64,000 nt of DNA from assembly GCA_947450325.1 (NCBI GenBank), contig CANFUT010000021.1, positions 1 to 64,000 on the forward strand. The letters run 5' to 3'. The notes below the pieces were generated by a model. It saw only the letters and a program-made list of their open reading frames with translations, was not told the DNA's origin and ran no database searches. A program made the translations under genes and the position numbers. Positions 1 through 64,000 of this stretch are shown piece by piece. Source of the stretch: Flavobacteriia bacterium (lineage in GTDB: Bacteria > Bacteroidota > Bacteroidia > Flavobacteriales_D > Crocinitomicaceae). The stretch's first letter is position 1; the number at the start of each line of letters is the position of its first letter.

Positions 1-29
1 AAAAACATGAAAAAAATTGTAGTTTTTGG

Positions 30-135
30 GTGGTCAATTTGAACCGAAACTAGGTGGTCAATTTGAACTGGAAAGTGGTGGTCAGTTTGCTCCGAAATGG
101 GTGGTCAATTTAGTCTGGAATTGGGTGGTCAATTT
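30..135. repeat. Array of five 23-24 bp direct repeats, IS21-like element end
   Basis: Five copies of GTGGTCAATTTG or close variants begin at 30, 54, 78, 101 and 125, a period of 23-24 bp. The third copy reads GTGGTCAGTTTG. The ends of IS21-family elements are known to carry multiple direct repeats that bind the transposase, and in Bacteroidota these often contain a GGTCAATTTGA core. I infer that this is one end of such an element whose istA/istB genes would lie upstream of the window. The transposase genes themselves are not visible. Confidence 0.5.
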
Positions 136-142
136 GACCGTT

Positions 143-556
143 TTTTCCAGTATCGTAAAAGAAATTGATAAATTTCAGAAGCGAATTGCTAATGCAAAAT
201 TCTTACTACTTGACGGGGAAATTACTCCGAATGAATATCAAGAAATGAAGATTCAAATTGAAACTTCAATCAATGAACTAAGAAGAAAACAATCCAACAT
301 TCAGAATGTAATTGATAATGCAAATGAAAAAATAAATAACTCAGTGAAACTTGTATCGAACCTCAGAAACCTTTACCAGAAGGGCGATACAGCCACGAAA
401 CAGCGTATAATAAGTTCGATGTTTCCTGCGAAGTTGTATTATGAAAATAAAATAGTTCGAACCCTCGAATTAAACAAAGTCACCTCTCTAGTTTTCAATA
501 CTGGCAAGGGTTTCGGAGAAATGAAAAAAGAAAAGCACACCGATTTTGGTGTGCTT
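143..556 (+). pseudogene. Serine site-specific recombinase, C-terminal fragment
   Basis: An open frame here encodes the C-terminal coiled part of a large serine recombinase of the Bacteroidota mobile-element type. It has a basic helical segment with LLLDGEITPNEYQEMK, a heptad-rich middle and the segment GDTATKQRIISSMFP, which is typical of the region just before the end of these proteins. The resolvase catalytic domain and the zinc-ribbon part are absent. The reading frame upstream consists only of translated IS-end repeats, so the gene was probably truncated by insertion of the element at 30-135. Downstream the frame runs without a stop into the antisense of the ssrA 3' end, which suggests the recombinase belonged to an element integrated at ssrA. 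It is a non-functional remnant. Confidence 0.7.
531..556 (-). terminator. Intrinsic terminator of ssrA
   Basis: A perfect 9-bp stem (AAGCACACC at 533-541 with GGTGTGCTT at 548-556, loop of 6) is followed on the minus strand by a run of T residues. It lies just after the ssrA 3' end. Confidence 0.8.
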
Positions 557-564
557 CCCTGTGG

Positions 565-965
565 GGTGGAGTCGGAGGGGATCGAACCCTCGTCCAAACA
601 AAGAATCAGCAAGCTTTCTACATGTTTATTTCCTGGTTATTTTTCGATTGTGGGACGGACAGGAACACCCAAATCCACAACTTATGCTCTGAGATTTCGC
701 AGGAGCTTAGAACCGTCACTCCAACTAGCCCAAAAGGATGAACTCTCGTAAATCAGAACTAATGGGCAGAGTTCTGAAGAGAGTACTTGTCAGGGCTACT
801 AAACTTCACCGAGATTAAGCCAATTAACATTCAGTTAATTAAGCAGCAAGTGCGTATGACGTGTTGTCAATTATAGTTTGAGACAGGATATTAAAGAGCT
901 CCACCTCAACGCTCTACATGCTTACACTTGACAATCGCATCTGCTGTCAAATCCAATACGACCCC
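565..965 (-). ncRNA. ssrA: Transfer-messenger RNA (tmRNA)
   Basis: The minus strand starts GGGGTCGTATTGGATTTGAC and ends GGTTCGATCCCCTCCGACTC followed by CACC. These are the 5' and 3' parts of the tRNA-like domain, and GGGGTCG pairs with CGACTCC (one G-U). The T-loop GTTCGATCC is intact. The tag reading frame is at 842-868 and reads DNTSYALAA, followed by the stop TAA at 839-841. The resume codon appears to be GAC, chosen because the preceding ATAATT resembles the E. coli ATAGTC that sets the frame; this is inference. The genome continues CC then C, so the final A of CCA is not encoded and must be added. tmRNA with SmpB rescues stalled ribosomes and tags the nascent chain for proteolysis. A TATCTTTG promoter lies just upstream and an intrinsic terminator just downstream. 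Confidence 0.95.
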
Positions 966-977
966 AAAGAACTACCG

Positions 978-985
978 CAAAGATA
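978..985 (-). promoter_or_regulatory. ssrA promoter, -7 element
   Basis: TATCTTTG on the minus strand is a perfect match to the Bacteroidota TAnnTTTG -7 element. It places the transcription start a few bases before the mature tmRNA 5' end at 965. No clear TTTG -33 element was seen. Confidence 0.65.
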
Positions 986-1048
986 GACTTTTTAAATCGC
1001 TTAACTTGATTTTTCATTATTTTTACATTTAAATTTTAAACCAAAATA

Positions 1049-1492
1049 ATGTCATTCGAAGTCAAAGAATTAAAAACGAAGGAAGAAATGTTACAACAAT
1101 TGAATGTACTTCAGTTTTTGTATCCTGAATTGACATTTGATAGATATGCTGAAATGTTAACCGATATGCTCAATGCAAATTACGGTCAAGTGGCGGTATT
1201 TGATGGAGAAAAATGCGTTGCCATCAGTGGTTTTTGGTTTGGAACGAAACTGTGGTGTGGAAAATACATCGAATTAGACAATGTGGTTGTCGATCCTGCT
1301 TATCGCTCGAAAGGAGTAGGGAAATTGATGTCTGATTTCTTGGAAAATAAAGCGTTGGAGTTAAATTGCACGATCTTGGTTCTGGATGCTTACACAACGA
1401 ATTTTGGCGCACATCGATTCTATTATAACCAAGGTTTTGGCCCTAAAGGATTTCATTTTGTGAAAGTACTGAACGAAGATGGTTTGACTTAA
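1049..1492 (+). CDS. GNAT-family N-acetyltransferase
   Basis: This 147-residue protein has the length and fold pattern of a single-domain GNAT acetyltransferase, which transfers acetyl from acetyl-CoA to an amine. The pyrophosphate-binding motif A is clear: LDNVVVDPAYRSKGVGKLM (about residues 76-94) contains the R-x-x-G-x-G signature. The later segment with N-F-G-A-H-R-F-Y-Y-N-Q-G-F corresponds to motif B, in which a Tyr often acts as general acid. The substrate cannot be told. The gene ends exactly where the convergent lipoprotein gene on the other strand ends, with no bases between. The start is the first ATG in the frame. Confidence 0.85.
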   Translation: MSFEVKELKTKEEMLQQLNVLQFLYPELTFDRYAEMLTDMLNANYGQVAVFDGEKCVAISGFWFGTKLWCGKYIELDNVVVDPAYRSKGVGKLMSDFLENKALELNCTILVLDAYTTNFGAHRFYYNQGFGPKGFHFVKVLNEDGLT

Positions 1493-1825
1493 TTAGCGAA
1501 CTGCATTCACATCTTTTAAATCTCCTCGCGCTACAGCATTGCATCCGTTTGGAATAGGCATAGAAGAATTCAAAAAGAAAAACTTCAATTTCATGCCTTC
1601 TTTTTTAAACTTTTCGTCTAAATTGTTCGGGTATAAAATCACCGCTCGATCACCCACTTGTGCGGTAATCAAAGCGCCGCAACTTTCATTTAAATGCACA
1701 ATTCCAATTACGCGCTCTTCGGCTAAAATATCTTTTTCCATCGGCGGATTTTCTTGTGTGATTGTTTTTGGTGTTGTGCATGATAAAAATCCCAAAACAC
1801 TTATTGCAACTATAATGAATTTCAT
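1493..1825 (-). CDS. Small lipoprotein, unknown function
   Basis: This 110-residue protein has a signal peptide ending in the lipobox LGFLSC, so it should be lipidated at about Cys16. The mature part is short, without membrane segments, and contains two further Cys residues (in ESCGAL and NGCNAV) that could form a disulfide in the periplasm. I do not recognise a family. It is transcribed convergently with the acetyltransferase gene and abuts it. The ATG start gives a well-formed signal sequence. Confidence 0.75.
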   Translation of the reverse strand: MKFIIVAISVLGFLSCTTPKTITQENPPMEKDILAEERVIGIVHLNESCGALITAQVGDRAVILYPNNLDEKFKKEGMKLKFFFLNSSMPIPNGCNAVARGDLKDVNAVR

Positions 1826-1889
1826 ATTTTTCCTTTTGATTTCAAAGTTACCAAAATCAATGCCAGTTGAAGCGAAAAATTACAGAATA

Positions 1890-1916
1890 AAAAAAGGAGA
1901 ACTTTCGCTCTCCTTT
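1890..1916 (-). terminator. Intrinsic terminator after the OM barrel gene
   Basis: An 8-bp stem, AAAGGAGA (1893-1900) with TCTCCTTT (1909-1916), is followed on the minus strand by a T-rich run. It lies about 20 bp beyond the stop of the gene at 1937-2614. Confidence 0.75.
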
Positions 1917-1936
1917 CTACACTAATAATTAGATTA

Positions 1937-2614
1937 TTAGAATCTCCATCCTAAACGGAAATTGCTAATAAAGTTGTTTCCTACATTTGAAGTTTTAGCT
2001 TCGTTAGAATCGTTGTGAGTTGTATTACCACCTGTAGTAATATCATCAATTCCTGCTTTAGTTTTAGTACTTCTGAATCCAAGTCCTAACTCTAAACCTA
2101 CATAGAAGTTTTCAGCAAAATAGTAATCAGTACCTGCAACTAAATTTACACCCATTGCAGAAGTTTTTGCTTCTGTAGTGTGTTTAAAATCTGCCACGTA
2201 AGAAGTACCATCTGAATTTGTATTTACTGTAGATGCTTTTCCACCTCCAAAAACGATATCTAAACCTCCATAAGGTGATAAACGGTCTGTTCCTGTAAAG
2301 TGATATTCACCACCGATTGATGCATTCCATCCATTTGCTTTTACAACTGAAGTTCCATTTGCTCCTGAATTATCGCTCTCTTTTTCAAAGACATTGGTAG
2401 TTGTAGAAGTATTGTTAACTCCCAAAGTGACACGCGCCGCGATATTGTCTTTTACGAAATAACGGAAACGGATTGCTGGAGCAGCGAAAGATAAAGTAGA
2501 GGTGTTGAAACCAATTTGACCTTCCAAAGAATATGGATTCTCTGCTGTTGCTTTTTGTGCGAATGTTGAACCTGTCAACGCAATTGCACCTACTAAAATG
2601 GCTAATTTTTTCAT
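1937..2614 (-). CDS. Outer-membrane beta-barrel protein
   Basis: The likely start is the ATG at 2614, giving 225 residues that open with a clear Sec signal peptide (MKKLAILVGAIALTGSTFAQ). A longer in-frame extension exists upstream but would bury this signal, so I reject it. The mature protein is rich in alternating hydrophobic and polar strands, Gly and Thr, with segments such as GGEYHFTG, YYFAENFYVGLELGLGFR and a C-terminal SNFRLGWRF ending in Phe. This is typical of small OmpA/OmpW-like or PorT-like barrels of Bacteroidota. Function is unknown. An intrinsic terminator follows. It appears to be a single-gene unit. Confidence 0.8.
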   Translation of the reverse strand: MKKLAILVGAIALTGSTFAQKATAENPYSLEGQIGFNTSTLSFAAPAIRFRYFVKDNIAARVTLGVNNTSTTTNVFEKESDNSGANGTSVVKANGWNASIGGEYHFTGTDRLSPYGGLDIVFGGGKASTVNTNSDGTSYVADFKHTTEAKTSAMGVNLVAGTDYYFAENFYVGLELGLGFRSTKTKAGIDDITTGGNTTHNDSNEAKTSNVGNNFISNFRLGWRF

Positions 2615-2849
2615 AATGATAAAATTTGTTTTATTTGGAGCTAATTTACTTACCCTTTGGTATAAATGTTTCAAAAAAGAATTAACATTTATAGGTTCAT
2701 AAATCATTTTTTGATTTAATTATTTGAAAACAAATAGTTTGTGTTTATTATTTTTTATTGTTGATTTTAGTCAGGTTTTAAAAATCTAACATTTCAGAAT
2801 TTATTATAACGCTTTTTTGCTCGTTTTTGAATATAAAAGTATATGATAA

Positions 2850-3437
2850 TTATTCTTTTAAGACCATATCAATACACAATACTGCACCTAAAATCAATAT
2901 TCTTTTAGAATCACCCGCTGGTACATTTTCAAAAATATTCAATACATAATTGTCTGCAGTAGTAAATAACTCTTTTCCTAATCCAGCCCATTTTTTACTC
3001 ACGTGCGCAAATTCGTCATTTTCAGTGGCAAATTTAAAATCCCAGCTTGTCCATTTGCCTTTTAAAGTGCAAAGAATATTGTCTGAAGCGTCTAGTACGT
3101 CAAATTTTCCACCAATCGAGAAGAATTTTTGTTTGAATCTTCCTACTAGTTGGTTATTTTCATCCAACACATCCACTTTGGAAAGAATTAAAGAAAATCC
3201 TCGTTTCACCGTCAATACTGGATTTCCAGACGCATCTTTTACTTCGATATGAAAAGGAGTCATTCTTTTATAATCTGAAAAACGAAAAAGTTTGGTGAAA
3301 AATCCTAAATTGTCTTCTCTACAAGTCATCAAAACTTCACTTGTTTCTATATCTAAAATATCAAAGTTATTCGCTGCCTTGAAAATCCCAACATGTTCTT
3401 TAACGAAAAACACATTTCTATTAAGTAATTGATTCAT
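2850..3437 (-). CDS. LURP-one/phospholipid-scramblase-like (tubby-fold) protein
   Basis: This 195-residue cytosolic protein opens with the pattern MNQLLNRNVFFVKEHVG and repeats short beta strands such as VLTVKRGFSLILSKVDVLDE and GRFKQKFFSIGGKFDVLD. It ends in a hydrophobic helix (ILGAVLCIDMVLKE). This layout matches the bacterial scramblase/LURP-one-related family: a 12-stranded tubby-like barrel around a central helix. The role in bacteria is not established; lipid binding is only suggested by analogy. It is flanked by intergenic stretches of 140-180 bp and is likely monocistronic. Confidence 0.75.
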   Translation of the reverse strand: MNQLLNRNVFFVKEHVGIFKAANNFDILDIETSEVLMTCREDNLGFFTKLFRFSDYKRMTPFHIEVKDASGNPVLTVKRGFSLILSKVDVLDENNQLVGRFKQKFFSIGGKFDVLDASDNILCTLKGKWTSWDFKFATENDEFAHVSKKWAGLGKELFTTADNYVLNIFENVPAGDSKRILILGAVLCIDMVLKE

Positions 3438-3617
3438 CTTTTAATATTATTTAAAATTAAGTAATAAGTTTATTTCAATTGAAATTTCCGTCAATTACCA
3501 AAAATAACGGTTCTTGATTTAATTCTCATGGATTTCTTAATTTTTAAAAAAAAATAACCGTTAAGGCAACTTATCTTTTTGGCAAAAGTTCTTATAGAGA
3601 ATTTAAATTACTTAGCC

Positions 3618-4556
3618 ATGAAAAAAATAATCATTTCAAGTGCGTTGGTTGTTATTGGATTAACAACAGCATGTAAAAAAGAAGTTGTTCCAAACCCAAC
3701 TACGAATAGTTCAACAGATTTAAAAGATTTTCACAGTTCGAAAGTAAATCAGTTGAAACAGAATTTCACTGTTGATGCAACTTTAGGTGGAACAATCACA
3801 GGAAATAAAGGTACGAAAGTTACGATTTTGCCAAATGGACTGAAATGGTCAAACGGGCAAACTGTAACTGGATATGTGAACATAGAGTTAGTAGAAATCT
3901 ATGACCGAGGAACAATGGTTCTAACCGATAAACCAACTATGGGAATTTTGCCAAATGGAGATTTAGCGCCATTGGTTTCTGGAGGCGAATATTATTTGAA
4001 AATCACTCAAAATGGAACTGCATTAAATACCAATAATGGCGTTTATGTTCAAGTTCCAACAGCAAATCCAGATACTGCGATGCAATTATTTGATGGAATT
4101 TTGGATGCCAATGCAAATTTAACGTGGGATTTGACAACTGACTCAATCAATTTTAACCAAGATTCTTTGGGAAGTAATTATGGTTTCTTCGACGATGCTT
4201 GGGGTTGGACAAATGTGGACCGTTTTTACGATGATCCAAGACCAAAAACAACCATCAAAGTGCAATTGCCAAATGGCTTTGATAACACAAATGCAAATGT
4301 TTTAATTACTTATGACGGTGAACCAACAGCGTTGGCTTCTATGGATGTGTTCACAACTGATGGATATTTCTCAGAACATTATGGATTGATTCCGATTGGT
4401 TTGGAAATTCATGTAATTGCCATTGCAATGATTGATGGACAGCTTAATTATGCCATTTTACCACAAACGGTTGATGCCGATGAAATTATGATGATTGCTA
4501 GTTTTTCACCAATCAGTGAAGCTGCTTTAGTCGCCTTAATCAATGAATTGCCCTAA
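3618..4556 (+). CDS. Lipoprotein with ZU5-like/adhesion-type domain
   Basis: Starting at the ATG at 3618 gives 312 residues with a lipoprotein signal (lipobox LTTAC, Cys at about 19). Upstream in-frame codons would displace the signal. The mature part has the pattern GTKVTILPNGLKWSNGQTV, then VNIELVEIYDRG, then PTMGILPNG and SGGEYYLK. This is a recurrent extracytoplasmic beta-domain in Bacteroidota lipoproteins that resembles ZU5-type domains. The same arrangement recurs in the protein at 24352-25974. Its role is unknown; surface or periplasmic binding is likely. A strong terminator follows at 4581-4615. Confidence 0.75.
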   Translation: MKKIIISSALVVIGLTTACKKEVVPNPTTNSSTDLKDFHSSKVNQLKQNFTVDATLGGTITGNKGTKVTILPNGLKWSNGQTVTGYVNIELVEIYDRGTMVLTDKPTMGILPNGDLAPLVSGGEYYLKITQNGTALNTNNGVYVQVPTANPDTAMQLFDGILDANANLTWDLTTDSINFNQDSLGSNYGFFDDAWGWTNVDRFYDDPRPKTTIKVQLPNGFDNTNANVLITYDGEPTALASMDVFTTDGYFSEHYGLIPIGLEIHVIAIAMIDGQLNYAILPQTVDADEIMMIASFSPISEAALVALINELP

Positions 4557-4580
4557 TAAACTGTAGTTTGATTTGTCAAG

Positions 4581-4615
4581 AAAGCCGAATGATCCATTTT
4601 TATTCGGCTTTTTTG
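4581..4615 (+). terminator. Intrinsic terminator
   Basis: A 9-bp stem, AAGCCGAAT (4582-4590) with ATTCGGCTT (4602-4610), is followed by a T run. It ends the lipoprotein gene. Confidence 0.85.
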
Positions 4616-4648
4616 TTTGTTTTAATTGCTTAAGTTAAATTTACAGTG

Positions 4649-4912
4649 ATGAAACGAGTAAAAATTATAACTTATTATATTGTAATAGTACTTTTAATTC
4701 TGACTATTCCATTTTCAATCTTACAAATATTAAATGCAATGATTAGTCAGAAATATGAAACTAATTCATCTACTGATTGTATATCTGGCATTAGTGGTGA
4801 AAATTTATGTCTTACCAAAATGGTTTATCAATGGCTGATTATTTTATGTGGGTTATTATTAGTTTTGTTGATCATTTTCAGAAAACGTTTCATAAATAAA
4901 AATCAATCTTAA
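4649..4912 (+). CDS. Small two-helix membrane protein
   Basis: This 87-residue protein starts at the ATG at 4649 (a GTG three bases earlier is possible). It has two strongly hydrophobic segments, about residues 8-32 and 63-80, joined by a polar loop with two Cys residues (CISGISGENLC). The C-terminus is basic (FRKRFINKNQS), so both ends probably face the cytoplasm and the loop the periplasm. I do not recognise the family. It lies 21 bp before the phosphatase-like gene, which could be cotranscribed with it. Confidence 0.5.
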   Translation: MKRVKIITYYIVIVLLILTIPFSILQILNAMISQKYETNSSTDCISGISGENLCLTKMVYQWLIILCGLLLVLLIIFRKRFINKNQS

Positions 4913-4933
4913 GTAATTAAATCTTCAATAATT

Positions 4934-5260
4934 TTGAAAAACATGCTATTCATCTGTAGCAAAAACAATTGGCGAAGTCTCACAGCTGAAACCATTTTTA
5001 AAAATCATCCACAATGTAAATTAAAATCTGCCGGTACTGAAGAAGGCGCTAGGGTGAAAGTCAACGCAAAATTGATTCAATGGGCCGATCACATCCTCGT
5101 TATGGAAAGGAAACACAAAGAAAAAATGCAACTCAAATTCCCTGAAGAAATCACTGACAAAGAAATCATCGTCCTCGATATTGCCGACGAGTATAAATAT
5201 ATGGACAAAGAACTTATTGAAGAATTGGAATCAGCGCTAGAGGCGGTTTTAGATTATTAG
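4934..5260 (+). CDS. Low-molecular-weight protein-tyrosine-phosphatase-like protein
   Basis: A compact protein of 108 residues from a TTG start, or 105 from the ATG at 4943. The TTG start keeps a normal-length first strand (MKNMLFIC). The P-loop signature C-x5-R-S is present as CSKNNWRS (Cys8, Arg14), followed by LTAE as in this subfamily. The usual second acid motif (D-P) near the C-terminus is replaced by a region containing VLDIADEYKYMD. LMW-PTPs and arsenate reductases share this fold. Proteins of about 105 residues with CSxNxWRS form a distinct short subgroup whose substrate is not known to me. The gene follows a small membrane protein. Confidence 0.75.
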   Translation: MKNMLFICSKNNWRSLTAETIFKNHPQCKLKSAGTEEGARVKVNAKLIQWADHILVMERKHKEKMQLKFPEEITDKEIIVLDIADEYKYMDKELIEELESALEAVLDY

Positions 5261-5533
5261 ATTATTGGATTTTTAGATTAATAGAATGTTGGATTCACTG
5301 CGTGGCTGCCTGCGGTGGTGTTAGATTGTTAGAATTTAGATTTGTTAATAGCTGCAGTGCATTATTAGTAGAAATTAAATTCAAATAGTCGATTACTACT
5401 TAGGTTCGAAATTAACCACAGTCCGAAAACAAAAAAGCCCAATCTTTCTATTGAGCTTTTGAATTTTTATTTAGTTTAAAAAGACCTGTTTCGCTAAAAG
5501 ATTTAAGAAACAATTGCTACTCAAATTTACTAG
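5261..5533. other. Intergenic region with AT-rich degenerate repeats
   Basis: No gene is seen. From 5248 to 5345 there are several loose repeats of TTAGATTATT or TTAGATTGTTAGAAT, interrupted by a GC-richer patch (GCGTGGCTGCCTGCGGTGGT, 5290-5309). The patch resembles, in inverted form, part of the palindromic block at 23041-23096. A terminator-like hairpin follows at 5434-5459. Confidence 0.5.
5430..5464. terminator. Probable bidirectional intrinsic terminator
   Basis: AAAGCCCAAT (5434-5443) pairs with ATTGAGCTTT (5450-5459) with one mismatch. An A run lies on the left and T-rich sequence on the right, so it could serve transcripts from both sides. Confidence 0.6.
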
Positions 5534-5634
5534 CAGTTGGGGGGCAAATTTAAAAACAGTTGGGGCGAAAATTTGAAAACAGTTGGGGCCAAAATTTAAA
5601 AACAGTTGGGGCGCAATGCATTGCGCCCCAACTG
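5534..5634. repeat. 23-bp direct repeat array ending in a 32-bp perfect palindrome
   Basis: CAGTTGGGG starts at 5534, 5557, 5580 and 5603, an exact 23-bp period. Each unit is followed by an AAATTTAAAAA-like spacer. The fourth unit forms a perfect 32-bp palindrome (5603-5634, half-site CAGTTGGGGCGCAATG). The period is nearly the same as in the array at 30-135, and both contain an AATTT core, so this may be the scar or end of an IS21-like element. No transposase gene is present nearby. Confidence 0.65.
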
Positions 5635-5663
5635 CATTAAAAATCTTAAAATCTAATATCTCC

Positions 5664-7055
5664 TTACAAATGAATCACTTCCCCATAAGCAGCCGCAGCA
5701 GCTTCCATAACTGCTTCAGACATGGTTGGGTGTGGATGCACCGTTTTAATCAATGCTTCACCTGTAACTTCTAATTTACGAACAGCAACGATTTCAGCGA
5801 TCATTTCTGTAACATTTGCACCAATCATGTGGGCTCCTAATAATTCACCGTATTTAGCGTCGAAAATCAATTTTACGAAACCATCTTTCGCGCCAGCAGC
5901 ACTTGCTTTTCCTGATGCAGAGAATGGGAATTTACCGATTTTGATGTCTAATCCAGCAGCTTTTGCCGCTTTTTCAGTCATACCAACAGAAGCAATTTCT
6001 GGAGAAGCGTATGTACATCCTGGGATATTTCCGTAATCCAATGGTTCTGGGTGATGACCAGCGATTTTTTCAACACAAATAATTCCTTCCGCAGAAGCAA
6101 CGTGTGCCAAAGCTGGACCAGGAACGATGTCACCAATGGCATAATAACCTGGGATATTTGTTTGGTAGAAATCATTTACCAAAACACGACCTTTGTCAGT
6201 GGCGATTCCTACTTCCTCCAAACCAAGTCCTTCGATGTTTGTCTCGATACCTACAGCAGAAAGAACAACATCACATTCGATTTTTTCTTCTCCTTTGGCA
6301 GTTTTAACCGTTACGATACAACCTTTAGCTGTTTTTTCAACCGTTTCAACAGAAGCGTTTGTCAAAATATTGATTCCCGCTTTTTTGAAAGATTTTTCCA
6401 TTTGTTTAGAAACTTCTTCGTCTTCAACAGGAACAATGTTTGGCATAAATTCTACGATGGTAACTTCAGTTCCCAATGTATTGTAGAAATAGGCGAATTC
6501 AACTCCAATTGCACCAGAACCAACAACAACCAATCTTTTTGGTAAAGATTTCAAAGTCATCGCTTCACGGTAACCGATAATTTTTTCGCCATCTTGTGGA
6601 ATGTTTGGCAATTTGCGAGAACGAGCTCCAGTTGCTAAAATTACTCCTTTATCAGCAGTGTATTCAGTTACAGTGCCATCTTCAGCAGTAACATCTACTT
6701 TTTTTCCAGCTTTGATTTTTCCAGAACCTTTGATTACATCAATTTTGTTCTTTTTCATCAAGAATTGGATTCCGTTGCTCATTCCGTTTGCTACACCACG
6801 ACTTCTGTCGATGATTGCATTGAAATCTGCAGAACCTTCTTTTACAGTGATTCCGTAATCAGAAGCATGTTGAAGATACTCATAAACATTCGCACTTTTC
6901 AAAAGTGCTTTGGTAGGAATACATCCCCAATTCAGGCAGATTCCGCCCAATGATTCGCGTTCAACAATCGCAGTTTTCAAACCCAACTGAGAAGCACGGA
7001 TGGCAGTAACATATCCACCAGGTCCGCTTCCAATAACTATAATGTCGTAATTCAT
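5664..7055 (-). CDS. lpdA: Dihydrolipoyl dehydrogenase
   Basis: This 463-residue flavoprotein is full length for E3, the FAD enzyme that reoxidises dihydrolipoyl groups of 2-oxoacid dehydrogenase complexes and the glycine cleavage system, reducing NAD+. Visible features are the N-terminal FAD-binding GSGPGGYVTAIRASQLG (9-25), the redox disulfide in GGICLNWGCIPTKAL (Cys40 and Cys45), the second dinucleotide fold VVVGSGAIGVEFA, the FAD motif YAIGDIV, and the C-terminal dimer-interface active site HPHPTMSEAVMEA with the His-Glu pair. No E1 or E2 genes are adjacent, so it probably serves several complexes encoded elsewhere. The ATG start is well placed at the first strand. Confidence 0.97.
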   Translation of the reverse strand: MNYDIIVIGSGPGGYVTAIRASQLGLKTAIVERESLGGICLNWGCIPTKALLKSANVYEYLQHASDYGITVKEGSADFNAIIDRSRGVANGMSNGIQFLMKKNKIDVIKGSGKIKAGKKVDVTAEDGTVTEYTADKGVILATGARSRKLPNIPQDGEKIIGYREAMTLKSLPKRLVVVGSGAIGVEFAYFYNTLGTEVTIVEFMPNIVPVEDEEVSKQMEKSFKKAGINILTNASVETVEKTAKGCIVTVKTAKGEEKIECDVVLSAVGIETNIEGLGLEEVGIATDKGRVLVNDFYQTNIPGYYAIGDIVPGPALAHVASAEGIICVEKIAGHHPEPLDYGNIPGCTYASPEIASVGMTEKAAKAAGLDIKIGKFPFSASGKASAAGAKDGFVKLIFDAKYGELLGAHMIGANVTEMIAEIVAVRKLEVTGEALIKTVHPHPTMSEAVMEAAAAAYGEVIHL

Positions 7056-7202
7056 GTTCTTATCAATAAAAATCTAGTGCGCGAAGTTAGCTAAAAATAG
7101 TAAATTGACATGAAGATATAAAGATTTTAAGAATAGAGACATTAAATCAAGGATATCAATTTACTTTTTAAAGAAACATTTGGAGGAAAAATAAAAATCT
7201 GA

Positions 7203-7808
7203 CTATTCTTTATTTCCTTTTACTTTTTCCCATGTTTCAAACATTTTCTCTTGAGAAGGTCTATTTTCTTCTACTTCAGTTAAAGCTTCAACTTCAATCA
7301 AAGTTTCTTGACATTCTTTGGGTAAAGCTTGATATAAAGCTGTTCCTTTGGTTTTCCATGCGATCATTTCATCAGAAACTTGCTTGATTATTTTCGCAGG
7401 ATTGCCAACGACCAAACTTCTTGTTGGAATTTCCATTTTGGCTGGAACAAAACAAAGTGCACCGATAATACATTCTGATTCAATTACAACGTCATCCATG
7501 ATCACACTGTTCATTCCAATCAAACAATTCTCACCAATAATTCCGCCATGAATAATCGCCCCATGACCAATATGAGCTCCTTTTTTTAAAATAGTGGTTG
7601 TTCCTGGAAACATGTGAATCGTACAATTTTCTTGTACATTACATCCATCTTCAATAATGATTTGTCCCCAATCACCGCGAATTGCAGCTCCAGGACCGAT
7701 GTAAACGTTTTCTCCAATGATGACATTTCCAGTTACAGAAGCTTTTGGATGAACAAAACTACTTGGTTTTACTACCGGAATAAAACCATTAAAAGCATAA
7801 ATTGACAT
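7203..7808 (-). CDS. Gamma-carbonic anhydrase-like hexapeptide protein, PaaY type
   Basis: This 201-residue protein has a left-handed beta-helix with many hexapeptide repeats (VTGNVIIGENVYIGPGAAIR). It matches the PaaY layout: it opens MSIYAFNGFIPVV and ends with helices carrying EMIAWKTKGTALYQ. The metal-site histidines are present in ENCTIHMFPG and KKGAHIGHGAIIHGG, as in gamma-class carbonic anhydrases. PaaY acts as a thioesterase protecting phenylacetate catabolism, but no other paa gene is nearby, so the substrate is uncertain. It lies head-to-head with tag (about 60 bp), so the two promoters share that gap. Confidence 0.85.
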   Translation of the reverse strand: MSIYAFNGFIPVVKPSSFVHPKASVTGNVIIGENVYIGPGAAIRGDWGQIIIEDGCNVQENCTIHMFPGTTTILKKGAHIGHGAIIHGGIIGENCLIGMNSVIMDDVVIESECIIGALCFVPAKMEIPTRSLVVGNPAKIIKQVSDEMIAWKTKGTALYQALPKECQETLIEVEALTEVEENRPSQEKMFETWEKVKGNKE

Positions 7809-7839
7809 TTTTTATTAATTGATGATTGTAAAAATAGCG

Positions 7840-7847
7840 TAAATTTG
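7840..7847 (+). promoter_or_regulatory. tag promoter, -7 element
   Basis: TAAATTTG fits TAnnTTTG and is 21 bp upstream of the chosen tag start codon, which supports the ATG at 7869. A start at the TTG overlapping the element would lie upstream of the expected transcript start. Confidence 0.5.
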
Positions 7848-7868
7848 CAAGCTATTCAAAATCAAAAA

Positions 7869-8420
7869 ATGAGTTATTGTAAATTCTGCGCAACAAAAGA
7901 TCCACAAGAAGTAAATCGCTTGTATCATGACACGCAATACGGTTTTCCGATTGATTCTGATGATGAACTTTTTGGTAGATTAATTTTGGAAATCAACCAA
8001 GCAGGACTTTCTTGGCAAACAATTTTATTGAAACAAGAAAACTTTAGAAATGCTTTTGATAATTTTTCGATTGAGAAAATAGCCGATTATGACCAAGAAA
8101 AAATTGATGAATTGTTGCAAAATCCTGGTATAATTAGAAATAGACTGAAGATTAACGCTGCAATACACAATGCAAAAGAAGTTTTGGCGTTACAAAAAGA
8201 ACATGGCTCTTTCAAAAATTGGTTAGAATTGAACGATCCAAAAACGAAAGATGAATGGGTTAAGTTGTTTAAAAAGAACTTTAAATTCGTCGGGGGAGAA
8301 ATAATCAATGAATTTTTAATGAGTGCTGGTTATCTAAAAGGTGCACATGAAGAAAATTGCGCGATTTTTGAGTTGGTTATTCAATCAAAACCTAATTGGA
8401 AAAAACACGAGAACATTTGA
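7869..8420 (+). CDS. tag: DNA-3-methyladenine glycosylase I
   Basis: This 183-residue protein is a constitutive base-excision repair enzyme that removes 3-methyladenine. The family features are present: N-terminal zinc ligand Cys4 (MSYCKFC), LYHDTQYG with His20, the catalytic-pocket segment LEINQAGLSWQTIL with Glu41, and the C-terminal zinc-ligand region GYLKGAHEENCAIF. Trp in the canonical RCxWC motif is replaced by Phe (CKFC), which is a moderate divergence. The longer frame starting at a TTG is rejected because a promoter element overlaps it. Confidence 0.93.
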   Translation: MSYCKFCATKDPQEVNRLYHDTQYGFPIDSDDELFGRLILEINQAGLSWQTILLKQENFRNAFDNFSIEKIADYDQEKIDELLQNPGIIRNRLKINAAIHNAKEVLALQKEHGSFKNWLELNDPKTKDEWVKLFKKNFKFVGGEIINEFLMSAGYLKGAHEENCAIFELVIQSKPNWKKHENI

Positions 8421-8458
8421 ATTTGTTTGGGTGTTTTCAGAAATGAGAATAAAAGAAA

Positions 8459-9118
8459 ATGAAGATGAAAATAGTAGGATTAATAATTGCGGTTTGTGTT
8501 TTCTCAAATGTAAGTCACGGACAATTTGCAATAGGAGGAGGACCAGCACTTTTGAAAGCTTTTGGTGTTCAACAACCTTATGTAGGCTTTCAAATTATGG
8601 GTGAATATCCCATTGATGAACAAAGTTCTTACTATGGTAAAATTTCATTCTATGGCAAGCATAAAGGTTTATCAACCTTGGTAGCTGTTAATGCTATTGA
8701 TGTCAACACACAACCAAGTTTTTTGGAAATAAATTCACGAAATACTTTTAATTACACAAGCATTGAAGGCGGTCGTAGATATTATTTCGGGAATGGTTAT
8801 GATTATGGTTTTGCTCCTTATGGCGGGACACATTTAATGGCCGTTTTTAATACCGCAAAATTGTCGACTGATGATTATGATAAATCTAAATATCAATTAA
8901 ATACAACTGACGTTAAAGGAAATATTTTTAGTTTGGCTTTTGGTTTGTCAGGTGGTGTTAAGAATGATTTCGCTTGGGGGACTTTGTATTTCGATGCGTC
9001 TTTTGATTATTTTATTTTGCTACAATCTACCAATAATCTAGCAACCAATGCTTTCAATGAACATGGAAGTCAATTGCTTTTTACATTTGGCTTGGGATAT
9101 AAGAAAACTATTTTTTAG
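8459..9118 (+). CDS. Outer-membrane beta-barrel-like secreted protein
   Basis: This 219-residue protein has a Sec signal (MKMKIVGLIIAVCVFSNVSHGQ) and a mature part of alternating strands rich in Gly, Tyr and Phe. Examples are GGRRYYFGNGYDYGFAPYGG and the terminal LLFTFGLGYKKTIF, ending in Phe as outer-membrane barrels do. The family resembles small PorT/OmpW-like proteins, but I cannot name it. It starts 38 bp after tag and may be cotranscribed. Its 3' end overlaps the convergent kinase gene by 11 bp. Confidence 0.7.
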   Translation: MKMKIVGLIIAVCVFSNVSHGQFAIGGGPALLKAFGVQQPYVGFQIMGEYPIDEQSSYYGKISFYGKHKGLSTLVAVNAIDVNTQPSFLEINSRNTFNYTSIEGGRRYYFGNGYDYGFAPYGGTHLMAVFNTAKLSTDDYDKSKYQLNTTDVKGNIFSLAFGLSGGVKNDFAWGTLYFDASFDYFILLQSTNNLATNAFNEHGSQLLFTFGLGYKKTIF

Positions 9119-10052
9119 AAAATAATCCTAAAAATTTTCGTTCCTTAATATTGTTTAAATCTTCCAAGATTTCAGTGAGATTCAAATATCTATTCTTTTG
9201 TGCATCAGTTAAAAATTGATCTAATTCGTCATCTTTTATATGGTTCGGCGATGTTTTAAAAGAATGTTTATAACACATTTTATTTAATATTGCCTGTAAA
9301 GATTTGTTGATATTTCCATGATTTGGAAGAGGATGCGTAATCTGTAAATTAGTCATCACACTTGGATTTGGGTGCATCAACGGCAATTTCCCTGCATAAA
9401 GTTGCCAAATTGAGATTCCAAGTGAGAAAATATCACTGGATTGATCTGCAAGGTGTAAACGATTCAAAATAATTTCTGGTGCCGAATAGCCCAAAGCGAA
9501 AAGTGTTTTTCTTTCTGTTAAATTGTTTTGATCTAAAGCCATTCCGAAATCAATCAAACTAAATTCTAATTTTTCCGAAGAATCGTCAACCAAAATATTA
9601 CTCGGCTTGATATCACAGTGAACAATGTTTTTTTCTGCTAATTCATCAAAAATAGGAATCAAGGCAGTAATCATTTTCTTCAAAAATTCCAATTGATTTT
9701 TGGATTTCAATTTTTTCCAATATTCGTTCAAAGGAATGCCTTTTTGGAAATTTCGAATCAAGATGATTTCTTGTTCGTTTTCAATAAAAAGGATGGTTTT
9801 CGGTAAATTTAGATGGGTAAAATCGAACAAAGATTCAAATCTCAAAACTCCCCACAAATGTCTATTTTGATGGGTTTTGACCATTTTTTTTAGCACGGAG
9901 AATTCGTTAGAAAGTATGTTTTTTATTAAATATACTTCGTTGAATTTACGCTTATTAGGTATTCCTAATTTATTTACTACTTCAAATTGATTCAGTAATT
10001 CAATTTCTTGAAAAGAGCTATTGGAAACAATCGAAGTAAGTGCTTGATTCAT
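9108..10052 (-). CDS. Cytosolic Hanks-type Ser/Thr protein kinase
   Basis: This 314-residue eukaryotic-like kinase has recognisable core motifs: candidate ATP-binding lysine in SVLKKM (Lys55), catalytic loop HCDIKPSN (Asp147, Asn152), metal-binding DFG (168-170) and APE (191-193), then DIFSLGISIWQLYAGKLP. The glycine-rich loop is weak (around LGIPNKRKFNEV), so nucleotide binding may be atypical. HCD instead of HRD means the activation-segment arginine is absent, typical of kinases not controlled by activation-loop phosphorylation. There is no membrane segment or sensor domain. It lies 9 bp downstream of trmH on the same strand, and its 3' end overlaps the barrel gene by 11 bp. Confidence 0.88.
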   Translation of the reverse strand: MNQALTSIVSNSSFQEIELLNQFEVVNKLGIPNKRKFNEVYLIKNILSNEFSVLKKMVKTHQNRHLWGVLRFESLFDFTHLNLPKTILFIENEQEIILIRNFQKGIPLNEYWKKLKSKNQLEFLKKMITALIPIFDELAEKNIVHCDIKPSNILVDDSSEKLEFSLIDFGMALDQNNLTERKTLFALGYSAPEIILNRLHLADQSSDIFSLGISIWQLYAGKLPLMHPNPSVMTNLQITHPLPNHGNINKSLQAILNKMCYKHSFKTSPNHIKDDELDQFLTDAQKNRYLNLTEILEDLNNIKERKFLGLFSKK

Positions 10053-10061
10053 GTTGTTAAA

Positions 10062-10739
10062 TTAATCATTTGCCTCCAGATCTGAACGAAATTTCTTTTC
10101 CAGTAAATCGCCTCCATTTAAGATTTTGGAGCACCAATTGATTTTTAATAGCGTTTGTTCTTCGTCAGACAATTTCCAATTCAAATCACTTTGTTCGAGA
10201 CGCTGACGAAGCGTGTTCAAAACAATGGCCACTGAAACAGAAATATTAAAACTCTCTGTAAAACCATACATTGGGATTTTTACAAATTCATCAGCCATTT
10301 CGACAACTTCTTCACTAATCCCTCGGCGCTCAGTTCCAAAAACCAAAGCGATTGGTTGTGTTAAATCTAAGTCGTAAATTGTTTGAGAATCAGTATGTGG
10401 CGTTGTTGCAACAATTTTATAACCTTTCGATTTCAAATCATTCAAACAATCTTTGGTCACGTTTTCACTGTTGTCGTAATTGTACATGTCCACCCATCTC
10501 CCTGCTCCCAATGCAATGTCGCGTTGGATTTTGTAGGTATTGTCTTTCTCGATAACATGCAAATCTTGCAAACCGAAACAATCACAAGACCTCAAAACCG
10601 CGCTGGCATTGTGTTCTTGATAGATATTTTCCATCACAACGGTTAAATGTTTGGTGCGATCTGCAGCAATTCTATCAAACATTTCCCTTTTATTTGGTGT
10701 GATAATCTCGTAAAAAGCCGCTAATATTTTTGAATTCAT
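10062..10739 (-). CDS. trmH: tRNA (guanosine(18)-2'-O)-methyltransferase
   Basis: This 225-residue SPOUT methyltransferase uses S-adenosylmethionine to methylate the ribose of G18 in the tRNA D-loop. All three SpoU motifs are visible: N-x-S-A-V-L-R-S in HNASAVLRSCDCFG (with the catalytic Arg), ALVFGTERRGIS, and IPMYGFTESFNISVSVAIVL, which forms the knot and cofactor site. Length and the trailing helical C-terminus agree with TrmH rather than TrmL. It sits between the hydrolase (8 bp upstream) and the kinase (9 bp downstream), so the three are probably one operon. Confidence 0.93.
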   Translation of the reverse strand: MNSKILAAFYEIITPNKREMFDRIAADRTKHLTVVMENIYQEHNASAVLRSCDCFGLQDLHVIEKDNTYKIQRDIALGAGRWVDMYNYDNSENVTKDCLNDLKSKGYKIVATTPHTDSQTIYDLDLTQPIALVFGTERRGISEEVVEMADEFVKIPMYGFTESFNISVSVAIVLNTLRQRLEQSDLNWKLSDEEQTLLKINWCSKILNGGDLLEKKFRSDLEAND

Positions 10740-10747
10740 AGCAAAAA

Positions 10748-11578
10748 TTAGATATTAGTAACTTGATCTACAAAGTCCAATACAATATCACAAACTTTAT
10801 TCAATGCTTCTGGCATTTGCTCTGAATTCCAAGGATGAGATGCACCGAAAACGTGATCTGTGTTTTCAATAACATTTAATTTCATCTTGGTCCAGTCAGC
10901 AATTTCTTTACCTTCTTCAATCGAAACAGAGGTATCGTCATAACCGTGGATGATGCAAACCGGTTTTTTCAATGCTTTTCCCGCAGTTTCAATGTCTAAT
11001 TCCGTTTGGTGTTCAATAAAATCTTCATATTGACTGAAATGATGCGGCATTTCTTGTTTTGTTCGCTGATTGGTAATCAAGCGAATGGTATTTTTTTTCC
11101 AAGCCTCAATCATTTTTGAATCTGCAAATCTTTTTTGAACAGAACTGATTGAAGCTAGCGTAATTACTGCGTGAATTCTACTGTTGGCACCATTCAAAAG
11201 CACAATTCCACCGCCGCGACTGTGTCCCATCAAATAGATTTCTGGCAAATTTTCAAATTGATTTTCTACCCAATCCAAAGCAAATTGAACGTCATTTTTC
11301 TCCATTGAATAGTTATTAGATGCAAAAGCTTCTAAATCGATAAAATCTAAGGGATTATCAATGGTTGTTCCGTTGTGAGTTAAGTTGAATTTACAGAATC
11401 CGAAACCTTGTTTTACGAAAAAATCACCCATCAAATTCCATGCGCCCCAGTCTTTGAAACCCATGTAGCCATGAACAAAGACGATAACTTTTTGATTAAA
11501 ATTAGAGGGAAGTTCCAGGTCAATTAAACCTTTGCGATTTTCACTTCCAACATAATATCCGTTGGTGATTTTTTTCAT
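10748..11578 (-). CDS. Alpha/beta-hydrolase
   Basis: This 276-residue hydrolase starts at the ATG at 11578; a TTG start 7 codons upstream is less likely. It has the oxyanion-side motif VHGYMGFKDWGAW, the nucleophile elbow GHSRGGG (Ser about 118), a candidate acid in IHGYDDTSV and the catalytic His in NTDHVFGASHPW, so the triad is complete. It has no signal peptide and is probably cytosolic. The Arg in GHSRGG recurs in bacterial dienelactone-hydrolase-like esterases. The substrate is unknown. It is probably the first gene of an operon with trmH and the kinase. Confidence 0.85.
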   Translation of the reverse strand: MKKITNGYYVGSENRKGLIDLELPSNFNQKVIVFVHGYMGFKDWGAWNLMGDFFVKQGFGFCKFNLTHNGTTIDNPLDFIDLEAFASNNYSMEKNDVQFALDWVENQFENLPEIYLMGHSRGGGIVLLNGANSRIHAVITLASISSVQKRFADSKMIEAWKKNTIRLITNQRTKQEMPHHFSQYEDFIEHQTELDIETAGKALKKPVCIIHGYDDTSVSIEEGKEIADWTKMKLNVIENTDHVFGASHPWNSEQMPEALNKVCDIVLDFVDQVTNI

Positions 11579-11717
11579 GATTTTGTTTTGGAAAGCCAAA
11601 TTTAGAAACTTTCATTGGATTTTTAAACTATTGGCTGAATCTCAATCGAGAACAAATTTCAAGATTTTAGCTGCAAAAATTTCGACCAAAATAAGTTAAG
11701 AATTCTTCAAATTGAAC

Positions 11718-11746
11718 TTTTGAACGATTAATTAATCTTATCTTTG
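11718..11746 (+). promoter_or_regulatory. Promoter of the epimerase-CBS/aroF/kdsC-like operon
   Basis: A TTTTG -33 element (11718-11722) and a perfect TATCTTTG -7 element (11739-11746) are separated by Bacteroidota-like spacing (20 bp start to start). The leader to the ATG at 11880 is about 130 nt. The -7 element and the 12 bases after it recur almost exactly at 15833-15852. Confidence 0.65.
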
Positions 11747-11879
11747 AACCCAAATTTGTGAACCAAAGACAAATATTTTTAGTTGAAAATTACTGACTTC
11801 TATCTGTTAAGATTTAAAGCGTTATTTTTATACTTATTATTTTGTTTTAATTCGTTCATTTTTAAATAAATAGGATTAA

Positions 11880-12884
11880 ATGAAAATATCTGCTTCCATA
11901 TATAGTGACAAGAAACGACCTTTGAAAGAAGTAATTCAAGATTTGGTTGATCACAATGTTGATTTGTTGCATGTGGATTGCAATGATGATTTATCTGTCT
12001 TTGATGACATTCGTCAAATTCGTTCTTGGTGTAATATTCCGATTGATTTACATATAATCACAGAAAATCCTTCTAAATACATGGATTTGTTGATTGAAAA
12101 TCCTGTTGAATATGTGACCTTCCAGTACGAAGATTTAAAAGAACCATTGGCTTTCTCGAAGGAAGTTACTGGAAAAAAAGGTTTGGCAATTATTACACCA
12201 ACTTCGATTGATGCCTTTGACGCATATGCCGAATATGATTTCATTCTAATCATGGCAACTATTCCAGGACAAAGTGGAGGCGTTTTCGATACTTGGAATT
12301 ACTCAAAAATCAGGTCTTTCAAGAAAAAATATCCTTCGAAATCAATCCATGTGGATGGTGGCGTAAATGCTGAAGTGTCGTTTATTTTGCGAAATATGGG
12401 CGTAAGTAGTTCTGTTTCTGGGTCATATTTGTTCAACGCACCAAGTATTGGTCACGCTTTAATGAATTTGACGCAAAGAGATGTTACTTCGCATTTCAAA
12501 GTGAAAGATTTCATGACTCCAATCAACGAAACTCCTTGTATTCAATACAACGATCTGAATTTGAAAAACGTCTTAGAGTCTATCGAAGCAGGACAATTGG
12601 GGTTTTGTATAGTCATTGGTGAAAATAATCAGTTCAAAGGATTGATTTCAAATGCTGACGTTCGAAAAGGATTGATTAAGCAATTGGATAATCTTTCGAA
12701 TGTAGATGCATTTTCAATGGTAAATGAAAATCCAGTTACAGTAAATGAAGAAAATACAGTCAACGAAATGTTGAATTTGATAAAAACATGTCCTTTTCCA
12801 GTAATGTATCTTCCTGTTATCAATGAAGATAGAGCAGCAACTGGAATTGTGACATTTGTGAATTTGATTAAAAGTGAATTATGA
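11880..12884 (+). CDS. Ribulose-phosphate 3-epimerase-like domain fused to a CBS pair
   Basis: The 334-residue protein has two parts. Residues 1-200 follow the RPE TIM-barrel pattern: ISASIYSDKKRPL (compare apSiLsaD), LLHVDCNDD with metal ligands His31 and Asp33, DLHIITENP with His58, MATIPGQSGG (phosphate loop) and IHVDGGVN with Asp159. All four metal ligands of RPE are kept, although the HVDVMDG motif reads HVDCNDD. Residues about 210-334 are a tandem CBS pair (VKDFMTPI, GLISNADVRKGL, TGIVTFVNLIKS), which usually binds adenine nucleotides. RPE interconverts ribulose- and xylulose-5-phosphate. The CBS part suggests allosteric control by energy state. It overlaps the DAHP synthase gene by 4 bp. 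Other TIM-barrel epimerase activity is possible. Confidence 0.82.
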   Translation: MKISASIYSDKKRPLKEVIQDLVDHNVDLLHVDCNDDLSVFDDIRQIRSWCNIPIDLHIITENPSKYMDLLIENPVEYVTFQYEDLKEPLAFSKEVTGKKGLAIITPTSIDAFDAYAEYDFILIMATIPGQSGGVFDTWNYSKIRSFKKKYPSKSIHVDGGVNAEVSFILRNMGVSSSVSGSYLFNAPSIGHALMNLTQRDVTSHFKVKDFMTPINETPCIQYNDLNLKNVLESIEAGQLGFCIVIGENNQFKGLISNADVRKGLIKQLDNLSNVDAFSMVNENPVTVNEENTVNEMLNLIKTCPFPVMYLPVINEDRAATGIVTFVNLIKSEL

Positions 12885-13879
12885 TATTACATTTAAAAGA
12901 AAATATTAGCGCACAAGAAGCACAACAATTGGCTGAGAAAATCAAAGCTTTTTATGTTGTATCCGAAGGTAAATCTGTATTAATTACAGGTTCTGGTGTG
13001 AAAGAAGTTCCTGCTGAATTAGATGGAAAAGTCGAAGATTCTTGGGTTTTCGCGAACGATATTCAATTGGCTTCAAAGAATTACCGGAGCGAAACTAGAG
13101 AGGTTAAAATCGGTGGAATTACGATTGGAGGAAATACCAAAAATACCGTTTTAATTGGTGGTCCTTGTTCGGTAGAATCAGAAGATCAAATTCGTGAGTC
13201 TGCTGAATTCTTGGTGAAACTGGGTTTAAGTACTTTGCGTGGAGGTTGTTACAAACCAAGAACGAGTCCTTATAGTTTCCAAGGAATGGGATTAGATGGT
13301 TTGAAATTATTGGCTAAAATGCGTGAAGATTACGGATTGAATGTCATCACAGAAGCACGTGACGCAACGCATATTGACGAAATCATCGAATATTCTGACG
13401 TAATTCAAGTCGGTGCAAAAGCAATGTACGATCAAGGAATTTTGAGAGCTTGTGCTAAAACACAAAAACCTGTTTTAATCAAAAGAGGGTTTGGTACAAC
13501 TTTACAAGAATTTGTGCAAGCTGCAGAATTTGTGCTTTCTGGAGGAAATGAAAACGTGATTTTGTGCGAAAGAGGAATTAGAACTTTTGAAACAGGAACA
13601 CGATTCACTTTGGATTTATGTGGCGTTGCTTGGTTGAAACATTACACCAATTTGCCAATTATTTTAGATCCAAGTCACGCAATGGGCTATGCTTATGGAA
13701 TTGCTGATTTAGCGCGCGGTTGTGTTGCAATGGGCGTTGATGGATTATTGATTGAAGCACACAGAAATCCGAAAGTGGCGAAATCTGATGCTTCTCAACA
13801 ATTGACACATCCAGAATTTGAAGCGTTGTTGAATTCACTACAACCTGTAGCAAACAGCGTTGGTTATAAAATGATTTAA
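12881..13879 (+). CDS. aroF: 3-deoxy-7-phosphoheptulonate (DAHP) synthase, type I-beta
   Basis: This 332-residue enzyme condenses PEP and erythrose-4-phosphate in the first step of the shikimate pathway. The N-terminal 75 residues form the ferredoxin-like regulatory domain found in Thermotoga-type DAHPS (HLKENISAQEAQQLAEKIKA). The barrel has GGPCSVES (93-100, metal ligand Cys96), RGGCYKPRTSPYSFQGMG with the DAHPS-specific KPRTS (125-129), LIKRGFG and LDPSHAMG. KDO8P synthases have KANRSS instead, so this is DAHPS and not KdsA. The start overlaps the upstream stop as ATGA, and its stop overlaps the next start as TAATG, so translation is coupled. Confidence 0.93.
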   Translation: MILHLKENISAQEAQQLAEKIKAFYVVSEGKSVLITGSGVKEVPAELDGKVEDSWVFANDIQLASKNYRSETREVKIGGITIGGNTKNTVLIGGPCSVESEDQIRESAEFLVKLGLSTLRGGCYKPRTSPYSFQGMGLDGLKLLAKMREDYGLNVITEARDATHIDEIIEYSDVIQVGAKAMYDQGILRACAKTQKPVLIKRGFGTTLQEFVQAAEFVLSGGNENVILCERGIRTFETGTRFTLDLCGVAWLKHYTNLPIILDPSHAMGYAYGIADLARGCVAMGVDGLLIEAHRNPKVAKSDASQQLTHPEFEALLNSLQPVANSVGYKMI

Positions 13880-14562
13880 TGATTTTTCTAGAACAAAATA
13901 CCAAAGGAATTTGCAGAAAATTCGGTTTAGATTTCAATGAATTACTAGCTGATTTTCAGGTTGATTCAATTTTTGAATTGGGAATTGCTGATTTAGAAGC
14001 TTTTGGCGACGAATATGAAGTTGATTTGCAATCTTTGCTTTTTAAACCATTGTTCAAAACAGACGAATTGACCATGAAATTGGCAAATATCAAAATGCTA
14101 ATTTTAGATGTTGATGGCGTAATGACAGACGGAGGAATGTATTTTGCTGAAAGTGGAGATCAATTCAAGAAATTCAACACCAAAGACGGAATGGGAATCA
14201 TTCATTTGGTAAAAAAAGGATTCCAAGTTGGAATTATTTCCGCTGGTTTTAAAGATGTTGGCGTAAGTGCTCGCGCCGAAATGCTGGGTATTCAGCATTG
14301 TTATGTTGGACGCGAACCAAAAATTAACATCCTCAGAAAATGGTGTGAAGAATTGAATATAACATTAGATGAAGTTGCCATGATTGGCGATGATATCAAT
14401 GATTTAGAGATAATGCAACTTATTGGGTTCAAAACTTGTCCTAAAGATGCAGTTGAAGTTATTAAAAAAGAAGTAGATTTGATCCTGTCAAAGAAAGGGG
14501 GAGAAGGTTGTGTGAGAGAATTTATTGACAATTATTTAGAAATAAATCCATTAGGAAGTTAA
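13879..14562 (+). CDS. KdsC-like HAD phosphatase with N-terminal extension
   Basis: Residues 66-227 are a C0-cap HAD phosphatase of the KdsC type: LILDVDGVMTDGG (nucleophile Asp77, acid Asp79), GIISAG, and MIGDDINDLEIM. KdsC removes phosphate from KDO-8-phosphate. Typical members are 160-190 residues and start just before the DxD motif. Here about 65 residues precede it (KFGLDFNELLADF, then DLEAFGDEYEVDLQSLLF), which look like a small helical domain. The first ATG overlaps the aroF stop by 1 bp, which favours the long form; an internal ATG at 14074 would give a standard-length enzyme. Neighbouring DAHPS and the epimerase raise the question whether the substrate is KDO8P or another ulosonate phosphate. 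Confidence 0.82.
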   Translation: MIFLEQNTKGICRKFGLDFNELLADFQVDSIFELGIADLEAFGDEYEVDLQSLLFKPLFKTDELTMKLANIKMLILDVDGVMTDGGMYFAESGDQFKKFNTKDGMGIIHLVKKGFQVGIISAGFKDVGVSARAEMLGIQHCYVGREPKINILRKWCEELNITLDEVAMIGDDINDLEIMQLIGFKTCPKDAVEVIKKEVDLILSKKGGEGCVREFIDNYLEINPLGS

Positions 14563-14594
14563 TTACCCCAATTTCTAAAGAAGAAAAGAATATT

Positions 14595-15821
14595 ATGAAA
14601 AAAATTAAATTAGGAATTGCAAGAGAAGGGAAGGTTCCACCTGATTTTCGAGTTCCTTTGACCCCAAAACAATGTAAACTGGTTGAACTAAAATTTCCAA
14701 ACGTGGAAGTAATTGTTCAAAATAGTCCAATTAGAACTTTTAAAGATGAATTGTACATCGAACAAGGTATAAAAGTGCAGGAAGATTTGTCTGAATGTGA
14801 CATCATCATGGGTGTGAAAGAATTCAAAAAAGACGATTTAATTCCTAATAAAAGATATATTTTCTTTTCTCATACGATTAAAAAACAACCATATAACCAA
14901 AAATTACTTCAAACAATTCTTCAGAAGAAAATTCAACTGATTGATTACGAAGTGATGAAAAATAAATTAGGCAAACGCTTGATAGGATTTGGTCGCTACG
15001 CAGGAATTGTTGGTTGCTATAATGGATTCAGGGCTTTTGGAATGAAAAATCAAACTTTTCTATTGAAAAAAGCTTGCGAGTGTGAAAATCGCATCGAACT
15101 TGAAAACGAATTGAAAAAAATTGTTCTTCCTGCAAACACCAAAATTGTATTAACTGGTTTCGGTAGAGTAGGTTATGGCGCAAGAGAAATCATGGATTTA
15201 TTGCCAATTATGGAAGTGAGTCCAGCAGAATTTTTGAATGATTCTTTTGATAAACCGGTTTTTACTCATTTAGAAGTTGAAGATTATTTCGCTCCTATCT
15301 CAGGACAAGAATTTGATAAAAAACATTTCTATTCTCATGGAAATGAATATAAATCTGTCTTCGGAAAATATGCCAATAAAGCAGACATGTATATTGCTTG
15401 TCACTTTTGGTCAAGTAGCTCTCCATACATTTTAACAGCGGACGATTTGAGAAATGAAAAATCTCGTTTGAAAGTGGTTGCTGATGTTTCTTGCGATGTT
15501 GCTGGTCCGATTGCATCGACGATTAAAGCAAGTACAATTGCAGATCCTATTTTTGGTTATGATCCCAAATCTGAATCAGAAATTGATTTCATGAATGAAA
15601 ATGCAATTGCTGTAATGTCAGTTGATAATTTACCTTGTGAATTGCCGATGGATGCTTCTGAAGATTTTGGAAATGAATTAATTAAACATATTTTTCCCGC
15701 GCTTTTTAACGAAGATCCAGACAACATAATTGGTCGTGCTTCTGAAACAAATTTGAATGGCGAATTGACTGAATATTTCAGTTATTTGAATGATTATGTA
15801 AATTCTGTTGCTGTAAATTAA
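14595..15821 (+). CDS. Saccharopine/alanine-dehydrogenase-like oxidoreductase
   Basis: This 408-residue protein has an AlaDH/PNT-type N-terminal domain (LGIAREGKVPPDFRVPLTPKQ; compare the usual RVaLTP) and a central Rossmann fold with TGFGRVGYGARE. A His in FSHTIKKQ matches the active-site position of lysine-forming saccharopine dehydrogenases (LYS1 type), and VVADVSCDVAGPI is typical of that group. It probably catalyses NAD(P)-dependent reversible oxidation of an amino acid or an aminoadipate conjugate. The exact substrate cannot be assigned. It starts 33 bp after the HAD gene and likely belongs to the same transcript. It has no signal and should be cytosolic. Confidence 0.75.
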   Translation: MKKIKLGIAREGKVPPDFRVPLTPKQCKLVELKFPNVEVIVQNSPIRTFKDELYIEQGIKVQEDLSECDIIMGVKEFKKDDLIPNKRYIFFSHTIKKQPYNQKLLQTILQKKIQLIDYEVMKNKLGKRLIGFGRYAGIVGCYNGFRAFGMKNQTFLLKKACECENRIELENELKKIVLPANTKIVLTGFGRVGYGAREIMDLLPIMEVSPAEFLNDSFDKPVFTHLEVEDYFAPISGQEFDKKHFYSHGNEYKSVFGKYANKADMYIACHFWSSSSPYILTADDLRNEKSRLKVVADVSCDVAGPIASTIKASTIADPIFGYDPKSESEIDFMNENAIAVMSVDNLPCELPMDASEDFGNELIKHIFPALFNEDPDNIIGRASETNLNGELTEYFSYLNDYVNSVAVN

Positions 15822-15832
15822 GCTTCAATTTG

Positions 15833-15840
15833 TATCTTGG
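15833..15840 (+). promoter_or_regulatory. Possible promoter of the UMF1 gene
   Basis: TATCTTGG followed by AACCCAAATTTG matches 19 of 20 positions of the sequence at 11739-11758, which carries a perfect -7 element. It lies 16-23 bp before the start codon at 15857. Confidence 0.4.
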
Positions 15841-15856
15841 AACCCAAATTTGAACT

Positions 15857-17221
15857 ATGGAGAAGGGTAACAAAAAGATAATCAGAGGTTGGGTGTTTTA
15901 TGATTGGGCAAATTCTGTTTACAATTTAGTCATTTCATCTGCTGTATTTCCGCTGTTTTATGATTTTAAAACCAAAGCTGCGTACATCAAAGCTGAAAAT
16001 CATTTGAGCGATAACGTTTCCAGTGAAACGATTCAAACTTTGGTGAAGGAAATTCCAGAAGGAACTTATATTCCAGTGAATTTTTTCGGTTGGGAATTTT
16101 CTTCTTCGGTATTGTATTCTTTTGTGTTATCACTGTCATTTTTAGTTGTTTCCTTTCTTTCTCCGCTTCTTTCTGGAGTAGCTGATTACAGCGGAAGCAA
16201 AAAGAAATTCTTGAGATTTTTCTGCTATTTAGGTGCATTTTCTTGCATGTCGTTGTATTTCTTCGATACGGATCACATTGAACTGGGATTCCTTTCTGTC
16301 TTTTTAGCGAGTATAGGTTTTTGGAATAGTTTGGTGTTTTACAACGCTTTCCTTCCAGAAATTGCAGAAGTGAAAGACCATGATAAGATTTCTTCGAGAG
16401 GATTTACCATGGGTTATTTCGGTTCTATGTTGTTATTGATTTTGTGCTTAATTTGGATGAAAGTTTTCAATTATCCAACTGCTTGGTGTTTTGTTTTTGT
16501 TGGTGTGTGGTGGATTGGTTTTTCACAAATTACTTACCGAGTATTGCCAAATAACGTATACAATAAAAAGCCAGAAAAAGGAATTTTATGGCGTGGTTTC
16601 AAAGAATTGAAATTGGTTTTCAAAGATTTCCGCAAAACAAAAAGATTGAAAAAGTACTTATACGCTTTTTTCTTTTTCAATACAGGCGTACAAACAGTGA
16701 TGTTGATGGCAACTATTTTCGCAAACAAAGAAATCGCTTGGCCAGACGATTCTGGAACAACAGGATTGATTATCGCCATTTTATTAATACAAATATTAGG
16801 AGCAACAGGTGCATTTATTATGTCTAAAGTTTCTGCAAAAATTGGAAACATCAAAACATTAATCATTTCAGTTTCAATATGGATTTTGATTTGTTTGGCT
16901 GCATTTATAGTTGAAACACCTGTTGAGTTTTACATTCTTGCTTCAAGTGTTGGTTTGGTAATGGGTGGAGTTCAGGCAATTGCTCGTTCGACTTACTCTA
17001 AATTTTTACCTGAAACAACCGATCACGCAAGTTATTTTTCATTTTATGATGCAACTGAAAAAATTGGAATCGTATTGGGAACTTTATTCTTCGGAATGGT
17101 CGAAATGTTGACAGGCTCAATCAGATATTCAGTTATTTCCGTCGCTTTGTTCTTTATCATAGGATTGATTATGTTATTCCTTGTTCCAAAGAATGAAGTT
17201 GAAATCGAACTAAAAGATTGA
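15857..17221 (+). CDS. MFS transporter, UMF1 (Atg22-like) family
   Basis: This 454-residue integral membrane protein has about 12 hydrophobic segments. The opening IIRGWVFYDWANSVYNLVI is the hallmark of the UMF1/Atg22-like branch of the major facilitator superfamily. Other features include the TM2-3 segment SPLLSGVADYSGSKKKFL and the later GGVQAIARSTYSKFLPE, also conserved in this family. Yeast Atg22 exports amino acids from the vacuole; bacterial substrates are unknown. The gene ends in a strong hairpin shared with the convergent SPFH gene. Confidence 0.88.
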   Translation: MEKGNKKIIRGWVFYDWANSVYNLVISSAVFPLFYDFKTKAAYIKAENHLSDNVSSETIQTLVKEIPEGTYIPVNFFGWEFSSSVLYSFVLSLSFLVVSFLSPLLSGVADYSGSKKKFLRFFCYLGAFSCMSLYFFDTDHIELGFLSVFLASIGFWNSLVFYNAFLPEIAEVKDHDKISSRGFTMGYFGSMLLLILCLIWMKVFNYPTAWCFVFVGVWWIGFSQITYRVLPNNVYNKKPEKGILWRGFKELKLVFKDFRKTKRLKKYLYAFFFFNTGVQTVMLMATIFANKEIAWPDDSGTTGLIIAILLIQILGATGAFIMSKVSAKIGNIKTLIISVSIWILICLAAFIVETPVEFYILASSVGLVMGGVQAIARSTYSKFLPETTDHASYFSFYDATEKIGIVLGTLFFGMVEMLTGSIRYSVISVALFFIIGLIMLFLVPKNEVEIELKD

Positions 17222-17227
17222 TAAAAA

Positions 17228-17259
17228 AAAGGGTAGTACTTAAGAAAATACTACCCTTT
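17228..17259. terminator. Bidirectional terminator between UMF1 and SPFH genes
   Basis: A perfect 11-bp stem, AAAGGGTAGTA (17228-17238) with TACTACCCTTT (17249-17259). The A run on the left gives a U tract for the minus-strand transcript, so it most clearly ends the SPFH gene. Confidence 0.85.
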
Positions 17260-17288
17260 GAAATAAAATTTAATCGTAAATTTTAATC

Positions 17289-18068
17289 CTAATTTCCAAT
17301 CATCATAGGGATTTTTCCATCTGTCATGATAATTTTTGCATTCGGTGAATTGGATAATCCACGCATCATTTCGATGTAATTGTATTTTAACAGTTTTTCA
17401 GTCAAAGAACTATCAATAATTAACTGCGCTTTTCTAATTCCTTCTGCTTCGATAGACAATCTTTCCGCTTCTTTTACCGCTTTTTGAATCACAAAATCCA
17501 TTTGTAATGCAGCTTGTTCAGCGCTTGCTTTAGATTGGATTGCTTGCGTCATCGCTTGTGGAAGAGTAATTTCTTTGAGCAAAACTGCATCAATAATAAA
17601 TCCTTTGTCTCCAATATCAGAAGTTAATTCATCCAACATTACATGTTCAACCAATTTTCTATCAACTGCATATAATTCTTTAGCGTCATATCTTGCACTC
17701 ACTTGTCGCGCCGTCGCAATAAAATTACTTTCAACGATTACTTTTTGATAGTTTAAGCCATAATTTTGATAAATTTCCCTTGCGGATTTAGGATTTACAT
17801 GATACAATAAAATAATTTCTGTTTTCACGTTCAAACCTTCTTTTGTCGGCAATTCTAAAACTTGATAAAGCTCTACCGTTCGGACATTTATCTTTATAAT
17901 TTTCGAGACAAACGGATTGTATAATTTTGAGCCAGATTCTAAAACACCTGGTTTTAATTTTCCAATCGTTTGTTTCATCCCAATTTGACCAGGACGAATT
18001 ACGGTGCATGAAGCGAGAATTGCAACAGAAAATACTGCAACCACACTTGTTTTAAATTTAATTTTCAT
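17289..18068 (-). CDS. Prohibitin/SPFH-domain lipoprotein
   Basis: From the ATG at 18068 the product has 259 residues with a lipoprotein signal (MKIKFKTSVVAVFSVAILASC, lipobox LASC). The mature protein is a prohibitin-type SPFH (band 7) domain: VIRPGQIGMKQTIGKL, VRTVELYQVLELPTKEGLNV, YHVNPKSAREIYQNYG and GFIIDAVLLKEITLP, then a helical coiled-coil tail (QSKASAEQAALQMDFVIQKAVKEAERL). SPFH proteins oligomerise into membrane scaffolds. Most prokaryotic ones use a transmembrane helix; here a lipid anchor appears to replace it. Partner proteases such as FtsH or NfeD are not encoded next to it. Confidence 0.87.
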   Translation of the reverse strand: MKIKFKTSVVAVFSVAILASCTVIRPGQIGMKQTIGKLKPGVLESGSKLYNPFVSKIIKINVRTVELYQVLELPTKEGLNVKTEIILLYHVNPKSAREIYQNYGLNYQKVIVESNFIATARQVSARYDAKELYAVDRKLVEHVMLDELTSDIGDKGFIIDAVLLKEITLPQAMTQAIQSKASAEQAALQMDFVIQKAVKEAERLSIEAEGIRKAQLIIDSSLTEKLLKYNYIEMMRGLSNSPNAKIIMTDGKIPMMIGN

Positions 18069-18210
18069 AATTATTGAAATTAAGAGTACAATCAAATGTA
18101 TGCTTATATAATTTGAGCACGTGTTAAATTATTTGTAAATAAATATGTTTTCAATACTTTCTTAAAATTGAATTATTCAATATTTTTTAAAATGAAGTAT
18201 ATTCGTAATC

Positions 18211-19461
18211 ATGAATCAAACTTTCACTTTCAATCAAAAAGTAAAACTACTTTTTAGTTTGCCAGTTATTATTGCTGCATTGGGCTACTTTGTAGATATT
18301 TACGATTTATTACTTTACAGTATCGTTCGAATTCCTAGTGTGACAGAGTTGGGTTACAATCCAGATACTTTGGGACCAATTATCAACAGTTGGCAAATGG
18401 GTGGATTGCTCGTTGGAGGAATTCTTTGGGGTGTTTTAGGCGACAAAAAAGGAAGATTGTCAGTACTTTTTGGTTCAATTATAACATATTCATTGGCAAA
18501 TATCGCTTGTGGATTTCTGCCAAATATCAATTTCATGGACAAAGGAAACGCATATTTGATTTTGCGTTTCATTGCTGGAATTGGTTTAGCTGGAGAGTTA
18601 GGTGCTGGAATTACACTTGTTTCTGAATCTTTACCAAAAGAATTGCGAGCGATTGGAACTTCATTGGTTGCTGGATTTGGACTTTTTGGTGCTGTTGTCG
18701 CGAAATTTACTGTCGAACTTTCAGGACATTGGTCGATCGCTTATTTTGTCGGTGGCGGAATGGGACTTTGCTTGCTGCTATTGAGAGTGGGCGTCATTGA
18801 ATCAGGAATGTACAAACATGTGAAAGCAGATTCTTATATTCAAAAAGGTAATTTTTGGATGTTTTTTACCGATTGGAATCGTTTTATTAAATACATGAAA
18901 TGTATCGGAATCGGACTTCCAACATGGTTTTGTATTGGCATCTTGGCCACTTTGGGAAATCAGTTTGGCGAAGCGATGGGAATCAAAGAAAAAATTGATC
19001 CAGGATTGGCAATCATGTGGGCATATATTGGTATTTCCGCAGGAGATTTTATGAGTGGATTCATCAGTCAATGGTTAAAATCAAGAAAAAAAGCCATTTT
19101 AGGAATGATGATTTTCACAGCTGTTGGAGTCATTTTAATGCTTTTCAGTGGTGTAAAATCTGCTTCCATGTACTATTTCTATTGCACATGGTTAGGTTTG
19201 GGAACTGGTTATTGGGCAATGTTTGTTACAGTTGGCGCTGAACAATTCGGAACAAATATTAGATCTACAGCAGCAACTACAATTCCAAATATGGTGCGCG
19301 GAACAGTTGTTTTAATGACTTGGTTTTTCTTGAGTTTCAAAGTTTCTTTGGGAGTCATTGTCGCAGGTTCAATTTTGGGTTTAATCAGTTTTTTTATTGG
19401 GATTTATTCAACTGCAACCATTCCTGAAACACACGACAAAGATTTAGATTTCGTGGAATAA
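18211..19461 (+). CDS. MFS transporter
   Basis: This 416-residue protein has 12 predicted membrane segments. The MFS loop 2-3 motif is visible as GVLGDKKGRLSVLFG, an acidic TM1 motif as DIYDLLLY and the TM4-5 region as RFIAGIGLAGELGAGITLVSES, which is typical of the metabolite:H+ symporter and sugar-porter-like branch. A charged insertion separates the two halves. It ends with PETHDKDLDF, as in this branch. The substrate is unknown. It is convergent with the acetyltransferase gene, and the two stop codons abut without a gap. Confidence 0.85.
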   Translation: MNQTFTFNQKVKLLFSLPVIIAALGYFVDIYDLLLYSIVRIPSVTELGYNPDTLGPIINSWQMGGLLVGGILWGVLGDKKGRLSVLFGSIITYSLANIACGFLPNINFMDKGNAYLILRFIAGIGLAGELGAGITLVSESLPKELRAIGTSLVAGFGLFGAVVAKFTVELSGHWSIAYFVGGGMGLCLLLLRVGVIESGMYKHVKADSYIQKGNFWMFFTDWNRFIKYMKCIGIGLPTWFCIGILATLGNQFGEAMGIKEKIDPGLAIMWAYIGISAGDFMSGFISQWLKSRKKAILGMMIFTAVGVILMLFSGVKSASMYYFYCTWLGLGTGYWAMFVTVGAEQFGTNIRSTAATTIPNMVRGTVVLMTWFFLSFKVSLGVIVAGSILGLISFFIGIYSTATIPETHDKDLDFVE

Positions 19462-20019
19462 TCAATCAATTTTCCGAATCACTTTACACGGATTTCCTGC
19501 TGCCACTACATTTGCTGGAATTGATTTTGTAACGACACTTCCAGAACCAATTACCGTATTTTCTCCAATTGTCACTCCAGGATTTACAACTGTGTTACCG
19601 CCAATCCAGACATTATTTTCAATAGTAATTGGTTTGGCAAATTGAAATAATTTCTTCCTTTTTTCAACGTCAATTGGATGCCCAGAGGTAAACAAACTTA
19701 CATTTGGTCCGAAAAGTACATGATTTCCGATTTTAATTGGAGCACTGTCGAGAAACGTACAATTAAAGTTCGCGAAAAAATTTTTTCCAATGCTGATATT
19801 GTAACCATAATCGCATCTAAATGGCAATTCAATGAAAATATTTTTTCCTAAATCTTTGAAAATTAAATTTAAAATTTCAGATTTCTCTTTGAAATTATCT
19901 GGTTCTAATTGATTGAGTCGATAAAGTAATTTCTGTACTTCTTGTCGCTCAGTAGAAAGAATTTGATCAAACGACTGATACAACTCACCAGCCAACATTT
20001 TTTCTTTGTTTGTCTGCAT
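19462..20019 (-). CDS. Maltose/galactoside O-acetyltransferase-like protein
   Basis: Starting at the ATG at 20019 gives 185 residues, the usual size of the LacA/Maa family; upstream in-frame codons would add a non-homologous tail. The N-terminal part (KEKMLAGELYQSFDQIL) is the Mac domain. The remainder is a left-handed beta helix with hexapeptide repeats. It includes the acceptor-site segment FGPNVSLFTSGHPIDVEKRK with the catalytic His, then PITIENNVWIGGNTVVNPGV and AAGNPCKVIRKI. It transfers acetyl from acetyl-CoA to a sugar hydroxyl. The gene is divergent from dapF, with about 90 bp between them. Confidence 0.9.
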   Translation of the reverse strand: MQTNKEKMLAGELYQSFDQILSTERQEVQKLLYRLNQLEPDNFKEKSEILNLIFKDLGKNIFIELPFRCDYGYNISIGKNFFANFNCTFLDSAPIKIGNHVLFGPNVSLFTSGHPIDVEKRKKLFQFAKPITIENNVWIGGNTVVNPGVTIGENTVIGSGSVVTKSIPANVVAAGNPCKVIRKID

Positions 20020-20057
20020 TACAAATGTTTCTTTGATTGTTAGAAAATCGCGATTCA

Positions 20058-20093
20058 AAAGCTTAAAATTAAGCTTTAATTCTCTTACCTTTG
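20058..20093 (+). promoter_or_regulatory. dapF promoter with upstream palindrome
   Basis: TACCTTTG (20086-20093) fits the -7 element and is 17-24 bp before the dapF ATG. Just upstream, AAAGCTTAA (20058-20066) and TTAAGCTTT (20069-20077) form a near-perfect palindrome over the spacer and -33 area. This could be an operator between the divergent genes. Confidence 0.45.
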
Positions 20094-20109
20094 CTTCAAA
20101 TTCAATTTC

Positions 20110-20889
20110 ATGGAAATCAATTTTCATAAATATCAAGGTACTGGGAATGACTTTGTGATGCTCGATAACCGCGATGGAAAATACAATCAACTGTCAATCG
20201 CTCAAATTCAATTGATTTGCGACCGCCGCTTTGGTGTGGGCGCTGATGGGTTAATTTGTATCAACAAACATGAAAATTATGCTTTTGAAGTTGATTACAG
20301 CAATTCTGATGGTTCCAAAAGTTTTTGTGGAAATGGCGCACGATGTTCAGTAGCATTTGCTGCTTTTTTGGGGATTGATTGTGCAAGTGTTACTTTTTTG
20401 GCAATCGATGGGGAACATCAAGCCAAAATGAACCAAAATTCAATTTCTATCGAAATGCAAAATGTAATTGAAGTCAAGGAAATTGATGGAGATTTTGAAT
20501 TAAATACTGGTTCGCCACATTATATCAGATTTATCGAAAATGAGGAAATTCAGAATGTTGTTGAGTTTGGAAAATTAATACGTTATTCATCACATTATCA
20601 AGAACATGGTATCAACGTGAATTTAGTTCGACAAAATGAGAAACATTTAAATGTCGAAACATACGAACGCGGTGTAGAAGACGAAACGTTGTCTTGCGGA
20701 ACTGGAGTTACTGCCGCTGCCATCGCAAGCGCATTTAAAGTGAAGCAAATTGGTTTTCAAGAATATGATATTGCTGTTAAAGGTGGTAAACTGACAGTTT
20801 CTTTTGTTGCTGAAAATAATTTTTCATTCACAAATATTTGGTTATCAGGACCAGCAGAGTTTGTTTTTAAAGGAACGATGCATGTATAA
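20110..20889 (+). CDS. dapF: Diaminopimelate epimerase
   Basis: This 259-residue enzyme converts LL- to meso-diaminopimelate, the direct precursor of lysine and of the peptidoglycan cross-linking residue. Both catalytic cysteines are in their signature motifs: FCGNGARC (Cys73) and SCGTGVTAAA (Cys196). The N-terminal KYQGTGNDFVMLDN and RRFGVGADGL are standard. Length is slightly below the usual 270-280. The gene opens an operon in which the next three genes overlap by 8, 14 and 16 bp, ending with mltG, so cell-wall precursor supply and murein processing are coupled. Confidence 0.97.
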   Translation: MEINFHKYQGTGNDFVMLDNRDGKYNQLSIAQIQLICDRRFGVGADGLICINKHENYAFEVDYSNSDGSKSFCGNGARCSVAFAAFLGIDCASVTFLAIDGEHQAKMNQNSISIEMQNVIEVKEIDGDFELNTGSPHYIRFIENEEIQNVVEFGKLIRYSSHYQEHGINVNLVRQNEKHLNVETYERGVEDETLSCGTGVTAAAIASAFKVKQIGFQEYDIAVKGGKLTVSFVAENNFSFTNIWLSGPAEFVFKGTMHV

Positions 20890-21388
20890 CGGAATGATCG
20901 ATTCTTGGAAAAATATTGACAATGAAGATTTCAAACTGGGGATTTTTCTTTGGGTTTTTCATGCAGATAAAATTCCGCCACACATTGGAATTTCAAAGGA
21001 TGGATTGTATTTCAGCTTAAAAGTTTCAGGGAAAGACGAAAACATTTCAGTGCAAAAAATCACCAAGTTGTTGAGTACAAAAAAAATACCAACACTTGTT
21101 ATCAAAACTTCAGAAAATAGCATTAAAAACAGACAATTAGAAACAGTTTTTGAAAAGTATCAAAAAGCAAATTCCGATGGTTTGACTTGTTTGACGCCTA
21201 TTACGGAAATTTATTTTTCTGAAACACAAGATTTAATTCTCTTAGAATTATTAAACTTGCTGAATGAAGCAGGTGTAGTTGAAACCATTTTTGGGATTAA
21301 TTTACCAGCAGATTATATTGGAATTCCAGCGTATTCAAGATCAGATATTAAAAATAGATTATACCAATTGACTCATGCTAAGAGGTAA
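20882..21388 (+). CDS. Hypothetical protein in dapF-mltG operon
   Basis: This is a 168-residue protein starting at the ATG at 20882, inside the last codons of dapF (8-bp overlap). A longer reading frame upstream runs inside dapF and is rejected. It has no signal peptide or membrane segment. Visible features are MYNGMIDSWKNIDNEDFKLG at the start and a C-terminal segment with FGINLPADYIGIPAYSRSD. I do not recognise a family. Tight overlap with dapF and with the acetyltransferase implies cotranslation and a soluble role connected to this operon. Confidence 0.7.
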   Translation: MYNGMIDSWKNIDNEDFKLGIFLWVFHADKIPPHIGISKDGLYFSLKVSGKDENISVQKITKLLSTKKIPTLVIKTSENSIKNRQLETVFEKYQKANSDGLTCLTPITEIYFSETQDLILLELLNLLNEAGVVETIFGINLPADYIGIPAYSRSDIKNRLYQLTHAKR

Positions 21389-21896
21389 TAAAATTCATTT
21401 AAGAGCGATAGAACCAGAAGATGCGGCGAAGGTTTTAATTTGGGAAAATAATCCCGATAATTGGCGCGTGAGTGGGACAGAAGCACCTTATTCGATGCAT
21501 GGGATTTTGGATTACATCAACAGCATTCATAACTTCCGTCAAAGTGGTGAAATGAGGCTGATGATTTGTTTGAATGATACCAATGAAGCGGTTGGAACTT
21601 TGGATTTATTCGAAGCAAATTTCAAGCATGGAAGAGCAGGAATTGGGATTTTGATAGCAGAAGAAAAAGAAAGAACCAAGGGGTTTGCCAGAGAAAGTTT
21701 AGAAATTTTGATTGAATATTGTCAAATAATGTTTGATTTCCATAATTTGACAGCCAATGTTTTAGAAGATAATACTTCAAGTATTCATTTATTTGAAAGT
21801 GTAGGGTTCGAATTGGTAGGAACTCGAAAAGAATGGTTTTTTGACCAAGGAAAAAGGATAAACGAAAGAATATATCAGTTATGTTTAAAAAAGTAG
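21375..21896 (+). CDS. GNAT acetyltransferase, RimJ/RimL/SpeG-like
   Basis: This 173-residue protein shows the Acetyltransf_3 pattern: LRGNKIHLRAIEPEDAAKVL at the start, EAVGTLDLFEAN, then GIGILIAEEKERTKGFARES with the CoA-binding R-x-K-G-F-A version of motif A. HLFESVGFELVGTRKEW follows near the end. It acetylates an amine on a small molecule or protein N-terminus; the substrate is unknown. It overlaps the preceding gene by 14 bp and mltG by 16 bp. Confidence 0.88.
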   Translation: MLRGNKIHLRAIEPEDAAKVLIWENNPDNWRVSGTEAPYSMHGILDYINSIHNFRQSGEMRLMICLNDTNEAVGTLDLFEANFKHGRAGIGILIAEEKERTKGFARESLEILIEYCQIMFDFHNLTANVLEDNTSSIHLFESVGFELVGTRKEWFFDQGKRINERIYQLCLKK

Positions 21897-22933
21897 GAAT
21901 TGGTTTGCTCATCATTGGAGCAATTGGTATCGTGGCTTTTTGGCCAAAAATTTCAGTTTACATGGCTGGAATGAAAACAACAGAAAATTCAAAAACAGTT
22001 GCATTTTATTTTGATGCTTCGAAAGGATTGAAAGGCTTGGCAGATCAATTGGAAAGTGAAAAAATTATCGCCAACAAAGATGCGTTTTTGAAAGTGGGTG
22101 AATATAAAAAATTGGATGCAGAAAGATTAGCTTCTGGAAAATATGACATTGAGTCAGGCACGAGCTACCGAACGTTATTAAACGGCTTTACCAAAAATTC
22201 AGCAGGAAATGGAAATGCGGAAGTCGAAGTAGAAGTGACGTTCAACAATTGTCGCGATGTTTATCAAATGTCAGGAAAAGTAGCTAAATGTTTGATGATT
22301 GACAGCGCTGAGTTGGCTGATATGTTGACCAATGATTCAACTTTGGAGAAATATGATTTTACTTCAGAACAATTGCCAGCTTTGTTTTTGCCAAATACTT
22401 ACAAAATGTTTTGGGATACTGATGCTGAGCAATTTTTGGTTCGCATGGCTGATGAATTCAAAGATTTCTGGACACCTGAAAGAAAGTCAAAATTGGCAAA
22501 AATCGGTTTAGATTCGCCTTCAGAAGCTGTGACTTTGGCAAGTATTGTTTATTCCGAACAATCTAAAAACGCTGAAGAATGGCCAATCATTGCAGGTTTG
22601 TATCTAAACCGAATCAAACAAGGAATTCGTTTGCAATCAGATCCAACATTTAAGTTTTGCTGGGGAGATCAACTAGAAGGAGTTCAGCGTTTGACATACG
22701 AACACAGAGAAATTCAATGCCCATACAACACTTATTACAATGACGGTTTGCCTCCAGGTCCAATTTGTATTCCACCAACACAAGTGGTTGATGCAGTATT
22801 AAATAGAGACAACAACAACTATATTTTCATGTGCGCCAAAGCTGATTATTCCGGAAAACATGATTTCACAGTTGGCTATGCAGAACACGCAGCAAACGCG
22901 AAGAAATTCCAAGAGTGGCTGTCACAGCAATAG
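21881..22933 (+). CDS. mltG: Endolytic murein transglycosylase
   Basis: This 350-residue YceG-family protein has one N-terminal membrane helix (VGIGLLIIGAIGIVAFW) and a large periplasmic part. The LysM-like middle precedes the catalytic region: LFLPNTYKMFWDTDAEQF, LASIVYSEQ with the catalytic Glu226, and IAGLYLNRIKQGIRLQSDPTF, PGPICIPP and NNYIFM. MltG cleaves nascent glycan strands in the inner membrane and sets strand length. Four Cys residues in the catalytic domain and the middle are unusual but conserved status is unknown. A strong terminator follows, so this ends the dapF operon. Confidence 0.95.
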   Translation: MFKKVGIGLLIIGAIGIVAFWPKISVYMAGMKTTENSKTVAFYFDASKGLKGLADQLESEKIIANKDAFLKVGEYKKLDAERLASGKYDIESGTSYRTLLNGFTKNSAGNGNAEVEVEVTFNNCRDVYQMSGKVAKCLMIDSAELADMLTNDSTLEKYDFTSEQLPALFLPNTYKMFWDTDAEQFLVRMADEFKDFWTPERKSKLAKIGLDSPSEAVTLASIVYSEQSKNAEEWPIIAGLYLNRIKQGIRLQSDPTFKFCWGDQLEGVQRLTYEHREIQCPYNTYYNDGLPPGPICIPPTQVVDAVLNRDNNNYIFMCAKADYSGKHDFTVGYAEHAANAKKFQEWLSQQ

Positions 22934-22953
22934 AAATAATCATTTAAAATTCA

Positions 22954-22987
22954 AAAGCCGAAAATGAGATTTTCGGCTTTTTTTATG
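22954..22987 (+). terminator. Terminator of the dapF-mltG operon
   Basis: A 12-bp stem, AAAGCCGAAAAT (22954-22965) with ATTTTCGGCTTT (22969-22980), is followed by T residues. Confidence 0.9.
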
Positions 22988-23040
22988 AGCAATTCATGCT
23001 AAAAAGAACAAAAATAAATACACAGAAATTCAAATATTAG

Positions 23041-23096
23041 ATTGTGCCGCAGGTACCAAATATGGGTAGCCACGGATGCAATCCGTGGCGCAAGGT
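23041..23096. repeat. REP-like palindromic intergenic block
   Basis: GCCACGGAT (23069-23077) and ATCCGTGGC (23081-23089) form a 9-bp stem with a 3-base loop, preceded by TGCCGCAGGTACC. This GC-rich block stands out in AT-rich DNA. Such palindromes recur in Bacteroidota genomes near REP-associated (IS200-like) transposases. A partial inverted relative is seen at 5290-5309. No transposase gene is in the window. Confidence 0.5.
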
Positions 23097-23205
23097 AATG
23101 TATGAAATTGTTTTTGGCGTGCATTTTTGATTTAGAAAAAGTCAAAAGCGCAGCAATAATAATCGCTTTTGAAAATCATGCCAAAAACCAACAAGAAATC
23201 AATCG

Positions 23206-23388
23206 TTAAACATTTTTCTTTTTAATGAAAAATAAAACGACGGCCAACAGAAATGTTCCAATTATTTGAATAGGAATATTCAATGTGTCGATTTGGGGAT
23301 AACATACATGAACAACCTTTGTTAAACCGAAGATTATCCCAAAAAGTACAACCCAAAACAAAAAGATATTTTTCAAAATAGTAATCAT
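23206..23388 (-). CDS. Possible small two-helix membrane protein
   Basis: A 60-codon frame from the ATG at 23388 encodes two hydrophobic segments (FLFWVVLFGIIFGLTKVV and IIGTFLLAVVLFFIKK) and a basic tail. This fits a small inner-membrane protein. There is no recognisable family and the AT-rich region could generate such a frame by chance. It lies alone between the mltG terminator and the sigma-factor gene. Confidence 0.35.
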   Translation of the reverse strand: MITILKNIFLFWVVLFGIIFGLTKVVHVCYPQIDTLNIPIQIIGTFLLAVVLFFIKKKNV

Positions 23389-23649
23389 TTCGGCATTCAA
23401 TATTTTAGCTTTTGAAATTCAAACATACAAAAAAAAACAACAATTTTTCATTTGGTTATACAAATCTATCAATTCGTTTTTTCTAGCTTTCACAACACTT
23501 TCCAAACATTTATTTTCAAATTTTTATAATAACTAGAATTTTTGGTTCGTTTTATGATAAAATAGTGTAACGAATTATAAAGTTTGCATTATTTGATTGT
23601 AAAGTCTGCAAGCTTTACATGCATAAAACCAAAAATAAAACCAGAAATC

Positions 23650-24219
23650 ATGACAGTTAACCCATTGTATCACCACACACACGAGCGTCTTGAGGAGGAG
23701 CAAGTGTGGATACAGCAAGCTAAAAGCAACCCTGAGTTGTTTGGCCCGCTGTACAAGAAATACCATGAGCCCATTTTCCGGTACATTCACCAACGGATGG
23801 ATGATACCGAAATGGCATTTGATGTTACGTCACAAGTATTTATGAAAGCATTGAAAAATATTCATAAATATGAGAATAGAGGAGTACCATTCGGTTCTTG
23901 GTTGTATCGAATTGCGAAAAGTGAATTGTATCAATCTTTCCGCGACAAGCAATCACTAAGAACAGTGAATGTTGAAAGTGTTACTCTTTTTGAAATGATG
24001 GATGAAATGGACGAAGATCAATCTGAAATCAATAAAAAAATTCTTTTTCGTGCATTGGGTAAAATGAAAGAAGAGCCACTTCAGTTGATAGAAATGCGTT
24101 TTTTCGAACGACGTTCTTTCAAAGAAATTGGCGAAATTTTAGACATCACTGAAAACAATGCAAAAGTGAAGTGTTTTAGAGCGTTAGAAAAATTAAAAAA
24201 ATATTTTCATGAGAAATAA
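23650..24219 (+). CDS. ECF-family RNA polymerase sigma factor
   Basis: This 189-residue protein starts at the ATG at 23650. An upstream in-frame ATG at 23584 would add 22 residues without homology. Region 2 is visible as LFGPLYKKYHEPIFRYIHQR through DVTSQVFMKALKNIHKYENR and PFGSWLYRIAKSELYQSFRD. Region 4 follows as IEMRFFERRSFKEIGEILD and ENNAKVKCFRALEKLKKYF, a helix-turn-helix that reads the -35 element. It directs transcription of an extracytoplasmic-stress or specialised regulon. No canonical zinc-type anti-sigma gene follows; instead there are a 48-codon gene and a membrane protein, each overlapping the previous one. Confidence 0.93.
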   Translation: MTVNPLYHHTHERLEEEQVWIQQAKSNPELFGPLYKKYHEPIFRYIHQRMDDTEMAFDVTSQVFMKALKNIHKYENRGVPFGSWLYRIAKSELYQSFRDKQSLRTVNVESVTLFEMMDEMDEDQSEINKKILFRALGKMKEEPLQLIEMRFFERRSFKEIGEILDITENNAKVKCFRALEKLKKYFHEK

Positions 24220-24355
24220 TAAGCATCATTTCAAGATTCCTTTCTTCCATCTGGAGGAAAGGAATTTGGCTACAATCAATAAAAAGCAAGACATTTTGAA
24301 ACAATATTTAGAACAGTTTTGTAATTTTCAACCTTTATTTAATTCGTGCAGATGA
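24209..24355 (+). CDS. 48-residue link protein between sigma factor and membrane protein
   Basis: An ATG at 24209 overlaps the last 11 bases of the sigma-factor gene and opens a 48-codon frame whose TGA at 24353-24355 overlaps the next gene's ATG at 24352 (ATGA). The product begins MRNNKHHFKIPFFHLEERN and continues with a helical segment (INKKQDILKQYLEQF). It has no membrane helix. The FKIP..xLEER pattern loosely recalls the cytoplasmic N-termini of Bacteroidota anti-sigma proteins, but this is weak. Overlap at both ends is the main reason to accept it. It may bind the sigma factor or serve only as a translational bridge. Confidence 0.55.
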   Translation: MRNNKHHFKIPFFHLEERNLATINKKQDILKQYLEQFCNFQPLFNSCR

Positions 24356-25974
24356 CCAATAGAAAAATGAATCTGGATCGCCCCAACCTAAATTCAGAGC
24401 AAATCAGCGCAAGACAAAATTTTGATAAAGTACTATCAAAACATTTGTTATCAAAACCTCCCGTTTGGAAAAATCCATGGTTTTGGGGACCAACAGGATT
24501 AGCCTCCATCGGAATCGCACTTTTTTTTAGTGTGAATTATTTAAACAGTCAAAATGAAACACATGATAAGACAAATACTTTAGCAATCACAGATTTACCA
24601 AAAGACACTGAATGTATTCATCCACCGATTGAAGGTGAAGATGTTCCATTTCAAACTTTTGAAGTAAATCCAAATAAAAACGAAGAAATCATTCTTCCAA
24701 GTGGGACAAAAATTGAGATTCCAAAAGAAAGTTTGTTACCTGAAAATAAGAATGAAAGCGTAGAAATTGAAGTGCGAGAATTTCCAAATAAAGTTTCTGC
24801 TTTTCTAGCTGGAATTCCTATGGATTATAAAAAAGAGGACGCATTCATCTCAGCAGGAATGATTGAAATTAGAGGGAAACAAAACGATCAAGTGGTTGAA
24901 ATTAATACCGAAAAACCGATTGAAATCGATATGATGTTGACTAAAAATCCTGCAGGTTTTGATTTTTGGAGCTTGAATGAAACAACAAGAGACTGGACCA
25001 AATATCCTGTAAAATATGAAATGAATCATCAAAAAGAGGAATCGAAATTGAGTTTGAATAATCCGGTTGCAATTAAAAAGCAGATTGCCAATATTGATGA
25101 TCAAATGGTCGCTTTAAACCAATCAAAATCGGAAGTTCAAAAGCCAAGTACTGAAAGTTTTAAAATCCCCAATGAATCTCATCAAAAATTCGACTTGGAT
25201 TTTAACAAGAAAACATATCCCGAATTAGCTAAATTTGAGAATCTAGTTTTTGAAATTCTACCAACTTCTGGTTATGACAAAAACTTTACAAAAAAAACAT
25301 GGTCGGATGTTAAATTGGAAAAAAATAAAGAAGTCTATGAAATGATTTTTACATCAAATTCTGAAAAAATGAGATTACCTGTTAGACCAGTTTTACAAGG
25401 TAAGGAATTGACAGAAGCCAGAAAGGAATTTGATGCGGCGATCAATAATTTCAACGAAACTGTTGCTGAAATTGAGAAAAACAAATCAGTCTTGCAAAAA
25501 CAAAAAGAAGCATATCAAAAGGCTTTGATGGGTGACTTGGCTGCATTAAATGAAAAAATAGTTAGTAACTCAGATGACAAAGGAACGGCAAGTTTTAAAT
25601 TGAATCAATGGGGTGTTTACAATTGTGACAAACCAAGTAGATACCCTGCTGCGATGAAAAATGAAACATTTTTTGTTTGGGAAAGCTCATCCAATTCAGC
25701 AGATTTTAATCAGATTTTTGTTTTTAACCTAGACAAAGATTTGAGATTCAATTATGGAGATAGAGCATTTCATCCTATTTCAAATTTTGGATTTCATGCA
25801 AATGATGAATTGATTATATTTGGTGTTGAAAGAGGAGGCGATTTCGGGATTTGTGAATTAAAAAGTGGAAAATCTAAAAATATTTCTTCGAAAATAATTT
25901 TCAAAAAGGAAGAAAACGGTGAATCTATCAAAGATGTACTCAATATGTTAATGAATGAAACTGTTTCTGTTTAG
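24352..25974 (+). CDS. Single-pass membrane protein with extracytoplasmic ZU5-like domain, sigma operon
   Basis: The 540-residue product has a cytoplasmic stretch of about 45 residues, one membrane helix (WGPTGLASIGIALFFSVNYL) and a large extracytoplasmic part. That part contains LPSGTKIEIPKESLLPE, VEIEVREFPN and FISAGMIEIRG, the same arrangement as in the lipoprotein at 3618-4556, then a coiled-coil (AAINNFNETVAEIEKNKSVL) and a C-terminal beta-rich part. Position directly after an ECF sigma gene, topology and ATGA coupling suggest that it is the sensor/anti-sigma component, although no known anti-sigma domain is visible. It overlaps the next gene by 20 bp. Confidence 0.7.
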   Translation: MTNRKMNLDRPNLNSEQISARQNFDKVLSKHLLSKPPVWKNPWFWGPTGLASIGIALFFSVNYLNSQNETHDKTNTLAITDLPKDTECIHPPIEGEDVPFQTFEVNPNKNEEIILPSGTKIEIPKESLLPENKNESVEIEVREFPNKVSAFLAGIPMDYKKEDAFISAGMIEIRGKQNDQVVEINTEKPIEIDMMLTKNPAGFDFWSLNETTRDWTKYPVKYEMNHQKEESKLSLNNPVAIKKQIANIDDQMVALNQSKSEVQKPSTESFKIPNESHQKFDLDFNKKTYPELAKFENLVFEILPTSGYDKNFTKKTWSDVKLEKNKEVYEMIFTSNSEKMRLPVRPVLQGKELTEARKEFDAAINNFNETVAEIEKNKSVLQKQKEAYQKALMGDLAALNEKIVSNSDDKGTASFKLNQWGVYNCDKPSRYPAAMKNETFFVWESSSNSADFNQIFVFNLDKDLRFNYGDRAFHPISNFGFHANDELIIFGVERGGDFGICELKSGKSKNISSKIIFKKEENGESIKDVLNMLMNETVSV

Positions 25975-26362
25975 TTTTTTAATGCTAAATAATCTTTTTT
26001 TAGTTGCTCAACCTGAAAAGATTGAACATGTAAAAATTGGCTTGGATTCCACTCAACAAGAAAATTTATTTCCGCATATTAATCAATATTATGAAGGTGA
26101 AATTCCGATTGCTCAGCTTGGTGATATGGAAGGCATTCAAACAGCAGAAAATTATAAAATTCAGTCATTTATAATAAATTATGCTCATGGTGAGAAAAAT
26201 GTATCCGTTGAGGTTAAAGGAAATATTATACCAAAAGAAGTAATAGAAGATATTTATAAATTTGCATTAGGCGAAATGGTTTTTATTACCAAAATCGTTA
26301 CTGAAGATGAAAATAAAAATATTTTTGAATTAATCCCAATGAATTTAATCCCAATAGAATGA
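25955..26362 (+). CDS. Small secreted protein, possibly GldM-C-like fold
   Basis: The 135-residue protein has a signal peptide (MKLFLFSFLMLNNLFLVAQ). The rest reads as a single beta-rich domain: YKIQSFIINYAHGEKNVSVEVKGNIIPKEV, then FALGEMVFITKIVTEDENK and FELIPMNLIPIE. The pattern of a G-x-x-I/L-P turn followed by a G-E-x-V-F-I-x-x-I strand recalls the C-terminal domain of the gliding/T9SS protein GldM. That is resemblance only. It overlaps the membrane protein by 20 bp and the next gene by 4 bp, so it belongs to the sigma operon. Confidence 0.6.
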   Translation: MKLFLFSFLMLNNLFLVAQPEKIEHVKIGLDSTQQENLFPHINQYYEGEIPIAQLGDMEGIQTAENYKIQSFIINYAHGEKNVSVEVKGNIIPKEVIEDIYKFALGEMVFITKIVTEDENKNIFELIPMNLIPIE

Positions 26363-26772
26363 AAGTACTACAGGTCTTATTTTTAACTGGTTTTTTGTCG
26401 ATCAATGGGTTTTCTCAAGAAAAAATTGAAACAGTAAAGATTGCAAAAAATGAATCGTTTTTATTCCGCGGTCAAGGTCAAGAAATAAACAATGGATATC
26501 TTTATGTAGATCAACAGGGTTATTTTTACTTTGTTGTTCTAACAATTAGTCAATCGGATGTTTTTAAATGGTTTGAACAGCGAAAAGACAGCCAAAATGT
26601 TTATAAAGGAATACTTCAAAATGGGCAATACAAAACGTTAACCTTAGTTCGGGAAAATGAACCAGGAGAACAGATGGTTTTCTATTTTGAAAAAAAGGAG
26701 AAAGACATAATTGAATTAATTTCCTTGGATGACGGAAAAATCTATGATTTCAAACAGATTTTAAGCAATTAA
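26359..26772 (+). CDS. Small secreted protein, unknown function
   Basis: This 137-residue protein has a Sec signal (VLQVLFLTGFLSINGFSQ) and a soluble mature part, with strands such as NNGYLYVDQQGYFYFVVLTI and EQMVFYFEKKEKDIIELI. I recognise no family. Its start overlaps the preceding stop as ATGA. It is the last gene of the run that begins with the ECF sigma factor. Its product probably acts in the periplasm with the other two exported products. Confidence 0.6.
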   Translation: MKVLQVLFLTGFLSINGFSQEKIETVKIAKNESFLFRGQGQEINNGYLYVDQQGYFYFVVLTISQSDVFKWFEQRKDSQNVYKGILQNGQYKTLTLVRENEPGEQMVFYFEKKEKDIIELISLDDGKIYDFKQILSN

Positions 26773-26896
26773 TGTGTTAGAATTCTCATTCACAGGTCGG
26801 TTTTGATAACTTATTCTAACAAATGTAGATTTAGAACATTTTTTTATTTAAATTCGTGACGTTAAATTGACATTTTGTGTCATTTTTATTTTAATT

Positions 26897-27838
26897 ATGA
26901 GATATTTTTTAACTTTTTGTTTAGTATTATCTAGTCTAATCTCTTTTAGTCAATCATCCAATTTCAACTCTGGGAAAAATTGGAAGTTGAATAGAAAAGA
27001 ATTAATCATTCAAGCAGGAGCTACGCAATTTTTAGGTGATTTGGGGGGAAGAGATCAAATTGGGACTGACTACAGTTTAGTTGATTTAAATTTTCCATCT
27101 ACTAGTTTTGATGTTGGTGTTGGCTATAGATATCGTTTCGCACCACATTTCGCAACTACTTCATTATTGAATATTGGGTTACTCAAAGGGAGCGATGCTT
27201 TAACAAACGATTCAGATAGACATGCAAGAAATTTATCGTTTCGATCTCCTGTTGTCAATTTAAGTCAGCGTTTAGAATGGTTAATTTTTGTAAATGAAAA
27301 ATATGGCAAAAGATACAACATGAAAGGCATGAAAGGCTTTGGGGAACACCATGATCAAGTTTATGTTTTTGCTGGAATTGGTTTTGCATATTTCAATCCA
27401 CAAGCCCAATATAATGGAAATTGGGTAAACTTGAGACCTTTAAAAACCGAAGGTCAAGGATTAGAAGGTGGTGCAAAAGTTTATTTACCATTTACTGCAA
27501 CTATTCCGATTGGAATAGGTTACAGAAGAGCACTTGCTGGAATGTGGAGAATTGGTATTGAAGCTACGTATGTTAAAACTTTTTCAGATTACATCGATGA
27601 CGTTCATGGTTTCTATTACGATCCTACTATTTTAGCTACTCAAGTCTCTGCAACTTCTGCAGCATTGAGTAATCCATCAGTAACACATCCAGAATGGTTT
27701 AATCCCGGATCAAAAAGAGGTGAGCCTCAAAAAGATGCTTATTTTTATGTTAATTTGACTTTTTACAAAAACTTCTCATATAAACCAATGAAGAAAATGC
27801 GAATTTCTCGATACAAAGGAGGAAGAGCGAAGTTCTAA
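26897..27838 (+). CDS. PorG-like (DUF6089) outer-membrane protein
   Basis: Starting at the ATG at 26897 gives 313 residues with a signal peptide (MRYFLTFCLVLSSLISFSQ). The mature part opens with the pattern ELIIQAGATQFLGDLGG and continues with SFDVGVGYRYRFAPHFA, then further barrel strands and YFYVNLTFYKNF. This matches PorG/DUF6089-type barrels that belong to or resemble T9SS core components. The C-terminal basic tail (RISRYKGGRAKF) is also typical. PorG anchors the PorK/N ring in the outer membrane. Paralogues of other function exist, so the T9SS role is likely but unproven. Confidence 0.75.
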   Translation: MRYFLTFCLVLSSLISFSQSSNFNSGKNWKLNRKELIIQAGATQFLGDLGGRDQIGTDYSLVDLNFPSTSFDVGVGYRYRFAPHFATTSLLNIGLLKGSDALTNDSDRHARNLSFRSPVVNLSQRLEWLIFVNEKYGKRYNMKGMKGFGEHHDQVYVFAGIGFAYFNPQAQYNGNWVNLRPLKTEGQGLEGGAKVYLPFTATIPIGIGYRRALAGMWRIGIEATYVKTFSDYIDDVHGFYYDPTILATQVSATSAALSNPSVTHPEWFNPGSKRGEPQKDAYFYVNLTFYKNFSYKPMKKMRISRYKGGRAKF

Positions 27839-27863
27839 TTGTTGGAAAAATATTGATAAAATT

Positions 27864-27900
27864 AAAGCGAGGGGCATTTGTTCCTCGCTTTCTGTTTTTA
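27864..27900 (+). terminator. Terminator of the PorG-like gene
   Basis: A 9-bp stem, AAAGCGAGG (27864-27872) with CCTCGCTTT (27883-27891), is followed by CTGTTTTTA. Its loop contains the -33 element of the next promoter. Confidence 0.8.
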
Positions 27901-27906
27901 CCTTTG
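27877..27906 (+). promoter_or_regulatory. pyrD promoter
   Basis: TTTG (27877-27880) and TACCTTTG (27899-27906) lie 22 bp apart, start to start, and 17 bp before the chosen ATG at 27923. This supports that start. The promoter is nested within the upstream terminator. Confidence 0.65.
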
Positions 27907-27922
27907 TCCAAAGTTCTATATT

Positions 27923-28954
27923 ATGTATTCAATAGTAAGGTTTTTCTTATTTTTATTTGATCCCGAAAAAGTCCATCATTTTACGGCAAAAGCAATTCAT
28001 TTCATTTTATCAATACCCGGAATGAAATTGATTTGGAAAAAACTATACATCATTGAAGATAAAAGATTAGAAAGAGAAGTTTTTGGATTGAAATTTAAAA
28101 ATCCTGTAGGTTTAGGTGCCGGATTCGATAAAGATGCCAAAATGTTTAACGATTTGGCATATTGCGGTTTTGGATTCATCGAAATCGGAACAGTGACTCC
28201 TCTAGCGCAAGCTGGAAATGAGAAACCAAGGTTATTCAGAGTAAAACAAGACGAAGGAATTATTAATCGAATGGGTTTCAATAATGATGGTGCAGAAGCA
28301 GCAGCAAATCGATTAAAAGGTAAAAGAACTAACGTTATTATAGGAGGAAATATTGGTAAAAATAAGATAACAGCGAATGAAGATGCCCTTTCTGATTATC
28401 TTAAAGCATTTAAAGTTCTTTTTCCTGTCGTAGATTATTTTGTTGTGAATGTTTCTTCACCAAATACACCAAATTTAAGGGACTTACAAGAGAAAGAACC
28501 GTTAATGGCTTTGTTGTCAGAATTGGTTAAGGAAAACAATCAAAACAAAGAACCAAAACCAATTTTATTAAAAATCGCACCTGATTTAACTGATGGTCAA
28601 TTAGATGATATAATTGAAATCGTTGAGAAATCACAAATTCAAGGTGTAATTGCAACCAATACGACTATTTCAAGAGAAAATCTTAAAACTGATTCTAGAA
28701 TTATTGAATCAATTGGTGCTGGAGGATTATCTGGTAAACCTGTAAAAAATCGCTCAACTGAGGTAATTCGATATTTGGCAGAAAAGTCTAACAAAGCGTT
28801 CCCAATCATAGGAATCGGCGGAATTCATTCTGAACAAGATGCCTTAGAAAAATTAGATGCAGGAGCAGATTTAGTTCAACTTTACACCGGATTTATCTAC
28901 GAGGGACCAGGATTAGTGAAAAGAATCAACAAGGCGATTTTAGCTCGAAAATAA
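27923..28954 (+). CDS. pyrD: Dihydroorotate dehydrogenase (quinone), class 2
   Basis: This 343-residue FMN enzyme oxidises dihydroorotate to orotate in pyrimidine synthesis, passing electrons to membrane quinone. The N-terminal amphipathic helices ([20 protein letters not shown]) that mark class 2 are present, then [37 protein letters not shown], the catalytic Ser in [15 protein letters not shown] and the FMN phosphate loop [14 protein letters not shown]. An upstream in-frame ATG at 27878 lies ahead of the promoter -7 element and is rejected. pyrG is also in the window but not linked. Confidence 0.96.
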
Positions 28955-29020
28955 ACTAAAATTTTCAAGACATTTATTAATTCTATTGATTATAGAAGTA
29001 AATCAATTAATTTTACAACC

Positions 29021-29887
29021 ATGGAAAAGCTAAAAGTAATAGAATGTCCGCGCGATGCGATGCAAGGCATAATTGATTTTATTCCAAGTGAAAAAAAAGC
29101 GAGTTACATTAATCAATTGCTAAATTGTGGATTCGACACTATCGACTTTGGAAGTTTTGTTTCTGCTAAAGCAATTCCACAATTGAAAGACACAGTAGAA
29201 GTGTTGGACAAACTTGACTTGAGTAATACTGAAACTAATTTATTGGCGATCATTGCCAATGAACGCGGGGCAGAGGAAGCTGTGCAATTTGAAGAAATTG
29301 ACTTTTTAGGTTTTCCTTTTTCCGTTTCTGAAACTTTCCAAAAAAGAAATACAAATGCCACTATTGAAGAATCATGGTCACGGCTTGAAACAATCCAAAA
29401 TTTAGCATTCAAAAACAACAAAGATTTAGTTGTATATCTTTCGATGGGTTTCGGAAACCCTTATGGAGATGTTTGGAATTCTGATATTGTCATTAAATGG
29501 TCCGAGCGATTATATAATGAATTGGGAATAAAAATTTTAGCGCTTTCAGACACAATTGGTTGTGCTACCCCAACCTTGGTCTCATCCTTGTTTAAAGATT
29601 TAATTCCAGAATTGAAAAATGTTGAGTTTGGTGCTCATTTACATACTGTTCCTGAAAATGCAAAATTATTGGTTGAAGCTGCATACAGTAGCGGATGTAG
29701 AAGATTCGACGGCGCAATCAAAGGTTTTGGTGGCTGTCCGATGGCTGCAAATGATTTGACTGGAAACATGCCAACTGAATTGATGTTGCAGTGGTTTCAA
29801 GAAAATGAAATTTCAACTGGAATTGACAATCAAGAGTTTAAACGCGCATTTGAAATGAGTAGTTCTGTTTTTCCAATTCATGTATAG
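29021..29887 (+). CDS. Hydroxymethylglutaryl-CoA lyase family protein
   Basis: The 288-residue protein has an HMGL-like TIM barrel. The metal/catalytic segment ECPRDAMQG (Arg11-Asp12) is present, with FGSFVSAKAIPQLKDT, LSDTIGCATP, the His pair in GAHLHTVPENA (about 205) and GCRRFDGAIKGFGGCPMA with the Cys of the flexible lid (about 237). HMG-CoA lyase cleaves HMG-CoA to acetoacetate and acetyl-CoA in leucine breakdown. Compared with classic lyases the E-V-G-P-R-D start is altered to E-C-P-R-D, but the other motifs are kept. No leucine-degradation genes adjoin it. Confidence 0.88.
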   Translation: MEKLKVIECPRDAMQGIIDFIPSEKKASYINQLLNCGFDTIDFGSFVSAKAIPQLKDTVEVLDKLDLSNTETNLLAIIANERGAEEAVQFEEIDFLGFPFSVSETFQKRNTNATIEESWSRLETIQNLAFKNNKDLVVYLSMGFGNPYGDVWNSDIVIKWSERLYNELGIKILALSDTIGCATPTLVSSLFKDLIPELKNVEFGAHLHTVPENAKLLVEAAYSSGCRRFDGAIKGFGGCPMAANDLTGNMPTELMLQWFQENEISTGIDNQEFKRAFEMSSSVFPIHV

Positions 29888-29929
29888 TAACCTATTTGTC
29901 TTTTTACGTTTTGTATAAAATTTTTAGAA

Positions 29930-30553
29930 ATGAATAAAATTTTGCCTTTTTTGTTTGTGTTGGTTATATTTTCGTCTTGTAAAGATGAACCAAAGGATAT
30001 TCCAATTGAAGTTGTTGATAATCAAGAAGTAAAAAAAGAGAAAAATATTGAAATATTATTTGATGAAGTGAAGTTTTCAGATCCAAAAATGTTGGATTTA
30101 CTTTACGAACTAAAGATTTGCGATCCCAATCAAAAGGACTTGAACAATGCAGTTCAACCAGCATGTAATCCTAAGTTTTTTCACGTTTTGCCATTCATTG
30201 AAAATGAAAAAATTGACAATGCTTTTATACTCGTAATCAGATCTGGTGTTCATGATTGGCCATTGAGAAGAGCGTTGGTATACCAGCGTGAACAAGGGAA
30301 ATTGGTATTGGTAAATACATTTGTAGCTCATTTAATAGGAATGCGAAAATCTCCTTCTGGACATGATGATTTGGTTTTGCAATTCTTTGATGAATTTGAA
30401 AATAGATTACAATGTTTGTATAAATGGAAAGAAAATCGATATCAATACGTTTGCGTTGAAAAAATTGAAGGCAGCAAAATCAAAAAAGAACTGCAAGATT
30501 CAATGAACGTTGAAATCGCTAAAGTAATTCGAGACAACAAAATGGCATTGTAA
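29930..30553 (+). CDS. Lipoprotein, unknown function
   Basis: This 207-residue protein has a lipoprotein signal (MNKILPFLFVLVIFSSC). The mature part is mixed alpha/beta and soluble, with four further Cys residues (ICDPNQ, ACNP, LQCLY, VCVEK) that may form disulfides in the periplasm. I do not recognise a family. It is followed 6 bp later by another lipoprotein gene and the two are likely cotranscribed. Confidence 0.7.
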   Translation: MNKILPFLFVLVIFSSCKDEPKDIPIEVVDNQEVKKEKNIEILFDEVKFSDPKMLDLLYELKICDPNQKDLNNAVQPACNPKFFHVLPFIENEKIDNAFILVIRSGVHDWPLRRALVYQREQGKLVLVNTFVAHLIGMRKSPSGHDDLVLQFFDEFENRLQCLYKWKENRYQYVCVEKIEGSKIKKELQDSMNVEIAKVIRDNKMAL

Positions 30554-30559
30554 AATCAT

Positions 30560-30979
30560 ATGATGAAGCTTGGGAAATTACTAGTTTTGGTCTTGATACT
30601 TAATGCTTGCGTTTCAGATAATCAGATGATTAAAATCGATCAATCATTTGTTTTTCACAGCAATACTTCAAAGGTTTGGTTGGTCATTCATAAATATAAG
30701 AACGGAAAAGATTTCTCTCCACTAAGCAATAAATACAAAGAAATTTTGATTTTCCACAAGTCTGGAAATTTTTACATGCAGAAGATGAATACATTGGGAG
30801 ATGAAATTGGCCAAAAGGGCACATTTTCAGTTTCAGAAAATTTCAATAATGTTCGTTTTGATTTTGATAAAACACACTGGAATTTTGCTTTAAAAATGCT
30901 TTCAGACGAGAAAATTATTTTGAAACCAATTTCTAATTACGAATATTCACTTGAATTAATTCCAATCCCTGAACCTTAG
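30560..30979 (+). CDS. Small lipoprotein, lipocalin-like pattern
   Basis: The 139-residue protein has the signal MMKLGKLLVLVLILNAC, lipidated at Cys17. The mature part shows a run of short strands, including KEILIFHKSGNFYMQKMN, GTFSVSEN and ALKMLSDEKIILKPIS. This is similar to the small lipocalin-like lipoproteins common in Flavobacteriia, but the similarity is only of pattern. It follows the preceding lipoprotein gene by 6 bp. Confidence 0.6.
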   Translation: MMKLGKLLVLVLILNACVSDNQMIKIDQSFVFHSNTSKVWLVIHKYKNGKDFSPLSNKYKEILIFHKSGNFYMQKMNTLGDEIGQKGTFSVSENFNNVRFDFDKTHWNFALKMLSDEKIILKPISNYEYSLELIPIPEP

Positions 30980-30985
30980 AACGAA

Positions 30986-31792
30986 TTATCTTTTAATTAT
31001 TCTAATTGTTTTGATACTTCCAGCGATTTCAATTCTCAATAAGTAAACTCCTGAATTTAAATTGGATAAATCTATTTGGTCTCCATTATTATAATTAAAT
31101 TCATTCATTAGTTTTCCTTCTAACGAAAAGACTGAAACTTGATTGATTTTTTTGTCACAATTGATTTTGATATTTCCGGCCGTAGGATTTGGATATACTT
31201 GAATTTGTATGTCAGTTAATTCCTGGATTCCAACTGGATCATTTTTGCGAACATTGATATCATCCAAATACAACTTAAAACCATCGTTTGTAGTATTTAC
31301 AAATGCTAAATAAACAGTTTGTCCATTAAAACCTAAACCACTTAAATCAATTTCCCTTGTGGTCCATTCTGGATTTTCAAGTACAACTAATCTTACTGTA
31401 TCTAAAAAATCAGCAACTTGATTTGAAGTCGAAATTAAAACTTTATAATTTTCAGGATAAGATGGATCATGAGATTTTGCTTGCCAAGAAAGGTAATTTC
31501 CGTAATCACCCAAGGTGATTGCTGGTGTGATTAACCATTTATTTGCTTGACCTACAGGTTCGTAAAAGGAGGTAGAACTTACAACGGAATCAGCTGTGTT
31601 TTCTGGGTCTGCCTTGATAATCCAAGGATTTACATATTCTGCAACAGCACTATTTGGAACTTGTTGATCAACGTCCACCATAGACCAAGTTGAAGGAAAG
31701 CCAGATTGAAAATCTTCGTTTAAAATTACCACCTGACTCATTGAAACGAAAGACAATCCAAGTGAAACTATAGTTAAAATATATTTTGACAT
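30986..31792 (-). CDS. Secreted protein with choice-of-anchor J domain and T9SS sorting domain
   Basis: This 268-residue protein has a Sec signal to about residue 19 and a beta-jellyroll of the cleaved-adhesin/choice-of-anchor-J type (EDFQSGFPSTWSMVDVD; ANKWLITPAITLGDYGNYLSWQAKSHD; LYLDDINV). It ends in a type A T9SS C-terminal domain from about residue 196 (VYPNPTAGNIKI; LNSGVYLLRIEIAG; terminal IKRs). It should cross the outer membrane by T9SS and be attached to the cell surface through A-LPS or released. Ligand is unknown; related domains bind sugars or proteins. It is convergent with the lipoprotein genes. Confidence 0.9.
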   Translation of the reverse strand: MSKYILTIVSLGLSFVSMSQVVILNEDFQSGFPSTWSMVDVDQQVPNSAVAEYVNPWIIKADPENTADSVVSSTSFYEPVGQANKWLITPAITLGDYGNYLSWQAKSHDPSYPENYKVLISTSNQVADFLDTVRLVVLENPEWTTREIDLSGLGFNGQTVYLAFVNTTNDGFKLYLDDINVRKNDPVGIQELTDIQIQVYPNPTAGNIKINCDKKINQVSVFSLEGKLMNEFNYNNGDQIDLSNLNSGVYLLRIEIAGSIKTIRIIKR

Positions 31793-31864
31793 AGATACAA
31801 AGTTAAAAGAATATTGGCAGATTTTAGAAAATGCCCGGTAAAATAATGTTAAATGGAAAATTAC

Positions 31865-32329
31865 TTATTTGACTAACAAGACGATGATGTCCTTGAAATC
31901 TTGGTAAAATTGATCGAAAGCGACTAATTTTTCCTCTAAGAATTCGAAGATCGCTATTTGATCTGATTCCTTGAAATAGTTCACAGAGTCTAATTCCCAT
32001 TTTATCCTACTAAAAGAAGTTATTTCTGGAGTACTGTAATTAGAAATCCAAATTCCATCAACTCCCATGCTACTTTCCATCACTTTTTTGAGCTCTTCCA
32101 TTTGCTCCCAAACAATTTCTCTTACTGATTGATCTTTTGCTTGGATGTCAAAACAAACTCTTACACCAAATTTATCAACTTCTAGTCTGAGAAAGATAAA
32201 TTTCACATCAGTAGGGTAGTTTATCCAATTGATTTTTCTACCATTCGAAGAACGATGTTTCGACATGTATGATTTAAAATCTGTCCAAAATTGGATGTTC
32301 TTATCCTTTAATTCTTGTTTAGATAGCAT
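31865..32329 (-). CDS. DUF4268-type protein
   Basis: The 154-residue soluble protein has features of DUF4268: QFWTDFKSYMSKH, GRKINWINYPTDVKFIFLRLEV and VCFDIQAKDQSVREIVWEQM. The C-terminal part reads IAIFEFLEEKLVAFDQFYQDFKDI. Members are found alone or fused to nuclease-like domains, but no catalytic motif is visible here and the function is unknown. Its start overlaps the stop of the upstream lipoprotein gene by 1 bp (TAATG), so the two are translationally coupled despite their different locations. Confidence 0.75.
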   Translation of the reverse strand: MLSKQELKDKNIQFWTDFKSYMSKHRSSNGRKINWINYPTDVKFIFLRLEVDKFGVRVCFDIQAKDQSVREIVWEQMEELKKVMESSMGVDGIWISNYSTPEITSFSRIKWELDSVNYFKESDQIAIFEFLEEKLVAFDQFYQDFKDIIVLLVK

Positions 32330-33228
32330 TATTTTGCGGAAGAATAAAAAATGAATCTTTTGCGGTCAACTACAAGTTCATCTGGTAAATTTTCGTCATC
32401 GTAACTAATTATAATGTTTTTAATTAAAGTACCATGTAATCTTTCTGAATAGCTAACAAGTTGTTGGTTATCATTGTATTCCCAAGATTTTGATTTTTCT
32501 TGCTTGCTCCAATTTGGCCCTAATCGATAACTTTCAATCGGTAAATCCTTATCCAAATAAGTAACTGATTTTTCTGAAAGTGAAAAAATATTCAAGGTAG
32601 AATCTAACGTTTTCGCTAATGCTTGAATTTGATCAAGATTCGCTCCCTTCTCAACAAAAATCTCAATTGAATTTACTTTGTGATTCACAATCTCAACGAT
32701 CAATTTTGGATTTTCGATATTCGGATAAAATACCAATGAATCAAAATTATTGTTGTTTCTAGAAGTGATTACTGCCGTTTTACTGGAATCGCTTCGAATG
32801 AAAATAGGAGGTACATTTCCAAATTCCATGTATTTGAATACATCGATTTTTTCTATGCTTCCATTCGTGTTGTATGTGAATCCTGAGGTCGAAAAAGGGG
32901 AAGTTGAATTATTGTATAAAAAATGATTAAAATCTAATGCTTTACCAGCTGAATTGAAAGAATAAGTTAGTTTCTCAGACATATTATTCTTGTATTTTCC
33001 GCCTTTAACGTAGAGACTTATCTTTTTTATTTTCAATGCATTAATTGCATCTATATTCCATATTGGACCAAAATTATTGGGTGAATCAAAGAGTGCTGTG
33101 ATGTAAATTGGATTAAATATATTCTCTGTAAAAGTAATTTTGTTTTTCTTTTCTGGCTCTACTTTGGTTTTATTCTCAGAGCAAGCAGTGACAAGTACTA
33201 AGCTTAATAAAATCAGATATTTGAACAT
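32329..33228 (-). CDS. Lipoprotein, unknown function
   Basis: Starting at the ATG at 33228 gives 299 residues with a lipoprotein signal (MFKYLILLSLVLVTAC). The longer in-frame start would hide the signal and is rejected. The mature part is beta-rich with repeated aromatic strands (DSLVFYPNIENPKLIVEIV, SYSERLHGTLIKNIIISYD). No family is recognised. It is translationally coupled to the DUF4268 gene. Confidence 0.65.
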   Translation of the reverse strand: MFKYLILLSLVLVTACSENKTKVEPEKKNKITFTENIFNPIYITALFDSPNNFGPIWNIDAINALKIKKISLYVKGGKYKNNMSEKLTYSFNSAGKALDFNHFLYNNSTSPFSTSGFTYNTNGSIEKIDVFKYMEFGNVPPIFIRSDSSKTAVITSRNNNNFDSLVFYPNIENPKLIVEIVNHKVNSIEIFVEKGANLDQIQALAKTLDSTLNIFSLSEKSVTYLDKDLPIESYRLGPNWSKQEKSKSWEYNDNQQLVSYSERLHGTLIKNIIISYDDENLPDELVVDRKRFIFYSSAK

Positions 33229-33290
33229 ATTTACTAGTTTGAAATAATTTGAATTTGAAAAATATTTCTTTTCGATTATTAAAGATAGCA

Positions 33291-33320
33291 AAAAGGTTTA
33301 CCGTTTCCAGTAAACCTTTT
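33291..33320. terminator. Terminator between lipoprotein and yidC genes
   Basis: An 11-bp stem, AAAAGGTTTAC (33291-33301) with GTAAACCTTTT (33310-33320). On the minus strand it follows the yidC stop and ends in TTTTT. Confidence 0.85.
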
Positions 33321-33339
33321 CAAAAAATATCAATGAAGC

Positions 33340-35310
33340 TTATTTTTTCTTTTTAGCTTCTTGTTGTGCTTTTTGCATTTGCTCTAATCTTTCTTGAAAT
33401 TTAGATTTCTTTTTAACTGTTGAATTTCCAGTTGTTGCAGCCGCTTTTCTTGCAGCCATTTTTTCTTTCAACTTGTCTTCATCTACAAAGAACTGCTTGA
33501 TTGCCAACATAATTAAAATTGAAATCAAAGTTGAAATGAAATAGTAATAACTCAAACCTGAAGAATAATTATTGAAGAAGAAAATCATCATGAAAGGGAA
33601 AATATACATAATCACTTTCATGTTTGGCATTCCTGGTTGCGTAGGTTGTTGCATATTTCCGCTGTTTACGTACGTGTACACCAAGGTTGTCACAGCCATT
33701 AATAAAGTGAAAAGTGAAATATGATCACCATAAAGTGGAAGGTATGTACTAAAATCATAAACTGAATCATATGAAGACAAGTCTTCCGCCCATAAAAAAG
33801 GTTTTTGTCTCAATTCAAAAGCCGCAGGGAAGAAACGGAAAACCGCTAATAAAATAGGCATTTGAATTAGCATTGGAACACAACCAGCAAGAGGTGAGGC
33901 GCCACTTGTACGATACAATGACATCATTTCCATTTGCTTTTTCATTGCATCTTCTTTGTTTGGAAATTTTGCATTTAATTCATCAATTTCAGGTTTCAAA
34001 ATTCTCATTTTAGCTGAAGAAACGTACATTTTCCATTGAATTGGCATCAAGAACAATTTGATAATCAATGTTACCAACAAAATAACGATACCAAATCCTA
34101 AACCAGAACCAGACAATAGATTGAATAATGGCTGAATAGCATAAATATTGATCCATCTGAATAATCCCCAACCATAGTTGATGATATCTTCATAATTTGA
34201 ATCATATGATTTTAAAACTTCATAATCGTTTGGACCAAAAAACCAATTGATTTTCGCACTTGCATCACCAGTATTTGCAAAAGCTAAATTCATGGATGCT
34301 TCATATCTTTTGATGTGAGAATGAAAACGGTCTTCTGTTTCACTGAATTTTTTGATTTTCAAACTTGAACCAGATTTATCAAAACCAGCTACTGGCTTCA
34401 TAATAGAACTGAAATAACTTTGTTTGAAAGCAATCCATTCAACCGTTTGTTCCATTTTTTCTTCGTCGTCAGTTGCTTCGCTCAACCAATCATGGTCTTC
34501 GTTTTTATATTTAAAGCAAACAGTTGAAACCAATCTTTGTGCATTCAAAAGTCTTTCTGATTTTTTCAAATCAGCATTCCAATTCAACATCACATTTTTT
34601 GGATTTACTTTTCCAGCGAAACCTTTCAATTTTACTTCAAAATCCATGTCATAAGCTTTTGGCTTCAATGAATAAATAAACTGAATTGATTGATCTTCTG
34701 CTGTTTTCAGTTCAAAAGTAATACCATTTTTGGATGAATCTACTACACTGAATAGTTGATTTCCGGTTGAGAATTGTTTTCCTTCTAATGGAAAACTCAA
34801 TTCATTCACTGCATCATTTTCACCAAATAATTTCAATGGAACCCATTTTTTGCTTTTTGAAGCAAAATCTGTAAAAGATTGGTATTCTTTCAGATAAACA
34901 GCTGCTAAAATCCCACCTTTAGTAGAGAACTCAAATGCTAATTTGTCCGTTTCCAAGCGAATTATTTCACCTTTTACAACCTCAGTTGTTGGAGCAACTT
35001 CTTTAACAACTTCAGCAATTGAAGTATCTTTTTTAGTGATAGTATTTGTAAAAACCAAAGCACCTTTAGCATCTTTGATTTGAACTTTATTTTTGTCCAA
35101 TTTAGGAACTAAAATCTTGGCGGTTTTTTCGTCAATTTTAGCAACGACTTTGGAAGTATCTTTGTCTTTCGCGTCCTTTATTGCCGCTTTGATTTCCTTT
35201 TTTTGTTTTGCAAGTTCCTCTTTGGTAGGCTCTTTAGGTTTATTAATTAAGGTGAAAGTCACCAAAATAGCACCAATAAGTCCAAGACCTAGAATCGTAT
35301 TTCTATCCAT
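33340..35310 (-). CDS. yidC: Membrane protein insertase YidC
   Basis: The 656-residue protein is of the long Gram-negative type. It has an N-terminal membrane helix (GLGLIGAILVTFTLI), a large periplasmic beta-sandwich (residues about 110-380) and a C-terminal OxaI/YidC core with five helices, including GLGFGIVILLVTLIIKLFLMPI and ASPLAGCVPMLIQMPILLAVF. The conserved basic residue of the hydrophilic groove sits near FRFFPAAFELR or the QWKMYVSSAKMRILKP loop. The tail is strongly basic (FQERLEQMQKAQQEAKKKK), which can contact ribosomes. It inserts inner-membrane proteins with or without SecYEG. It begins 2 bp after pyrG, so the two are cotranscribed. Confidence 0.96.
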   Translation of the reverse strand: MDRNTILGLGLIGAILVTFTLINKPKEPTKEELAKQKKEIKAAIKDAKDKDTSKVVAKIDEKTAKILVPKLDKNKVQIKDAKGALVFTNTITKKDTSIAEVVKEVAPTTEVVKGEIIRLETDKLAFEFSTKGGILAAVYLKEYQSFTDFASKSKKWVPLKLFGENDAVNELSFPLEGKQFSTGNQLFSVVDSSKNGITFELKTAEDQSIQFIYSLKPKAYDMDFEVKLKGFAGKVNPKNVMLNWNADLKKSERLLNAQRLVSTVCFKYKNEDHDWLSEATDDEEKMEQTVEWIAFKQSYFSSIMKPVAGFDKSGSSLKIKKFSETEDRFHSHIKRYEASMNLAFANTGDASAKINWFFGPNDYEVLKSYDSNYEDIINYGWGLFRWINIYAIQPLFNLLSGSGLGFGIVILLVTLIIKLFLMPIQWKMYVSSAKMRILKPEIDELNAKFPNKEDAMKKQMEMMSLYRTSGASPLAGCVPMLIQMPILLAVFRFFPAAFELRQKPFLWAEDLSSYDSVYDFSTYLPLYGDHISLFTLLMAVTTLVYTYVNSGNMQQPTQPGMPNMKVIMYIFPFMMIFFFNNYSSGLSYYYFISTLISILIMLAIKQFFVDEDKLKEKMAARKAAATTGNSTVKKKSKFQERLEQMQKAQQEAKKKK

Positions 35311-35312
35311 TT

Positions 35313-36980
<1,668 letters not shown>

Positions 36981-37033
36981 CTATGTTTTTTGCATTATTT
37001 TTTCAACCAAAAGGATAGTTATGAACTTTCAAT

Positions 37034-38161
37034 TCATTTTTGTGCCAAAGAATAGATTTTCTCTATCGATTTCAATACTTCTTGAGATGAAAACTCCATC
37101 GAAGCCATTTTTAAATCGGCTGGATTAAATGAAACTTTTTGTTCGATGAATTGTGTCATCGCATTTACAAGAGAAGCATTATCGTTTTTAGCGACTTGTA
37201 TGCCTAGATTTGCATTCATTTGATTAGCGATGCCGACATTTGTAGAAATTACAGGTGTTCCAGTTGCCCATGCTTCTGCAACAACACAAGAAAAAGTTTC
37301 ATAATTCGAAAAGAGAATCAAAGCGTCTGAATGTTGCATTTTCTTGGCTATTTCTGTAGGTTGCATTGGTCCAGAAAACGCAATGATGTGCTCTAAGGCC
37401 AACTTTGTGACCTTCTTTTGAAGAGATTCATAATTTTCGTCGGAAATAATTTCTAATTCGAAATTGATTTTTCCCTGTTTTTTTAGAATCGAGCATGCTT
37501 CAATAATCCCAGAAACATTTTTATATCTTTCATCCAAAGTAGAAACGTGAATGAATTTAATTGTTGAATTTTGCGGTTTTTCCTTTAAGGTGAAAATGGA
37601 ATCGTAGATAACATTGGGTAAAATTTCAACGTTCAAGTTAGGGAAAGTATGCTGAATTTCACTTCTTAGAAATGAAGAAACAGCAGTAAAAACGGTTGTA
37701 TTTTTAATTACAGACTTTAAGATTAATTTTTCCCGCCAATTCCATGATTTTGCTTTTTCTTTGCTGAAATATGAAGCATGTTCAGTGACCACCAAAGGTT
37801 TTTGAAAATATTTTTTCGCCCAAACAAATTGCAACCCTTTAGATAAGATTACATTTCCATGGATAATATCGACATTTTGAATTGATTCAACACCAGATTT
37901 AAATGCTTTTTTCGCATTGAGCCATTGTTTAATTGGATTTGAACCTTTGGGATATTTAACGATTATTTCAGTTAGATTTTCAATCGATGTCAGCGTTATT
38001 TGAGTACTAGAAACAAGATTATCTGATTGTAAATCCAAAACAGTAACGAAATGATTTTTGGAAACAAGTTCAATATGTCTTCTCACAAAATTCCCTAAGA
38101 ATGGTTTGCTTTCAGTAGGATACCAAGAGCTTAGAAAAAGAATGTGAAGTCTTTTACTCAA
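37034..38161 (-). CDS. GT4-family glycosyltransferase
   Basis: This 375-residue GT-B enzyme has an N-terminal acceptor domain opening LHILFLSSWYPTESKPFLGN, and FVRRHIELVSK is typical of flavobacterial GT4 enzymes. A C-terminal donor domain includes LIPF-like segments, FSGPMQPTEIAKKMQHSDAL and the E-x7-E-type motif SNYETFSCVVAEAWATGTPV. It uses a nucleotide-activated sugar to extend a surface polysaccharide or glycolipid. Donor and acceptor are unknown. It starts 2 bp after the cysteine desulfurase gene, which is upstream on the same strand. This pairing is probably operonic by position rather than by function. Confidence 0.9.
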   Translation of the reverse strand: MSKRLHILFLSSWYPTESKPFLGNFVRRHIELVSKNHFVTVLDLQSDNLVSSTQITLTSIENLTEIIVKYPKGSNPIKQWLNAKKAFKSGVESIQNVDIIHGNVILSKGLQFVWAKKYFQKPLVVTEHASYFSKEKAKSWNWREKLILKSVIKNTTVFTAVSSFLRSEIQHTFPNLNVEILPNVIYDSIFTLKEKPQNSTIKFIHVSTLDERYKNVSGIIEACSILKKQGKINFELEIISDENYESLQKKVTKLALEHIIAFSGPMQPTEIAKKMQHSDALILFSNYETFSCVVAEAWATGTPVISTNVGIANQMNANLGIQVAKNDNASLVNAMTQFIEQKVSFNPADLKMASMEFSSQEVLKSIEKIYSLAQK

Positions 38162-38163
38162 AA

Positions 38164-39303
38164 TTAAACAAGTGTTTTACTGAAAACGGTAACTAACTGT
38201 TCAACAGCGTAATCGATTTCTGCTTTGGTAGTGTATCGAGAAAAAGAAAATCTCACGTTTGGTCTTGTGCCATCTGCTTGGATTCCTTCTAGCACATGTG
38301 AACCTTTTACAGCACCTGAAGAACAAGCACTTCCGCCACTGCAAGCAATTCCTTTTAAATCCAAAGTAAATAGCAACATTCCAGCTTTGTCGGTTTTAGG
38401 GAAACTGCAATTCAATACAGTATAAAGACTTTTTTCAGGATTTATCTCACCATGGAAATAAATATCGTCAAAATTTTGATGCAATGATTCAATCATATGG
38501 CTTTTTAGCGCTTGTACATGATTTTGATGTCCAGTTACATCTTCATAAGCCAAATCCATTGCTTTGGCTAATCCTGCAATTCCGTATAAATTTTCTGTTC
38601 CACCTCTTAAGCCTCTTTCTTGAGCTCCACCATGAATCAATGCTTCAACTTTTAGCATTTTATTAACGAATAGAAATCCAATTCCTTTCGGCCCATGGAA
38701 TTTATGTGCAGCGCATGTAATAAAATCAATAGGCGTATTTTGCAAATCAAACTGATAGTGTCCCATGGTTTGCACAGTATCAGAGTGAAAATAAGCATTG
38801 TATTTTTTACAAAGCGTGGATACTTTATCCAAAGGCAACAATGTAGAAATCTCATTGTTAGCATGCATCAAAGAAACCAATGTTTTGACATCCTTTTGCA
38901 ATAAATCTTCTAAATCATTTAAGTCGACGTTTCCTTTTGAATCAATTTTTACGTGAACGAGTTCAACATTTTCATGTTTTGCTAGATACTCCGCGGTATG
39001 TCCGATTGCGTGGTGTTCAATTGCTGAAGTGATTATTCTTTTGACCCCTAAAGCTTCGATCGAAGTGTGAAGTGCCATATTATCAGCCTCTGTTCCACCA
39101 GAAGTAAAGATTATTTCCGCAGGATTACAGTTCAAATGTTTTGCAATCGACCTGCGTGCATTTTCAATTACAGCTTTAGCTTGGCGACCATAAAAGTGAG
39201 TAGATGAAGGATTTCCAAATTCATTTTGCAAATAAGGGATCATACATTCAACTACTTCAGGAGCGATTGGAGTTGTTGCAGCATTGTCTAGATATACACG
39301 CAT
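38164..39303 (-). CDS. Cysteine desulfurase, NifS/IscS type
   Basis: This 379-residue PLP enzyme takes sulfur from cysteine as a persulfide for Fe-S clusters and thiolated tRNA. It starts MRVYLDNAATTPI and includes FTSGGTEADNMAL, the PLP lysine in CAAHKFHGPKG (Lys201), GGAQERGLRGGTENL and the active-site Cys in SGGSACSSG (Cys327), within a long flexible loop as in IscS-like group I enzymes. No iscU or other Fe-S assembly genes are adjacent, so it is probably a stand-alone NifS-type donor. Confidence 0.94.
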   Translation of the reverse strand: MRVYLDNAATTPIAPEVVECMIPYLQNEFGNPSSTHFYGRQAKAVIENARRSIAKHLNCNPAEIIFTSGGTEADNMALHTSIEALGVKRIITSAIEHHAIGHTAEYLAKHENVELVHVKIDSKGNVDLNDLEDLLQKDVKTLVSLMHANNEISTLLPLDKVSTLCKKYNAYFHSDTVQTMGHYQFDLQNTPIDFITCAAHKFHGPKGIGFLFVNKMLKVEALIHGGAQERGLRGGTENLYGIAGLAKAMDLAYEDVTGHQNHVQALKSHMIESLHQNFDDIYFHGEINPEKSLYTVLNCSFPKTDKAGMLLFTLDLKGIACSGGSACSSGAVKGSHVLEGIQADGTRPNVRFSFSRYTTKAEIDYAVEQLVTVFSKTLV

Positions 39304-39357
39304 TTTCTGTCAAATTTAAGGTGTAAAGTTAAAAATTTAAAGAAATTAAATGCGTTA

Positions 39358-39402
39358 AAAACCAAGAATCAATTTAAAAAACTTCAAATTGATTCTTGGT
39401 TT
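39358..39402 (-). terminator. Terminator of the LamG T9SS gene
   Basis: A perfect 15-bp stem (39361-39375 with 39386-39400; arm ACCAAGAATCAATTT) can extend to 17 bp. It is followed on the minus strand by a run of T residues and lies 10 bp past the stop codon. Confidence 0.9.
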
Positions 39403-39412
39403 AGGATTCCAA

Positions 39413-40567
39413 TTATCTGACTATTAATTTTTTTACTCCAATAAGTTTTGAATCGTGGTTGAAAATGTTTAAAAAGTAAGTTCCATCAGAATGAATTGAT
39501 TTCAAATCCAATGTTACCGATGCGGAACTACTTTTATGTTCAAGTACTACTTTGCCTAAAATGTCGGTAATGATAACATTTCCAATAATTTCATTTTCGA
39601 CACTAATATTTACAAAATTTTCTGCAGGATTTGGAAATATCGCTATCAAATTATTATCAATCTCATCGACTGAAGCAAAATCAACACGTAGACACTCAGA
39701 AGTAGTAGAACAACCATTTAATGATATTTCTACTGCAAAAATACCACCGGAAGTTGGAGTGAAAGTTTGATTTGTAGCACCAGCGATTGGAGCGTTGGCA
39801 TTGTTACAATCTAACCATTGATAAGTTGCGCCTGCTTGAGTTGCTACAATTGAATTCCCCGTTTGAGTAATTGAATTATCGATTGAACTACCTGCATTAT
39901 ATACAGCTTGTATTTCACATTCAGTTAAAGCTCTGCTCCACATTCCAATGTCATCAATTTTCCCATTAAAAAAGCGGTTTAAAAGTCTTGAACAACCAAA
40001 GTGAATCATTTGTCCACTTGTGTTTGAAGAAGCAATTGTTGAATTAGGCATTGAACAATGTAAAACACCGTTAATATAATACTTAGTCGTAGAGTTATCT
40101 CTTGTGATAATCATCGAATACCAAGTATCAGGATCGACAGTGAAAGATGAACAAGAAGTTGTACCAGCTTGACCAAGCAAATAATTTGTTGAAGGCATCA
40201 CAGCGACAATTGTGTGTCCATAAGTTAGGCCTGGGTAATCATTATCGAACGCTGACTGTATAATTGACGACAATGCTGATGTATTTAACCAAATTGAAAT
40301 AGAGCGCTGCGAATGATCAAAAGATAAGTTTAAATCTATCCTAGAACTCGAACCGTTGAAACTATATGCAGAATTAGCATTTCCAAATCTATCAGTAGTT
40401 AAGCCTGCTCCAGAATTTGTGGCGTTATTTCCGTTCCCACTTAAGTCGTTGGTATTTCCGTTAAAAGAAAACCAAGACACTAAATCAGTAGTCGGCACAT
40501 AACTAGGTACTTGACTAAATGATAAAGATGTGAATAATAGCGAATAAAATAATAAATTTACTTTCAT
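39413..40567 (-). CDS. LamG-like secreted protein with T9SS sorting domain
   Basis: The ATG at 40567 gives 384 residues with signal MKVNLLFYSLLFTSLSFSQ. Next comes a LamG/concanavalin-A-like jellyroll (about 25-220: LVSWFSFNGNTNDLSGNGNN; SISIWLNTSA; YYINGVLHC; GKIDDIGMWSRALTECEIQA). This is followed by an Ig-like/PKD-type segment with Cys (TYQWLDCNNANAPIAGATN) and a T9SS type A C-terminal domain (IFPNPAENFVNISV, GTYFLNIFNHDSKLIGVKKL). It should be secreted by T9SS and displayed on the surface; LamG domains bind carbohydrates or proteins. It has its own terminator. Confidence 0.92.
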   Translation of the reverse strand: MKVNLLFYSLLFTSLSFSQVPSYVPTTDLVSWFSFNGNTNDLSGNGNNATNSGAGLTTDRFGNANSAYSFNGSSSRIDLNLSFDHSQRSISIWLNTSALSSIIQSAFDNDYPGLTYGHTIVAVMPSTNYLLGQAGTTSCSSFTVDPDTWYSMIITRDNSTTKYYINGVLHCSMPNSTIASSNTSGQMIHFGCSRLLNRFFNGKIDDIGMWSRALTECEIQAVYNAGSSIDNSITQTGNSIVATQAGATYQWLDCNNANAPIAGATNQTFTPTSGGIFAVEISLNGCSTTSECLRVDFASVDEIDNNLIAIFPNPAENFVNISVENEIIGNVIITDILGKVVLEHKSSSASVTLDLKSIHSDGTYFLNIFNHDSKLIGVKKLIVR

Positions 40568-40714
40568 GATTTTAGATTTAGTTAATGTTAAAATTAGTTT
40601 TACAATCAAATTTATAACTTTTTTTTGAAACTTATAATTTCAAGTAAAAAAAAATCATTTTTTAGCTTATTTTTGCTTTAATTTAAAATAATTCAATCAA
40701 TTATAAAAATACAA

Positions 40715-41296
40715 ATGACGTTTTTGGATAAAATTCGAATAAAAGTTTCGATTCTAATTAATAGATTATCGAAGCCAGTGATGTTGGAAAAATCTAATCT
40801 AAAAAAGAATTTAAATATTAAAGGCACTCGAATTTCCTCTACAACCTTTATCGATTACCCAGAAAACTTGGAACTCGGAGAAAATGTCTATGTCGGGCAA
40901 TTTAATTTTATCGAAGCCAGTAATCATATTAAAATTGGAAAAGGAACTCAGATTACGAATTATGTCTCAATCACTTCACATTCGAGTCATGATTCAATTA
41001 GATTATATGGAGAAAAATATAAATCGACAGTGAATCATCTTGGTTATCAAAAAGGAAAGATTATTGTTGGTGATTATTGCTATATTGGTCCATATTCGCT
41101 ATTGTCACCTGGTACAAAAATTGGCAATGGTTGTATTGTAAAATCACACAGTGTATTAAAAGGAGATTTTCCCGATTTTTCGATTATTTCTGGCAATCCA
41201 GCGCATGTGATTGGAAACACTAGAGAGCGTGACGCGAAGTTTTTAGCTGAATTTGCAGAACTTGAAAGTACTTATTATTTAAATGAAAAAGAATGA
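40715..41296 (+). CDS. Hexapeptide-repeat acyltransferase
   Basis: This 193-residue protein has a left-handed beta-helix (LELGENVYVGQFNFIEASNHIKIG; IIVGDYCYIGPYSLLSPGTKIG; IVKSHSVLKGDFPDFSIISG) and the family-typical ending NPAHVIGNTRERDA. The putative catalytic His lies in SITSHSSHDS. It probably acetylates a sugar of a surface polysaccharide. A TATTTTTG -7 element lies at 40668-40675. It overlaps the next gene (glycosyltransferase) by 4 bp and begins a three-gene polysaccharide block. Confidence 0.88.
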   Translation: MTFLDKIRIKVSILINRLSKPVMLEKSNLKKNLNIKGTRISSTTFIDYPENLELGENVYVGQFNFIEASNHIKIGKGTQITNYVSITSHSSHDSIRLYGEKYKSTVNHLGYQKGKIIVGDYCYIGPYSLLSPGTKIGNGCIVKSHSVLKGDFPDFSIISGNPAHVIGNTRERDAKFLAEFAELESTYYLNEKE

Positions 41297-42339
41297 AAAA
41301 ACTTTTACTTTTCGGACCCGATTCTATTCATCTTGTAAATTATTTAGAACTGATTTCAGGGTATTTTGATGAAGTTTTAGTTGTTACAGATGGGCAAAAT
41401 AGTAGTTTGAAGTATCCTAAGCAAGAGACAGTTAGTTTTAGTATTAGAAATCCGTTTAATAATAAAACTAAAATTTCAAAATTAAAACGAATAATTAAGG
41501 AATTTAATCCCTCTATTATACATATGCACAACATTGGAACTGGTGCGTATCTATTAGAAAAAGCTACTCGAGATATATCTGTTCCAAAAATTGCAACAGC
41601 ATGGGGAAGTGATGTTTTAGTTGCTCCTCAGCGAAGTTTTATATTTCGTCGAATTGCCAAAAATGTACTTTTAAATTTTGACTACTTTACTTGTGATGCT
41701 TATTTTATGGCAAATGAAATGCAAAAATTAGTTGAAAGGGAAATAGATATTAAAATTGCTAATTTTGGTGTTGAAAGAGTTGAAATTGATGAAACAGCAA
41801 AAGAAAATATAATATATTCAAATCGGCTTCATAATCCACTTTATCGAATTGAATTGATTATTGATTTATTCCTTAAATACTCCGAAAACAATCCGAATAG
41901 CGACTGGAAATTGGTAGTTGCTGCAACTGGGTCAGAAACTGAAACCTTGAAGCAAAAAGTTGAAAAATCAAATTTCGCATCAAGAATTGAATTTGTTGGT
42001 TGGATAAACTCAGAACAAAATTTAGGTTGGTATAAAAAAGCAAAAATATATATTTCAATTCCGAAAAGTGATGGAACTTCAATCAGTTTACTTGAAGCGA
42101 TGGAAAATGGTTGTGTGCCAATAGTTTCGAATTTACCAGCTAACAATGAATGGATTACTGATGAATTTAATGGGGTTGTTTTCAAAAACAAATTTGATTT
42201 ACCTCTAGAAAAAGCTGTTTCTATGAATCGAGATTTTATTGCAAAAATCAATAGAGATATCATTCAAATCCATGGTTTAAAACCGAGTAATAGAAATAAG
42301 TTTCTATCAATATACAATCAGGCTCTTGATATAAAATAA
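41293..42339 (+). CDS. Glycosyltransferase, GT4-like
   Basis: The 348-residue GT-B protein has KLLLFGPDSIHLVNYLEL at the start, with the acceptor-domain motif PSIIHMHNIGTGAYLL and TAWGSDVLVAP. The donor part shows IEFVGWINSEQNLGWYKKAKIY and SDGTSISLLEAMENGCVPIV, the EX7E-like signature of GT4. It is cytosolic or peripheral on the inner membrane. Its start overlaps the acyltransferase stop as ATGA, and the flippase begins 3 bp after its stop, so this is one operon for a surface glycan. Confidence 0.9.
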   Translation: MKKLLLFGPDSIHLVNYLELISGYFDEVLVVTDGQNSSLKYPKQETVSFSIRNPFNNKTKISKLKRIIKEFNPSIIHMHNIGTGAYLLEKATRDISVPKIATAWGSDVLVAPQRSFIFRRIAKNVLLNFDYFTCDAYFMANEMQKLVEREIDIKIANFGVERVEIDETAKENIIYSNRLHNPLYRIELIIDLFLKYSENNPNSDWKLVVAATGSETETLKQKVEKSNFASRIEFVGWINSEQNLGWYKKAKIYISIPKSDGTSISLLEAMENGCVPIVSNLPANNEWITDEFNGVVFKNKFDLPLEKAVSMNRDFIAKINRDIIQIHGLKPSNRNKFLSIYNQALDIK

Positions 42340-42342
42340 CAA

Positions 42343-43828
42343 ATGGGGTTTATTCAAAAAGATGCTTTTAGAACAATGCTTATTTCCTATATAGGTCTTG
42401 TTTTAGGATATTTGAATAAAGGAGTTTTATTTATTTTGATTCTATCTACTGAACAAATTGGACTCATCAATCTATTGTTAAGTGTAGGATTACTTTTTGC
42501 TCAATTTGCTAATCTCGGGACAATATATGCGATTACTAAGTTTTTCCCTTTTTTTAGCGATGAAAAGAAAAAAAACAAAGGTTTTTTAGAATTGATAATA
42601 CTCACAGTTGGAGTTGGTATATTAGTATGCACACTTTTTACTTTTATTTTTCAAAACAAAATAGCTGATTATTATTCAATTAAATCAAAAGAATTTGTTG
42701 AATATTATTTTTGGATAATTCCAATTGGTGTGGCTAATGTGTTTTTTTTGATTTTTGAAAACTACTTGAGAAGTTTATATAAAAATTTATTAGCTGTTTT
42801 TAGCTATGAATTGCTGCTGAGAATTTTACTAAGTGTTTTAATAGGATTTTATTATTTTAAAATAATTGATTTTCATTCATTTGTAATACTTCATGCATTA
42901 CTTTATTTAGTTCCAACCATCATATTAGCGAGCTATTTAATTTATTTAAAGGAGCTTAGTTTCAATTTTTCCAAAATTAAAATATCGTCAAAAATCAAGA
43001 AAATAATAATAAGTTATAGTGCATTAAGTTATGTCAATTCATTAGGGAATTTATTAGTTACAACTCTAGATGCAATGATGATCGCATATTTTTTAGGACT
43101 TAAAGCAACTGGTATTTATACAACAATTATTTATCTAACAAGTGCCTTACAAGTGCCGTATAAATCTTTGATACGCGTTAGTTCTCCGTTAATCCCATTT
43201 TATTGGAAACAAAAAAAATGGGATTTGATGCAAGATTTATATCAAAAAGTGAGTTCTGTTTCTCTGGTAATCGCACTTTTCATGTTTTCATTGATTTGGA
43301 TCAATCGAACAGAAATTTTTTCTTTATTGCCTTCGGAATATTTGGAAGGTATTTGGGTTTTTCTGTTTCTAATGATTGGAAAAATTCTAGATCAATATTT
43401 CAAGTTTAAATGGAGTGATTTTTTCTGTTTCAGATAAGTATAAGTATGACATTGTTTTTACATTTATCTTATTAGGTCTTGTTTCGTTTTTAAATTATTT
43501 TTTCATCCCGAAATTCGGAATTGCTGGAGCTGCTCTTTCAACAGGAATTGCTTATGTAAGTTACAACACGGGAAGACTTTTGTTCATTTGGAAAACATAC
43601 AAACTACACCCATTTCAAGTTAATCAATTCAAGATAATTGGCTTATTTTCAATTTTATGTTTTCTTTTTGAAATCAAAAATTGGCAATTTGAAATGATTA
43701 TTGAAGTTCTTTTAAATAGCTTAATATTTTGTCTTTTATTTATCACTCCAATTTATATCTTCAATTGGGAGCCGGAACTAAAATCTTATTGGTTGAAAGG
43801 AAAAAAATTCATTCTTTCAAAGCGCTAA
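42343..43828 (+). pseudogene. Wzx-like polysaccharide flippase, split by a frameshift
   Basis: Two overlapping frames (42343-43437 and 43415-43828) together encode one MATE-fold flippase with about 12-14 membrane segments. It starts with VLGYLNKGVLFILILSTEQIG and ends in HPFQVNQFKIIGLFS followed by a basic tail. The first frame ends after GKILDQYFKFKWSDFFCFR. Reading one base later from 43403 gives SLNGVIFSVSDKYKYD, which is the expected family continuation. So there is one extra base near 43402-43403 (in CAAG), giving a +1 frameshift. Wzx flips lipid-linked oligosaccharide across the inner membrane. It may be a true mutation, phase variation or a sequencing/assembly error. The last four bases overlap the convergent CotH gene. 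Confidence 0.85.
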
Positions 43829-45903
43829 TCCCTCACCAATTTTTTCAAATTACTCTTCTTACCGTCCAAACGTATTTCAACGAAATAGACACCTTTTGGT
43901 AAATTTTCTTTTAAATCAATATCGATTTTTCCTTCAGAAACAAGCATTGAACTTTGAAAAATCTGCTCACCAACCAAATTGCGGATTTTGACTTCTGCTA
44001 GTCCTGCAGATTTACCATTCAATTGGATTGTAAATTGATTTTGAAATGGATTGGGATAAATGCTGAAATCAATTTGAGCGTCGAGTTCATTGATTTTCGT
44101 GAAACCACATGAAATCAAATTTCCCGGTATATTGGCGTCTAACCATTCAAATCTTTGTTTTATCCACCATTTTAAGGTGTCAACTTCAGCTTGGTAAGAA
44201 TTTGCAATATAATAGTTCGGCCAAACGTATGTTCCAATTATTGGCCATTGATTGTAGTTTCTCAATTGACTTTCATTCAATCTATTTGCCATCGAATCTA
44301 AGTAGCTATTTATTATAGTAGTGTCAAAAACAATTGGTTTCAAATTTTCCCATCTACATCGAAGATTATTTTGGAACAATGTATCTTCCATCATTCTATT
44401 CCACCAAAAAGGAATTTGCCATTGATCACCACCACAAACTGTATTGAAATCGAATGAAAATCCGGTCGGATCCCAGGCTTGACAATAATTTGCATTGCCG
44501 TAAGCTAAATCGTAATCCCAAACCGGACCCATTTTTAATTTTCCAACTTTGGACGTTTTGTCTTTGGAGAAAAAAGTGCTGATTCTATATCCATCAACAT
44601 TTTTGTTCATTTCGGAAATCAGCAAATAATCTATAAAAGATTCCTCATCAGCGAAATGCCTGTAACCGTTGATTGTATCTAGGAAATCAATCGTTGCTAA
44701 AGCTGTTTCAAAACTATCGACGTAATTTTTGATGTAGTCAAATTGTTGTGGGACGATTACGTCACTACTCGGATAATCAATCATTATCGTAGGAGCAATT
44801 CCACCAGGATTGTTGGCAGGAGGGAAGTTACTTTGCCATTCACTTGCAGCAGCGCCAGTTCCTTTATCAATTTTTAAAATGTAACCACCGGTTAAATCAT
44901 CCCCCAAAATTTCAGTTGGTTGTAATTTTGCGATGTCTAAACGATCATTACTTCTTTTTATTTTTTCACATAAATAGTAAACACCCCAATATTCTCCATT
45001 TAAAATCAATTCTACATTTTCTCCTCTAGGAGCATAGTAACCCATTTTCTCCCATGTTCTAAAAGTAAAACTGTTTCGCATCAAAGATTTATCGCTGAAG
45101 GCAACACCTAAAATCCAATCATTGTCTTTGGGCATATTTAAAATTGAAGAATCGATAGAATTATTATTCAAATCCCACAATTCAATTGCAAACTGCTTTT
45201 TTGGAAACATTTGCGACGATGAACCTCTGTATTCAATGCCAATTTTACCATCGTAGTTATTTTTTGAATCACTTAAATAATTCCTAATTCCTTCACCATT
45301 GAAAATAATCCCCATGTCAGCAGAAATTTTAGGACTATCTTGAATGCTTTGGCCGAAAGTATTGATTGTAACGATTGGCAAATTAGAACTTGTAAAAACA
45401 AAATAATTTGCTGGATTATTTCCAAAAGTTAAACTCCAATTTACTAAATCACCAAAATCACCTGCTGCAATATCATTTATTTTTAATGTCCATGTTCCAT
45501 TCCCTGATTGTTGATTATTGAATAATCCCATTTGACCACTTGGACGGAAGGTGCCTGTAAAAGGAGCAACACCATCTGAAATTGCTTGGGAAGCATCAAC
45601 ATTGAGGCACGTGTTTTCAAGGTTGTCTTCAGCGCCGCCAATTCCCGAAAAAAGTAAAATTGATACCCCTGTTGGTGAAATTAGTCGAACCTCTAGATCA
45701 GCAAGATAAGTATGAGTTAAATTGATACAAATTGTTTCAAGTCCAAAGTTATTTGTATCAATCACATTCAATAGTCCTGTTACATCTAAAGTGAAATTTG
45801 ACTCAGAATTGTCTGCAATTGGCCCAATATTTCCAGAAAAAGTCTGTGAATTTGAAATATTAATTACAAATAAGAAAAATATTAAAATATTGATTTTCAT
45901 CAT
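43825..45903 (-). CDS. CotH-kinase T9SS surface protein with P-domain
   Basis: The 692-residue protein has a Sec signal (INILIFFLFVINISNSQ) and a proprotein-convertase P/homoB domain (about 25-165: LTHTYLADLEVRLISPTG, GNGTWTLKINDIAAGDFG). A spore-coat CotH-type protein-kinase-like domain follows (about 215-560: GIEYRGSSSQMFPKKQFAI, RNSFTFRTWEKMGYYAPR, YLCEKIKRSNDRLDI, GPVWDYDLAYGN with the D-x-D-like metal site). A T9SS type A domain ends it (IYPNPFQNQFTIQ to KSNLKKLVRD). CotH phosphorylates secreted proteins in Bacillus; here it would act outside the cell. Its 3' end overlaps the flippase by 4 bp. Confidence 0.92.
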   Translation of the reverse strand: MMKINILIFFLFVINISNSQTFSGNIGPIADNSESNFTLDVTGLLNVIDTNNFGLETICINLTHTYLADLEVRLISPTGVSILLFSGIGGAEDNLENTCLNVDASQAISDGVAPFTGTFRPSGQMGLFNNQQSGNGTWTLKINDIAAGDFGDLVNWSLTFGNNPANYFVFTSSNLPIVTINTFGQSIQDSPKISADMGIIFNGEGIRNYLSDSKNNYDGKIGIEYRGSSSQMFPKKQFAIELWDLNNNSIDSSILNMPKDNDWILGVAFSDKSLMRNSFTFRTWEKMGYYAPRGENVELILNGEYWGVYYLCEKIKRSNDRLDIAKLQPTEILGDDLTGGYILKIDKGTGAAASEWQSNFPPANNPGGIAPTIMIDYPSSDVIVPQQFDYIKNYVDSFETALATIDFLDTINGYRHFADEESFIDYLLISEMNKNVDGYRISTFFSKDKTSKVGKLKMGPVWDYDLAYGNANYCQAWDPTGFSFDFNTVCGGDQWQIPFWWNRMMEDTLFQNNLRCRWENLKPIVFDTTIINSYLDSMANRLNESQLRNYNQWPIIGTYVWPNYYIANSYQAEVDTLKWWIKQRFEWLDANIPGNLISCGFTKINELDAQIDFSIYPNPFQNQFTIQLNGKSAGLAEVKIRNLVGEQIFQSSMLVSEGKIDIDLKENLPKGVYFVEIRLDGKKSNLKKLVRD

Positions 45904-45909
45904 TTTAAT

Positions 45910-46944
45910 TTATATTTTATTTTTAAAATTTGGCTTTTTCAACCAACCAACTTTTCTAAAATAAATTAGTAAGATACTTGCGATAAAAAGCATTATACCC
46001 CAAGTTATGTAATATCCATAGCGCATTTCTAGCTCTGGCATAAATTTAAAATTCATCCCATAAACTCCAACTAAAAATGTCAGAGGAATAAAAATCGAAC
46101 TAACAATAGTCAATAACCTCATGATTTCATTCATTCTTTGGCCTTGAACTGCATAATATAAATTAGCCATTCCATCTAAAATTTGCTTATTCGCATCTAT
46201 TTCATCCAAAATAGTTAAACAATTGTCCTTCAGTTCAACAAAAAAATAATGGTTTTCTTTTTTAAGAAAAGGGCTGTGCATTTTTTCTAATTGTGAGGTA
46301 ATTTCACGCATTGGAAAAACAATTTTTCTAAGTTCAATTAATTTTCTTTTTTGAACCTCAATTTTCTTTAAAGTATCACTATGTGGATGTCTAATAACTT
46401 TCGATTCAAGTCTTTCAATTGAAAGAATAATGTCATCTAAAGCTTCAAAGTAGTTGTCAATAATTGCTTCTAAAAGTCTAAACAAAAGAAAATCAGTTCC
46501 TTTTAATCTAATTTTGCCTCTTTTTTTCTCAATCCGATCTCTGACATCTGGAAAATGATCAGAACTTTTTTCTTGAAAAGAAATTAAATATTTTGCACCA
46601 ACAATGAACGAGATACTTTCTTGTTGAAATTGTGATGAATTCGCTTGAGGCAGGGCAGATTTTATTTTAAAAAAAAGATAGTTATTATATTCCTCAAGTT
46701 TTGGACGCTTAAATTCTTTATAAATATCCTCAAAAGTAAGAGATTCTATTTCTAGTTTTTTGCAAAGCTTTTCAATTTGACCTTTGTCATCGATAGAATG
46801 AAAATTAAGCCAATGTGTTTTGCTATTTTGCTTTTGTTGATCGGCAAAATATTCGGCATAAAAATCGACGGTGTTCTTGGTTAAAATGTATGACTCTGAA
46901 TCATAGTCATATAATTGACAATGAAATTTGTGATTTTCTTGCAT
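45910..46944 (-). CDS. corA: Magnesium/cobalt transporter CorA
   Basis: The 344-residue protein has a large cytoplasmic N-terminal domain and two C-terminal helices. The first helix ends in the selectivity signature GMN in FLVGVYGMNFKFMPE (about residue 295), and the next helix is TWGIMLFIASILLIYF followed by a basic tail (RKVGWLKKPNFKNK). It forms a pentameric Mg2+ (also Co2+/Ni2+) channel in the inner membrane. It lies 6 bp before the CotH protein gene, on the same strand, but probably has separate function. Confidence 0.95.
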   Translation of the reverse strand: MQENHKFHCQLYDYDSESYILTKNTVDFYAEYFADQQKQNSKTHWLNFHSIDDKGQIEKLCKKLEIESLTFEDIYKEFKRPKLEEYNNYLFFKIKSALPQANSSQFQQESISFIVGAKYLISFQEKSSDHFPDVRDRIEKKRGKIRLKGTDFLLFRLLEAIIDNYFEALDDIILSIERLESKVIRHPHSDTLKKIEVQKRKLIELRKIVFPMREITSQLEKMHSPFLKKENHYFFVELKDNCLTILDEIDANKQILDGMANLYYAVQGQRMNEIMRLLTIVSSIFIPLTFLVGVYGMNFKFMPELEMRYGYYITWGIMLFIASILLIYFRKVGWLKKPNFKNKI

Positions 46945-47009
46945 TCATTAAAGTTTAGCATAAATGTAGAAAATTATGTCCAATCCGAGTAAATTAGATC
47001 TTATTTGAG

Positions 47010-47393
47010 TTAATAAAATTGAGATTCAACTTTAACTTTTGAAATTTTATAAGCCCAAAAAATAAGAAAAAATTGAATGGGTACTCGAATAATTGCAAAC
47101 CATAACAAGCTGTTATTTGATTCGTAATAATCAACTATCATGGGGAAATGAACCAAAAGTAGGAAGAGGAAAAGCATAAGAATAATACATTTTGCTGCTA
47201 ATTTTCTTGCCTCTTTAAAAACGAGGAAAGTTGCCAAAACAATTTCAAATAGTCCACTTACAGCAACTGCTAAAGCTTTTTCCGAAATAAAATCAGGAAC
47301 AATTTCAATATAAAAAAGTGGATTTATGAAATGATTTATTCCTGCGGCGAAATAAAACAAACTCATTAAAATGAATTGAACTTTTTTTGGCAT
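47010..47393 (-). CDS. DoxX-like membrane protein
   Basis: The 127-residue protein has four hydrophobic helices. It shows the DoxX-like opening LMSLFYFAAGINHFINP, a second helix region SEKALAVAVSGLFEIVLATFL and a C-terminal AIIRVPIQFFLIFWAY. DoxX family members are small inner-membrane proteins with roles in redox or thiosulfate metabolism, but no specific function can be given here. It is a single gene on the minus strand. Confidence 0.78.
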   Translation of the reverse strand: MPKKVQFILMSLFYFAAGINHFINPLFYIEIVPDFISEKALAVAVSGLFEIVLATFLVFKEARKLAAKCIILMLFLFLLLVHFPMIVDYYESNNSLLWFAIIRVPIQFFLIFWAYKISKVKVESQFY

Positions 47394-47477
47394 TTGTAGA
47401 ACTGAAAATAGTTATCCAAATGTAAACTATTTCTTTTGGTTAACTAAAATATTAAATATTATCAAATGATTAATATT

Positions 47478-47879
47478 TTAAAATCTAAAAAATCCTTTTT
47501 TCTTCACTTTTAATTCTGGTGCGTCAGCAGAAGACAATAATTGATAGATATTTCCCCACCCCAAAAAACCACCAATATTTCTGTCGTCGATGAAAATATC
47601 AGCATTTAGTTTTCTTCTTGTGTTTGGCGTAAAATCTTCCTCAGGAAAACTCTTATTTACGGCATAAAAAACAATTCCTTTTTTTTGACAAAACTCAACA
47701 GCTTCATCTAATTCTTGTCCATGACGATAAGTCCAAAGAATTAGTCTGTGGCCATCTTTCTGCAGTAACTCTAAAGTTTCGAAAGCGAACATGAGTGGTT
47801 TTCCAATCCCAGGATATTTGTCTTCTACAATAGTGCCGTCGAAGTCAATTGCTATCGTTTTGGTATTTTGAGGAATCAT
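47478..47879 (-). CDS. HAD-superfamily hydrolase, BT0820-like
   Basis: This 133-residue minimal HAD protein has the nucleophile motif I in IAIDFDGTIVEDKYPG (D-x-D), motif II in LILWTYRHG and the motif IV acid pair in NADIFIDDRNIGG. It has no cap domain, which is typical of the small BT0820-like group in Bacteroidota. Magnesium-dependent phosphatase activity is expected, but the substrate is unknown. It is cytosolic. It is divergent from rpsA across 300 bp of intergenic DNA. Confidence 0.85.
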   Translation of the reverse strand: MIPQNTKTIAIDFDGTIVEDKYPGIGKPLMFAFETLELLQKDGHRLILWTYRHGQELDEAVEFCQKKGIVFYAVNKSFPEEDFTPNTRRKLNADIFIDDRNIGGFLGWGNIYQLLSSADAPELKVKKKGFFRF

Positions 47880-48052
47880 TGATTTTTATTTTGAATGCAA
47901 AATTAATAAAAACTTAAAGTATTTTTTTCTTTGACTTCAAATATTATTTTTCAAACTCTGTTTAGGCCGAATTTTAAAAGGGTTTCTAATCCAAAATATA
48001 TTTTTTTAAGCTTGTCAATCGATTAACAAAGAATATTTTAGTTAATTTTTAT

Positions 48053-48079
48053 TTTGAAAAGAATAAATCGCTAACTTTG
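48053..48079 (+). promoter_or_regulatory. rpsA promoter
   Basis: TTTG (48053-48056) and TAACTTTG (48072-48079) are 19 bp apart, start to start, fitting the Bacteroidota -33/-7 pair. The leader to the rpsA ATG is roughly 95 nt. Confidence 0.7.
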
Positions 48080-48094
48080 CACCCTAATTTAGAG

Positions 48095-48127
48095 AACTGT
48101 TAATTCCAGATTTGACAGTTTTATTTT
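48095..48127 (+). promoter_or_regulatory. rpsA leader hairpin, possible attenuator
   Basis: AACTGT (48095-48100) can pair with ACAGTT (48115-48120), followed directly by TTATTTTT. The short stem with a T-rich tail in the leader resembles a weak terminator. It might allow S1 autogenous control. This is inference. Confidence 0.3.
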
Positions 48128-48180
48128 TAACTTCTTTCGAAAGTACTGGAATTCTTCGAAATACAATTTAAACACGCCAA

Positions 48181-50004
48181 ATGGCTGAAACAAAAATTAC
48201 AGGGCAGGGAACTGCCGATTTTGATTGGGATGCACTCGCAATGGACGGGTACAACAAAATTCAAAGAGCAGAACTTGCTGACAAATACGAAGCAACTTTG
48301 TCTTCTATTAACGAGAAAGAAGTTATTGAAGGAACTGTTGTTGTATTGACAAAAAGAGAAGCGGTTATTAACGTTGGATACAAATCTGAAGGAGTTGTTC
48401 CAGTAAGTGAATTCCGTTACAATCCAGATTTGAAAGTTGGAGACAAAGTTGACGTTTACGTTGAGTGTCAAGAAGACAAAACTGGACAATTGGTTATTTC
48501 TCACCGTACTGCACGTATGCACAAAGCATGGATTCGTGTGAACGATGTATTACGTACAGGTGAAGTGATTACTGGTTATGTTAAATGCAGAACTAAAGGT
48601 GGTTTAATTGTTGATGTTTTCGGAATTGAAGCATTCTTACCAGGTTCTCAAATTGATGTTAAACCAATTCGTGATTACGATATTTACGTTGGTAAAAACA
48701 TGGAATTCAAAGTGGTTAAAATTAACCAAGAGTTCCGTAACGTTGTTGTTTCTCACAAAGCGCTTATTGAAGCTGAGTTGGAAGAACAGAAAAAACAAAT
48801 TATTTCAGGTCTTGAAAAAGGTCAAGTATTGGAAGGAACTGTTAAAAACATCACATCTTACGGTGTATTCATCGATTTAGGTGGTGTTGACGGTTTGATT
48901 CACATTACGGATCTTTCTTGGGGTCGTGTTAATCACCCAGAAGAAATCGTTGAGTTGGATCAAAAATTGAATGTTGTAATTCTTGATTTTGATGACGACA
49001 AAAAACGTATTGCTCTTGGTTTAAAACAATTGCAAGCTCATCCTTGGGATGCTTTGAACACTGAATTAAATGTTGGTGACAAAGTTTCTGGAAAAGTTGT
49101 TGTAATGGCTGATTATGGTGCTTTCGTTGAAATCGCTGCTGGTGTTGAAGGTTTGATTCACGTTTCAGAAATGAGCTGGTCACAACATTTACGTTCTGCA
49201 CAAGATTTCATGAACGTTGGTGATACTGTTGAAGCGGTTATCTTGACTTTGGATAGAGAAGAAAGAAAAATGTCTTTAGGTATCAAACAATTGATGCCAG
49301 ATCCATGGGAAGCTATCGAGGCTAAATATGCAGTTGCAACGCGTCACAACGCGAAAGTTCGTAACTTCACAAACTTCGGAGTTTTCGTTGAATTGGAAGA
49401 AGGTGTTGACGGATTGATTCACATTTCTGATCTTTCTTGGCAGAAAAAAATCAAACATCCATCAGAATTCTGCAAAGTAGGAGACGAAATGGAAGTTGTT
49501 GTATTGGAAATCGATCGTGAAAATCGTCGTATTTCTTTAGGACACAAACAATTGGAGGAAAATCCATGGGAAGTATTTGAAACTATCTTCGGAGAAGGTT
49601 CTGTACACCAAGGTACTATCATCGAAACGAAAGACAAAGCTGGAATCGTTTCTCTTCCTTACGGTGTTGAAGGTATTTGTCCTTCTAAACACTTGAAGAA
49701 AGAAGACGGAACAAACGCGAAAGTCGAGGAAACTTTAGATTTCAAAGTAATTGAATTCAATAAAGATTCTAAGAAAATCGTTGTTTCTCACACTCGTACA
49801 TTCGAAGAAGGTGAAGATCGTCCAACTGCAGCGTCTACAGCAGCAGGGAAAGCAGGAGCTAAGAAAAGTGGAAACGCTGGAGCTGGTAGTGCTACTTCTC
49901 AAGCTGTAAAAGCAATCAACTCAAACTCTGAGAAATCTACTTTGGGTGATTTAGATGCTTTATCTGCATTGAAGAAAACAATGGAAGAAGGAGAAGGAAA
50001 ATAA
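48181..50004 (+). CDS. rpsA: 30S ribosomal protein S1
   Basis: The 607-residue protein has six S1 (OB-fold) domains starting about residues 50, 135, 215, 300, 390 and 475. Each has the typical pattern, as in VKNITSYGVFIDLGGVDGLIH, VVMADYGAFVEIAAGVEGLIH and VRNFTNFGVFVELEEGVDGLI. The C-terminal tail is Ala/Gly-rich and low complexity (TAASTAAGKAGAKKSGN), as in Bacteroidota S1. It binds mRNA on the 30S subunit; in this phylum, where Shine-Dalgarno sites are rare, its contribution to initiation may be larger. Its codon choice is visibly more biased than that of its neighbours, as expected for high expression. Confidence 0.97.
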   Translation: MAETKITGQGTADFDWDALAMDGYNKIQRAELADKYEATLSSINEKEVIEGTVVVLTKREAVINVGYKSEGVVPVSEFRYNPDLKVGDKVDVYVECQEDKTGQLVISHRTARMHKAWIRVNDVLRTGEVITGYVKCRTKGGLIVDVFGIEAFLPGSQIDVKPIRDYDIYVGKNMEFKVVKINQEFRNVVVSHKALIEAELEEQKKQIISGLEKGQVLEGTVKNITSYGVFIDLGGVDGLIHITDLSWGRVNHPEEIVELDQKLNVVILDFDDDKKRIALGLKQLQAHPWDALNTELNVGDKVSGKVVVMADYGAFVEIAAGVEGLIHVSEMSWSQHLRSAQDFMNVGDTVEAVILTLDREERKMSLGIKQLMPDPWEAIEAKYAVATRHNAKVRNFTNFGVFVELEEGVDGLIHISDLSWQKKIKHPSEFCKVGDEMEVVVLEIDRENRRISLGHKQLEENPWEVFETIFGEGSVHQGTIIETKDKAGIVSLPYGVEGICPSKHLKKEDGTNAKVEETLDFKVIEFNKDSKKIVVSHTRTFEEGEDRPTAASTAAGKAGAKKSGNAGAGSATSQAVKAINSNSEKSTLGDLDALSALKKTMEEGEGK

Positions 50005-50026
50005 TCTGGTCCTGATTTTAAATAAA

Positions 50027-50058
50027 ATTTCCCGGTAATGAAAATTATCGGGATTTTT
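50027..50058 (+). terminator. Terminator of rpsA
   Basis: CCCGGTAAT pairs with ATTATCGGG (one G-T pair), followed by a run of seven T residues. Confidence 0.85.
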
Positions 50059-50119
50059 TTGCAGAATTTTTTATATTGCAATTAAATTGCATTAAAGAAT
50101 AAATATTACCTTTGACATC

Positions 50120-52528
50120 ATGATTAGGGTGGTTTGTACGTTTGGATTTTCATTATTGATGTTGTCGGTTTATGCACAGCACAAATTAGAAATCGTTCTT
50201 ATAGACCAAGCATCAAAGGAAAATATTATAAACGCCACGATTAAACTTTTTGAACTCGATCTAATCGCTCAAAAAAAAATCAATTCATTTTTGTTACAAG
50301 TTGAGTCAAATGGTATTTATCATTTGGAGATTGATGCAGATTTATATGAAACAAAAATTGAAAAGATTGCAATCTCTGGAGATACAATTATTACTATTCA
50401 ATTAAATAAACAAATTGTTGAATTGAATCAAGTTATCGTAACTGCCGTTTCAAAATCAACTGAATTAATGAAAGTGCCATATATAATAAAGCCCATTGAT
50501 TCGAAAGAACTACGTCAAAATACAGCTTCAAATTTAATTGATGGATTGAAAAATATTCCAGGAATTAACCAAGTTACAACTGGAAATGGAATTTCAAAAC
50601 CAGTTATACGAGGACTTGGATACAATCGAGTGATTTCACTTTTTAATGGTGTACGACAAGAAGGACAGCAATGGGGCGATGAACACGGAATTGAAATTGA
50701 TGAATATTTAATTGATCGAATAGAAATTGTAAAAGGCCCTGGTAGTCTGATGTACGGTTCAGATGGAATTGCAGGAGTTATCAATTTTATAACGCCCAAA
50801 ATAGAAAAAGATAGTTTATTTAAATTACAAATAATCAACAATTTACAAAGCAATAATCGTTTAATATCAAATTCGATTTATGCCACAAAAAATACAGGAA
50901 ATAAAAGTTGGGGAATAAGATTGTCAAACAAATTTGCGGGGAATTATCAAAACAAATTAGATGGAAAAGTCTATAATTCTGGATTTAGAGAATTTAATGG
51001 CAGTCTATTTTATAGTTTAACTAAAAAATGGGGGATGACTCAATTTCATCTCAATTCATATAATGCTCAAATCAATATTCCAGAAGGCGAAAGAGATAGT
51101 TTTGGGAATTTTGTTTATCAACATCCTATTTCATCGGATTCAGTTGAAATAATTCCAGTTTCATCTAAATTGTTAAATGGATATTCCATCGGATTTCCAA
51201 ATCAAATGATCAATCACATTCGATTTCTTTCATCCACTCAATATAAAATGAAAAATTTAGGGAATTTATTGGTTGATATCGGAATCCAGAAAAACCTTAG
51301 AAAAGAATTTGGTAACATATTGAATCCTTCACAAGCTGACTTATTTTTTGATTTAACGACTTCTAACTTAAATCTAAAGTTTAATTTAAAAGATATAAAA
51401 AACTGGCAATCAACTATAGGTACTTCATTTATGTTTCAGAAAAACAAGAACAAAGGGCTAGAATTTATTATTCCAGACTACGCGCAATTAGATGCGGGAA
51501 TATTTTTTTACTCCCAAAAAACATTTTCTCGAAAATTTTCTGTGGCTGGAGGTATACGTTATGATTTCCGAAATCTACGAGGGAACAAGCTGCTAGTCGA
51601 TAGTTTGGGCGAAGTATCAAATGTAGAAATCGAAAATATATTTCTAAAATTCAACAGTTTAAATGTAAATTTTTCAAACGCAACTGGAAGTATCGGTTTA
51701 AGCTATCAACCTACAACGAAATCTACGTTTAAATTTAATATTTCAAGAGGGTTTAGAACACCTTCCATAGCAGAACTTTCTTCCAATGGAAAACATGAAG
51801 GAGCATTGCGCTATGAATATGGAAATCAAAACTTAAAATCAGAAATTAGTCATCAATTGGATATTGCATATTTTTTGAGATCTAGTCATTTATCGTTAGA
51901 AGTCACACCTTATGTTAATTCAATTTCAAATTTTATCTACGTTGAAAAATTGAATTCAAAGTCAGGTTCAGATTCTCTTGTTGGTCCCGAAGCTACACAA
52001 GCTTTTCAATTCCAACAAACAAATGCAATTTTAGTTGGAGCCGAATTCTACTCTGATTTTCATCCACATCCATTAGATTGGTTGCATATTGAGAATTCAT
52101 TTTCATTTGTAAATGCATATAAAAAATCAAATGCAGATAATTCACATTATTTACCATTTATTCCCGCTCCGAAATATCGATTAGAATTGAAAGGTGAATT
52201 CAATTTTCCCATCAAACAAATCACAAAGTCTTTTATTAAAGCAAATTTAGATTATTACTTTGATCAAAACAGATTTTATCGACCGTTTAATACAGAAACA
52301 TTTACACGTCGATATTCACTCATAAACATTGGGATAGGATTTACTTTTCAGCCCAAAAACAAGAAAAATTTTATTCAATTATTTTTGAATTTAGACAATT
52401 TACTCGATAAAGCATATCAAAATAGTTTAAGTCGCTTAAAATATGCACCAATTAATCCATTGACTGGACAAAGAGGAATTTACAATATGGGCAGAAACTT
52501 CAATGTTAAATTGATCATTGAACTATAA
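50120..52528 (+). CDS. TonB-dependent outer-membrane receptor
   Basis: The 802-residue protein has a signal peptide (RVVCTFGFSLLMLSVYAQ), an N-terminal carboxypeptidase-like regulatory domain (about 20-100) and then a plug (about 110-220). The plug includes LKNIPGINQVTTGNGISKPV, RGLGYNRVISLFNGVRQEGQ and EIVKGPGSLMYGSDGIAGVI. A 22-strand barrel follows, with PTTKSTFKFNISRGFRTPS and a C-terminal NFNVKLIIEL. No SusD partner is adjacent, so it is not a polysaccharide locus of the Sus type. The GVRQEGQQWGDEHG segment occurs in metal or siderophore type receptors, but the ligand is not certain. A terminator follows. Confidence 0.92.
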   Translation: MIRVVCTFGFSLLMLSVYAQHKLEIVLIDQASKENIINATIKLFELDLIAQKKINSFLLQVESNGIYHLEIDADLYETKIEKIAISGDTIITIQLNKQIVELNQVIVTAVSKSTELMKVPYIIKPIDSKELRQNTASNLIDGLKNIPGINQVTTGNGISKPVIRGLGYNRVISLFNGVRQEGQQWGDEHGIEIDEYLIDRIEIVKGPGSLMYGSDGIAGVINFITPKIEKDSLFKLQIINNLQSNNRLISNSIYATKNTGNKSWGIRLSNKFAGNYQNKLDGKVYNSGFREFNGSLFYSLTKKWGMTQFHLNSYNAQINIPEGERDSFGNFVYQHPISSDSVEIIPVSSKLLNGYSIGFPNQMINHIRFLSSTQYKMKNLGNLLVDIGIQKNLRKEFGNILNPSQADLFFDLTTSNLNLKFNLKDIKNWQSTIGTSFMFQKNKNKGLEFIIPDYAQLDAGIFFYSQKTFSRKFSVAGGIRYDFRNLRGNKLLVDSLGEVSNVEIENIFLKFNSLNVNFSNATGSIGLSYQPTTKSTFKFNISRGFRTPSIAELSSNGKHEGALRYEYGNQNLKSEISHQLDIAYFLRSSHLSLEVTPYVNSISNFIYVEKLNSKSGSDSLVGPEATQAFQFQQTNAILVGAEFYSDFHPHPLDWLHIENSFSFVNAYKKSNADNSHYLPFIPAPKYRLELKGEFNFPIKQITKSFIKANLDYYFDQNRFYRPFNTETFTRRYSLINIGIGFTFQPKNKKNFIQLFLNLDNLLDKAYQNSLSRLKYAPINPLTGQRGIYNMGRNFNVKLIIEL

Positions 52529-52531
52529 AAA

Positions 52532-52560
52532 AAGTCCCACTACATTTCTGAGTGGGACTT
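52532..52560. terminator. Bidirectional terminator, TonB receptor/cphA
   Basis: A perfect 10-bp stem, AAGTCCCACT (52532-52541) with AGTGGGACTT (52551-52560). The A run on its left provides the U tract for the cphA transcript on the minus strand. Confidence 0.85.
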
Positions 52561-52593
52561 CAAATTCAATTAATTAAATAGACTGCAGCAGAA

Positions 52594-55224
52594 TTAATTC
52601 AATTCTAAAGATTGCTCTAATTCACTGTCTAAATGCTGCTGAACTACTTCAATCGCATTCGTAATCACGTCACTTAGTGCAGTAATGAAAGTTCCATTTT
52701 CTGCGATGCTAATTGCGTGTTTGATGGCATCCACCTCCAATTTGATAATTTCGTAAGAAACATTCTTGTCTACGGAGGCGATTCCTTTTAAAATCAAATC
52801 AATGATTTCTTGTTCAGTTCTACCACGCAAATGTTTTTCTTGACGAATAATGATGTGGTCAAACATTCTTGCTGCAATAACCGCGCATTCAATAATATCT
52901 TCATCACGACGATCGCCGACTCCTGCAATGATCCCAACTTTGTGTTTTGAATCAACACTTTCCAAGTATTCCTCGACTCCACGATAACCAGCTGGATTAT
53001 GCGCAAAATCAATCATCACTTTGAATTTCTTGAAATCGAAGATATTCATTCTTCCGGGAGTTTGAACTGCACCAGGAATGAAAGTATTTAATGAAACTTT
53101 TATGTCATCAGTTTTAAATCCATATAAATAGCTCGCCAAGGTTGCAGCTAATGAATTTGCAATCATGAATCTAGCTTTACCGTTTAAAGTCAAAGGAACA
53201 TGAATGGCTTTCTCAACCCTCATTTTCCAATCGCCTTTTTTGATTGTAATGAAACCATTTTCGTAAATCGCTGCAATTCCGCCTTGTTTACAATGATTTG
53301 CAATCACCGGATGGTCTTCATCCATGCTAAAATATGCAATTTTACAGTCTAGTTCTTTGGCGATTTCAACACAGTTTTCGTCTTCCGCATTCAAAACAGC
53401 CCAACCATCTTTTTTGATACTTTTAACCACGACTGATTTTACGCGCGCCAAATCTTTCAAATCGTGGATATCGCTCAATCCTAAGTGATCTTCTTGAATG
53501 TTGGTAATGATTCCAATATCACAACGGCTAAAGCCAAGGCCAGAACGCAAAATCCCTCCACGTGCAGTTTCCAATACTGCAAATTCAACAGTCGGATCTT
53601 TTAAAATATATTCTGCGCTGATTGGTCCAGTTGTATCGCCTTTTTCCATCATGTGATTTTGAACATAAATCCCATCAGAAGTGGTGAAACCAACGGTAAA
53701 GCCATTATTTTTAACAATATGCGCTAAAAGTCTTGTCGTTGTTGTTTTTCCATTTGTACCAGTCACAGCAATAATCGGAATTCTAGAAGGTTTTCCTGGA
53801 GGATATAACATGTCAATCACAGGAGCTGCTACGTTTCTTGGTAAACCATCAGAAGGAGCTAGGTGCATTCTAAAACCTGGAGCTGCATTTACTTCCAAAA
53901 TAACACCTCCATTTTCTTTCAAAGATTGCGTTAAATTCGAAGCCATGATGTCAATTCCACAAACATCTAATCCGATTACTCGAGAAATACGCTCTGCTAA
54001 AAAGATATTTTCTGGATGCATCATTTCAGTTACATCGATCGATGTTCCACCAGTACTAAGATTGGCTGTCGATTTTAGGTAAACGATTTCATCTTCAGCT
54101 GGAACTGAGTCTACAGTGTAGTTCAATTTTTGCAATAATTCTAATGTATCTCTATCGACTGTTATTTCAGTAAGTACATTTTCATGTCCATAACCACGTC
54201 TTGGATCTTCATTTGTTAAATCAATTAACTCTTGAATGGTGTTTTTTCCATCTCCAACTACATGTGCAGGAACGCGTTGAGCAGCCGCTACCACTTTATT
54301 ATCAATTACCAAGACCCTGAAATCAAATCCAGTTATAAATTTTTCAACAATAACTCTTCTAGAATATTTTTTAGCGAATGCCAAACCTTCAACTGCGTCT
54401 TCCCAAGCATTGACATTAATAGAAGCGCCTTTTCCGTGATTTCCATCCAACGGCTTAATAACAATTGGATAACCAATTTTACGAATGGTATTTTCCAAAT
54501 CTTCTTCATCCACGCATATGTCACCTTTTGCAACAGGAATAGAAGCATTATCTAGCATTTTTTTTGTTTCTTCTTTATTGCATGCAATATCTACAGCAAT
54601 GTTACTTGTTTTACAAGTGATTGTTGCCTGGAAACGCATTTGATTGACGCCGTAACCTAATTGTACTAAGGAATTTGTGCCGAGGCGAATCCATGGAATA
54701 TCTCTTGCAACTGCTTCTTCAACAATACTTCCGGTACTTGGTCCTAAACGAACATCTTCACGGATTTCTCTCATTGCTTTGATGTCAGCGTGCAAATCAT
54801 AATCTGTCCCATCAATCAATGCTTGCGCAATTCTTACTGAAGATTCAGCTGCATAAACACCCACTTTTTCTTCAACATAACTGAAAACTACATTGTAAAT
54901 CCCTGGCGTTTTGGTTTCTCTGGTTCTTCCATAACCGGTGTCCATTCCTGCCAAAGTTTGGATTTCTAGCGCAATGTGTTCAATCACATGTCCCATCCAA
55001 GTTCCTTTTTCTACTCTAAAAAAGAAACCACCTCTTTCTCCTTCAGAACATCTGTGCTCTATCATCGAAGGAAACATTGCTTCTAATCTTTTACCAAAAC
55101 CATCGATTTTATTGGTGGGTAATTCCTCCAATTCTTCTAAATCTAAACGCATTTGAATTAATTTCTTGCGTTGTACACTCCAAATATTTGGACCTCTTAA
55201 TGCTTGAATGCTCAATATTCTCAT
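52594..55224 (-). CDS. cphA: Cyanophycin synthetase
   Basis: The 876-residue enzyme, started at the ATG at 55224, has the three parts of CphA: an N-terminal domain (MRILSIQALRGPNIWS to about 160), an ATP-grasp domain (about 220-480: GYPIVIKPLDGNHGKGASIN, VEKFITGFDFRVLVI, GVILEVNAAPGFRMH) and a Mur-ligase-like domain with P-loop VTGTNGKTTTTRLL (about 488), TSDGIYV, ETARGGILRSGL and DFAHNPAGYRG. It polymerises aspartate and arginine (multi-Asp backbone with Arg on the side chains) without a template, using ATP, as a cytoplasmic nitrogen store. It is divergent from cphB and iaaA across 316 bp. Confidence 0.96.
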   Translation of the reverse strand: MRILSIQALRGPNIWSVQRKKLIQMRLDLEELEELPTNKIDGFGKRLEAMFPSMIEHRCSEGERGGFFFRVEKGTWMGHVIEHIALEIQTLAGMDTGYGRTRETKTPGIYNVVFSYVEEKVGVYAAESSVRIAQALIDGTDYDLHADIKAMREIREDVRLGPSTGSIVEEAVARDIPWIRLGTNSLVQLGYGVNQMRFQATITCKTSNIAVDIACNKEETKKMLDNASIPVAKGDICVDEEDLENTIRKIGYPIVIKPLDGNHGKGASINVNAWEDAVEGLAFAKKYSRRVIVEKFITGFDFRVLVIDNKVVAAAQRVPAHVVGDGKNTIQELIDLTNEDPRRGYGHENVLTEITVDRDTLELLQKLNYTVDSVPAEDEIVYLKSTANLSTGGTSIDVTEMMHPENIFLAERISRVIGLDVCGIDIMASNLTQSLKENGGVILEVNAAPGFRMHLAPSDGLPRNVAAPVIDMLYPPGKPSRIPIIAVTGTNGKTTTTRLLAHIVKNNGFTVGFTTSDGIYVQNHMMEKGDTTGPISAEYILKDPTVEFAVLETARGGILRSGLGFSRCDIGIITNIQEDHLGLSDIHDLKDLARVKSVVVKSIKKDGWAVLNAEDENCVEIAKELDCKIAYFSMDEDHPVIANHCKQGGIAAIYENGFITIKKGDWKMRVEKAIHVPLTLNGKARFMIANSLAATLASYLYGFKTDDIKVSLNTFIPGAVQTPGRMNIFDFKKFKVMIDFAHNPAGYRGVEEYLESVDSKHKVGIIAGVGDRRDEDIIECAVIAARMFDHIIIRQEKHLRGRTEQEIIDLILKGIASVDKNVSYEIIKLEVDAIKHAISIAENGTFITALSDVITNAIEVVQQHLDSELEQSLELN

Positions 55225-55540
55225 CAATCAATAGTTTTTGGGTTTTATAAACATAGTTTTTTGAAAGGTATAAATTTATTTTAAAACTCGTTGAAAATCG
55301 GTTCATTTTTTTTATCAAATCACGAAAATTAGCACATCGATTACATTAACACTGTTTTTCAAGTCAATCTTTCAATGAAAATATGGATTAAAATCTTACA
55401 TCTGTTGATTAACGAAACGACTCCGTATTATCAAAACTTCAAATAAAAAAGGTGAAATTGTTAATTCAACAATCATTTTGTTAGCAACAATGCGGATTTT
55501 CATGACCTTTTTCTAATTATTTAAAATAATTTTGACCCCT
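55225..55540. other. Divergent control region between cphA and cphB
   Basis: 316 bp without a gene. It must hold promoters for both directions. A TAATTTTG sequence (55527-55534) lies very close to the cphB start and is a candidate -7 element, which would imply a nearly leaderless transcript, but no -33 element is visible at the right spacing. No clear operator palindrome was found. Confidence 0.45.
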
Positions 55541-56404
55541 ATGAGTCCAAAAGGAAAATTAATGATTATTGGAGGAGCCATCGATAAAGGTAGCTTCACT
55601 GAAACAGGGTTTGAAAAGCAAGTTGAAAAAAACTTAAATTTTTTCGAAGCAGGAATTCTAAAAAGAATTATCAACGAATCAAAATTAAAAGAAGATTCTC
55701 AGATTGAAATAATTACAACTGCATCTAAAGTTCCACATGAAGTAGGAGAAGAATATGCTAAAGCATTCAATTACTTAGGCGCAAAAAATGTAGAAGTTTT
55801 ACATATTGAAAAAAGAGAGCAAGCATTGTCGCAACAGACTTTTGATCGTATTCAAAAAGCAGACGTTGTGATGTTTACTGGTGGTGATCAATTGCGTTTG
55901 ACGTCCATCTTAGGCGGGACTCCTATGCATGATTTGATATTGAAGAAATACGAGACGGAGGAATTTGTTTATGCAGGAACATCTGCAGGCGCAGCAGCTG
56001 CTTCTCAAAGTATGATTTACCAAGGTTCAAGTAGCGAGGCATTATTGAAAGGTGAAATCAAAATCACAAGTGGTTTAGGATTGATTGATGATGTGGTGAT
56101 TGATACGCATTTCGTACAACGAGGTAGGATCGGAAGGTTGTTTCAAGCAGTTGTCAGTAATCCCAAAACTTTAGGGATTGGACTGGGAGAAGATACAGGG
56201 TTATTGATTACCAATGGAGAAAAAATGGAGGCATTGGGTTCTGGATTGGTTATTTTAGTTGACGGTAGAAATATTGCAGATACAAATCTAACTCAAGTTG
56301 AGCTTGGTAAACCGATTTCTATCAAGAATTTAGTTGTTCATGTAATGAGTCAACGCGATGTATATGACTTAAATACGCATGACTTAATCATTCACGGGGT
56401 GTAA
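55541..56404 (+). CDS. cphB: Cyanophycinase
   Basis: From the ATG at 55541 (a TTG nine bases upstream is possible) the protein has 287 residues. It belongs to peptidase family S51: KLMIIGGAIDKG at the start, FTGGDQLRLTSILGGTP, the nucleophile Ser in YAGTSAGAAAASQSMIYQG and GLIDDVVIDTHFVQRGRIGR. It has no signal peptide, so it is the intracellular form that cleaves cyanophycin to beta-Asp-Arg dipeptides. iaaA follows 20 bp later and would split these dipeptides, so the two form a degradation operon. Confidence 0.95.
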   Translation: MSPKGKLMIIGGAIDKGSFTETGFEKQVEKNLNFFEAGILKRIINESKLKEDSQIEIITTASKVPHEVGEEYAKAFNYLGAKNVEVLHIEKREQALSQQTFDRIQKADVVMFTGGDQLRLTSILGGTPMHDLILKKYETEEFVYAGTSAGAAAASQSMIYQGSSSEALLKGEIKITSGLGLIDDVVIDTHFVQRGRIGRLFQAVVSNPKTLGIGLGEDTGLLITNGEKMEALGSGLVILVDGRNIADTNLTQVELGKPISIKNLVVHVMSQRDVYDLNTHDLIIHGV

Positions 56405-56424
56405 AAACCGCAAAATTTAAGAAT

Positions 56425-57267
56425 ATGAAACTCATTATTCACGGTGGATTTTTTAGTGAATCTTCAACAAGTTTAGAAACTAAAATTGCGAAGCAGGAAG
56501 CTTTGAAACGTATCTTATTGAACAGTTACGAATACTTAGCGAATCATTCTGCTTTTGAAACTGTGATTTATGCGGTGGAACAATTAGAAGATGATTTGCT
56601 TTTTAATGCCGGAATTGGTTCTCAAATCCAGAGTGATGGAAAAATTCGGATGAGTGCATCTGTAATGGATGGATCTACCAAAAAGTTCAGTGGCGTTATC
56701 AATATTGAAAATGTAAAAAATCCAATTCGTGTTGCTGAACGATTGATGTCATACGATGACCGTGTTTTGGGAGGAGAAGGAGCAATAAAATTTGCTAGAG
56801 AGAACGATTTCGCTGAATTTAATCCTGAAATCCCTCAGAGAAGACAAGAGTTTGAAGAAAAACTTAAATCCTTGGGGACAGGGACGGTTGGATGTGTTGC
56901 ATTGGATAAAAATGGCAAAATCGCCGCATCCACATCAACTGGGGGAAAAGGTTTTGAAATGCCAGGCAGAATTTCTGATTCAGCAACAACAGCTGGGAAT
57001 TATGCAAATGAATTTTGTGGAATAAGTTGCACTGGCGTTGGCGAGGACATTGTCAGCGGCGCAGTAGCTACAAAAATCGGCGTTAGAATAGCAGATGGCT
57101 TTGAAATTGGTGCTGCTGTAGAGAAAACATTTCATGAATTATCAGAATTTGATGGATTTGCTGGAGCAATCGTTTTAGATGCAAAAGGAAATTTTTACCA
57201 CAAAGATTCTCATCCTTCAATGGTTTTTGCAAGTTATGACGGTGAAAAATTTGAGGTGTTCAGATAG
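56425..57267 (+). CDS. iaaA: Isoaspartyl peptidase/L-asparaginase, plant type
   Basis: This 280-residue Ntn hydrolase has N-terminal KLIIHGGFFS and LFNAGIGSQIQSDGKIRMSA. The autocleavage site is G-T in SLGTGTVGCVALDKNGKIAA, and Thr of GTVG becomes the nucleophile. STSTGGKGFEMPGRISDSAT and the Gly-rich CTGVGEDIVSG follow, forming the substrate pocket. It cleaves beta-aspartyl dipeptides such as the beta-Asp-Arg released by cyanophycinase. Position immediately after cphB supports that role. The IHGG start is slightly altered from the usual IHGGAG. Confidence 0.92.
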   Translation: MKLIIHGGFFSESSTSLETKIAKQEALKRILLNSYEYLANHSAFETVIYAVEQLEDDLLFNAGIGSQIQSDGKIRMSASVMDGSTKKFSGVINIENVKNPIRVAERLMSYDDRVLGGEGAIKFARENDFAEFNPEIPQRRQEFEEKLKSLGTGTVGCVALDKNGKIAASTSTGGKGFEMPGRISDSATTAGNYANEFCGISCTGVGEDIVSGAVATKIGVRIADGFEIGAAVEKTFHELSEFDGFAGAIVLDAKGNFYHKDSHPSMVFASYDGEKFEVFR

Positions 57268-57297
57268 AGGAATGAACTGTTATTGAAAAAGTATTTG

Positions 57298-57732
57298 ATG
57301 GTGCCAAATTATCGGTTTTTTCTATTTTTAGTGTTTGCGCTGATGCCGATAGTTGCAAAAGCCGATTGGGGACCTGGTCCGCCGGTTGAAGCTTTTGTTG
57401 CAGTAGGGATAGGAGTAAGTATTCTTGTCTTTGCAATCCTAGCTTTGGTCTCGTTGGTTTTAAAAAGCATCGTTGAATTATTTCGAAAAAAGAAGAAGAA
57501 ACACATCTGGTTTCAAGCCATTGTAATGTTTATGTTTCTTGGGTTGCTTTTTTACGCCGAAGAACAAGAAAATTTGTTGTACGACGTCGAATTAAAATAC
57601 GATTACGAAACAAGAGTTCAAACTTTCAATTTTCTGATTTTTATTGCGATATCTTTTGGATGGATAATTGGATATTGGATTACCCCAAAAAAGAAGTCAC
57701 CCGAATCAAAATCAACTTCTGAAAATCAATAA
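57298..57732 (+). CDS. Membrane protein of unknown function
   Basis: From the ATG at 57298 the product has 144 residues. A possible TTG start lies 5 codons upstream. It has a signal-like first helix (FFLFLVFALMPIVAKADW), a short Pro/Gly-rich stretch (WGPGPPVEA), and three further hydrophobic segments, with basic loops (FRKKKKKH) and a polar Ser/Lys tail. I recognise no family. It follows iaaA by 30 bp and might be the last gene of the cyanophycin-degradation transcript, but the function link is unproven. Confidence 0.6.
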   Translation: MVPNYRFFLFLVFALMPIVAKADWGPGPPVEAFVAVGIGVSILVFAILALVSLVLKSIVELFRKKKKKHIWFQAIVMFMFLGLLFYAEEQENLLYDVELKYDYETRVQTFNFLIFIAISFGWIIGYWITPKKKSPESKSTSENQ

Positions 57733-57739
57733 ATAAAAA

Positions 57740-57760
57740 AAGCCCCGATAATCGGAGCTT
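57740..57760. terminator. Bidirectional terminator before dnaA
   Basis: AAGCCCCGA (57740-57748) pairs with TCGGAGCTT (57752-57760) with one mismatch. A T run follows on the minus strand after dnaA. Confidence 0.7.
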
Positions 57761-57779
57761 TAATCAAAATATTTAGAAT

Positions 57780-59210
57780 TTATTGGATTGTCAATTTTTT
57801 CTCTAAATCTTCCAAGTAAACTTTGAATTGTTTATCTGTTTCAGAAAGATTCGAAACGGTTCTACAAGCGTGCAATACTGTTGCATGGTCTTTTCCACCA
57901 CAATGTGCTCCAATACTCGCCAAAGATGATTTTGTCATTTTCTTGGAGAAGTACATGGAAATTTGTCTTGCTTGTACAACTTCTCTTTTTCTTGTTTTTG
58001 ATTTCAAAATTTCGATTGGTAAATCAAAATAATCACAAACAACTTTTTGTATGTAATCGATAGAAACTTCACGAGCAGTATTTTTGACAAATTTGTCAAT
58101 CATTTGTTTCGCAAGTTCTAAAGTGATTGCTTTTTTGTTCAATGAAGCTTGCGCCAACAATGAAGTCCAAGCGCCTTCCATTTCACGAATATTGGTATTG
58201 ATACTGTAAGCCAAATATTCAACTACTTCGCGAGGAAGTTCAATTCCATTACCGTACATTTTCTTTTCTAGAATCGCGATTCTTGTTTCCAAGTCTGGAG
58301 CGGCTAAATCTGCTGAAAGTCCCCATTTGAAACGAGAAAGTAAACGTTGCTCCATTCCTTGCATTTCAACTGGTGGTTTATCAGAAGTTAAAATGATTTG
58401 TTTTCCATTTTGGTGTAAATGATTGAAAACGTGGAAGAATACATCTTGCGTTTTTTCTTTACCTGAAAAGAATTGTACATCATCGATAATCAAAACATCA
58501 ATCATTTGATAGAAATGAATGAAATCATTGGTTGATTGATTCTTAATTGCATCAATAAATTGATGTGCAAATTTCTCAGAACCTACATAAAGTACAGTTT
58601 TGTTTGGAAATTGATTTTTAATCCCAATTCCGATTGCATGTGCTAAATGCGTTTTTCCTAGACCTACACCACCATAAATCAATAATGGATTGAAAGCAGT
58701 TCCTCCAGGTTTGTTAGCGACAGCAAAACCAGCAGAACGAGCCAATCTATTGCAATCACCTTCCACAAAGTTCTCGAAAGAGTAGGAAGGATTCAAATTT
58801 GAATCAACATTTACTTTTTTCAGACCAGGAATGATAAACGGATTTCTGATTTGATTTTCGCTTACATTTAATGGCATATTCACAGGTGCGTTTTTCAAGA
58901 CCTTGCGATCTGACGTTGGCAATTTAACTGTATATGGTGTTGAGTTTTTTGCGCTATTTTCCATGACGATGCTATATTCTAAACGACCTTCATTTCCTAA
59001 TTCTTTCTTGATTACTTTTTTCAATAAAGTAATGTAATGTTCTTCTAACCACTCATAGAAAAAATGAGATGGAACCTGAATCATCAAAATATTATTTTCT
59101 AATTTGACTGGGATAATAGGTTCAAACCATGTTTTATACGCTTGCAACGGAATATTATCCTTGATTACTTTTAAACATGCATTCCAAATGCCTTCGTGGT
59201 TATTACTCAT
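57780..59210 (-). CDS. dnaA: Chromosomal replication initiator protein DnaA
   Basis: The 476-residue protein has domain I (residues 1-85, W-x-x-C-L-K-V-I-K start), a linker and AAA+ domain III with Walker A GGVGLGKTH (180-188), Walker B VLIIDDVQFF and sensor motifs LTSDKPP and RLLSRFKWGL with the arginine finger. The domain IV DNA-binding signature is CGGKDHATVLHACRTV. It binds DnaA boxes and opens oriC. The usual neighbour dnaN is absent, and no TTATCCACA-type box cluster was found on either side, so this is not evidently the origin. A possible -7 element TATTTTTG lies on the minus strand at 59385-59392. Confidence 0.98.
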   Translation of the reverse strand: MSNNHEGIWNACLKVIKDNIPLQAYKTWFEPIIPVKLENNILMIQVPSHFFYEWLEEHYITLLKKVIKKELGNEGRLEYSIVMENSAKNSTPYTVKLPTSDRKVLKNAPVNMPLNVSENQIRNPFIIPGLKKVNVDSNLNPSYSFENFVEGDCNRLARSAGFAVANKPGGTAFNPLLIYGGVGLGKTHLAHAIGIGIKNQFPNKTVLYVGSEKFAHQFIDAIKNQSTNDFIHFYQMIDVLIIDDVQFFSGKEKTQDVFFHVFNHLHQNGKQIILTSDKPPVEMQGMEQRLLSRFKWGLSADLAAPDLETRIAILEKKMYGNGIELPREVVEYLAYSINTNIREMEGAWTSLLAQASLNKKAITLELAKQMIDKFVKNTAREVSIDYIQKVVCDYFDLPIEILKSKTRKREVVQARQISMYFSKKMTKSSLASIGAHCGGKDHATVLHACRTVSNLSETDKQFKVYLEDLEKKLTIQ

Positions 59211-59567
59211 TTAATTTTCCTTTGAATAGTTATTACTTTATCGTGTTCAAAACTTTTCATGTTATTTAAAATGCTTAAAACAACAAGATTAGTTTCTCCT
59301 TTTTATCGTGGTACAAATATTTAGATAAAATAGTTAAAAAAAAAATCAAAAAGGGGTTGACTTTCTAATAATTTTTACTTGTACCAAAAATAATTTAATC
59401 TACTATGAATTTAGTTGAAGAAAGAAAAATGTTAATCAACTAGTAATAATAGATTTGAGAATAAATCGATAATTTTTACTAAATTATATATTATTTTGAA
59501 CAAAGCAAGTTAAATTTTACTCTTTATTCAAGGTTTCATTACATTTGTTTAAGATTAAAAAAATCAA
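59211..59567. other. Intergenic region upstream of dnaA
   Basis: 357 bp, very AT-rich, no gene. It contains a possible dnaA -7 element (TATTTTTG, minus, 59385-59392), a GGTACAA/TTGTACC inverted pair (59310-59316 and 59379-59385), and two TTTATCGTG copies (near 59240 and 59302) on the plus strand. Consensus DnaA boxes are not seen, so an autoregulatory role of the TTTATCGTG copies is only a possibility. Confidence 0.5.
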
Positions 59568-59993
59568 ATGAAAATTAATTTTCAAAACATCAGTAAAATA
59601 AGGGTTCGATACGGAGAAACCGATCAAATGGGATATTGTTATTACGGAAACTACGCGCAATATTTTGAAGTCGGAAGGGTAGAAGCACTGCGAGATTTTG
59701 GATTCAGCTACAAAGAAATGGAGCAACAAGGAATTATGCTGCCAGTATCAGAGTTTCAAGTGAAATACTCGGGTCCAGCTTTTTATGACGATGAATTAAC
59801 AATTGTTACAAAAATAGTATCGATGGTCGGCGCAAGAATCTATTTTGAATATGAAGTTTTGAATCCTTCAGGAAAAAGCATTTCGAAAGCTTCAACTACT
59901 TTAGTTTTTGTTTCTAAGTCAAATATGCGTCCGATTCCGCCTCCGACAAGTTTTATTGAATTAATGAAAAAATATGAAGTCAATGAAAACTAA
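59568..59993 (+). CDS. Acyl-CoA thioesterase, 4HBT/YbgC type
   Basis: The 141-residue hotdog-fold protein has the family signature VRYGETDQMGYCYYGNYAQY with the catalytic Asp (D-x-M-G), then FEVGRVEALRDFGFSYKEME and the closing helix ending in FVSKSNMRPIPPP. It hydrolyses acyl-CoA thioesters; the related YbgC works at the envelope with Tol-Pal, but no tol genes are near. Its 3' end overlaps the formimidoylglutamase gene by 11 bp or more, so the two are cotranslated. Confidence 0.92.
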   Translation: MKINFQNISKIRVRYGETDQMGYCYYGNYAQYFEVGRVEALRDFGFSYKEMEQQGIMLPVSEFQVKYSGPAFYDDELTIVTKIVSMVGARIYFEYEVLNPSGKSISKASTTLVFVSKSNMRPIPPPTSFIELMKKYEVNEN

Positions 59994-60960
59994 TTTTGAA
60001 TTTATTCCATTTACTCAAAAATCACTTTCAGGAATTACGTCCATCAGAAGTGGCGAAGTGAAACTGGGAGAAAAACTCCAAACGTTAGAAAATGGCATTA
60101 CTGATACTGCGAAATATTTCATTTTAGGAATCTCTGAAGATATTGGCCCACAATCCAATGGCGGATTTAGTGGATCAACTGGAGCTTTTAAAGCTTTTGT
60201 AAAACGATTTGCAAACATTCAATCAAATCAATTCTTGAACGGAGAAAATACAATTATCTTAGGAGAGATTATTTCGAATACCATTTTTCAAAACTTGGAA
60301 ACTGGTCGAATGTTGATTGAAGAATTGGATTTGTTTGTCGAAAGTATCATTGCGCCGTTGGTTCAACAAGGATTGATTCCAATTGTCATTGGAGGAGGAC
60401 ACAACAATGCCTTTCCAATCATAAAAACAATCAGTAAAAGTATAGCGGAACCAATATCCGTAATCAATTTTGATCCGCATGCTGATTTTAGACCCATGGA
60501 AGGTCGTCACAGCGGAAACCCATTTTCCTATGCGCACAATCATGGATTTTTAAAGAAATATGCCATACTTGGTTTGCATCAATCCTATAATTCACAATTT
60601 ATTCTAGATCAATTGACTGACAATTCGTTTCTCTTCTCATTTTTTGATGATTATTTGTCAAAAAAAGCAGATTTTGAAACAGATTTAACTGCTTTTTACG
60701 AGCACATTAGTTCAGATAAATTTGGGATTGAGTTGGATTTAGATTCGATTGCTTACATGCCAAGTAGTGCGTTTTCACCAAGTGGAATGTCGGTAGAAGA
60801 GGCAAGAAGTTACGTTTTACAAATGGCTAAGTCTAAAAATGTGCAATATTTACATTTGCCAGAAGCTGCTCCTAAAAATGAAATTGAAGAGGTGATTGTC
60901 GGTAAAACGTTAGCTTATTTGGTTTCAGATTTTATAAAAGCGAACCAAGCGGCACAATAA
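59983..60960 (+). CDS. Formimidoylglutamase/arginase-family ureohydrolase
   Basis: The ureohydrolase fold is clear. Manganese ligands are GGGHNNAFP (His, about 137), INFDPHADFRPME (Asp-x-His-x-Asp, about 163-167) and ELDLDSIA (Asp-x-Asp, about 251). RHSGNPFSYAH fits formimidoylglutamase rather than arginase. The enzyme would convert formiminoglutamate to glutamate and formamide in histidine breakdown. Other hut genes are not in the window. A start nine bases upstream (59974) is possible. The overlap with the thioesterase gene is at least 11 bp. Confidence 0.87.
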   Translation: MKTNFEFIPFTQKSLSGITSIRSGEVKLGEKLQTLENGITDTAKYFILGISEDIGPQSNGGFSGSTGAFKAFVKRFANIQSNQFLNGENTIILGEIISNTIFQNLETGRMLIEELDLFVESIIAPLVQQGLIPIVIGGGHNNAFPIIKTISKSIAEPISVINFDPHADFRPMEGRHSGNPFSYAHNHGFLKKYAILGLHQSYNSQFILDQLTDNSFLFSFFDDYLSKKADFETDLTAFYEHISSDKFGIELDLDSIAYMPSSAFSPSGMSVEEARSYVLQMAKSKNVQYLHLPEAAPKNEIEEVIVGKTLAYLVSDFIKANQAAQ

Positions 60961-61056
60961 TTTTGAAAATAAATTTACTTTTCAATACATTTTTGCGTTT
61001 TTGTAGTTAAATTTAAATGTCATTCATCATTTGAATTTTTGAAAAACATCAACTGT

Positions 61057-63312
61057 ATGGCTTCAAACTACAAATTCGGGAAAATTGTCCACTTTCTCAG
61101 AGCTTTTTATCCGCTTCAATTGATTTTTGGTCATTTGAAGTATAATTTACTGGCACTTTGTTATTGGTTAATCTTATTTCTGATTGTTTCTGATAGTTTA
61201 GGTTCAAAATTTGGTCTTCCTTATCTGCTTTATTCTCCTGAATATCATGGAAAAGTAAGTTGGATTTCATTTTTACTCATGGGATTTTCAATCGGCGGAT
61301 TTACGATGGCTTTTAACATGTATAGCTACATGAAATTGGGTACGAAATATCCTTTTTTAGCAACGCTTTCGAGACCTTTTATTAAATTTTGCTGGAATAA
61401 CGCACTCATTCCCTTGATTTTTAGTGTTTACTATATCATTAGATTCAGTCAATTTCAAATGGAAGAGGAATTTGCTACGGAAGGAATTATTGCTTCGTAT
61501 ATTGTTTGTTATCTGATTGGTTTCTTCCTTTTTGTCATGTTTTCCAATTTGTATTTTTTTCCTACCAATAAAGATTTCTTTAAATTATCTGGGAAAAAAG
61601 AACATGAATTGGCACATGAAGAACCAATTGGGTCTTTTTTCCATCAAAAGGTCGATTGGAATTTACTCTTTAAATATGAAAAAGATCGTTCTTATGTCTA
61701 CATATCTGGTTTTAGTAAATGGAGAAAAAGTCGGTCAATCAAGCACTATGATAAGGCGGTTTTAGAAAAAGTGTTTGCACACAATCGAATCAATGCTACA
61801 TTTTTTGAGATTGTAACGGTTGTTTCTTTCATTGTCATGGGAATGTTTAGAGAATTTCCCTTTTTTGAACTTCCAGCAGGAATGAGTATTATACTCTTGC
61901 TTTCAATTATTTTAATGCTATTTTCAATCCTGAAATCATGGTTTAAGTATTGGACTTATCCAGTTATTTTGTTGATTATTTTGACAATGAATCTTTTAAG
62001 TGAGAAAAGTTCGTTTTTTCAGTATGAAAACTACGCTTATGGACTTTCATATAAACCTGCAGATTTGGTTGACTTTTCTTTCCGAGAAATCAAGGAAAAA
62101 GCAGACAATCAAAAGCTTAATGACGCTTCAAAGGAACAATTTATTCAAATGCTAAATGCTTGGAAAGCAAAAACTGGACAACAAAAGCCAAAATTGGTAA
62201 TTGTGATGACATCAGGCGGTGGTTCTCGAAGCGCATTGTGGACTTATTCAGTTTTAAGCAACGCAAATGCGAAATTGAACGGCAAGTTGGCAAAAAACAC
62301 CCAATTAATTACTGGAGCGTCAGGTGGAATGGTGGGAGCATCCTATTATAGAAGTTTGCTTTTAAAACAAAAAATGGGAGCAAAAATTCATTTGACTGAT
62401 AGAAAATACAAAGAGAATATTGCCAAATATTTATTAAATAAACTATCAGTTTCTGCTTATTCAAATGATTTATTTGTGCGATTTCAAACGCTCAAAATCG
62501 GGGATAATTTATATACAAAAGATAGAGGCTATGCATTTGAGCAACAATTACATCAGAATACAGAATATATCATGGATAAACCTTTATCGTATTTTGATAA
62601 ATATGAGCAAAAGGGCATTATTCCAACGATGATTTTCAGTCCGACAATTGTCAATAACGGTCGAAGATTATTGATTTCTTCTCAATCATTGGCATTTTTA
62701 AGTCATCCAACAGGACCAACCAATTTAACCAAATCGTATGAAAATATTGATTTTCAAACCTTTTTTAATGAAAATAGTACTGATTCTTTGCGATTTAGTT
62801 CAGTGATGCGCATGAGTGCTACTTTTCCATTTGTATTGCCGATGGTTTCAATGCCAACTTATCCTGAAATGCAATTGATGGATGCAGGAATTAGAGACAA
62901 TTATGGTGGAAAAATCATGTTGGAATACCTGTTTGAAATGCAGGATTGGATCAAAGAAAACACAAGTGGAGTGGTTGTTGTGCAAGTTAGAGACACTAAA
63001 AAAATACTTACTGGTGATGAATTAATTCAAGTTTCACTTTTCGACAAATTAACGCTGCCGTTTGGAAATATGTATGCCAATTTTACTCGAACCCAAGATT
63101 TTGATCAAGATGAAATGATGAAAATCGGTTTCAGAGGATTTCCGTTTGCAATTGATTTAGTCGCATTTAATCTGAGAGAAGCAAAAAAAGATCGAATTTC
63201 GTTGTCGTGGCATTTGACAAGTCAGGAAAAAATAAAAATAGCGAGGGCTTGGAAAAGTAAAGGAAATCAAGCGGCCATGTTGCAACTGCAAAAATTATTA
63301 AACGCAGAATAA
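61057..63312 (+). CDS. Patatin-like phospholipase with N-terminal membrane domain
   Basis: From the ATG at 61057 the protein has 751 residues. Roughly residues 25-330 contain about seven hydrophobic helices (LLALCYWLILFLIVSD; IASYIVCYLIGFFLFVMFSN; VILLIILTMNLLS). The C-terminal half is a patatin domain: oxyanion loop TSGGGSRSALW, nucleophile elbow TGASGGMVGASYYRS (Ser about 419) and Asp in LMDAGIRDNYGG (about 608). So it is an integral-membrane lipase or acyl-hydrolase with the catalytic domain probably cytoplasmic. It is larger than usual patatins and of unknown substrate. It begins 96 bp after the formimidoylglutamase gene. Confidence 0.88.
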   Translation: MASNYKFGKIVHFLRAFYPLQLIFGHLKYNLLALCYWLILFLIVSDSLGSKFGLPYLLYSPEYHGKVSWISFLLMGFSIGGFTMAFNMYSYMKLGTKYPFLATLSRPFIKFCWNNALIPLIFSVYYIIRFSQFQMEEEFATEGIIASYIVCYLIGFFLFVMFSNLYFFPTNKDFFKLSGKKEHELAHEEPIGSFFHQKVDWNLLFKYEKDRSYVYISGFSKWRKSRSIKHYDKAVLEKVFAHNRINATFFEIVTVVSFIVMGMFREFPFFELPAGMSIILLLSIILMLFSILKSWFKYWTYPVILLIILTMNLLSEKSSFFQYENYAYGLSYKPADLVDFSFREIKEKADNQKLNDASKEQFIQMLNAWKAKTGQQKPKLVIVMTSGGGSRSALWTYSVLSNANAKLNGKLAKNTQLITGASGGMVGASYYRSLLLKQKMGAKIHLTDRKYKENIAKYLLNKLSVSAYSNDLFVRFQTLKIGDNLYTKDRGYAFEQQLHQNTEYIMDKPLSYFDKYEQKGIIPTMIFSPTIVNNGRRLLISSQSLAFLSHPTGPTNLTKSYENIDFQTFFNENSTDSLRFSSVMRMSATFPFVLPMVSMPTYPEMQLMDAGIRDNYGGKIMLEYLFEMQDWIKENTSGVVVVQVRDTKKILTGDELIQVSLFDKLTLPFGNMYANFTRTQDFDQDEMMKIGFRGFPFAIDLVAFNLREAKKDRISLSWHLTSQEKIKIARAWKSKGNQAAMLQLQKLLNAE

Positions 63313-63356
63313 GGCTTGATTTCAAATCAGAGATTCAAAAAATCACTTATTTTTGT

Positions 63357-64000
63357 ATGATGCAAAAACAAATTCAATTGGAAAATAAATTGTTATTAAT
63401 AACACCACCTTTCACCCAATTGAATACTCCGTATCCCGCAACAGCGTATTTAAAAGGATTTCTAAATACATTAAATATTCCCGCATCACAAGCAGATTTA
63501 GGGATTGAAGTTATTTTAAAACTTTTTTCTAAAAGTGGATTATCTGAATTATTTACAACAATTAAAAGCCAAAATTTCGAATTAAGTCAAAATGCTGAAC
63601 GAATATTAGCCCTTGAAAAAGATTATATTCAAACAATTGACGCGGTAATTTTATTTCTTCAAGGGAAAAATCCAAATTTAGCACATGCGATTTGTCAAGA
63701 TAACTTTTTACCAGAAGCAAAGCGTTTTGATCAACTTGACGAACTCGATTGGGCTTTTGGAATCATGGGCAATCAAGACAAAGGCAAGCATTTAGCAACT
63801 TTGTATTTAGAAGATTTGTCTGATTTAATTATCGAAACTGTCGATCCGCATTTTGGATTTAGTCGTTATGCAGAACGTTTAGGAAGATCTGCTAGCAGTT
63901 TTGACGAATTGTATGAAGCTTTACAACTAGAACTTACTTATATTGATGAGATTACAATTGACTTATTGAATCAAAAATTAGTTGAGATTTCGCCAAATTT
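63357..64000 (+). CDS. B12-binding radical SAM protein, 5' part
   Basis: An open frame begins at ATG 63357 (a second ATG follows at 63360) and runs beyond the window end with no stop, 214 codons visible. It begins LLLITPPFTQLNTPYPATAY, then LKGFLNTLNIPASQADLG, and contains DPHFGFSRYAERLGRSASSF. This is the N-terminal (cobalamin-binding-like) part of a B12-binding radical SAM family common in Bacteroidota. The CxxxCxxC cluster motif lies beyond the window. The radical SAM reaction is unknown. Confidence is limited because the diagnostic motif is not visible. Confidence 0.75.
   Translation, partial: MMQKQIQLENKLLLITPPFTQLNTPYPATAYLKGFLNTLNIPASQADLGIEVILKLFSKSGLSELFTTIKSQNFELSQNAERILALEKDYIQTIDAVILFLQGKNPNLAHAICQDNFLPEAKRFDQLDELDWAFGIMGNQDKGKHLATLYLEDLSDLIIETVDPHFGFSRYAERLGRSASSFDELYEALQLELTYIDEITIDLLNQKLVEISPN

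Follow-up and report, generated by a model that had tools for sequence, protein, structure and literature searches.

Matching of the synthesis of the type IX secretion system (T9SS) and gliding machinery to need is known in Bacteroidota mainly from the PorXY-SigP system of one pathogen. The Porphyromonas gingivalis ECF sigma factor SigP is tied to the expression of T9SS genes and is controlled by binding of PorX (PMC4800418). In Flavobacterium psychrophilum, ECF-type promoters of the class SM6 lie in front of T9SS genes and of an ECF sigma/anti-sigma pair, THC0290_1774/1773 (PMC9723704). In the secretion machinery itself, PorG and SprF of F. johnsoniae are each disulfide-linked to GldK (PMC12635249).

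Here, we describe a conserved operon that joins an ECF sigma factor, an anti-sigma-like membrane protein without a recognised domain, a putative sensor domain resembling domain D4 of PorM/GldM, and a PorG mimic. We favour, with a probability of roughly 0.55, a reading in which the ECF sigma factor is paired with a cognate anti-sigma factor, the membrane-anchored protein, whose sensing part is linked to T9SS. As in P. gingivalis, an ECF sigma factor is tied to T9SS gene expression, although T9SS control is putative here; unlike SigP, the sigma factor has a membrane-anchored partner that is encoded with it, and its promoter does not follow the motif proposed for SigP. The similarity to the F. 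psychrophilum pair lies in the ECF-type promoters, but neither a sensor domain nor a leader hairpin is described for that pair in the accessible part of the report.

The operon lies in a window of 64,000 nucleotides, the whole stretch of DNA analysed, and has the following features:

23566..23593, + strand: ECF-type promoter, TGTAAC-N16-ATTATT
23597..23619, + strand: 5' leader hairpin supported by covariation, stem of 6-7 bp, CTGCAAG invariant in the loop
23650..24219, + strand: ECF sigma factor, 189 aa (Pfam sigma70 r2, r4 and r4_2 above cut-off)
24209..24355, + strand: 48-codon open frame, probably no conserved gene, possibly a translational coupler
24236..24265, + strand: intergenic hairpin within the 48-codon stretch, 13-bp stem and 4-nt loop
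24287..24321, + strand: second, weaker hairpin 5' of the membrane-protein gene, from predicted folds
24352..25974, + strand: single-pass membrane protein, 540 aa; residues ~1-45 putative anti-sigma module, 47-62 membrane helix, remainder extracytoplasmic
25955..26362, + strand: e1, exported protein with a PorM/GldM D4-like predicted fold
26359..26772, + strand: e2, small exported protein, kept in most long-form loci
26849..26866, + strand: candidate housekeeping -7 element (TAnnTTTG-like) of the OMP gene, recurring by eye in relatives
26897..27838, + strand: outer-membrane beta-barrel (OMP), PorG paralogue without the C-tail cysteine

The coordinates of the five genes between 23650 and 26772 in the initial annotation, with overlaps of 11, 4, 20 and 4 bp, were all correct; the first product is an ECF sigma factor with sigma-70 regions 2 and 4 well above the Pfam cut-offs, and the last two are small and exported, as had been described. 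The unit is larger than these genes. It consists of the promoter, the leader hairpin, the sigma factor, the membrane protein, e1, e2 and the PorG-paralogous barrel, and adjoins pyrD. The initial annotation had not included the promoter and leader hairpin upstream, the hairpin within the 48-codon frame or the conserved OMP gene. Of 240 genomes of the family that were searched, 222 encode a related sigma factor (E<=1e-25). Outside the genus, the sigma gene runs directly up to or into the membrane-protein gene at 28 of the 30 loci.

The promoter pattern TGTAAC-N16/17-RTTATW is near-invariant and precedes the sigma gene in 34 of 35 orthologues, with about 0.2 chance matches expected per 64 kb; it is nearly missing at the starts of the OMP, pyrD and e2 genes. 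Across 25 distinct sequences of the leader hairpin, 97.3% of cells are paired, and covariation amounts to 0.823 vs 0.225 in shuffles. The CUGCAAG loop is invariant, the genome holds a single significant copy, and comparison with Rfam gave no family and nothing credible. With its strong covariation and invariant loop, the hairpin is a candidate new RNA element. In one congener, G071, the sigma and OMP genes are retained, whereas joint loss has removed the promoter, the leader hairpin and the genes for the membrane protein, e1 and e2; the sigma factor of G071 forms a long branch in the tree.

The single-pass topology proposed for the membrane protein was confirmed: about 45 residues precede one predicted membrane helix (47-62), which is followed by a large extracytoplasmic part. 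The latter had been called ZU5-like, a label that did not hold, as Pfam ZU5 has no match in the first member and is not one of the 25 families that a majority of the 33 members match, and the model of the protein resembles no solved structure at E<=0.001, including any ZU5 fold. It shows two beta domains separated by a coiled coil, with no barrel match, the barrel being encoded by a separate gene. The outer part of the long forms is related to lipoproteins without known function, and a cysteine aligned with Cys88 is found in 21 of 21 long forms.

Only the N-terminal module, MxxRKxNLDRxxxSSExIxxxQNFDxVL...KPxxWKxPWFxG, is common to the ~540-aa, ~260-aa and 99-aa forms and to a 66-aa protein, which is encoded beside a paralogous ECF sigma gene in the same genome. 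Wherever the module occurs in ~540-, ~260- or 66-residue forms, an ECF sigma gene is adjacent. In the ~260-residue forms it is fused to a homologue of e1, which makes up the extracytoplasmic domain. According to the tree there were at least three changes between long and short forms. Deletion between neighbouring genes would convert a long form into a short one.

From this recurrence we infer that the ~45-residue module represents an undescribed family of anti-sigma modules, and the membrane protein is probably the anti-sigma factor that would bind the sigma factor. As had been stated initially, it lacks a known anti-sigma domain. Pfam gave no anti-sigma match, and the module did not match known anti-sigma profiles or structures. 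The model of the module, with short helices at 15-21 and 24-30 before the membrane helix, has poor confidence (pLDDT 36-53, about 50 in the helices). Features of class I or zinc-binding anti-sigma factors (ASDI/ZAS; Hx3Cx2C in the zinc type) were not found, given the missing Pfam match and the absence of any cysteine before residue 88. FecR-type features were likewise not found, as there is no Pfam FecR match and the neighbours are e1, e2, the PorG-like barrel and pyrD. The initial idea of a cell-surface signalling unit with an anti-sigma-like membrane protein is supported in its main part, because gene order is conserved, the genes overlap, the N-terminal module recurs across architectures, and membrane gene and promoter were lost jointly in one congener; the ZU5 label and the 48-residue gene as a working part drop out of it.

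The predicted model of e1 (pLDDT 86) has the PorM/GldM D4 fold. PorM and GldM are its only strong matches in the PDB (Foldseek against PorM: E 7e-6, probability 1.00, TM 0.63), and no other fold scores below E 0.03. Sequence comparison points the same way: no Pfam entry is matched more often in the e1 family than GldM_4th, although e1 of the window itself has no match to it and the best relative reaches E 0.0023, and PorM/GldM are the only PDB sequence matches of the family. Because the latter (E 0.2) and the hhalign comparison with GldM (E 0.043) are weak, the link to D4 rests mainly on the predicted fold. When e1 and e2 were compared, paralogy between them found no support.

The OMP gene is located downstream of the sigma gene in most loci, with long and short forms alike. 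PorG is the only NCBIfam match of its product, at 56 bits vs the T9SS_PorG cut-off of 130. The true PorG of the genome ends in RKCNMPR, and a C-tail cysteine was not found in the OMP homologues. With a score below the equivalog cut-off and without the cysteine for the disulfide with GldK, the OMP is not PorG proper, the T9SS component.

A link of the system to T9SS appears likely. The paralogous sigma locus encodes a PorP/SprF-family protein and a PorE-like protein. At gldK starts, TGTAAC-N17/18-GTTATA is found in 62 of 70 loci vs 1.3 in shuffles; the own genome is among them, with TGTAACCATTTTAGAGAGGGTACCGTTATA as the promoter of its gldKLMN operon (upstream of gldK). The spacer at gldK is 17-18 vs 16-17 at the sigma factor's own promoter, and in several short-form genera the -10 element of gldK has drifted to GTTAAW, the sigma promoter being unchanged. 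Because spacer and -10 differ in this way, a different sigma factor at gldK also fits, and that the sigma factor itself reads the gldKLMN promoter we put forward tentatively, at somewhat less than even odds. For comparison with SigP-type T9SS sigma factors, which bind PorX and drive T9SS promoters, the analysis offers the promoter similarity at gldK. In the own genome the promoter pattern has 20 sites vs 19 for the reversed control; a regulon based on the pattern alone is indistinguishable from this control and was rejected, so only phylogenetic conservation was used. In relatives, strict promoters precede gldK (two genomes) and genes for a GldK/GldJ-like protein and a protein with a CTD-like C terminus; the bona fide porG of the own genome is without the promoter.

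The initial annotation had also placed an easily missed 48-codon gene between the sigma and membrane-protein genes. The frame overlaps both neighbours and, in each of the four genus members with the membrane gene, is open with unchanged position and length, but its dN/dS is 0.40-0.78 vs 0.03-0.04 for the sigma factor and about 0.1 for the membrane protein. A codon-aware test gave p 0.04-0.9 for it, whereas almost every window of equal size in the neighbouring genes gave about 0. Conservation is confined to this genus: outside it, a gap of -14 to +13 nt at 28 of the 30 loci leaves no room. The hairpin at 24236..24265 has the same geometry in 4/4 genus members, with compensatory changes at 5 pairs, and 24220-24351 folds with z = -4.24. 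A terminator scan did not find the hairpin as a standard intrinsic terminator, and its 140-bp stretch, with a single copy in the genome, is no repeat element. Because the frame is missing outside one genus and the RNA hairpin explains the sequence at least equally well, the hidden gene is unsupported as a working part and was rejected as a conserved component of the family; the stretch is probably a folded RNA spacer. That the 48-residue product regulates the sigma factor, as a small anti-sigma factor or adaptor, is suggested by the location of the frame between the genes for the sigma factor and its partner, but is very improbable, since the relatives without room for it keep the same sigma factor and membrane protein, purifying selection is unsupported, and the product matches no profile above any cut-off. 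A doubtful but better alternative, compatible with the anti-sigma model, is that the frame is translated as a leader or coupler within the genus: ribosomes would restart at the sigma stop, melt the hairpin and reach the membrane-protein start, which would keep the coupling that relatives have by direct overlap. The overlaps on both sides, a start, stop and length identical in four congeners of which one has diverged in sequence (chance of such an open frame about 0.03-0.04, given its composition), and a BLOSUM p of 0.042 in one of three pairs argue for it, but residues in L043 are barely conserved, the remaining pairs give p 0.17 and 0.91, and the hairpin by itself constrains the sequence.

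Two other alternatives concern the membrane protein and its signal. It could be a co-expressed envelope or T9SS accessory rather than an inhibitor, in which case sigma activity would depend on transcription or on a PorX-like regulator, as with SigP. The missing anti-sigma domain, the precedent of PorX binding to SigP (PMC4800418) and the survival of G071 without the membrane gene are in line with this. It is nevertheless unlikely, as the cytoplasmic module is kept where the outer part is exchanged and recurs beside a paralogous sigma factor, and as loss of the membrane gene accompanies loss of the promoter. A less unlikely, though still minority, possibility is that the pair senses something other than the state of T9SS, with the D4-like and PorG-like parts serving as general envelope domains that were taken over from T9SS ancestors. 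The PorG paralogue without the cysteine that links PorG to GldK, the relation of the long-form outer part to lipoproteins and the spacer and -10 differences at gldK would fit; the T9SS-type outer-membrane proteins at both paralogous sigma loci and the genes behind the strict promoters in relatives speak against it.

A T9SS-linked ECF/anti-sigma pair is thus the best reading. In this model, the sigma factor would be held at the inner membrane by the cytoplasmic module. Jointly with e1 and the PorG-like barrel, the part outside the membrane would report the state of the outer envelope, probably of T9SS or the gliding apparatus. Upon release of the module, the sigma factor would drive its own promoter and probably also T9SS-related genes, and the sigma:anti-sigma ratio would be set by the leader hairpin and, in this genus, by the hairpin between both genes. 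In relatives, the outer part of this putative brake resembles part of the T9SS motor, and the cluster may thus enable cells to tune their surface secretion machinery. We speculate, though we consider it rather improbable, that this is a dedicated feedback circuit for T9SS and gliding, in which a copy of the tip of the motor arm (GldM/PorM D4) is part of the new-family anti-sigma factor or is recruited by it, and in which this factor works with a PorG mimic unable to lock to GldK; track engagement or occupancy would free the sigma factor and raise gldKLMN and related genes, with the CUGCAAG-loop leader RNA as a second level of control. If the favoured reading is right, the operon offers a direct genetic handle on sensing of the secretion-motor state from outside the inner membrane.

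Compared with described anti-sigma systems, the arrangement resembles CnrY-like class II anti-sigma factors in that one membrane helix follows a very short cytoplasmic part, but there is no sequence match, the outer part differs, metal-system neighbours were not seen and the module is poorly modelled. With FecI/FecR it shares an ECF sigma factor, a membrane anti-sigma factor and an outer-membrane partner, whereas a FecR domain is absent and the adjacent genes include no TonB-dependent receptor. Dma is similar in combining a Bacteroidota ECF sigma factor with an adjacent anti-sigma-like membrane protein that has one membrane helix and a long outer part, and in including an outer-membrane barrel in the system. 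In Dma, however, helix, outer part and barrel are carried by one polypeptide with a disordered tether, whereas here the PorG-type barrel has a gene of its own and the outer part consists of folded domains with a coiled coil, accompanied by a separate D4-like protein.

The initial annotation placed its five overlapping frames correctly, with overlaps of 11, 4, 20 and 4 bp, and the first product is a clear ECF protein, one of 17 in its 3.4-Mb genome with a match to sigma70 region 2. Relatives of this sigma factor (E ≤ 1e-25) occur in 222 of 240 genomes family-wide, and the closest public records of the membrane protein come from two metagenome-assembled flavobacterial genomes (90% and 85% identity). 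The gene order in relatives is sigma factor, membrane protein, two exported proteins (e1 and e2), an outer-membrane barrel protein (OMP) and pyrD. Upstream of the sigma gene and divergent from it, a 64-codon frame on the minus strand (23206-23400) encodes a small hydrophobic protein.

Overlooked in the first account of the locus were two upstream elements:
23566-23593, ECF-type promoter, assigned by its match to TGTAAC-N16/17-RTTATW
23597-23619, leader hairpin (CTGCAAG invariant), downstream of the promoter and ahead of the start codon

With minor departures allowed, 34 of 35 loci carry the promoter pattern ahead of the sigma gene, at a chance expectation of ~0.2 matches per 64 kb; the same scan upstream of the OMP, pyrD and e2 genes gave almost nothing. 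The hairpin loop carries CTGCAAG in most loci. Among 25 distinct sequences its six-pair stem is 97.3% paired, and the covariation score is 0.823, against 0.225 when shuffled and at most 0.167 when slid. The genome holds one significant copy, at the sigma locus, and no match was found in Rfam. The hairpin is a candidate new cis-acting RNA element. In one congener (G071, locus L085), where the sigma gene adjoins the OMP gene, promoter, hairpin, membrane protein, e1 and e2 are all lost; its sigma factor is a long, fast-evolving branch.

The hidden 48-codon gene proposed between the sigma and membrane-protein genes is most likely not a component of the unit, because outside the genus these genes abut or overlap (-14 to +13 nt) in 28 of 30 loci, leaving no room for it, and because its codon signal is weak. 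The gap measures 159 and 185 nt in the other two loci, the larger containing no frame above 20 codons. As to conservation, the two closest relatives have the frame at 92% and 75% residue identity; in a third congener it is open with start, stop and length unchanged, and the residues are barely similar. Its dN/dS is 0.40-0.78; the sigma gene has 0.03-0.04 and the membrane-protein gene ~0.1. A permutation test showed no more than a marginal codon-like pattern in its substitutions (p 0.04, 0.17 and 0.91); equal-sized windows of the neighbouring genes gave p near 0 in nearly every case. The stretch folds far better than shuffled sequences (z -4.24). All four congeners retain a hairpin within it, at 24236-24265 (13 pairs, 4-nt loop); the most diverged one accounts for all five pairs in which both partners have been replaced. 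We read the stretch as an RNA-structured spacer separating the sigma and anti-sigma genes; the frame may possibly be a translated coupler.

The membrane protein occurs in forms of ~540 aa (21 loci), ~260 aa (12 loci) and 99 aa (one locus), which share only the first ~85 residues. This N-terminal cytoplasmic module, without a match in Pfam, NCBIfam or solved structures, recurs as a protein of 66 aa whose gene immediately follows that of a paralogous ECF sigma factor (44% identity); next come genes for a PorP/SprF-family protein and a PorE-like OmpA protein:
L092:4075-8165 (contig C13, same genome), genes for paralogous ECF sigma, 66-aa membrane protein, PorP/SprF-family and PorE-like proteins

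A constant cytoplasmic module with exchanged outer parts, always beside an ECF sigma gene, is the pattern expected of an anti-sigma factor, and we infer that the membrane protein is one. The long-form outer part is related to lipoproteins of 430-470 aa (L073-L079); it matches neither ZU5 in Pfam nor any fold in the PDB, and the label 'ZU5-like' is therefore dropped. Cys88 of the membrane protein (24352-25974) lies just beyond the membrane helix, has a counterpart in all 21 long forms and is possibly a disulfide partner.

Homology between e1 and the outer domain of the ~260-aa forms is seen in blastp (up to 5e-19) and in an alignment. The predicted structure of e1 is of good quality (pLDDT 86, with 96 residues reaching at least 90), and its sole strong PDB matches are the C-terminal domains of PorM and GldM (E 7e-6 to 2e-3), after which E jumps to 0.03; the sequence evidence is weak and consistent with the fold match. 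One set of relatives thus has the module fused to a domain like D4, the fourth domain of PorM/GldM, and the other exports the D4-like protein separately, a fusion pattern suggestive of joint action. The OMP, a paralogue of PorG, scores 56 bits against NCBIfam PorG (cut-off 130). It lacks the C-tail cysteine through which PorG bonds GldK (PMC12635249); the genome's own PorG has this cysteine.

Strict promoter matches in the 240 genomes number ~49, against ~12 for a reversed control. About half of those inspected lie at the sigma gene, and most others 10-60 nt upstream of secreted-protein genes, among them gldK in two genomes, the gene of a GldK/GldJ-like lipoprotein and that of a protein with a C terminus resembling, by eye, a type IX secretion system (T9SS) CTD. 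Strict promoters stand close upstream of uncharacterised secreted proteins at L104, L105, L111, L113, L119, L124, L127 and L131, candidate regulon members from several genera. A near-invariant ECF-type promoter precedes gldK throughout the family (L133-L162, L168-L207), reading TGTAAC-N17/18-GTTATA in 62 of 70 loci, the genome studied here among them:
C11:44037-44066 (L168), own-genome gldK promoter, TGTAAC-N17/18-GTTATA

Because spacer and -10 differ, gldK may be read by this sigma factor or by another. In F. psychrophilum, T9SS genes and one ECF/anti-sigma pair are under the control of an ECF promoter class (PMC9723704).

Of the new signalling unit initially proposed, envelope signalling of the ECF/anti-sigma type is supported and the hidden gene most likely falls outside it. 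We regard the unit as a putative new form of such signalling, probably linked to the T9SS. None of the open-access papers searched names anti-sigma, GldM and PorM together, and an earlier description in subscription papers is possible. The nearest described systems are the Dma factors (PMC13088901) and SigP (PMC4800418).
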